A stretch of 24,171 nt of DNA from IMG/VR virus record IMGVR_UViG_3300034954_000027, positions 1 to 24,171 of that record; one strand, 5' to 3'. Both the position numbers and the translations under genes were made by a program. The notes under the pieces were generated by a model. It did no database searches. It saw only the letters and a program-made list of their open reading frames with translations, and had not been told where the DNA came from. Positions 1 through 24,171 of the stretch are shown one piece after another. The number at the start of each line of letters is the position of its first letter. Within the stretch, counting starts at the first letter, position 1. This DNA comes from a virus.

Positions 1-456
1 TAATATAAAATCTTGTTGACTAGAACTGTTTGAACTTGTTACACCTAAAGCACCACCAGAACTGCTATTTCTAACTTCTAATCCGTTATCACTATTCGAG
101 GAACTTGTTGTGCCAATAAGAACTGTTCCAGACGAATTTATACGCATACGGTCTACACCAGCAGTTCCGTCATAAAAACTAAAATTTCCATCATTCTGTG
201 CTTGCAATCCATAGTTTCTGCCACTAGCATTGGATGATTCAAGCTGAATAGAAGGAGCATCTGCTCTAACAACCAACTCTTCTGCTGGACTTGCTGTACC
301 TATACCTACGTTGCCAGAACTATTTGCAGTAACAAACGATCCGTTACCTGCGTAAGTATCGTTTAAAGTAATAGTTCTATCAGCAGCAGGGTTACTGGAT
401 GGTGCAGCAATACTCATGCTGTTACCACCCGAATGTTTTAATTTTATTGAACTCAT
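1..456 (-). CDS. Tail fibre-like protein, 3' part beyond window
   Basis: An open frame of 152 codons begins at the ATG at 456-454 and runs off the left edge, so only the N-terminal part is present. The start directly abuts the stop of the preceding fibre gene and has a strong ribosome site (TTGGAGG, about 9 bases upstream). The protein begins MSSIKLKHSGG, then has beta-type modules ending VGIGTASP (residues about 50-57) and DRMRINSSGTVLIGTT. These Ser/Gly/Asn-rich modules are typical of phage fibre shafts, and related modules occur in the neighbouring fibre gene. Likely role: receptor-binding or accessory tail fibre. The C-terminus, which would show whether it ends in a chaperone domain, is not in the window. 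Confidence 0.8.
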   Translation of the reverse strand, partial: MSSIKLKHSGGNSMSIAAPSSNPAADRTITLNDTYAGNGSFVTANSSGNVGIGTASPAEELVVRADAPSIQLESSNASGRNYGLQAQNDGNFSFYDGTAGVDRMRINSSGTVLIGTTSSSNSDNGLEVRNSSSGGALGVTSSNSSSQQDFIL

Positions 457-1398
457 TTATGCAGCCTCCAATGCAGCAACTTTTGTTTCCAATACTTCAA
501 TTTTAGCAACAGCTTCCTGTAATGCAGCAGTAAGTAAAGGTACAAGTTTACTCTGATCTATTCCTTGATATACAGGATTTTTGTCTGCATCAACTTCATC
601 TTTAGTTCCTGTTATAGCCTCAGGTACTGCTGTAACTTCATGTGCTAAAAATCCATCAACAATTCTAGAATCACCTATAAAGTTGAATTTAGAAGGTTTT
701 AATGTTTTTAATCTTGTAATACCATCAGATATTGCAGTTATATTTTCTTTAAGTCTGTAATCTGAACTTGTACTATATGTAGTACCTGATGTTGTAGCAT
801 CAATAAAACCTCTTACTGTACCGCCAGCATCTTGGAATTTTATATATCCTGCCGCAGTACCACCTGTGTTTCTACTATGTCTCATTATCATCATTCCTAC
901 ATCATCTGTAGAACCATGACGTAGAAAAACAGTTCCAGTACTACCTGTACTGTCTACACGCAATTTTTCACTATTTGCAGTTGTATCTACACCAATACAT
1001 AAAGAACCTCCACTTGTGACTCTCATACGTTCTGTATCAGCAGTACCAAATTTTAAAGGAATACTATCAGCACTATAAAACCATGCTTGACTTCCAGACA
1101 CTCCAAAGTAGGCATCTTTATCTGTATCAGTTTCATGTAATAGAATTTGTGGCTGTATCCCTGCAATATTTATACCTCTTGAATTTCCTCCAAAACCACC
1201 ATTATTGTGGGAAGTATTACCGATTAGTAAATTACCATTTGAATCAAATCTGCTTCTTTCAGTTCCTCCAGTACTGAAACCTAAAATATCAGACCCAAAA
1301 TTTATTCCTGTATTACTGTCTGTTCCCTGTAATGCTGGTGCGGAAGCTGATCCGTCAATTCCAGAGATGCCAGTAGTGCCGTTAATAATTAAAGCCAT
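457..1398 (-). CDS. Tail fibre with C-terminal S74 intramolecular chaperone domain
   Basis: A 313-aa protein. The N-terminus (MALIINGTTGI, then SAPALQGTDSNTGINFG) is a form I recall from marine phage fibres. The middle carries two copies of a beta module: TERSRFDSNGNLLIG at about 46-60 and TERMRVTSGGSLCIG at about 122-136. The C-terminus is a peptidase S74-type chaperone: S212-D-Y-R-L-K217-E-N-I, which places the Ser-Lys pair as in S74 and MyRF-type self-cleaving domains. It is followed by DGFLAHEV (about 248-255) and a final helix (about 281-313) that probably forms a trimer coiled coil. By family knowledge the chaperone trimerises the fibre and cuts itself off just before S212. There is no clear Shine-Dalgarno site, and the start follows the previous stop after 2 bases. 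Confidence 0.88.
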   Translation of the reverse strand: MALIINGTTGISGIDGSASAPALQGTDSNTGINFGSDILGFSTGGTERSRFDSNGNLLIGNTSHNNGGFGGNSRGINIAGIQPQILLHETDTDKDAYFGVSGSQAWFYSADSIPLKFGTADTERMRVTSGGSLCIGVDTTANSEKLRVDSTGSTGTVFLRHGSTDDVGMMIMRHSRNTGGTAAGYIKFQDAGGTVRGFIDATTSGTTYSTSSDYRLKENITAISDGITRLKTLKPSKFNFIGDSRIVDGFLAHEVTAVPEAITGTKDEVDADKNPVYQGIDQSKLVPLLTAALQEAVAKIEVLETKVAALEAA

Positions 1399-1400
1399 AA

Positions 1401-1991
1401 TTAAAGAATAACAAGTATTGCGCCACTTGGCACAGTTATTGTAACCCCACTATTTATTGTGGGACTTACTGTGTGGGCGTGTTTTCCAGAGGATAAAGTG
1501 TAAGAAGTTGTAGCAGCTTGGTCACTCTCAAAAAACACCTCATCAGTCCCCCCACCAGTTGCGCCAGCCCCTCCACCAATAGCACCCCAAGCACCATTGT
1601 TATAGCCTTCAAATTGATTAAGGGTGCTGTTATGACGGAACATTCCAACAGCTGGACTACCATCCCTTTGAGCCGTTGTACCAGATGGGACTGTAAGACT
1701 AGAAGTATAGTTATGAGTTACTTTTCCTGTAAATGTACCTCCCGCAACAGGCATTAGACCTAAATTTGCCTGTGTTACATTACCGATCTCAATATATCCG
1801 TTATTAGCTGCATTTCTTAGCTTAAGAAGATTAGATGTTGTATTAACTGATAACTGAAACGCAACTTGTGTACCGCTGGGATCTGATGACCCACTATTTA
1901 AACTTTGTATGGCAGCAAAAACATTATTAAGGTCAGTTCTTACGGCAGAGCCTGTGCCATTAGCAATACTGTAATCTGAAACTTGTGCCAT
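1401..1991 (-). CDS. Tail fibre or tail-tip accessory protein
   Basis: A 196-aa protein beginning MAQVSDYSIANGTGSAVRTDLNN, with segments AAIQSLNSGSSDP and LLKLRNAANNGYIEIG, an arrangement I recall from marine phage tail fibres. The middle has PVAGGTFTGKV (about 80-90), the type of repeat found in phage fibre shafts. It then has FRHNSTLNQFEGYNNGAW, a common fibre segment, and a Gly-rich linker. The end is a small beta domain (SGKHAHTVSPTINSGVTITV, then a hydrophobic tail VPSGAILVIL). It lies between the J-like tail hub and the S74 fibre, as expected for a protein attached to the tail tip. There is no enzymatic motif. The exact role (fibre, baseplate-fibre adaptor) is open. Confidence 0.75.
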   Translation of the reverse strand: MAQVSDYSIANGTGSAVRTDLNNVFAAIQSLNSGSSDPSGTQVAFQLSVNTTSNLLKLRNAANNGYIEIGNVTQANLGLMPVAGGTFTGKVTHNYTSSLTVPSGTTAQRDGSPAVGMFRHNSTLNQFEGYNNGAWGAIGGGAGATGGGTDEVFFESDQAATTSYTLSSGKHAHTVSPTINSGVTITVPSGAILVIL

Positions 1992-2015
1992 TTAGAAAAC
2001 TACCTTGTGCATATT

Positions 2016-5000
2016 CTACCCTCCTTTACCAAATCCGACAGCCTGATAGGTGAAATTTCTATCAATCGAAGCATTTGATGAGTTTTTGAAGTGAACAGTG
2101 AAACCAGTTCCAGAAATACTACTTACTTCAAAGTAATCTCCTGATGCCATATTCTGAGCATTGATACCAATAGAGGGTAAATTAGTATTTGCTCCAAGCA
2201 AAGAAGAAGTACCAACAAAAAATGGATTGGTAAACGTAACAGCCTTTGCACCTGCTCCGCTTGCAATAACATTACCTTGTTCTGTTCTTCTCTGTAAAGA
2301 TGCTGTGTAACCTAACTGTGAAACTTTTATATCTTGCGCAACATCATTACTTGTCAGTTTTGCTCTGAACTGAAATCCTCTACCTTTATAAGTACCATTT
2401 GCAAAGGTCTGGAAGTCAGAATAAGTAGGAGATCCAGATGGGTCATCTTGTGTGACTCGAACTAGCATTTCCGCATTAACTTCAGTTGCAGTTAGGCCAT
2501 CGAAATCTGTCCATGTATCAATATTCGCTAATCTGCTGTCAATTAAGTCATTAGGATAAAATGCTTCTGTCAAGAAGTGACGTTTGAGATCAAGACTGAA
2601 TACACCACCTAAATCTAAAGTATCACCACCAGCAGTACCTCCAAAATCATAAGTACCAGAACTTGCAATACCTCCAAAGTCATCTAAAGACGGAACTGTA
2701 TCAAAATCAGTGATAGCATCAAATAAACCTGTACCAGATAAATTTAAACTGTTTGTTACAGGATCAAATTCAACATTAACTTTTGTTCCTTGAAATTTAG
2801 GACTATCTGTATCTTCTCTTCTTGTCTGTGTAATCAAAGGTGCTTGATTATCGGGTAAATCAATAATTACACTTGTTTCACCAGCGCAAAATCTACCGCC
2901 ATCATCTTGAAATTTTAAAATATATTCACCTTCAAGATAAGGTACTTCCGCAGAAGTCGTATTACCAGCTAAAGCTTGTATCAAATCAGTGCTATTAGTA
3001 AAACTACCACTACCATCTGTTAATGGACTATGCCTCACGAATACTCGACCACCATGAGTCACATCAATATCTGTAGATATATTCCAGCGTAATCTTACTA
3101 ATTTCTCGTTTATTGGTTCAGCTGTCAGTCCAGTTACATTTGATGGTAGAGCAGTTTTTCCAACAGCATTAAAAGTTAAATCTGCAGAGGTCGCACTTGT
3201 CTGCAATGCAGCGTTATAACTAAATACTTGAAATTCATAAGTTCCAACATCAGTATTAAATATCTCGAAATCTGGAGAAGAAACTGTTGTAGAAACGAAA
3301 TTACCATTATTGAATCTGTAATTAACTTGATATTGTGTGACTCCAACGATAGGTTGCCAACTTACAATTAGTTTAGAAACAGCGGAATTATTTATTTCAA
3401 CAATTTTTTCTTCAGCTTGTAGTGCAGCTGGTGCATTCTTTAATTCATTTAAAATTGATACTGTTCTAGTAGGTAAACTAGATCCATCTTCAATAAATGC
3501 GTATTTTTCGTTTACATAAGATAAAGCTGTTATTGCGTAATTTATTTCATCTATTTCCTCAACATTTACAACCCTAAAAAGTTGTGGCTGTACTGTGTCA
3601 TCAGCCAACAACCAGTTTGTATTGACATTTGGGGCTTGAGAAAATGGACTTGCTACAGTAATAGTTGCACCAGAAACAGAACTAATGTCTTTGGTTTCTA
3701 CAGTTCCATCTGGCATTATTACAGATAATTTTGCATTATTTGTTGTAGGTAAGTCTGTATTTGTAGAATCATCAACAGTGATAACAGATGTTGAAGTAAC
3801 AGATGCTATCCTTCCTCCTCGTCTAAGTCCACTTCTAACAGGATCAGCTATTTCTATTATTGATGATGGTCTGACTACAACACCACTATCAATAGATGTA
3901 GTAAAAGTACAAACTTCGGTTTCGTTGGCTTCGCTAAATAATATTGCCCTGCCAAGTCTTGCAGCCTGTCCTCTTGAAGTGCAAGCAAAAGCTTTAACTT
4001 GTTTAATACTCGAACCAAGTTTACTTATCAAGTTTGCATCTTCAACAACTTCAAAATCTATTTCTTGTGTATCCATGTTGAAATAAGAAACAGAAACCAC
4101 ACTATGACGTTGTTTTAAACTGCTACCAGAATATGAAAATCCATCACTCGTTATATTACTGAGATTAAAAAGATATGAAGCAGTAGCTGGACTATCTTGT
4201 TTTAAAGAAATACTACCTGCAGTCCAGATTGGCATACAACGCATTACACCAGCTAATTCATTTATGAGATCAAATGCCTCTCCAGAGCCTTGTATATTTA
4301 CGTTGCATGAAAATCTAGCCTCCTGACCACCTAATCCATCATCTACTAAAGTATTAGCAAATTTGCTTGCAGTAACGAAAGAAAATAAATCAAGAGAACT
4401 ATCTGTAATGTGATCGCCAAATCCATAACGAGTGTTAGTGAGAAGATCCAGTAATATCATTGCTGGACAGCTGCACCAAGTCGCTGCTGATAAAACGCCA
4501 TTAAATATATAGCCGTCTGGATAAATTATGCGACCAGTTGCACTATCGACAGTAGGTGTGCCAGAGCCATTAGCTCCCGCTGCTGGTATCCTTACTTTTA
4601 CTCCTCTTATCCTATATTTTCTTGAAGGTATAGAACTAAACTGCATTGAATCAAGTCTGATTGCAGCGTAAGCACTATTTGCATAAGTGTTTGCATCGTC
4701 AATTATTTCCCCTAAACTTGTCCACTCAAAAGCATTAATTAAAGCTGAATCTGTGCTGTCTGCTGTGACCCTTGAGACTCTAATGTCTACAGGAAAAGCA
4801 CCTGTTAACTCAATTCTATAATCTCTTTGGTACGCGTCAGCAGTTCTTCCAGTTATCGTATCAGTAATTAAATCTGTGAAACCACCAGAATTATATTGAA
4901 CAGAAATTTTTAATTCAACAGTAGAACCAAGTAAATCACCTTTATCTGTAGCTTGTTGTATTTGCGGAAATGTTATTGTTACGTTAGCGGCATCAACATC

Positions 5001-5426
5001 TGTATTTGTAATTTGTCTTGTAACTGGTGAAGATGTTGTTACAGTTACTCCTACTGCCGTAACAGAAGAGCTACTTTCAATACCTTCAACTTTGGTTTGG
5101 CTTGAAGTACCAAATCTAGGGTTAAAAGTTACATCTTGAAAATTAAAATCTGTTGCTACTGGATTTGTCGAATCAGCTGTAGCTTTTAAAACAGGTGTAT
5201 CATTAAGAATTACATCTTTAAGAGCAGCATTGTTATATGCAGTTGTTCCTTTTGTTCTGCCTTCTTTCGATGCAGTAGCATATCCCTCTATCTCTCCCTC
5301 AGAAACTAGGTCTAAAAATGTAGCAAACTGTCTGCTGTGCAGCGTATCTGGCGTTCTTGTCGGTTGAGGAGGAGGAGGAGGGCTACCACCACCACCAGAG
5401 CCACGAATAATTTTAGGTTTCGTCAT
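2016..5426 (-). CDS. Tail tip central hub / host-specificity protein, lambda J-like
   Basis: A 1136-aa protein, close in size to lambda gpJ (about 1130 aa). The N-terminus has a Gly/Pro stretch (GGGGSPPPPPQP, residues 11-22), then the J-type opening LDLVSEGEIEGYATA (about 38-52) and DVILNDTPVLK. The hub region runs to about residue 650, with YPDGYIFNG (302-310), NTRYGFGD and CMPIWTAGSISLKQD. Two fibronectin type III-like domains follow at about 664-755 and 760-857. The C-terminus (about 940-1136) ends in a beta domain with FTVHFKNSSN and a Gly-Lys terminus, as in many siphovirus J proteins. By family knowledge it forms the trimeric hub that contacts the receptor. It is the last gene of an M-L-K-I-J set and overlaps I by ATGA. 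There is no clear Shine-Dalgarno; translation is probably coupled. Confidence 0.93.
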   Translation of the reverse strand: MTKPKIIRGSGGGGSPPPPPQPTRTPDTLHSRQFATFLDLVSEGEIEGYATASKEGRTKGTTAYNNAALKDVILNDTPVLKATADSTNPVATDFNFQDVTFNPRFGTSSQTKVEGIESSSSVTAVGVTVTTSSPVTRQITNTDVDAANVTITFPQIQQATDKGDLLGSTVELKISVQYNSGGFTDLITDTITGRTADAYQRDYRIELTGAFPVDIRVSRVTADSTDSALINAFEWTSLGEIIDDANTYANSAYAAIRLDSMQFSSIPSRKYRIRGVKVRIPAAGANGSGTPTVDSATGRIIYPDGYIFNGVLSAATWCSCPAMILLDLLTNTRYGFGDHITDSSLDLFSFVTASKFANTLVDDGLGGQEARFSCNVNIQGSGEAFDLINELAGVMRCMPIWTAGSISLKQDSPATASYLFNLSNITSDGFSYSGSSLKQRHSVVSVSYFNMDTQEIDFEVVEDANLISKLGSSIKQVKAFACTSRGQAARLGRAILFSEANETEVCTFTTSIDSGVVVRPSSIIEIADPVRSGLRRGGRIASVTSTSVITVDDSTNTDLPTTNNAKLSVIMPDGTVETKDISSVSGATITVASPFSQAPNVNTNWLLADDTVQPQLFRVVNVEEIDEINYAITALSYVNEKYAFIEDGSSLPTRTVSILNELKNAPAALQAEEKIVEINNSAVSKLIVSWQPIVGVTQYQVNYRFNNGNFVSTTVSSPDFEIFNTDVGTYEFQVFSYNAALQTSATSADLTFNAVGKTALPSNVTGLTAEPINEKLVRLRWNISTDIDVTHGGRVFVRHSPLTDGSGSFTNSTDLIQALAGNTTSAEVPYLEGEYILKFQDDGGRFCAGETSVIIDLPDNQAPLITQTRREDTDSPKFQGTKVNVEFDPVTNSLNLSGTGLFDAITDFDTVPSLDDFGGIASSGTYDFGGTAGGDTLDLGGVFSLDLKRHFLTEAFYPNDLIDSRLANIDTWTDFDGLTATEVNAEMLVRVTQDDPSGSPTYSDFQTFANGTYKGRGFQFRAKLTSNDVAQDIKVSQLGYTASLQRRTEQGNVIASGAGAKAVTFTNPFFVGTSSLLGANTNLPSIGINAQNMASGDYFEVSSISGTGFTVHFKNSSNASIDRNFTYQAVGFGKGG

Positions 5427-6046
5427 GCTACAACTTGTTGAGTGTCTACAGCACCACTAATGACAACTGAGCCAGTTATAATTTCACCATAACAAATCGG
5501 AACAGGAGTACCAGCCCTAGAGGTATTTTGTGTCCCACTAAAAGCGAAAGATATTCTAGGATCTTGCTCACTAGAAAACTCTGGCATTTTTGGCAATGGA
5601 AAAAGCATATCACTTACACCAGAAAGCACTAAACCAGCACCAATACCAAATGAAGCTTTAGCTAAAAATCCTACCTTACCAAAAGCAGTTGCCCCTGCTG
5701 CTACTCCTTTTGCTGTAAAAGAGCCTAATGTCAAGGGAGAAAATGCAAATGCACCAGCAATAAAAGCAGCCCCTAACAATATTTTTCCTACTCCTCGTCC
5801 AGCACCTTGAATAACAGGAACAATATGTATATCCTGTTGTCCTATTGGTAATTGAATTTCAGTTTCATCAATGGCATAATTTCCAACTTTTACTTGATAA
5901 TATTTTGGACTCATGTATTGTTCTATACCAGCAAAATTATTTACTAAAAAACTTATTGCATGACTTAAAGTATCAGCTTTTATTTCAAACTCTTTATGAC
6001 CAACGAAATTGGCTAACTCTCCATAAAGTTTAATTTTACGCAACAT
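5423..6046 (-). CDS. Tail assembly protein, lambda I-like
   Basis: A 207-aa protein. Residues 1-75 look like a beta-grasp (ubiquitin-like) domain: MLRKIKLYGELANFVG, then HAISFLVNNF, YQVKVGNY, and IHIVPVIQG. A hydrophobic Gly/Ala-rich region follows (about 80-150, KILLGAAFIAGAFAFSP and GIGAGLVLSGVSDMLFP), as is typical of lambda gpI. The C-terminal segment FSGTQNTSRAGTPVPICYGE matches the usual end of this family. In lambda gpI is needed for tail tip assembly but is not clearly in the virion. The start has AGAGG about 7 bases upstream. The gene overlaps K by 11 bases and J by 4. Confidence 0.88.
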   Translation of the reverse strand: MLRKIKLYGELANFVGHKEFEIKADTLSHAISFLVNNFAGIEQYMSPKYYQVKVGNYAIDETEIQLPIGQQDIHIVPVIQGAGRGVGKILLGAAFIAGAFAFSPLTLGSFTAKGVAAGATAFGKVGFLAKASFGIGAGLVLSGVSDMLFPLPKMPEFSSEQDPRISFAFSGTQNTSRAGTPVPICYGEIITGSVVISGAVDTQQVVA

Positions 6047-6737
6047 AACGTAACCTCTTTCCTGTGCATTTTAGCAACCATTCTGAGTATGGCTCTATGC
6101 AACTTAGTCTATCTGTTAAATGATGCAAAATTTCACCATCAAGAAAAATAGCGACATGATTTAGGTTATTAGACAAAATTGACATAAATAATAAATCACC
6201 ATTAATTAATTTTTCATCTGGTTTCAGTTCTCTAAAACCTGTTTCCTCTGCACAATTTTCAAACATAGGATTTTCATTAAAATCTTCTAGTGTAGTCGGT
6301 CTTACCCAATCAATTAAATCAATGTCTAATTTTTCTTTATACCAATCTCTTACTAATGTATAACAATCTGTAACCGCCCAAGCCCACTCCCTCCCTAGCA
6401 ATGGTGCTTTGTATCCTGTCGGCTCTAAATAGCCCCATGTTTCTGTCTTAGGGTTTACAATATGCCATTTAAGGCCGCTTTGCTCGCAAGCTACCTTATC
6501 AGATTGACTTGCTATTGGCGGTGTAACTGGGTGACTATGGATTACAGCAATAATATCTCCTGTATTATCAGCCCTTACATAGTCTTCTGGATCAATAATA
6601 AAGCATTGATGAGCAGTCATTGACAAATTTCTACAAGGAAAATATCTTTCTTTGCCTTTGATATTTAGTAAAAGACCACAGGACTCTTTAGGGTCTTGTT
6701 CTTTCGCGTGAGCAAGAGCAGCGTCTTTCCAGTTCAT
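6036..6737 (-). CDS. Tail tip peptidase, lambda K-like (JAB/MPN plus NlpC/P60)
   Basis: A 233-aa protein with two catalytic domains. N-terminal JAB/MPN metalloprotease domain: E18 in KESCGLLL, then H67-S-H69-P with S77 and D80, the full JAMM zinc motif. C-terminal NlpC/P60 domain: D124-C125 nucleophile (VTDCYTLVRDWY), N193-H194 (NHVAIFL) and H205 or H206 (EILHH) as the third polar residue. Both active sites look intact. By family knowledge the NlpC/P60 part cuts peptidoglycan peptide bonds, while the JAB part acts in tail tip maturation. It sits between L and I as in lambda. Its ATG overlaps the L stop (ATGA), so translation is probably coupled. Confidence 0.92.
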   Translation of the reverse strand: MNWKDAALAHAKEQDPKESCGLLLNIKGKERYFPCRNLSMTAHQCFIIDPEDYVRADNTGDIIAVIHSHPVTPPIASQSDKVACEQSGLKWHIVNPKTETWGYLEPTGYKAPLLGREWAWAVTDCYTLVRDWYKEKLDIDLIDWVRPTTLEDFNENPMFENCAEETGFRELKPDEKLINGDLLFMSILSNNLNHVAIFLDGEILHHLTDRLSCIEPYSEWLLKCTGKRLRYVA

Positions 6738-7312
6738 GCGATAAAAGTACCAATACTGGGAAAATTATCCCTAGTGCAAAGACGTTTTGGCGCTCTTATG
6801 CCAGCTAAATCGAAAGGAGCAGCTAGTTCAAACTGCACTATTTCTCGATTTTCTGTAGCTTTTCTATCTATTTTGTAAATTTCTTGAGGAAACTCTGCTG
6901 TAGGGTCTGGTGTTCCTAATGGATTTGTACCATCAGGAAAGTTAACAGCGTCAAGATAACGTGCTAAAGTCCTAATCCTCGTAACAGTAGCGCCTGTTAA
7001 ATCATTTCCAGTTGTTACAGTATTTACATTTAACAAAATAGCTGTAATTGTTCCAAGAGCATTACTTACAGTTAAAGTAGGTCTAGGAATTTGTCCGCGT
7101 TGATATGCAAAACCCTCTGCAATAATTGGCAGTGGAATATAGGTATTACCAGCCCATACAACATTTGCATTAGAATTAAGATTAGTCCCATTATGAAACC
7201 TATAAGTTTGAGCAGAGCCATGCAAAGCAACTGTTGTTTCTAAAGTAAAAAGTTCAATAATCGCAGACGGATTTATTTTTTGTAAATCTGTAATTATTGG
7301 GGCAGTACTCAT
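6734..7312 (-). CDS. Minor tail protein, lambda L-like, lacking the Cys-rich C-terminus
   Basis: A 192-aa protein with the gpL core: VVWAGNTYIPLPIIAEGF (about 51-68), RPTLTVSN (77-84) and ARYLDAVNF (117-125), followed by EIYKIDRKA and the beta core ending APFDL. Lambda gpL is about 40 residues longer and has a C-terminal Cys-rich segment reported to hold an iron-sulfur cluster. Here the protein stops soon after IRAPKRLCTRDNF, with a single Cys (179) in that region. It is not a local frameshift: the stop overlaps the K start (ATGA) and no Cys-rich frame follows. A GAGAGG ribosome site precedes the ATG. Role: tail tip assembly between the M and K proteins. Confidence 0.88.
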   Translation of the reverse strand: MSTAPIITDLQKINPSAIIELFTLETTVALHGSAQTYRFHNGTNLNSNANVVWAGNTYIPLPIIAEGFAYQRGQIPRPTLTVSNALGTITAILLNVNTVTTGNDLTGATVTRIRTLARYLDAVNFPDGTNPLGTPDPTAEFPQEIYKIDRKATENREIVQFELAAPFDLAGIRAPKRLCTRDNFPSIGTFIA

Positions 7313-7656
7313 GGTTCAAACACCTCTCGGAATGTGGCACTAATACTAGCCCTATTATTGTATGGAATCGTTTTTGACCATTTATCACAAACAAATTTCA
7401 TTGAAGAACTTTCACCCGCTGGTGTGTAATCAAAACTAGCTTGGTCATTAGCTCTTGCATCTAAAAAAGTTTCGATTGTGTCAGCATCAGTTTCACTGAC
7501 ATTCCAAGTAAAATTAAAAACTTTTGGGTTTTGGTTCTGTGCTAAACCAAATACAATTCTTTGTTCAAAACCATCTGCAAATTGTACGACCCTATTGACT
7601 GGTGCATTATTTTTTCTAGACCCATATGCGGGTTTGATGTCTGGAAAAGTTGCCAT
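7309..7656 (-). CDS. Minor tail protein, lambda M-like
   Basis: A 115-aa protein, about the size of lambda gpM (109 aa). Family features: PAYGSRKNNAPVNRVVQFADG at the start (about 9-29), then FNFTWNVSETDADTIETFLDA, where a tryptophan in a beta strand leads into a helix, and a final KWSKTIPYNN followed by SATFREVFEP. It is directly downstream of the tape measure gene: the TAA of that gene overlaps this ATG (TAATG), and AGGGGG lies about 10 bases upstream as a ribosome site. By family knowledge it is a distal tail protein, placed at the tape measure end of the tip complex. Its stop overlaps the L start by 4 bases. Confidence 0.88.
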   Translation of the reverse strand: MATFPDIKPAYGSRKNNAPVNRVVQFADGFEQRIVFGLAQNQNPKVFNFTWNVSETDADTIETFLDARANDQASFDYTPAGESSSMKFVCDKWSKTIPYNNRASISATFREVFEP

Positions 7657-9830
7657 TATGCTAATAATCCCCCTGCTCTTTTTTGTTGTATTATTTCAGA
7701 TTGTACAGCAGCTGCAATAAGCCTTCCAAGTTGTCTACCTTCCTCTTCTCCTCCTTGCGCATCAACATCACCTTCCATATTTACGTTAACAACAATATTA
7801 TTAGTAACACCACCTAATTTATTATTTGGAATAATAGTACCTGCTCTACTAGGAACAAATAATTCAGCGCCTTTTTCTCCAACAAGTGAGGCCTGACCAA
7901 CAGGTGGCCTTCCACCATTTGCAAAGCCCTTTCCGCCCAAACTAGGAACAAAAGTACCACTTAAATTTGTATCTGTAGGAATTGGATTACCTACATTAGG
8001 AACACTACCAAAGTTAAAAAGACCACCAATAAATTGATTAATTCCAAGTCTTATAAGTGATCGAGCTATGTCATTTAACAAAGCTCTAGCGGCTTGAGCT
8101 AAAGATTTAGTACCCATAACCGCGTCTGTAAGAGCATCTGTAACGCCTTCAGAAATTGCCTCTCCTATTTTTTTAAACTCTTCATCAAGTTTTTTTGCTA
8201 ATTCTTCTTGTTTTTTAAGTATTTCTACACCTTTTTCTAATTCCCTATTATATTCTTCTTCTTTTAAAATTATTGCTGCTTTTTCCTCTCCAAATTTTTC
8301 AATAAGTTCTGCTCTTCTTGTTTCCAAATCGAACTGTTTTTTGCCTTCTTCAGTTTCAATTTTTGATCTCTCTATTATTTTTTCTAATTCTTTATTTTTA
8401 TCTACAAGACTTTTTTTTACTCTTTCAAATTCTTGTGCTAATTCTCTTGCCTCTGCATTTGGTAAACCTCCCTCAAGTTCTTCTATTTCTTTTTGTAAGT
8501 CTTTTATTTCTTTTCCTTGTTTTAATACTCCTAATTCTTGTCCAAATAAACTAGCACCTGTAAAAAGATCTAATGTGTTCAAAGTGCTTTTCAAAATAGG
8601 GTTCATATCTCTTATTTCTTTTTCTAATTCATCTATTCTTGCTTTTCTTGTGGCAATAGCTTGATTTATCATTGCCGAAGTTCCCTCGTTTATAAGAGTA
8701 TTAAATTCACTTTGTGCATTTCTCGCCTCTAATAATTTTGTTATAAAAAATCCAAGACCAACAATTGCTAAGCCTATTCCAGTTTTTGCTAAAGCTAGTT
8801 TGAAAGCAGTAGCAGCGGCAGTCGCTTTTGTAAATCCTCCAGCAGTAGCAAAAGCCATTGTTGCTGTAGTTGATAAATTACCACTTGCCGCAGCTGAAGC
8901 CATTGACATTGCAAGGAAATTAGCCTTTAAAGCTGCAATTTTTACCATCAAAACTGTTGAAACAACTGTTATTCCTTTTATGGCCGCAGCAATACCAATA
9001 AATGCCAGCGTAACTTTTCCTCCCTCACTATCAATAAATCCAGTAATACCATCAACAAATTTTGATAATACTTTTGTCACTTCTAATACGGTAGGCAATA
9101 ATTTAGAACCTAAAGTTAATTGAAGTTCAAGAACAGCATTACTAAACTCTTTGAATACTTCTGCGGGTGATTCTGCCATAATTTTTTCAATTTTATCTGC
9201 GCCTTCATCTGCTGATTTTGCCAATGCTCTTAAAATTACATCTGTGGTTAACAAGCCTTTAGAAGCAAAGTCTTTTAATTTACCTGTAGCTATACCAGTT
9301 TCGTCTGAGATCGCTTTTAATAGTTGTGGTACTTGTTCCGCTATACTTCTAAATTCATCACCTTGTAAGCGCCCAGAACCTAAACCCTGTGCAAGTTGAG
9401 TAAACGCTGCACTTGCTTCTTGTGAAGTCAAACCAGCTTCTTTTGCAATAGTATTAAATCCAAAAAATACAGTTTCAATATCTTTTAAAGCAATACCTAA
9501 AGGTCTTAATCTGGCAAAAATATCTGTAATACCTTGTGTTGCCTCTACTATAGATAGATTAAATTTGTCCTGTGCTTTTCTTACTAATTCTTGCGCCCCT
9601 GCAAATTCATTAAATTCAGAGGTCAAAACCTTCATTCTTATTTGCAAAGCCTGAAAATTTGAAGTTGTTGATATTGTCTGTTTTGCTAATAATGTAAAAC
9701 CTATCCCAGCAATAGCAGTCCTCAATCCACCAAAACTTTGCTGTAACTGGTTAGTTTGTTTTTGTACACCTCTTAATGCTCTTTGCGCATTACTGGCATC
9801 AACTATTAGTTTTACATTAGCCTGTGCCAC
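7656..9830 (-). CDS. Tail tape measure protein
   Basis: A 724-aa protein starting with GTG. Residues about 30-230 are the common tape-measure N-terminal domain (FQALQIRMKVLTSEF, then AFTQLAQGLGSGRLQGDEF and SIAEQVPQLLKAI). Two hydrophobic segments lie at about 273-300 and 349-367 and could insert in the host membrane during ejection. Residues about 395-560 are a long charged coiled coil. The C-terminus has SLVGEKGAELFVPS and GTIIPNN (about 648-670), a recurring end of tape measures. Using the known rule of about 0.15 nm per residue, tail length would be near 108 nm (inference). It is transcribed after the tail chaperone genes, as usual, and before M. Confidence 0.93.
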   Translation of the reverse strand: MAQANVKLIVDASNAQRALRGVQKQTNQLQQSFGGLRTAIAGIGFTLLAKQTISTTSNFQALQIRMKVLTSEFNEFAGAQELVRKAQDKFNLSIVEATQGITDIFARLRPLGIALKDIETVFFGFNTIAKEAGLTSQEASAAFTQLAQGLGSGRLQGDEFRSIAEQVPQLLKAISDETGIATGKLKDFASKGLLTTDVILRALAKSADEGADKIEKIMAESPAEVFKEFSNAVLELQLTLGSKLLPTVLEVTKVLSKFVDGITGFIDSEGGKVTLAFIGIAAAIKGITVVSTVLMVKIAALKANFLAMSMASAAASGNLSTTATMAFATAGGFTKATAAATAFKLALAKTGIGLAIVGLGFFITKLLEARNAQSEFNTLINEGTSAMINQAIATRKARIDELEKEIRDMNPILKSTLNTLDLFTGASLFGQELGVLKQGKEIKDLQKEIEELEGGLPNAEARELAQEFERVKKSLVDKNKELEKIIERSKIETEEGKKQFDLETRRAELIEKFGEEKAAIILKEEEYNRELEKGVEILKKQEELAKKLDEEFKKIGEAISEGVTDALTDAVMGTKSLAQAARALLNDIARSLIRLGINQFIGGLFNFGSVPNVGNPIPTDTNLSGTFVPSLGGKGFANGGRPPVGQASLVGEKGAELFVPSRAGTIIPNNKLGGVTNNIVVNVNMEGDVDAQGGEEEGRQLGRLIAAAVQSEIIQQKRAGGLLA

Positions 9831-9862
9831 AAATTAAAAAAAGCCTTTATTATATATTACCT

Positions 9863-10383
9863 CTATTTGTGTTTTTGTCGTTGTTGCGCCTTATTTTGTT
9901 GGTCAATTTTATTTTCATAATAAGCAGCCCAATATATAAGCTCTTCCTGTGTCAGAGCATTTCTTAATTCATCTAGTGTTTTACCAAGTTCTGTTGCTAG
10001 GAAAAATTCAAAACTGAGCCAATTATCCCCTTTTAACCTTTTTTTGCAGTTTCTATATCTAGCTCAATATTAAATAGAAATAATTCTAAGTCATTTAAAA
10101 CTTTTTCTGGTAGTGATCTTTGTAGTATTGGAGCATCTGACATATCAAAAGCTTGTGAGCCATCTTCTTTTTGAGCCATCTTACAAAGTAGCTGAGTAGA
10201 AACAAGTAATGCTTCATCAGTACCAGCTAGTTGCTGTGCTTTTTGCCTGTCAAATCTAGTGATCGGTGGAAAATATAAATCTATTTTTGTACCGTTAGGT
10301 GTAATTAATTCATACTTTCTGCGTGTAGACATTTCATCTTTGAAAGCACCAATTAATAGGTCTGCGGTTCTTTGATTTGCCAT
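9863..10383 (-). CDS. Tail assembly chaperone long form (GT-like), made by -1 frameshift
   Basis: This is the frameshifted product: residues 1-115 of the upstream chaperone, then 58 residues read in the -1 frame, 173 aa in all. The shift occurs at the A7 run at 10045-10039 (zero frame GCA AAA AAA GGT TAA); after a -1 slip the reading continues AGG TTA AAA GGG GAT. The extension (GDNWLSFEFFLATELGKTLD, then ELIYWAAYYE) looks like the T-type domain of GT chaperones, which binds the tail tube protein. The -1 frame is closed by TGA at 10066-10064 and has no ATG, GTG or TTG in the extension, so frameshifting is the only evident route to make it. It ends with TAG at 9865-9863, about 33 bases before the tape measure start. 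The gene order tube, G/GT, tape measure fits. Confidence 0.85.
10033..10383 (-). CDS. Tail assembly chaperone short form (G-like)
   Basis: A 116-aa protein, the unshifted product of the chaperone gene. Features: RRKYELITPNGTKIDLYFPP (about 22-41), FDRQKAQQLAGTD, and a C-terminal helix NDLELFLFNIELDIETAKKG ending at the slippery site. The position between the tail tube and tape measure genes, and the presence of the frameshift extension, identify it as the G-type chaperone; sequence alone is weak evidence. By family knowledge G and GT coat the tape measure and recruit tube subunits, and neither stays in the virion. There is no clear Shine-Dalgarno; an A/T-rich leader of 26 bases follows the tube gene stop. 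Confidence 0.82.
   Translation of the reverse strand: MANQRTADLLIGAFKDEMSTRRKYELITPNGTKIDLYFPPITRFDRQKAQQLAGTDEALLVSTQLLCKMAQKEDGSQAFDMSDAPILQRSLPEKVLNDLELFLFNIELDIETAKKG
10037..10045 (-). promoter_or_regulatory. Programmed -1 ribosomal frameshift site (A AAA AAA GG)
   Basis: On the coding strand seven A residues followed by GG form a canonical slippery heptamer X XXY YYZ with X, Y and Z all A. The zero-frame stop TAA follows one codon later (10035-10033). The downstream open -1 frame encodes a T-like domain. No strong stimulatory stem-loop or internal Shine-Dalgarno is obvious by eye, so efficiency cannot be judged. Confidence 0.82.
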
Positions 10384-10409
10384 AAAAAAATGCGAAGTTT
10401 TTTACTTAA

Positions 10410-10829
10410 TTAGATTGCGGAAGTAATAGTTCCAGTTGGTTTGAAGGTAATAGTGATTGCATTTGGATCACCTAAAGATGAACTTTGCTCGAAGTTTGTG
10501 ATAATTCCATTAAAAGAAATTTTCTTTGTAGCACTTGAACTGTCTGGGAATAATTCAAAAGATGCTGTGCCAGCATCACCTGTAGTTAAAACACCATCAA
10601 CGAAAGTTGCTGTTTCACCAGATGCTGAATCATCATAGAGAAGTTCTGCTGTACCTTCACCCTCAATCAAACCACCAGTGAATGCTTTAAAAGTATCACC
10701 TTGAGCAGTTATTTCTTGAATGTCTTTTGTGATAGACATAGACCAGCTAGTAGTACCAAGAACAGGGTTTACAGATGAGCCACCATCATCAAATTTGACT
10801 TGACCAACATCACCTTTTACCTTTGCCAT
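10410..10829 (-). CDS. Major tail tube protein
   Basis: A 139-aa beta-rich protein. It opens MAKVKGDVGQVKFDDGG, followed by LGTTSWSMSITKDIQEITAQ, then TFKAFTGGLIEGEGTAELLYDD (about 46-67), and ends NAITITFKPTGTITSAI. This pattern of a tube-protein N-strand, a SWSMSITKDI-type strand and a final strand with a small domain is that of siphovirus tail tube subunits. It lies just before the chaperone and tape measure genes and after the tail terminator, the usual place. It should polymerise as hexameric rings around the tape measure. It has an AU-rich leader without a Shine-Dalgarno site, unlike the tail tip genes. Confidence 0.87.
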   Translation of the reverse strand: MAKVKGDVGQVKFDDGGSSVNPVLGTTSWSMSITKDIQEITAQGDTFKAFTGGLIEGEGTAELLYDDSASGETATFVDGVLTTGDAGTASFELFPDSSSATKKISFNGIITNFEQSSSLGDPNAITITFKPTGTITSAI

Positions 10830-10844
10830 AACAAATAAAAGAAA

Positions 10845-10857
10845 GATTTATAAATAT
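10845..10857 (-). promoter_or_regulatory. AT-rich motif in tail tube leader
   Basis: Between the small ORF and the tail tube start lies a purely A/T-rich leader. On the coding strand it contains ATATTTATAAATC, which closely resembles ATATTTATTAAATTC in front of the major capsid gene. It could be a promoter element (it includes TATAAAT) or an unstructured translation enhancer replacing a Shine-Dalgarno site. The assignment is tentative because AT-rich DNA gives such matches easily. Confidence 0.25.
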
Positions 10858-10858
10858 A

Positions 10859-11002
10859 TTAACTCTTTTCTTGTTTTTTTACAGCTTTTTTACTTAATTC
10901 TTGTTTTTCCATGTATCGTCTGCATTGATTGTCCCAGTATTGTGGTTCTCTTCTGCCTTTTACAGCTTCGATAACATCAAGCATTGCTTCGGTAATTTCC
11001 AT
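10859..11002 (-). CDS. Small protein (47 aa) between tail terminator and tube genes
   Basis: An ATG overlaps the stop of the tail terminator gene (TAATG at 11004-11000), and the frame encodes 47 residues: MEITEAMLDVIEAVKGRREP, then QYWDNQCRRYMEKQEL and a Lys-rich end. The overlap is the same type seen at many junctions in this operon, which is the main support. It looks mostly helical: an acidic amphipathic start, a central aromatic/Cys patch and a basic tail. I recognise no family. It might be a small tail assembly factor, or may not be essential. Confidence 0.6.
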   Translation of the reverse strand: MEITEAMLDVIEAVKGRREPQYWDNQCRRYMEKQELSKKAVKKQEKS

Positions 11003-11424
11003 TAAAGATCCTCATAAATGTTAAATGTAATTCTCATCTGTGTTTGAAATTTTCCTTCAGGACTTGAAGTAACAACTTCTGCTATAGATGGTGAATCAAA
11101 AATTACATTAGAAACAGTAATTCTATTGTATAAGTCCCTAAGACGTTTGCAAATAGTGAAATTCGACCCTGCCCCTATATTTTCTTCAGTAAAAACATTT
11201 AAAATTACAAGGCCGACAACATTATTTGTAGCTGTACTAGCATCACCCTGAGTTAAGTATTCACTTTGACCAAAGCTTGTAATGCACTGTACGAAGCTAT
11301 CTTCTGTTGTAGAGTCAAAGCTCATATTACTAAAAACAACAGGAATGGCGGGGCTGCTGGCTAGTTCTGTTGCTAATCTGCCCTCAATAGTTGATCTAAC
11401 TGTATTCAAATCTATGGCAGCCAT
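11002..11424 (-). CDS. Tail terminator protein
   Basis: A 140-aa protein. The N-terminal helix TVRSTIEGRLATEL leads to IPVVFSNMSF (about 26-36), a strand arrangement typical of siphovirus tail terminators (lambda gpU / DUF4128 type). It then has VVGLVILNVFTEENIGAGS with a following helix NFTICKRLRDLYN, and ends in FQTQMRITFNIYEDL. In the family, a hexamer of this protein caps the finished tail tube and joins the neck. The position after the HK97 gp10-like gene and before the tube is the standard one. The start overlaps the upstream stop (TAATG). Confidence 0.83.
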   Translation of the reverse strand: MAAIDLNTVRSTIEGRLATELASSPAIPVVFSNMSFDSTTEDSFVQCITSFGQSEYLTQGDASTATNNVVGLVILNVFTEENIGAGSNFTICKRLRDLYNRITVSNVIFDSPSIAEVVTSSPEGKFQTQMRITFNIYEDL

Positions 11425-11774
11425 TAGATAGACCTCTTGATGATTTCGTATTGTCTCCTCGCGTAGATTTCAAGTTCTTTGCCAATTAGTGCTGGAAAAC
11501 CAGCTATTGTGCCTTGTTTTGTTCTATATTTTTTGCCCCATGAAGGTGGCAAGTTTACACCGAAACATACTGGCTCTGCGTATGAGACATTATTGAAAAC
11601 TGTACCTTCAAATTTTTTTATGCTTGTTTGCCAGTTTGCTCTTAATCTTCCTGTATCAACAGGTGTTGCTAATTTGACTCTCGCTGTCCACTCTAGCGTA
11701 GTCGCTGCGACAAGAGCCGATACCGCCTCACTCATTACATCGTCTATTTGATCTAGTCTAATTTTTCTTGCCAT
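11424..11774 (-). CDS. HK97 gp10-like tail completion / neck protein
   Basis: A 116-aa protein with the diagnostic segment TPVDTGRLRANW at residues 37-48, the hallmark of the HK97 gp10-like family. It is preceded by a helix with conserved aromatic/basic residues (LEWTARVKLA), and NNVSYAEPVCFGV follows (about 61-73). The C-terminal half has a short helix ELEIYARRQYEIIKRSI. These proteins act at head-tail joining and tail completion; the exact place is not settled in most phages. A GAGG ribosome site lies 5 bases before the ATG, and the gene sits between head closure and tail terminator genes. Confidence 0.87.
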   Translation of the reverse strand: MARKIRLDQIDDVMSEAVSALVAATTLEWTARVKLATPVDTGRLRANWQTSIKKFEGTVFNNVSYAEPVCFGVNLPPSWGKKYRTKQGTIAGFPALIGKELEIYARRQYEIIKRSI

Positions 11775-11776
11775 TT

Positions 11777-12130
11777 TTACCTCAGAATAAGATCAAAACT
11801 AACAGCTGTATTATTTTGTTCATTAGTTAAAACTTGAATTATTTTAAACTCCACGCTACTAATTACAACTCTGTCTTTTGTAGTCGGGACAAATGTAATA
11901 TCGCCAGCGGAAATAGTTAGTTGTTTGTCTTGCGATTCGATCAAATCATTTACTTGAGATCTTGTAACATTACTTAATACACCTTTGATAGTTGTATCTG
12001 ATGTAGATTCAGTTATTGCTCCTGTAGTTGTGTTATATGAACCTGTTGTCACTCTTCTAATAGTCACATCACCGCCAAGTTTTTTCAATGATGCACTAGC
12101 TGCTTTTTTTAAGGCTTTTGCAAGACTCAT
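11777..12130 (-). CDS. Head closure / head-tail joining protein
   Basis: A 117-aa protein with a short basic N-terminal helix (LAKALKKAASASLKKLGGD), then a beta core: VTIRRVTTGSYNTTTGAITE (about 22-41), TTIKGVLSNV and QDKQLTISAGDITF, followed by DRVVISSVEFKIIQV. The T-G-x-Y-N-x-x-T-G pattern is typical of phage head closure (Hc1, stopper-like) proteins. By family knowledge it binds the adaptor ring below the portal and forms the platform for tail attachment. It overlaps the upstream gene by ATGA. The gene order adaptor, small protein, closure, gp10-like, terminator supports the call. Confidence 0.78.
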   Translation of the reverse strand: MSLAKALKKAASASLKKLGGDVTIRRVTTGSYNTTTGAITESTSDTTIKGVLSNVTRSQVNDLIESQDKQLTISAGDITFVPTTKDRVVISSVEFKIIQVLTNEQNNTAVSFDLILR

Positions 12131-12372
12131 AAGAAATAAGCGATAACCTGACCACTAGCAAGAGTGATACTTGTAATAACTCCACAAACTTCTGAAGAAG
12201 CTTTCATAGTGATGCCATTAATAGTAGCTGATCCATTTTCTGTAATGTTTTCTGCAACGAAAGTAGCTTCTGCGTCTGTGAGACAATGTACTTTGCCAAA
12301 TCTGCCTGTATGTGCAGCCGTATCGGTGATAATGATTGCCGCTGGATATTCGTAGCCGTAACCCATTTTCAT
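12127..12372 (-). CDS. Small beta-rich structural protein of unknown role
   Basis: An 81-aa protein: GYGYEYPAAIIITDTAAHTG, then FGKVHCLTDAEATFV, NGSATINGITMKAS, and a final strand pair around GVITSITLASGQVIAYFL. This looks like a compact beta domain resembling small decoration or spike-like phage proteins. I recall similar short proteins between adaptor and closure genes in marine siphophages, but not a demonstrated function. It is linked at both ends by ATGA overlaps. The second ATG (12366) sits at a better distance from the AGAGGG ribosome site than the first, so the mature start may be two residues later. It could be a neck or head decoration component. Confidence 0.68.
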   Translation of the reverse strand: MKMGYGYEYPAAIIITDTAAHTGRFGKVHCLTDAEATFVAENITENGSATINGITMKASSEVCGVITSITLASGQVIAYFL

Positions 12373-12929
12373 GCCCTCTTGATTTGTAAGTTTGCTCTTC
12401 CACCTATTCTAATACCCATTAGGTAGTGGTCAACGATTGGCGGAATACGATCAATGCCCACAGCCCCATAAAATCTAGGAGTTATATCTATATTACCAAT
12501 ATTAACTGAAGCAAAATCTTCTAATCCGCTTAGTTCTAGTCCGTTCCTGTTGTTGTTAAGGTAAACAGCCAGAATTACTTGAGCGTGTTTTACTCTATCT
12601 GGTATTTCTGTGTCTAAATAATAATCTGCAACTAATCTGTTAGGAAATGACAAGCCATACAAGTTTGTGTATGTATCAGGTTTCCTTACTCCCGATCTAG
12701 GCCACTCTAGTGCTTGGGTATCAGATACCCTAGCTCCTAAGAACTTTTCTCTGTCTATTCTTTGGGCTGCTGTGAATAATGCACGATTTTTATTATCAGT
12801 GCTTGAGCCATCCCAAGCTGCTGTGTCATCACTAAGGATTAGACCCTCAATAAATGAATTTGCGTCAGAAAGAGTTATATAGGTGTTCGCGTTAGCACCG
12901 CCAACAGTAGCATCAAGAGTTATCGCCAT
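12369..12929 (-). CDS. Head-tail adaptor protein (DnaT-like family)
   Basis: A 186-aa protein of the family often named DnaT-like ssDNA-binding in phage annotations, though here it is expected to be the connector adaptor. Features: MAITLDATVGGANANTYITL (1-20) with the following DANSFIE, then ALFTAAQRIDREKFLGARV (about 50-68), QALEWPRSGV (about 72-81) and a helix VKHAQVILAVYLNNN. The ATYLD-like helix and the LEWPR-x-GV motif are characteristic. It should bind the portal as a dodecameric ring. The position after the decoration gene and before the closure gene is typical. The start overlaps the end of a short basic ORF by 17 bases. Confidence 0.8.
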   Translation of the reverse strand: MAITLDATVGGANANTYITLSDANSFIEGLILSDDTAAWDGSSTDNKNRALFTAAQRIDREKFLGARVSDTQALEWPRSGVRKPDTYTNLYGLSFPNRLVADYYLDTEIPDRVKHAQVILAVYLNNNRNGLELSGLEDFASVNIGNIDITPRFYGAVGIDRIPPIVDHYLMGIRIGGRANLQIKRA

Positions 12930-13050
12930 TTAGTTTTACCTTTTTGGGCTTTGGTTTAGTTTTTGGCTTTTCAATAGTGGGAGTGAGTGAAGCCGCTTTT
13001 AAGGCAGCTTCATTTCTCTCTCTCATACGCCTAAATGCGTACATAGCCAT
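12913..13050 (-). CDS. Small basic protein (45 aa)
   Basis: An ATG overlaps the stop of the decoration-like gene (TAATG at 13052-13048) and the frame gives 45 residues: MAMYAFRRMRERNEAALKAA, then a Pro/Lys-rich tail with KPKTKPKPKKVKL. It ends inside the adaptor gene, overlapping it by 17 bases in another frame. The TAATG coupling and the uninterrupted frame filling the gap between two well-supported genes argue that it is translated. Similar short proteins with a basic helix and Pro/Lys tail are seen in phage head gene clusters. The function is unknown. Confidence 0.58.
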   Translation of the reverse strand: MAMYAFRRMRERNEAALKAASLTPTIEKPKTKPKPKKVKLNGDNS

Positions 13051-13415
13051 TAGCTTGATGCACCTTTAAGAGCAACGAAATTAATAACGATTGCTTGGCT
13101 TAAGTTGCCAGCAGATACGTTAGAAACTGTTACTGCAAAAGATCCAGCAGCAATACTATTAGCGTTCACAAGATATGAACCAGCAGTACCAGCAGAACCA
13201 TGGCAAGCTACAACAACGTCTGTTGCTGCAATCTTGCTGTTAGTTACTGTGAAAGTTACCTCTGTGCCAGCGTCAAGCTGTGCAGCATGCATAGTAATCT
13301 GTCCAGACTCTGTATTTAGAGTTACACCTGTGGATTTGGAAGTACCTTGTGTTACAGTCCCTCCATTTGTTGTACCGACTAAAGAGCCAGCAGTTACTTC
13401 AAATAATGATGGCAT
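13050..13415 (-). CDS. Head decoration-like protein
   Basis: A 121-aa all-beta protein: VTQGTSKSTGVTLNTESGQI (about 21-40), TMHAAQLDAGTEVTFTVTNS, ATDVVVACHGSAGTAGSYLV, then FAVTVSNVSAGNLSQAIVIN and FVALKGASS. This pattern occurs in proteins encoded immediately after the major capsid gene in many siphophages and prophages, usually taken as capsid decoration or stabilisation proteins. An AGGA ribosome site 7 bases before the ATG lies within the last codons of the capsid gene, and the two genes are 2 bases apart, which suggests high co-expression. Direct proof of a decoration role is not available from sequence. Confidence 0.72.
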   Translation of the reverse strand: MPSLFEVTAGSLVGTTNGGTVTQGTSKSTGVTLNTESGQITMHAAQLDAGTEVTFTVTNSKIAATDVVVACHGSAGTAGSYLVNANSIAAGSFAVTVSNVSAGNLSQAIVINFVALKGASS

Positions 13416-13417
13416 GA

Positions 13418-14455
13418 TTAATCCTGATTACTTACGTTTGTAGCGCGAACAATACCGATGTTCTTAGTCTCATACACTTTCGACCATGAACCAACTGTCT
13501 CCAATACAGTTCTGTTTGGATTGACTGTTGATACTGCGTACTTAAGACCTACAGGGTGATAGATGTAGTGAAGATCCACTGCCATAGCTTCTTCCAAAGC
13601 TAAGATGTCTCTATCTGTCTGTGTTCTGATTGGTGCTTGCTCACCTGTAACAACTGCACCTTGAGTAAAGAAGAAAGTTGAATACTCAGTAGAAGAGCCA
13701 GAACCTGTTGTTGGAATATCATCTGAAACGATTACACGTAAACCCATGAAAGTGTTTACAGTATTTGGTCCATCAAATGCTCTTGTTGTGCTACCACCTG
13801 TGGCATCTCCGTCTGGAGCGCCTGTATTGTCGTAAATACGATCAATAGCATTTCTCTCAACTAGGTCATAGAAAACCTTTGAGTGCATTGCAATAGCTGT
13901 TAACTTACCACCTTGATCGCCTAGTAAAGCTTGTGCTTTAGCAACGTGTCTTGGGCTAAGAACAGTTGGAGTATCACCTGATTCAGAATCAATAGTAAGA
14001 TCGAACAAAGCTGAACTACTAGAGTTAGCGTTGATAGATCCAAATGCACCAGTTAAGCAAGAATATAAATCCTTCTGCTTTTGGTTGTTGACGTATGCCG
14101 CCATCTTCTGAGCAATAGCAGCCATTGGATCAACACCGCCACCAACTGCTAGAGCAGCTAAGTCACGTGAACTGAAAGCACGACCTCTATGAAGTACAGC
14201 TGCAATTTGGTTATCAGCTGTAATTTTTGCTGGTGTTAATGATGTTGAGTCTGTTAAAACTTCAAAATCGCCAGTTAAATTAGCTTTGTAGAAAGGTATC
14301 TTTACAAAGTCTCCGCCTCTTTCTGCGGATAGATTCAATTCTGCCAAAGGTTGTACTACCCCACTCTGTAGGAAGCTGTCAGTCTGAGTTGTAGCTTCGA
14401 TTAAGTAGGGAGTAAACACCTCAGGAATTATTAAATCACTGCGTAATGTCGCCAT
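13418..14455 (-). CDS. Major capsid protein (HK97 fold expected)
   Basis: A 345-aa protein. The N-terminus LIIPEVFTPYLIEATTQTD (about 8-26) with DSFLQSGVV, GDFVKIPFYKA (about 48-58) and ALHRGRAFSSRDLAAL-like segment (VLHRGRAFSSRDLAALAVG, about 87-105) are typical of coat proteins of the HK97-fold group. Further: DPMAAIAQKMAAYVNNQKQKD helix, RHVAKAQALLGDQGGKLTA with HSKVFYDLVERNAI, the GLRVIVSDDIP strand, and HPVGLKYA near the end. There is no N-terminal delta-like protease region, which fits the use of a separate scaffold. It follows the scaffold gene after a 68-base leader holding two hairpins and no Shine-Dalgarno site. It is followed by the decoration-like gene. Confidence 0.92.
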   Translation of the reverse strand: MATLRSDLIIPEVFTPYLIEATTQTDSFLQSGVVQPLAELNLSAERGGDFVKIPFYKANLTGDFEVLTDSTSLTPAKITADNQIAAVLHRGRAFSSRDLAALAVGGGVDPMAAIAQKMAAYVNNQKQKDLYSCLTGAFGSINANSSSSALFDLTIDSESGDTPTVLSPRHVAKAQALLGDQGGKLTAIAMHSKVFYDLVERNAIDRIYDNTGAPDGDATGGSTTRAFDGPNTVNTFMGLRVIVSDDIPTTGSGSSTEYSTFFFTQGAVVTGEQAPIRTQTDRDILALEEAMAVDLHYIYHPVGLKYAVSTVNPNRTVLETVGSWSKVYETKNIGIVRATNVSNQD

Positions 14456-14523
14456 TAGAATTTAATAAATATGTTTACTTCGAGGCACAACCTCTGACGT
14501 AGCACAACCACGTTGTTACTATA
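14456..14523 (-). promoter_or_regulatory. Leader of the major capsid gene: two hairpins and an AT-rich motif
   Basis: The gap between scaffold and capsid genes is unusually structured. On the plus strand, acaac-cac-gttgt (14504-14516, 5-bp stem) and gagg-cacaa-cctc (14482-14494, 4-bp stem) form two small hairpins, and both contain the direct repeat gcacaacc (14502-14509 and 14485-14492). They are followed toward the gene by the AT-rich motif at 14458-14472. No Shine-Dalgarno site precedes the ATG. It may be an mRNA processing or stability element, or a protein-binding site controlling capsid output. The stems are short, so confidence is low. Confidence 0.35.
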
Positions 14524-15195
14524 CTAACCGCTAACTGCGTTTTTGAGCATATTATATTTATTTATGTCTGTACGATATAACCTTGCTTGCTCAGTCAGAT
14601 TAAAAGAATCTTTGGCAAATGGATTATTTTCACCGCTAGTTACAAATTCTGTTTGAACTTTAGTAGTAGTCGCCCCGCCTCCCTGCGGTCTTGGATTCTT
14701 TTGTACCCAAGCTGGCATTTTAGACATCGCCCACTCTTTTACAGGTGTTCTGTTATAGCCATCTACTACAACAACAGTCCCATCTGTTTCTCTGGCTAAT
14801 TGATCTTTGTCAATGCGTGACAAAACATATTGTGGGTCGTGAACAACATCAGCTAGTGCTGTTACCGCTGGTGCTTCTACCTCAAGCTGTCTCTGCCTGC
14901 TTTCTAGCTCTTGTATTCTTTTATTCTTAGCCTCTTCAGCCTCTCGGTACTGTTGAGCCTGTTTTGCTATAGCCTCATCATATCTGCCCTTTGCTTCTAA
15001 CTCTTCTTTCTCTTTTTGCTGTTTAAAAGCAATAAGCGCTTCAACATCTACATCTGGTGGTACAGCTTTTGCTGCTTCCTTTGCTTTTTTGTAATCGTCT
15101 AAAATTTCTCTGTTGCTTTTTCTGAGTGCTTCAACTTCTGCCATTAACGCTGCTGTATCTACAGGTGGATTTGGTTTGATTGGTTCGTCAGCCAT
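14524..15195 (-). CDS. Capsid scaffolding protein
   Basis: A 223-aa, highly charged, helix-rich protein directly upstream of the major capsid gene. Residues about 14-110 form a long coiled coil with heptad-like Leu/Ala and many Glu/Lys (for example LEAKGRYDEAIAKQAQQYRE at about 66-85, then EEAKNKRIQELESRQRQLE). A less charged middle (VVHDPQYVLSRIDKDQLARE) and a flexible Pro/Gly/Thr stretch (KNPRPQGGGATTTKVQ) follow. The C-terminus NLTEQARLYRTDINKYNMLK is the kind of helical end seen in many phage scaffold proteins, likely the coat-binding part. No protease domain is seen, so scaffold removal may be by exit rather than self-cleavage. Its 36-base leader is AT-rich without a Shine-Dalgarno. Confidence 0.87.
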   Translation of the reverse strand: MADEPIKPNPPVDTAALMAEVEALRKSNREILDDYKKAKEAAKAVPPDVDVEALIAFKQQKEKEELEAKGRYDEAIAKQAQQYREAEEAKNKRIQELESRQRQLEVEAPAVTALADVVHDPQYVLSRIDKDQLARETDGTVVVVDGYNRTPVKEWAMSKMPAWVQKNPRPQGGGATTTKVQTEFVTSGENNPFAKDSFNLTEQARLYRTDINKYNMLKNAVSG

Positions 15196-15231
15196 AAATA
15201 AATTTTAACAATAATTAATATAAATAATACC

Positions 15232-15504
15232 TTACCATTTAACTTTGTCAGCCCAATATGCTGCACTCATCTTACCTTTTGCAATATGTTTAGCCATTCT
15301 TGCCTTAAAACTTTTTTGTCTTTTTTTACCTTTTTCTGTTTTTGGGTCTGAGCCTGCACCCCTAACACCTTGTTGACCAAATCTAATTAATTTAACTTTA
15401 TCGCCTTCTTTTGCTAATACTGCATGACTGCTTCGCGGGTGTTTTGAAGTTCTTTTCGGTTTGTTATAACCTTCAAAAGTTTCACCTCTATAAGTAATAG
15501 CCAT
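15232..15504 (-). CDS. Conserved small basic phage protein (90 aa)
   Basis: A 90-aa protein: AITYRGETFEGYNKPKRTSK, then HPRSSHAVLAKEGDKVKLIR and FGQQGVRGAGSDPKT, with a basic end (KKRQKSFKARMAKHIAKGKM) and SAAYWADKVKW at the C-terminus. I recall near-identical segments (FNKPKRTP-type start, HAVLAKEG, LIRFGQQGV, SAAYWADKVKW end) in many marine phage genomes near portal and scaffold genes, always without known function. It is very basic with a conserved aromatic C-terminus. It could be a head-associated or DNA-binding protein. The start overlaps the upstream stop (TAATG). Confidence 0.82.
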   Translation of the reverse strand: MAITYRGETFEGYNKPKRTSKHPRSSHAVLAKEGDKVKLIRFGQQGVRGAGSDPKTEKGKKRQKSFKARMAKHIAKGKMSAAYWADKVKW

Positions 15505-15659
15505 TATTTGCCCTTCCTTCTCATTGCTAATTTGTGAGCCTCTGTAAATGAAACTCCCTCCCTCATCTTACGCTTCATAAAATCCATATGCGCTTTGGTA
15601 TGACCATGCGCCTTTTGATGTTTGGCTAAAGTATTTTTTTGTCTAGTAGTTAATCTCAT
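15504..15659 (-). CDS. Small basic His/Lys/Met-rich protein (51 aa)
   Basis: A 51-aa ORF chained by overlap on both sides: its ATG overlaps the upstream stop (ATGA at 15659-15656) and its TAA overlaps the next ATG (TAATG). It begins MRLTTRQKNTLAKHQKAHG and continues HTKAHMDFMKRKMREGVSF, then TEAHKLAMRRKGK. The composition (many His, Lys, Arg, Met) and the MKRKMREGVSFTEAHKLA pattern recall a family of tiny phage proteins with K-x-M-x-x-G-x-S-x-x-x-A-x-x-A-M motifs. It is probably one helix-turn-helix-like pair of helices. The function is unknown; DNA or RNA binding is possible. Confidence 0.72.
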   Translation of the reverse strand: MRLTTRQKNTLAKHQKAHGHTKAHMDFMKRKMREGVSFTEAHKLAMRRKGK

Positions 15660-15910
15660 TTTTTCTTCCTTAACAAATCAGCGTCTGCTTTTCTTGCACC
15701 GCCTTTACCAGATATGAAGCTATTAACTCTCCCCATAGCCCACGCGCCCATTGGTACATTTCTTGACCCACTAGACAAGTAAGCACCTTGACCGCGCCTA
15801 TATACAGCAGCAAGCTGTCTATATGTAAATCTTGACTTTTCAGCTTTAGCCCTAAGACTTTTTTCTACGGCTGCGCTTAGTGGTTTTCTTCTTTTTGCTT
15901 GTGGAGACAT
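15656..15910 (-). CDS. Conserved small basic phage protein (84 aa)
   Basis: An 84-aa protein: SPQAKRRKPLSAAVEKSLRA, then KSRFTYRQLAAVYRRGQGAY (about 25-44), LSSGSRNVPMGAWAMGRVNS (about 45-64) and FISGKGGARKADADLLRKKK. The block VYRRGQGAY ... W-A-x-x-R-V-N-S-F ... K-A-D-x-D-L-L is one I recall from many marine and cyanobacterial phage proteins, sometimes as part of longer proteins, with no known function. It overlaps the preceding ORF by 59 bases in a different frame, which is unusual here. No alternative Met before residue 53 exists, and the ribosome site is weak, so its true N-terminus is uncertain. Confidence 0.8.
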   Translation of the reverse strand: MSPQAKRRKPLSAAVEKSLRAKAEKSRFTYRQLAAVYRRGQGAYLSSGSRNVPMGAWAMGRVNSFISGKGGARKADADLLRKKK

Positions 15911-16088
15911 TTTGTTTAGTCCGTGATTTAGAAACAGCTTTTATATCAATATACTCTCCTTTTCTATAAGCTTCGGCTGTTCGTTTGATTTCTGCCGCTT
16001 TTGCACTTTTATTTCTAGCGCCACTAAGGTAGACCTTTGCAACGCCAGTTTTTTTATCTTTAGGTACTTTGCGGAACTTTCTAGTCAC
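15852..16088 (-). CDS. Small Lys-rich protein (78 aa), GTG start
   Basis: A 78-aa protein starting at GTG (16088-16086), which overlaps the previous stop (GTGA). The first half reads TRKFRKVPKDKKTGVAKVYL, then SGARNKSAKAAEIKRTAEAY and RKGEYIDIKAVSKSRTK. The V-P-K-x(n)-K-x-Y-L-S-G-x-x-x-K-x-x-K-x-x-E-I-K pattern is familiar from small marine phage proteins. The last 18 residues are a run of Lys, Arg, Ser and Thr read through the overlap with the next gene and may be non-conserved. A +1 shift in the overlap would fuse this to the 84-aa protein. The function is unknown. Confidence 0.7.
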   Translation of the reverse strand: MTRKFRKVPKDKKTGVAKVYLSGARNKSAKAAEIKRTAEAYRKGEYIDIKAVSKSRTKQNVSTSKKKKTTKRSRRKKS

Positions 16089-16171
16089 TTTTTAGTTTTC
16101 TTTTTGGCAGTAGGCTTGGTTTCTTTAGGCTTTTTGTCCTCTTCACCTTGTACCTTAAAAATATATCCCAT
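16085..16171 (-). CDS. Tiny Lys-rich protein (28 aa)
   Basis: A 28-aa ORF: MGYIFKVQGEEDKKPKETKP, then a Lys/Thr tail; 10 of 28 residues are Lys. It is supported by a perfect ribosome site, AAGGAGG, about 9 bases before its ATG (this site lies in the Gly-Gly codons of the preceding tiny ORF), and by overlaps at both ends: TAATG with the upstream ORF and GTGA with the downstream one. The function is unknown. The strong ribosome site may alternatively serve mainly to drive the genes downstream. Confidence 0.6.
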   Translation of the reverse strand: MGYIFKVQGEEDKKPKETKPTAKKKTKK

Positions 16172-16239
16172 TACTTTTTGCCTCCTTTCTTCTTTTTCTT
16201 CTTACCTTTAGGCTTCATTGATCCGTAGTGTGAAGGCAT
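16171..16239 (-). CDS. Tiny poly-Lys protein (22 aa)
   Basis: A 22-aa ORF beginning MPSHYGSMKPKG and ending in a Lys/Gly tail; 10 of 22 residues are Lys, including six in a row. Its TAA overlaps the next ATG. I recall similarly short proteins (M-P-x-H-Y-G or M-P-x-x-Y-G starts with Lys-rich ends) encoded near head genes in marine phages, which is the main support, since length alone gives none. There is no clear Shine-Dalgarno before its ATG. Confidence 0.5.
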   Translation of the reverse strand: MPSHYGSMKPKGKKKKKKGGKK

Positions 16240-16264
16240 AACAATAGTAGTAACTTTTTCTATA

Positions 16265-16396
16265 TTACTTCTTTTTACGTTTTTTAGCAGACGATAGAGC
16301 TATTGCTTGAGCCTGCTTCAAAGTCTTACCCTCTTTCATTAGCAGACGTATGTTAGCTGAAATAGCTTTTTGTGATTTACCTTTTTTTAATGGCAT
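16265..16396 (-). CDS. Small Lys-rich phage protein (43 aa)
   Basis: A 43-aa ORF: MPLKKGKSQKAISANIRLLM, then KEGKTLKQAQAIALSSAKKR and a Lys end. The motif M-P-L-K-K-G-x-S-x-K-x-I-S-x-N-I-x-x-L-M-x-x-G-x-x-x-x-Q-A-x-A-I-A-L is one I recognise as very widespread in marine and other phages near portal and capsid genes, with unknown function. It starts 2 bases after the stop of the previous ORF. It is predicted as two amphipathic helices with basic ends. Confidence 0.78.
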   Translation of the reverse strand: MPLKKGKSQKAISANIRLLMKEGKTLKQAQAIALSSAKKRKKK

Positions 16397-16398
16397 AG

Positions 16399-16590
16399 TT
16401 ATCCAAAGTATTGGTTAAGTAAATCAAAGTCCTCATCTTCTATAGCTAAAATATACAAGCCTTCAATCAACTGTGAAAACTCTTTTTTAGTTTGTCCACT
16501 AGAATTTTGTATTAAATCATATATCTTTTTTGGTATCGTTTTGTTTTTTGGGAACTTGTTAATAAGTTCTGCTGCTTCAAATGGCATCAT
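16399..16590 (-). CDS. Hypothetical small protein (63 aa)
   Basis: A 63-aa protein: MMPFEAAELINKFPKNKTIP, then KKIYDLIQNSSGQTKKEFSQ, LIEGLYILAIEDEDFDLLNQ and YFG. It appears all-helical with an acidic C-terminal half, unlike the strongly basic ORFs that follow. Its start overlaps the stop of the MuF/peptidase gene (ATGA), with two adjacent ATG codons possible. I recognise no family. Because it is coupled to the peptidase-bearing gene it could be a partner or antagonist of that protein, but nothing in the sequence shows this. Confidence 0.65.
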   Translation of the reverse strand: MMPFEAAELINKFPKNKTIPKKIYDLIQNSSGQTKKEFSQLIEGLYILAIEDEDFDLLNQYFG

Positions 16591-18893
16591 AAGTTTTTAA
16601 GTGATTGGTCTAAAGTTGCATCTACCCATTTATACAAGCGTGGTGCTTTCTCTTGCAACCCCTCTGGATTAAAAATATATTGTGTGAAAGCTTCTGCAAA
16701 CTGTTCTAGATGGTTAGATCGACTATAACCAGTTACATAAGTCATACCTTTATCTTTTGCATATTGCCTGCCTAAGTTTAAAGCGCCAGATTGATAGTGT
16801 ACTTGGTGTCCCATTTCGTGAATCAGCGTATCTAACCAATCAAATGAATCGTCCATAGGTGTGCCGTTATTCCAGACTTCGTATATACCCTCTGCTCGAC
16901 CTTGCATATAACGATCATATTTTGTTCCTTTAAACTTTGAAAATTTAAAATTATTGTCTAAAGTTTCTTTTGAAATTTTCTTCATTTGTCTTGCAGTTGT
17001 AACAGATACCTTTCTGGCCTTTTGGCTTAGTTGGGTATGAATCATTCCTGTACCAAAATTTGTAAAGCCACTTGTGTTACCAGTTGCGTTAGCAAACAAA
17101 CTGTTGGTCACTTTGTTTTGAAAACTTAGAGTGGTAGATTGACCTTTCTTTAACTGTTCAATAGCATCATCAAATACTCTTTTTCTTGAAGATATTCTCC
17201 TTTGGAAGTCGTTACTACCACTTCCATTCCATATACGTTTCCAATCTTTTGTATTTTGTGGTAAGTCATCAACTGGTAATTGATTTATATACTCAAATCT
17301 TTTAACTGCAGTTTTATGTGATTGTTCAAATGCTTTTAAGTTTTTACCTTTCAAATATCTCTCCTCTAAAGCAACGTATCTTCTAGTGGCTTCGTTGCTC
17401 ATGTTGTATTGATGAACTATTTTTCCTTTTTTCATAAATAATCGCATTTTTTTGACATTTACTGCTGTCAAACCACCTAGTTTCTCCAAACTGTCTAAGC
17501 TATCCTCTGTAAATTCCTCAATACTTCCTATTTTGTTTTGATCTATCCAATCATCAACACCTTCGGTAGTCATAGCTGGTGATGTTACTGTTCTAGGTGT
17601 CTTAGCTGCTACAACTGCTGGTGTAGTAACAGCGGCTTTCGCTGCAACTTTGGCCGTACCATACAATTCTTGTAATCTTTCTAGGGATACCTCTGTTCCA
17701 TCATTGCGAATCATTTTACGCAAAGCTGCATGACCTGATCCTTCTTTTTTCGCTAATTTTTTAAATATTCTTACTTTTCCTTCACTGCCTAAAGTTTTGA
17801 CCTGTAATTCTCTATCTGCATCTAGTAACCAATCTCCATATTGTGTGTCTTGCGGCACTCTGCCAGTTTTTGATGGTCTAGTATCAAGTTTAGTGGTCGG
17901 TGGTTTTTCTAAATCAGGGTATTTTTTTTGTAATCCATCAAAATCAACAACAGGAACAGTAGTAGACCTACAGTTAAAGTGCTGCGGTGGTAAGACTCCC
18001 TTGTTATATTCAAATTTTTGACCATCTAGCCTTTGACATATAGCACTTGTTCTACTGTCTAGGGTTGCAACATACTGGTATTTTGGAGAGACTTTTTTGT
18101 TGGCAGCATAAACAGATTGAGAAGCCTGATTCGTAGCCTGATTAACAGATGTCCTTACAATAGTTTGAATCTGATGGCTTGCTACTTTTATTGCGTCACC
18201 ACCAGCGGCAGCGGCTTGTCTGGCAGTCCCTTCAAAGTCAAAATCTATTCTACCTGCTAATCTTCGTGCTATTTGCTGTGTTGTTTCTCCACTAAAAACA
18301 CCAGCCCTAATATTTCTTGCCAATAAGTCTTGATTTCGTGTAGCAATACCTCTGAAAGCTTTTTCTACTGTTTGTCCATTAGGCAAAGTTATCATTGCGC
18401 CTTGCCTAGCCGTTAATTGAAATTTGCCAGCACCAAACTTAATAAAATCATCTTCTGTAAATTGTTTGCTAGTAAAAATATTTATTTGTGTGGGATCTGT
18501 TTTAACAAAGGAAGTTGCATACCTTTGACTTACTGCTACCGAGTTAATTGGAACTTTGCCTGATTTAACTACTTTTTTTAATTCATTTTCTATAAATCCT
18601 ACCTGTACGTCTACTAAACCCTCTATTTCCTTTATCATCTGTCTTGTAGCACCTTTATGCCACTTGTCCATGCTAGCTTTAGATTGTGCAATGATTGCTC
18701 TTAACCTTTTTCTAGTTTGAGGTGATATAACTACCCCTGCTGCTGCTGTTTGTTGTCTAATATCAATTTTTTTTAGCTCTTCTGTAGCGTTTGTAATTAC
18801 TTGTATATAGTTTGCAACTAATTTATTGGCTACAGCGTTACTAAACCTGTTAACGTCTATAGTTTCCCTAAAGAATACCTCTGGAATACTCAT
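16587..18893 (-). CDS. MuF-type minor head protein fused to a lethal-factor-like zinc metallopeptidase
   Basis: A 768-aa protein, far longer than a plain MuF/SPP1 gp7 protein (about 300 aa). Residues about 20-410 are the minor head part: IQTIVRTSVNQATNQASQSV (242-261), then YVATLDSRTSAICQRLDGQ (274-292) and LPPQHFNCRSTTVPV (301-315), the usual Cys/His-bearing MuF signature, followed by QYGDWL and FKKLAKKEGS. About 415-445 is an Ala/Thr/Pro-rich linker. The C-terminus has H692-E693-M-G-H696, then Y723-S-R-S-N-H-L-E730-Q-F-A-E-A-F, which lines up with the anthrax lethal factor active site (HEFGH, Tyr728, Glu735), including the following K-x-A-P segment. By MuF biology the protein sits at the portal and is packaged, and may enter the cell. 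The peptidase may mature the head or act on host targets. It lies 3 bases after the portal. Confidence 0.88.
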   Translation of the reverse strand: MSIPEVFFRETIDVNRFSNAVANKLVANYIQVITNATEELKKIDIRQQTAAAGVVISPQTRKRLRAIIAQSKASMDKWHKGATRQMIKEIEGLVDVQVGFIENELKKVVKSGKVPINSVAVSQRYATSFVKTDPTQINIFTSKQFTEDDFIKFGAGKFQLTARQGAMITLPNGQTVEKAFRGIATRNQDLLARNIRAGVFSGETTQQIARRLAGRIDFDFEGTARQAAAAGGDAIKVASHQIQTIVRTSVNQATNQASQSVYAANKKVSPKYQYVATLDSRTSAICQRLDGQKFEYNKGVLPPQHFNCRSTTVPVVDFDGLQKKYPDLEKPPTTKLDTRPSKTGRVPQDTQYGDWLLDADRELQVKTLGSEGKVRIFKKLAKKEGSGHAALRKMIRNDGTEVSLERLQELYGTAKVAAKAAVTTPAVVAAKTPRTVTSPAMTTEGVDDWIDQNKIGSIEEFTEDSLDSLEKLGGLTAVNVKKMRLFMKKGKIVHQYNMSNEATRRYVALEERYLKGKNLKAFEQSHKTAVKRFEYINQLPVDDLPQNTKDWKRIWNGSGSNDFQRRISSRKRVFDDAIEQLKKGQSTTLSFQNKVTNSLFANATGNTSGFTNFGTGMIHTQLSQKARKVSVTTARQMKKISKETLDNNFKFSKFKGTKYDRYMQGRAEGIYEVWNNGTPMDDSFDWLDTLIHEMGHQVHYQSGALNLGRQYAKDKGMTYVTGYSRSNHLEQFAEAFTQYIFNPEGLQEKAPRLYKWVDATLDQSLKNL

Positions 18894-18896
18894 TTA

Positions 18897-20324
18897 TCAT
18901 TCTTCCTCTGCTTCCTCCTCTACTTCAGGCTCTGGATCTGGTTCTTCAGGTGGTTCTGTCTCTGTTAATCCACCATTTTGTGTACCTTCAATCTCATCTT
19001 CTACGTCAAAGTCATCACCTAAGACCTCTCCAGCAGATAGCTGGTTAAGCAATGTTTCTTGTGTGATAGTTCCAGCAGTAAAGAGTTGTAGTAAACTCTG
19101 TATTTCTTGTGGCTGTAATCTTGCAGAAACAAAGTCTCTATTAACAAATGAGCTACCTGCATTAGCTTCATTTAAATATTGGCTGTGAAATCTTAGACAG
19201 TTATCTATTAAGTCTTGCATCTGCTGTGCTATTACCATCATGGTCGAATCATTCTGCGATCTATCTATTTGCTTAGCCTCTGCTGATTCTCCTACTAACT
19301 TCTGTCCAAGTACAGCGGCTAGTGATAGTGTGTTTATTTGGTCTTTAATATCAGCAAGTCTTTGGAACTGGCTATCATAACTATCTCCTGATGGGCTGAC
19401 ATATTCCATTCTTGACTCTGGAGGTAAAGCTAACGCTTCACTTGCACCTGTTGTTATCTCATCTGCATTAGGATAGCCAAATATAGCAAGTAGAGGTACA
19501 GAACTGATATGCAAAATGTTATCTAGGTCTGATTGTATTTGGTAGTGCTTAAGGTTTAATTCCGCAATGTCATATAGCGGGCTGCGGCTTTCGTAATAGC
19601 CAACTCTATTAGAGTAAGCAACAGCAAAGGGAATCTTATCCTTAATACTCATTTCTCCTTCATCAAATAATTTATATTCATTTTTTTTATCGTCTTTTCT
19701 GTGAATTTCGTATCTACCTCTTTCTAATACCCTAATCTGCTTAATAATTTTGTCTCCGTATTTTCCATCAGGTTCTACTACCTGTTCCATTAGTCTTAGC
19801 TGTGTTAATTGCCTTTCGCCTTCAATAATCTCAGACCGCCAGCCTAAAATATCTTTAGGTGTATAAGTAACCCAATATGGCCTAGTCTTATCCCCTGCCT
19901 TTGGGGCATCTACCAAAACGCCAACATGACCAAAACTTATAGCTTGTCTCGCTGTCTGATATAGCCACACATTGAGATCATTACCTTCTAAATCAACATC
20001 AAATAGCTGCTCTCTTACTAGGTCTGATACATCATCTAGTCTTACTGGTTTTCTAACAAGCATACCTGAAAGCATTTTCTCAATACGCTGCAAATATGGA
20101 ACTACTGTTGATCTGCTAAGTCTAGTGTCATAACTATCGTCAGTCTCTCTAGGTTCTTGTGGTAAATATTTTCTATGTTCGCTTCTAATTTTATATGTAC
20201 CTTCTTTCAAATCTGTAATAAGATCCCAAAACTGAGCCATACGCTGATAGGCCGCGTTAGGACTAGCAACTGTTGTAGCAGCTTGTGTAATGGGCTGATT
20301 GTAAATATTTAGTGAGCTATACAC
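18897..20324 (-). CDS. Portal protein (DUF4055 type)
   Basis: A 475-aa portal protein starting at GTG with GAGG 7 bases upstream, which decides the start. The N-terminal part has RMAQFWDLITDLKEGTYKIR (28-47), then YLPQEP and RSTVVPYLQRIEKMLSGMLV (72-91) with KPVRLDD, the opening of DUF4055 portals. The middle has FGHVGVLVDAP and RPYWVTYTPKDILGWR (148-163). Downstream, PLYDIAELNLKHYQIQSDLD leads to the channel helix region, and AVLGQKLVGES follows. The last 30 or so residues are almost purely acidic with prolines (EPPEEPDPEPEVEEEAEEE). By family knowledge it forms the dodecameric ring through which DNA is packaged and ejected. It lies between the large terminase and the MuF gene, the standard order. 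Confidence 0.92.
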   Translation of the reverse strand: MYSSLNIYNQPITQAATTVASPNAAYQRMAQFWDLITDLKEGTYKIRSEHRKYLPQEPRETDDSYDTRLSRSTVVPYLQRIEKMLSGMLVRKPVRLDDVSDLVREQLFDVDLEGNDLNVWLYQTARQAISFGHVGVLVDAPKAGDKTRPYWVTYTPKDILGWRSEIIEGERQLTQLRLMEQVVEPDGKYGDKIIKQIRVLERGRYEIHRKDDKKNEYKLFDEGEMSIKDKIPFAVAYSNRVGYYESRSPLYDIAELNLKHYQIQSDLDNILHISSVPLLAIFGYPNADEITTGASEALALPPESRMEYVSPSGDSYDSQFQRLADIKDQINTLSLAAVLGQKLVGESAEAKQIDRSQNDSTMMVIAQQMQDLIDNCLRFHSQYLNEANAGSSFVNRDFVSARLQPQEIQSLLQLFTAGTITQETLLNQLSAGEVLGDDFDVEDEIEGTQNGGLTETEPPEEPDPEPEVEEEAEEE

Positions 20325-20350
20325 AGTTTTGCCTCAATAGTACCATGTTC

Positions 20351-21694
20351 TTAATATATTCTAATGCCTGTTCGTTTGCCCGCATGAGCATAAAGTGGAT
20401 TAAACTCCCTCCATACTAAATAACCTAGTGCGTCATTCATGTGGTCGTAACCAGCGTCTTTGTCTGGTTCGCCCTTATCTGTATAACTTTGTAACTCCAA
20501 ACATTCAATCATACGTTTGCAACTGGCATTGATTTGTAAACGTACTTGCCCTTTTCCGTTGCATAACAAACCCTGTACGGCAGAGACTCTATCTCTGATT
20601 GCTGGATTGCTTTTGGCTGAAAGATTAGTGAAGCCATAGGATTCAAGAATCTGTATGTCTGTTTTTGCTGCATTAGTACTACGATTGCCACCCGATGCGT
20701 CAGGGTAGACATAAATCTTATTAGAAGGATATCTACGTTTGATTTCTTGGGCAAGTGCGTCTGTATCATGTGCAGATACAATCTCATCAATTATTAACAA
20801 TTTTCCTTCTAATTTAATTCCTATCACCGCGCTCATGTTTCCAATATTAAAATCTACCCCTATCCTTAATGGTTCTAATTGAATACTTGGAATCGTATCT
20901 GTAATGTTATCTTCTCTTACGAATCTGTCATATACCTGCCCTGTTGTTAGATTGGTGAACTCTCCATTAAGGTAGGCCTGCAACATACTAGAATCGTAAT
21001 TTGCTTGCATTCTTTCAATAAAATCTTTTGGTAAATGTGGGTTGTCTTGTGTCCTCATTCTTATAAGTTTTCTGTCTGTTCTTTCCTGTGCTGCCTCTGA
21101 TCCAAAGGTATTCCACATCCATCTAAAACCCTCTGGTGTGCTTGCTGCACAGAACTGCCTGACATTGCCAGATCTTAACCTACCTAGAATCTTTGGAAAT
21201 GCTCTATCACAAACAGATGGGGAAACTGTATCAATCTCGTCTGCCAACACGAAAGCCAAATTTAGACCTATTATCCTAGACCAGTTTTCAAAGCTTCTAC
21301 ATAATATTTTTGTATCACCTTCAGGTAAGTGCAAAACGTATTCAGGTAATGGACTAGCCCTGTATGAGTAAGGTATCTCATAATTTTCTAAAAATTGTTC
21401 AAAGTCATTTTGCCAAATATCTCTAATCAATGCACCAGTAGGCTCTAAAACTGCCCCTGTAAAACCTACATTTAATGCTGCAAGTTTTACACATACTGCA
21501 CAAAGCGCTCTAGTTTTCCCTGCACCATAACCAGCTGATAGTCCTAATATTTCTGTATTGCTGTTATCAAAAAACTCTCTCTGTGGTTCGTGAAGATCAT
21601 TTCTAATATTTGCTAATAATTGTTTTATATCAATCGAAACTCCGCTAGTGCCTGCAATATCTAATACTGATCCTTCTCTAGTTAAGATGCTCAT
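20351..21694 (-). CDS. terL: Terminase large subunit
   Basis: A 447-aa packaging motor. ATPase domain: Walker A AGYGAGKT (54-61) and Walker B LAFVLADE (D152, E153), then a coupling motif near AASTPEG (183-189). Nuclease domain (RNase H fold): RIGVDFNIG with D281, YVYPDASGG with D332, and DHMNDALGYLVW with D417/D421, the expected acidic metal-binding residues. Length and order are typical of a complete TerL. It cuts concatemeric DNA and drives it into the prohead through the portal. The ATG overlaps the TerS stop (ATGA), so expression is coupled. I cannot tell the packaging strategy (cos, pac) from sequence alone. Confidence 0.96.
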   Translation of the reverse strand: MSILTREGSVLDIAGTSGVSIDIKQLLANIRNDLHEPQREFFDNSNTEILGLSAGYGAGKTRALCAVCVKLAALNVGFTGAVLEPTGALIRDIWQNDFEQFLENYEIPYSYRASPLPEYVLHLPEGDTKILCRSFENWSRIIGLNLAFVLADEIDTVSPSVCDRAFPKILGRLRSGNVRQFCAASTPEGFRWMWNTFGSEAAQERTDRKLIRMRTQDNPHLPKDFIERMQANYDSSMLQAYLNGEFTNLTTGQVYDRFVREDNITDTIPSIQLEPLRIGVDFNIGNMSAVIGIKLEGKLLIIDEIVSAHDTDALAQEIKRRYPSNKIYVYPDASGGNRSTNAAKTDIQILESYGFTNLSAKSNPAIRDRVSAVQGLLCNGKGQVRLQINASCKRMIECLELQSYTDKGEPDKDAGYDHMNDALGYLVWREFNPLYAHAGKRTGIRIY

Positions 21695-22014
21695 GTTGTG
21701 ATCTGTGCAATCTTAGCCATTGAATTAATACAACCCAAAGCAACGTGTAATTGGTTGTTGTTTCTAGCCTCTTTTTGTAGGGTAGAAAGCTGGCTTAAAA
21801 TGTCCGCGGTAAACTGCCTTCTGTCGATGTCAAAATCTTTCTTAAGAATGATACGGGCATCTTGGATATACTGTTCTGTTTGTCTTAACTTCAACCCCCA
21901 CTCAGCCGCGGTATATTTTATGATTTCTGACCGCGTTACACCTCGCGCTAGAAACGCTGCAATTTTGAAAGTTCTATAATCTTTTTCTGACTGTGTAGCC
22001 TTCTTTTTTTTCAC
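21691..22014 (-). CDS. terS: Terminase small subunit
   Basis: A 107-aa helical protein starting at GTG, which overlaps the upstream TAG (TAGTG). It starts with a Lys-rich segment, then a helix-turn-helix-like region (TFKIAAFLARGVTRSEIIKY, about 15-34, then AAEWGLKLRQTEQYIQDARI, about 36-55), and a C-terminal helical part with LHVALGCINSMAKI (about 89-102). The position immediately before TerL and this two-part architecture indicate the DNA-recognition subunit of the terminase. It should bind the packaging start site and regulate TerL. It is coupled in translation to both the dioxygenase gene before it and TerL after it. Confidence 0.87.
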   Translation of the reverse strand: MKKKKATQSEKDYRTFKIAAFLARGVTRSEIIKYTAAEWGLKLRQTEQYIQDARIILKKDFDIDRRQFTADILSQLSTLQKEARNNNQLHVALGCINSMAKIAQITT

Positions 22015-22799
22015 TATTTTTCTAGATTGTGAAAGGAATCAAGCGCGTACCAAACGTGAGAGTTTCGATATCCTCCCTGATGTGTAGGGATAATCGGTGT
22101 AACTCCGTGCCTATTACGCCAAGCTGGATATACCAATAATGAATTATCGGTTTGGTCAAACGTGGCATTGTAATCAGGTACGTGCAAGTTACCTCCCTTA
22201 CTGTTACGCCTTTTGGTAATTATCATATTTATAGCACCTTTTACATTGGCGTGGTCTTGATGAACAGGTGCGGATATATTGCAATTCGAGATAGTAGAAC
22301 TGAAATTATTAGCGAAACGCCAGTTATCAGGTATTCTTTGCTTTATCTTGAACAAGTGATTTTCAGCTACTGTTGGAATATATTTTTTTACTATTTCAAA
22401 AGATTTTATACCAGCTGCATACATAGCTTTAACGAAAGTATTAGCAGACTTAACTGAATGAACAGATGATCTAGTTGCGTATGGCCTTCTCATGTGTGGT
22501 TTAGGTGGACATGAACCCAAGATAGTTGAATACTGTAATACTTCAGCTTTTTTGTTATGTAAACCACTAGACCTTTTCATTTCTGATTTAGGTACGCGCT
22601 TCGTATGTATTTCTCTGTCAGCTATATTCACAAGGTTCTGTAAATCGTCTGGCAAAGTTTTTATAAACAAACCCACAGGAGTACCATCTGGGTCTATTAG
22701 AATGCAATCTTCAAAAATATTAGGCTCAAAACCGCCTACACTATCTCCAATCTTTAAAGGAGAAGTTACTGGCTTCAGGATTAGTTCAGGTAGTTTCAT
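22014..22799 (-). CDS. 2-oxoglutarate/Fe(II) dioxygenase, TET/JBP-like
   Basis: A 261-aa protein with the C-terminal signature of TET/JBP-type nucleic acid dioxygenases: ISAPVHQDHANVKGAI with H180 and D182, GG at 202-203 with LHVPD, then HGVTP with H231, and GYRNSHVWYAL with R245. This is the H-x-D ... H iron triad and the 2-oxoglutarate-binding Arg. The spacing and the GG-x-L-x-V-P and H-G-V-T-P segments fit the TET/JBP branch better than prolyl hydroxylases. Residues 1-150 are a less recognisable N-terminal region. By family knowledge such enzymes oxidise 5-methylcytosine or thymine in DNA; the substrate here is unknown. It overlaps the methyltransferase gene before it (ATGA) and the terminase small subunit after it. 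Confidence 0.8.
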   Translation of the reverse strand: MKLPELILKPVTSPLKIGDSVGGFEPNIFEDCILIDPDGTPVGLFIKTLPDDLQNLVNIADREIHTKRVPKSEMKRSSGLHNKKAEVLQYSTILGSCPPKPHMRRPYATRSSVHSVKSANTFVKAMYAAGIKSFEIVKKYIPTVAENHLFKIKQRIPDNWRFANNFSSTISNCNISAPVHQDHANVKGAINMIITKRRNSKGGNLHVPDYNATFDQTDNSLLVYPAWRNRHGVTPIIPTHQGGYRNSHVWYALDSFHNLEK

Positions 22800-23497
22800 C
22801 TTTTAAAACAATAAACCATAATACATGGCGGAAACCAGCTTTCACCCCACATATTTATATCTCTCTCCTCATAGTGAATAGTTTTGTATGGTGCTTCAAC
22901 TTTATACTTTAGCTTTTGCTTTTCTATAACTTTCCATATCTTGGGTAACTCTGGGTCAATATCAAAACTCCATTCATAGACAAGTTTATTAAAGTCGCTT
23001 TTTGTATGGGTAAGTATTGGTATTTCTGCCCCTTCTATATCCATTTTGCAGTTATCAGCTAATACAGCTTGCTCATCAAAATTTAGACAAGGCACTCTTA
23101 TAGCTTTATTACTCTTCTTTTTCATTATGGTATTGCGCCATACATTACCATTTTGGGCTATGGATAGGGTTGTATCTTTTCTAAAATCATGCACTAAAGC
23201 AGCTTGTTTAACTGTTATGGCATTTTGAAAGCCATTAAGTTTTGCATTTTTTTCAATTAATTCACAATTAAAAGGGTCTGGCTCATAAGTAATTACAGTT
23301 GCACCTTTAGAAGCTGCTAACAAAGAGAAAGCACCAACATTACCGCCACAATCTAACCAGCTTTCATTATTAAGGACTTCCATACCTTTTTTTAGGTAAG
23401 ATTGATTAGATAGAACCTCTATGAAAGTCTTAATGTCGGAGTAGCCTTCTCTGTAGAAGAATTTAACTCCGTTTAAAGAAGTTTTGGTTAACTTCAT
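22796..23497 (-). CDS. FkbM-family SAM-dependent methyltransferase
   Basis: A 233-aa class I methyltransferase. SAM-binding motif I is WLDCGGNVGAFSLL (47-60, D49 and the G-x-x-x-G loop), followed by YEPDP (71-75, acidic residue E72 for the ribose) and NAKLNG. The motif KMDIEGAE (151-158, D153) is the FkbM family mark. The N-terminal EGYSDIKTFIEVL resembles an FkbM-like form I recall from marine phages. FkbM enzymes are mostly O-methyltransferases; the acceptor here is unknown. DNA 5-methylcytosine motifs (PCQ, ENV) and adenine DPPY are absent, so it is not a standard DNA base methylase. It overlaps the ParB-like gene (TAATG) and the dioxygenase gene (ATGA), suggesting a joint pathway. Confidence 0.85.
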   Translation of the reverse strand: MKLTKTSLNGVKFFYREGYSDIKTFIEVLSNQSYLKKGMEVLNNESWLDCGGNVGAFSLLAASKGATVITYEPDPFNCELIEKNAKLNGFQNAITVKQAALVHDFRKDTTLSIAQNGNVWRNTIMKKKSNKAIRVPCLNFDEQAVLADNCKMDIEGAEIPILTHTKSDFNKLVYEWSFDIDPELPKIWKVIEKQKLKYKVEAPYKTIHYEERDINMWGESWFPPCIMVYCFKR

Positions 23498-24114
23498 TAG
23501 CTTAATGCTTTAAGCGCGTTTACTAGCTCTTGGCCTATGTAGATACCTTTTTTTCTTGCTTGTGCTACTACTTCTTTTGCCTCTTCATAATCTTCTGGTC
23601 GAAATTCTATCTGTATTGCCTTCATTACATCATTAGCTAGTTCGCTGGTAGGGTCGTCAAAATCATCTAATGAACCGTAATCAGGATCATCAGCAAAGGT
23701 TGGCACATCATCGCCCCAGCCTAAAACAGATAAATCAAAACCATTTTCCATTAGTGCTTCTAATTCTTGTTTCAATATGTCATCGTCCCAACTAGAGTTT
23801 AAAGCCAGTTGATTATCTGCAATTATGTAAGCTCTACGCTGATCTGGTGTTAGATGTGAAAGTGTAATAGTTGGAACTGTTTCTAGTCCAATCTTTTTTG
23901 CAGCTGCAATACGACCATGACCACAAACAACATTACCCATGTCATCAATTAGTACAGGATTAGTAAACCCAAACTCCTGTAGTGAGATTGCTAATCTTTC
24001 TATCTGAACATCACTATGAACTCTAGGATTATCTTTATAAAGGGTTAAATCTATTATTCTTGATTGTTTAATATCCTCAGGTGAGAAGATTGGCAACTTT
24101 GTTGTTGTAGTCAT
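23497..24114 (-). CDS. ParB-like (ParB/sulfiredoxin fold) domain protein
   Basis: A 205-aa protein from the ATG at 24114. ParB-N domain: IDLTLYKDNPRVHS (about 21-34), QEFGFTNPVLID, VVCGHGRIAAAKKIGL (62-77) and ADNQLALNSSWDDDIL (99-114). This version most resembles the ParB-like domains that often sit at the N-terminus of phage DNA methylases, but no methylase domain follows; the rest is an acidic linker and a helical end (EEAKEVVAQARKKGIYIG). An in-frame GTG at 24138 would add 8 residues, but the ATG overlaps the upstream stop (ATGA), the rule in this operon, so I chose it. The function may be DNA binding, nicking or nucleotide binding linked to the modification genes downstream. Confidence 0.87.
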   Translation of the reverse strand: MTTTTKLPIFSPEDIKQSRIIDLTLYKDNPRVHSDVQIERLAISLQEFGFTNPVLIDDMGNVVCGHGRIAAAKKIGLETVPTITLSHLTPDQRRAYIIADNQLALNSSWDDDILKQELEALMENGFDLSVLGWGDDVPTFADDPDYGSLDDFDDPTSELANDVMKAIQIEFRPEDYEEAKEVVAQARKKGIYIGQELVNALKALS

Positions 24115-24171
24115 AGCGAGATAGTTAACTGTCCACACTTTAGCTCTTTTTTTGACAGGTACACTTCTTTA
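24111..24171 (-). CDS. C-terminal end of an upstream gene, cut by window edge
   Basis: An open frame enters from the right edge and ends with TGA at 24113-24111, overlapping the ATG of the ParB-like gene (ATGA). Only 19 residues are visible (KEVYLSKKELKCGQLTISL). The overlap style matches the other junctions of this operon, which supports a real gene end, but the stretch is too short for identification. Confidence 0.5.
   Translation of the reverse strand, partial: KEVYLSKKELKCGQLTISL

What the first reader, a model, noticed from the sequence alone, without database searches (positions are those of the whole stretch)
22014..24114. ParB-like / FkbM methyltransferase / TET-JBP dioxygenase cassette translationally fused to the terminase operon
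Three genes join each other and terS by 1-4-base overlaps. The dioxygenase has an intact H180-x-D182 ... H231 ... R245 set with GG-x-L-x-V-P and HGVTP segments, as in TET/JBP enzymes that oxidise 5-methylcytosine or thymine in DNA. Phage TET/JBP enzymes are known to take part in base hypermodification. Here no standard 5mC methylase or glycosyltransferase is visible; the partners are an FkbM O-methyltransferase type and a stand-alone ParB-like domain. That suggests a variant DNA-modification route made together with packaging proteins.
Basis: partly seen in the sequence, partly recalled or inferred. Interest (0 to 1): 0.8.

Follow-up and report, generated by a model that had tools for sequence, protein, structure and literature searches.

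The report
Swappable phage DNA-base decorating cassette
A marine cyanobacterial virus carries three overlapping genes, next to its DNA-packaging genes, that very probably oxidise and then cap a base in its DNA; in close relatives the capping gene is cleanly exchanged for a sugar-adding one, which suggests an undescribed modified DNA base that can be tested on cultured phages.

Summary
The window (87% nucleotide-identical to Prochlorococcus phage MED4-117 over the cassette side) encodes ParB-like, FkbM methyltransferase, TET/JBP-like, terS-like and terL genes with 1-4-base overlaps. The 261-aa protein has a TET/JBP fold: its 26 best PDB matches are all TET2/NgTET1/CcTet/CMD1, and HxD...H...R lines up with TET2.

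New evidence lies in relatives. All 80 IMG/VR loci retrieved with the FkbM gene carry TET directly downstream, 79 of them ParB upstream; a terminase follows, although terminases of three classes are involved (Terminase_6, Terminase_3, gpA). In other relatives the FkbM slot holds a TET-associated glycosyltransferase (TAGT) or nothing. One pair of phages, 93% identical on both sides, differs by a clean FkbM/TAGT swap ending at the TET start codon. A distant second trio exists in cultured Pelagibacter phage HTVC112P. Cytosine-C5 methylase is absent from nearly all; distant actinophage relatives carry thymine-hypermodification enzymes.

Best reading: TET makes a hydroxymethyl base (probably 5hmU), FkbM O-methylates it (predicted 5-methoxymethyl-uracil), ParB picks sites. 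Chemistry, substrate and ParB's role are inferred. New variant of a known kind.

The parts
23497..24114 (-). stand-alone ParB-N-domain protein (205 aa; alternative GTG start at 24138 gives 213 aa); predicted DNA-targeting partner
   Evidence: Pfam ParB_N E=3e-5, 24.4 bits, just under the cut-off 26.3; PHROG ParB-like families to 8e-46; upstream of FkbM/TAGT/TET in relatives
22796..23497 (-). FkbM-family (Methyltransf_21) SAM-dependent methyltransferase, 233 aa; predicted tailoring enzyme of the oxidised base
   Evidence: Pfam PF05050 45.8 bits (cut-off 22.7); NCBIfam TIGR01444 58.7 bits (cut-off 37.7); dN/dS 0.02; TET next to it in 80 of 80 FkbM loci; swapped for TAGT
22014..22799 (-). TET/JBP-type 2-oxoglutarate/Fe(II) dioxygenase, 261 aa; predicted 5-methylpyrimidine hydroxylase of DNA
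   Evidence: Pfam Tet_JBP 3.6e-6 (26.7 bits, below cut-off 34.9); AF2 pLDDT 90.4; top 26 PDB fold matches are TET/JBP enzymes; 2OGFeDO JBP1/TET phage protein at E=2.5e-22, TM 0.80
22254..22262 (-). Fe(II) ligands H180-x-D182 (HQDHAN; N185 in line with the Asn of TET2 HRDLHN)
   Evidence: invariant in 27 relatives; HMM alignment to TET2
22107..22109 (-). third Fe(II) ligand H231 (HGVTP)
   Evidence: invariant; aligned with TET2 HATTP
22065..22067 (-). 2-oxoglutarate-binding R245 (GYRNS)
   Evidence: invariant; aligned with TET2 R in RISLVFY
21691..22014 (-). terS-like small protein, 107 aa
   Evidence: phrog_34910, no function; position between the cassette and terL in relatives; assignment is inference
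20351..21694 (-). terminase large subunit
   Evidence: Terminase_6C 34.3 bits and Terminase_6N 25.8 bits, both over their cut-offs

Best explanation
This is a DNA-base hypermodification cassette expressed with the packaging genes. The TET/JBP-type dioxygenase hydroxylates the 5-methyl group of a pyrimidine in phage DNA, most likely thymine to 5-hydroxymethyluracil. The FkbM-type methyltransferase then caps the new hydroxyl with a methyl group from SAM (predicted product 5-(methoxymethyl)uracil), in the slot where relatives carry a TET-associated glycosyltransferase that would add a sugar instead. The ParB-N-domain protein brings the enzymes to particular DNA sites or sequences. The mark is made late, on DNA about to be packaged, to shield the virion genome from nucleases of the next host. 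Shown here: fold and ligand set of the dioxygenase, FkbM family, gene coupling, purifying selection, clean replacement of FkbM by TAGT, linkage to terminases of three classes. Inferred: DNA as substrate, thymine rather than 5-methylcytosine, O-methylation, ParB's targeting role, the purpose.
For: TET fold. Same slot filled by FkbM, TAGT or nothing. The TET tree needs 11 changes of the middle gene, with well-supported branches holding mixed types (quick tree). Clean swap: L045 (FkbM) and L078 (TAGT) are 93.5% identical through ParB and 93.4% from exactly the TET ATG onward, with unrelated genes between; L021/L027 and L044/L048 show clean absence of FkbM. FkbM of this subfamily is beside TET in 80 of 80 loci. 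FkbM and TAGT largely exclude each other in whole contigs. C5-methylase in only 2 of 29 genomes or contigs. Actinophage TET relatives (22-26% identity) sit behind ParB with ADDT, P-loop nucleotide kinase 3, TAGT and a PIG-L deacetylase before the terminase; ADDT and the kinase family are thymine-hypermodification enzymes (own knowledge). A second distant trio, ParB-TET-FkbM with Tet_JBP at 103 bits and FkbM at 30% identity, lies upstream of terL in HTVC112P. Terminase classes. Selection.
Against: No chemistry has been measured. The single-protein Pfam score is below the curated cut-off. FkbM enzymes elsewhere in phages seem to serve glycans (beside a mannosyltransferase and tail fibres). The FkbM model is only fair (pLDDT 77) and its best fold matches are generic Rossmann RNA or protein methyltransferases, so the acceptor is not shown. 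The thymine argument leans on distant actinophage relatives. Two FkbM-type contigs (L034, L040) do carry a C5-methylase. Several contigs are incomplete, so absences are weak for them.
Confidence: 0.7

Rival explanations
1. Cytosine route: TET oxidises 5-methylcytosine made by a host or occasional phage C5-methylase, and FkbM O-methylates 5hmC to 5-(methoxymethyl)cytosine.
For: The best fold matches are mostly 5mC dioxygenases. As recalled, characterised phage TETs act on 5mC. Two FkbM-type contigs carry a C5-methylase.
Against: No C5-methylase in MED4-117, in 20 of 22 other cassette-bearing contigs, in HTVC112P or in five actinophage relatives. ADDT/kinase partners of relatives point to thymine.
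Confidence: 0.15
2. TET carries the base to 5-carboxyuracil and the FkbM enzyme makes the methyl ester, or FkbM methylates another position; the cassette is still a DNA modifier but the product is not a methoxymethyl base.
For: TET enzymes can oxidise beyond the hydroxymethyl stage (own knowledge); FkbM acceptor specificity cannot be read from sequence.
Against: The slot is shared with a glycosyltransferase family that acts on hydroxyl-bearing modified bases (T6 TAGT in PMC13216743), which favours the hydroxymethyl stage.
Confidence: 0.12
3. The cassette does not act on DNA: the dioxygenase and FkbM modify a glycan, protein or tRNA, and ParB is unrelated.
For: FkbM enzymes are mostly glycan or natural-product O-methyltransferases (own knowledge); one phage FkbM lies beside tail-fibre and mannosyltransferase genes.
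Against: Closest folds are DNA dioxygenases. ParB and TET accompany this FkbM in 79 of 80 loci, the exception being cut at the contig end. FkbM is exchanged for a TET-associated glycosyltransferase.
Confidence: 0.05
4. It modifies DNA, but mainly as a packaging or regulatory mark at ParB-bound sites (for example to steer the terminase or mark late DNA), not as anti-restriction armour. (Differs from the best explanation in purpose only.)
For: Cassette directly upstream of terS-like/terL genes in phages with three terminase classes; also upstream of the terminase in actinophages and HTVC112P.
Against: Late-operon position is also expected for simple timing; the changeable cap (FkbM, TAGT or none) looks more like an arms race than a packaging signal.
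Confidence: 0.2

Closest known systems
TET/JBP 2OG-Fe(II) dioxygenases (TET2, NgTET1, CcTet, CMD1, JBP1/2; Pfam PF12851)
   Same: Fold, HxD...H...R set and HxDxxN motif in line with TET2
   Different: Small stand-alone phage enzyme, 10-14% identity, coupled to ParB, a tailoring gene and terminase genes
Actinophage ParB-TET cassettes with ADDT / P-loop kinase / TAGT / PIG-L upstream of the terminase (Gordonia phage Wooper, Rhodococcus phage Tonitrus, Mycobacterium phage PRodriguez)
   Same: ParB first, homologous TET (22-26% identity), varying tailoring genes, terminase downstream
   Different: Tailoring by predicted amino-acid transfer or sugars; no FkbM in the cassettes examined
Phage TET plus C5-methylase plus glycosyltransferase islands for 5mC hypermodification (recalled: Burke et al., PNAS 2021, not readable here)
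   Same: Phage TET with a tailoring enzyme
   Different: Here no C5-methylase and a methyltransferase of FkbM type in the tailoring slot
TAGT glycosyltransferases (PF20691), e.g. T6 beta-glucosyl-HMC-alpha-glucosyltransferase (PMC13216743)
   Same: Occupies, in close relatives, the very slot that FkbM takes here
   Different: FkbM is an unrelated SAM-dependent enzyme

Membership tests
TET/JBP dioxygenase (PF12851) | Sequence match to the family profile | tested here: inconclusive
   E=3.6e-6, 26.7 bits, below the curated 34.9 for P0001; actinophage relatives 17.7-32.2 bits; the remote HTVC112P counterpart is over the cut-off with 103 bits
TET/JBP dioxygenase (PF12851) | Double-stranded beta-helix fold closest to TET/JBP enzymes | tested here: met
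   pLDDT 90.4; the 26 top PDB matches are all CcTet, TET2, CMD1 or NgTET1, E from 8e-11
TET/JBP dioxygenase (PF12851) | HxD...H Fe(II) ligands and 2OG-binding Arg | tested here: met
   H180, D182, H231, R245 invariant in 27 sequences and aligned with TET2
TET/JBP dioxygenase (PF12851) | Oxidises a 5-methylpyrimidine in DNA | not testable with these tools
   needs enzyme assay or nucleoside LC-MS
FkbM methyltransferase | Profile match over the curated cut-off | tested here: met
   PF05050 45.8 bits against 22.7; TIGR01444 58.7 against 37.7
FkbM methyltransferase | O-methyl transfer to a hydroxyl | not testable with these tools
   acceptor unknown; a hydroxyl on the base is inferred from the slot shared with TAGT
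ParB-N / sulfiredoxin-like domain | Profile match | tested here: inconclusive
   PF02195 24.4 bits against 26.3; PHROG ParB-like families to 8e-46
5mC-based phage TET hypermodification island | Phage-encoded C5-cytosine methylase | tested here: not met
   absent from MED4-117, HTVC112P and all but 2 of the 29 genomes or contigs tested; the part of the window's own genome outside the 24-kb record could not be read
Thymine hypermodification via ADDT / 5hmU kinase | ADDT or kinase gene in the cassette | tested here: not met
   no gene other than FkbM, TET and the terS-like gene lies between ParB and terL; those families occur in the actinophage relatives

The most novel reading that the evidence does not exclude
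Marine and freshwater phages carry a natural 'cap-swapping' DNA hypermodification module, ParB-X-TET, kept upstream of the terminase. X is a plug-in tailoring gene; with FkbM it yields an O-methylated hydroxymethyl base, 5-(methoxymethyl)uracil, which I do not know from any natural DNA, with ParB as a sequence-targeting subunit.
Probability: 0.45. Interest if true: 0.85.

Novelty: new variant of a known kind. Interest (0 to 1): 0.72.

Why it matters
It predicts a specific, measurable and apparently undescribed DNA base (5-(methoxymethyl)-2'-deoxyuridine, monoisotopic mass 272.10) in phages already isolated (MED4-117, MED4-184/P-HS2, HTVC112P). It offers a candidate DNA-base O-methyltransferase of the FkbM family. 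It shows a clean natural exchange of one cap for another between phages 93% identical around it, a ready experiment in what each cap protects against. The link of base modification to terminase genes across three packaging classes raises the question of whether marking and packaging are mechanistically tied. It also corrects wrong labels in public records (queuine tRNA-ribosyltransferase, DpdA-like, SNF2 DNA repair, DNA methylase).

Tried and rejected
Queuine tRNA-ribosyltransferase / DpdA (the PHROG and RefSeq label of the dioxygenase): rejected, since the only Pfam match is Tet_JBP and the fold is TET-like. The 7-deazaguanine paper (PMC6884629) was read for Mycobacterium 'singleton DpdA' phages; phage Orion (NC_008197) is not held, so whether those are TET-like as well could not be checked. 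Prolyl hydroxylase: not among the top 50 fold matches. 'DNA methylase' label of the MED4-117 ParB gene: probably carried over from ParB domains fused to methylases in other phages. Single-sequence search of the PDB with the dioxygenase found nothing useful. FkbM in cellular genomes: only 25-35% matches, none with ParB or TET nearby. Idea that a loop of TET (window residues 72-95) marks the partner: only partly true. Primary papers on phage TETs recalled by me (Iyer 2013, Burke 2021) are not in the library, and text searches found no paper joining FkbM with phage TET, so priority could not be settled.

Full report
What is there. The window is a 24-kb fragment of a marine cyanophage; it matches cyanophage MED4-117 at 87% nucleotide identity across the cassette-terminase-portal side. 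On the minus strand run ParB-like (23497-24114), FkbM (22796-23497), dioxygenase (22014-22799), a terS-like gene (21691-22014) and terL (20351-21694), each overlapping the next by 1 or 4 bases. MED4-117 and MED4-184 carry the same block under misleading names.

What the dioxygenase is. One Pfam family is hit, Tet_JBP (3.6e-6, below the curated cut-off). An alignment with relatives down to 22% identity keeps H180, D182, N185, GG-x-L, HGVTP and GYR-x-S. The model has pLDDT 90.4. The 26 best PDB matches are all TET/JBP enzymes acting on DNA (CcTet, human TET2, CMD1, NgTET1), then FTO and AlkB. A profile alignment places HQDHAN on TET2 HRDLHN and HGVTP...GYRNSHVWY on TET2 HATTP...RISLVFY (the scores themselves are weak). 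I take the assignment as settled for fold and ligands, and as very likely for DNA as substrate.

The middle gene is a plug-in. In IMG/VR relatives of the dioxygenase the order ParB-X-TET-terS-terL-portal is kept, and X is FkbM, a TET-associated glycosyltransferase (Pfam TAGT, 34-60 bits, cut-off 27.5), or nothing. On a tree of 98 dioxygenases the label needs 11 changes and well-supported branches hold mixed labels (quick tree, so the count is approximate). The sharpest evidence is one pair of phages. L045 (FkbM) and L078 (TAGT) are 93.5% identical in DNA through ParB and 93.4% identical from the exact start codon of TET for 2.3 kb onward, while the gene between is replaced by an unrelated one of nearly equal length. 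L021/L027 and L044/L048 show the same edges with the middle gene absent. FkbM contigs tested hold no TAGT elsewhere, and TAGT or 'none' contigs hold no FkbM, except L078, which has a distant FkbM-like gene far from the cassette. A methyltransferase that trades places with a base glycosyltransferase most simply acts on the same hydroxyl.

Coupling seen from the FkbM side. A search with a divergent FkbM member returned 80 loci. In all 71 newly fetched ones TET follows FkbM, and ParB precedes it in 70 (the last is cut at the contig end); the other nine had been fetched before and show the same order. The search keeps the best 80 of 199, so more distant FkbM genes may differ. In 61 of 64 loci with a large ORF within 3 kb, that ORF falls in a terminase cluster; in the other three a DNA-methylase-like gene intervenes (clusters named through the representatives). 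The terminases belong to three Pfam classes, Terminase_6, Terminase_3 and gpA, with differing small genes before them. FkbM, TET and ParB are under strong purifying selection (dN/dS 0.02, 0.06, 0.11 against L021).

An independent second trio. The only other phage record matching this FkbM is Pelagibacter phage HTVC112P, at 30% identity. There it lies in the order ParB, TET, FkbM, small HTH gene, and further on terL; its 'DnaJ/SNF2' neighbour is a Tet_JBP protein at 103 bits, well over the cut-off, only about 25% alike to ours over part of its length. The same three families, in another order and far diverged, make a chance association very unlikely.

Which base. MED4-117, HTVC112P and five actinophage relatives lack a C5-cytosine methylase, as do 20 of 22 other cassette contigs. 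The actinophage relatives place their homologous TET behind ParB and before the terminase, with amino acid:DNA transferase, P-loop kinase 3, TAGT and a PIG-L deacetylase, families tied to 5hmU chemistry (own knowledge; recalled works of Iyer 2013, Lee 2018 and 2022). I therefore favour thymine, with perhaps one chance in six for cytosine.

Proposed working. ParB-like protein recruits or confines the enzymes to sites; TET hydroxylates the 5-methyl; FkbM methylates the hydroxyl; the DNA is then packaged. These steps are inferred from family, slot and order; none has been assayed. The packaging link may be mere late timing or something closer; nothing here decides it.

Known or new. TET hypermodification in phages and TAGT are known; T6 TAGT adds a sugar to glucosyl-hmC (PMC13216743). 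The library holds no paper found that names FkbM with phage TET, but the main papers on phage TET are not held, so priority is open. I file it as a new variant of a known kind: same oxidising step, a different cap, no C5-methylase, a swappable slot and a constant place before the terminase.

Noticed in passing
window 22014-22799; NC_020857.1 CPWG_00022; phrog_6059: The TET-like protein is labelled 'queuine tRNA-ribosyltransferase' or 'DpdA-like' in RefSeq, GenBank and PHROGs records, and 'SNF2 DNA repair protein' in HTVC112P and S-CBWM1; these look like propagated misannotations.
   Followed up: partly
L045 1852-2634 against the TET genes of L077/L078: Together with the FkbM/TAGT swap, a stretch of about 25-30 residues inside TET (window residues about 67-98) changes to a form (DRKRPL...KRRYLV.SQYS) typical of TAGT-linked TETs, while both sides stay alike; possibly a partner- or substrate-specific loop. 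The link is not strict (L069, L079, L080 differ).
   Followed up: partly
L256 2974-5196 (Pelagibacter phage HTVC112P): A second, far-diverged ParB-TET-FkbM trio in a cultured SAR11 phage, in another gene order, upstream of terL.
   Followed up: yes
L161 and L162 (contigs of L040 and L034): Two FkbM-type contigs also carry a C5-cytosine methylase elsewhere; whether these phages modify cytosine as well is open.
   Followed up: no
L085 2656-3759 (Mycobacterium phage LilMcDreamy gene 4): An aspartyl/asparaginyl beta-hydroxylase-like gene sits in the TET-ADDT cassette; possibly a second oxidation of an attached amino acid.
   Followed up: no
L258 6001-8266 (Nonlabens phage P12024L): TET of the HTVC112P type followed by a gene labelled beta-glucosyl-HMC-alpha-glucosyltransferase and a methyltransferase, with no annotated ParB beside it; another tailoring set.
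   Followed up: no
L197 6809-7477; L207: A DNA-methylase-like gene (DPPY motif) sits between the small gene after TET and terL in some freshwater relatives.
   Followed up: no
L259 3377-7087 (Synechococcus phage DSL-LC02): Other phage FkbM genes lie with a mannosyltransferase and tail fibres, so FkbM in phages is not always tied to DNA.
   Followed up: partly
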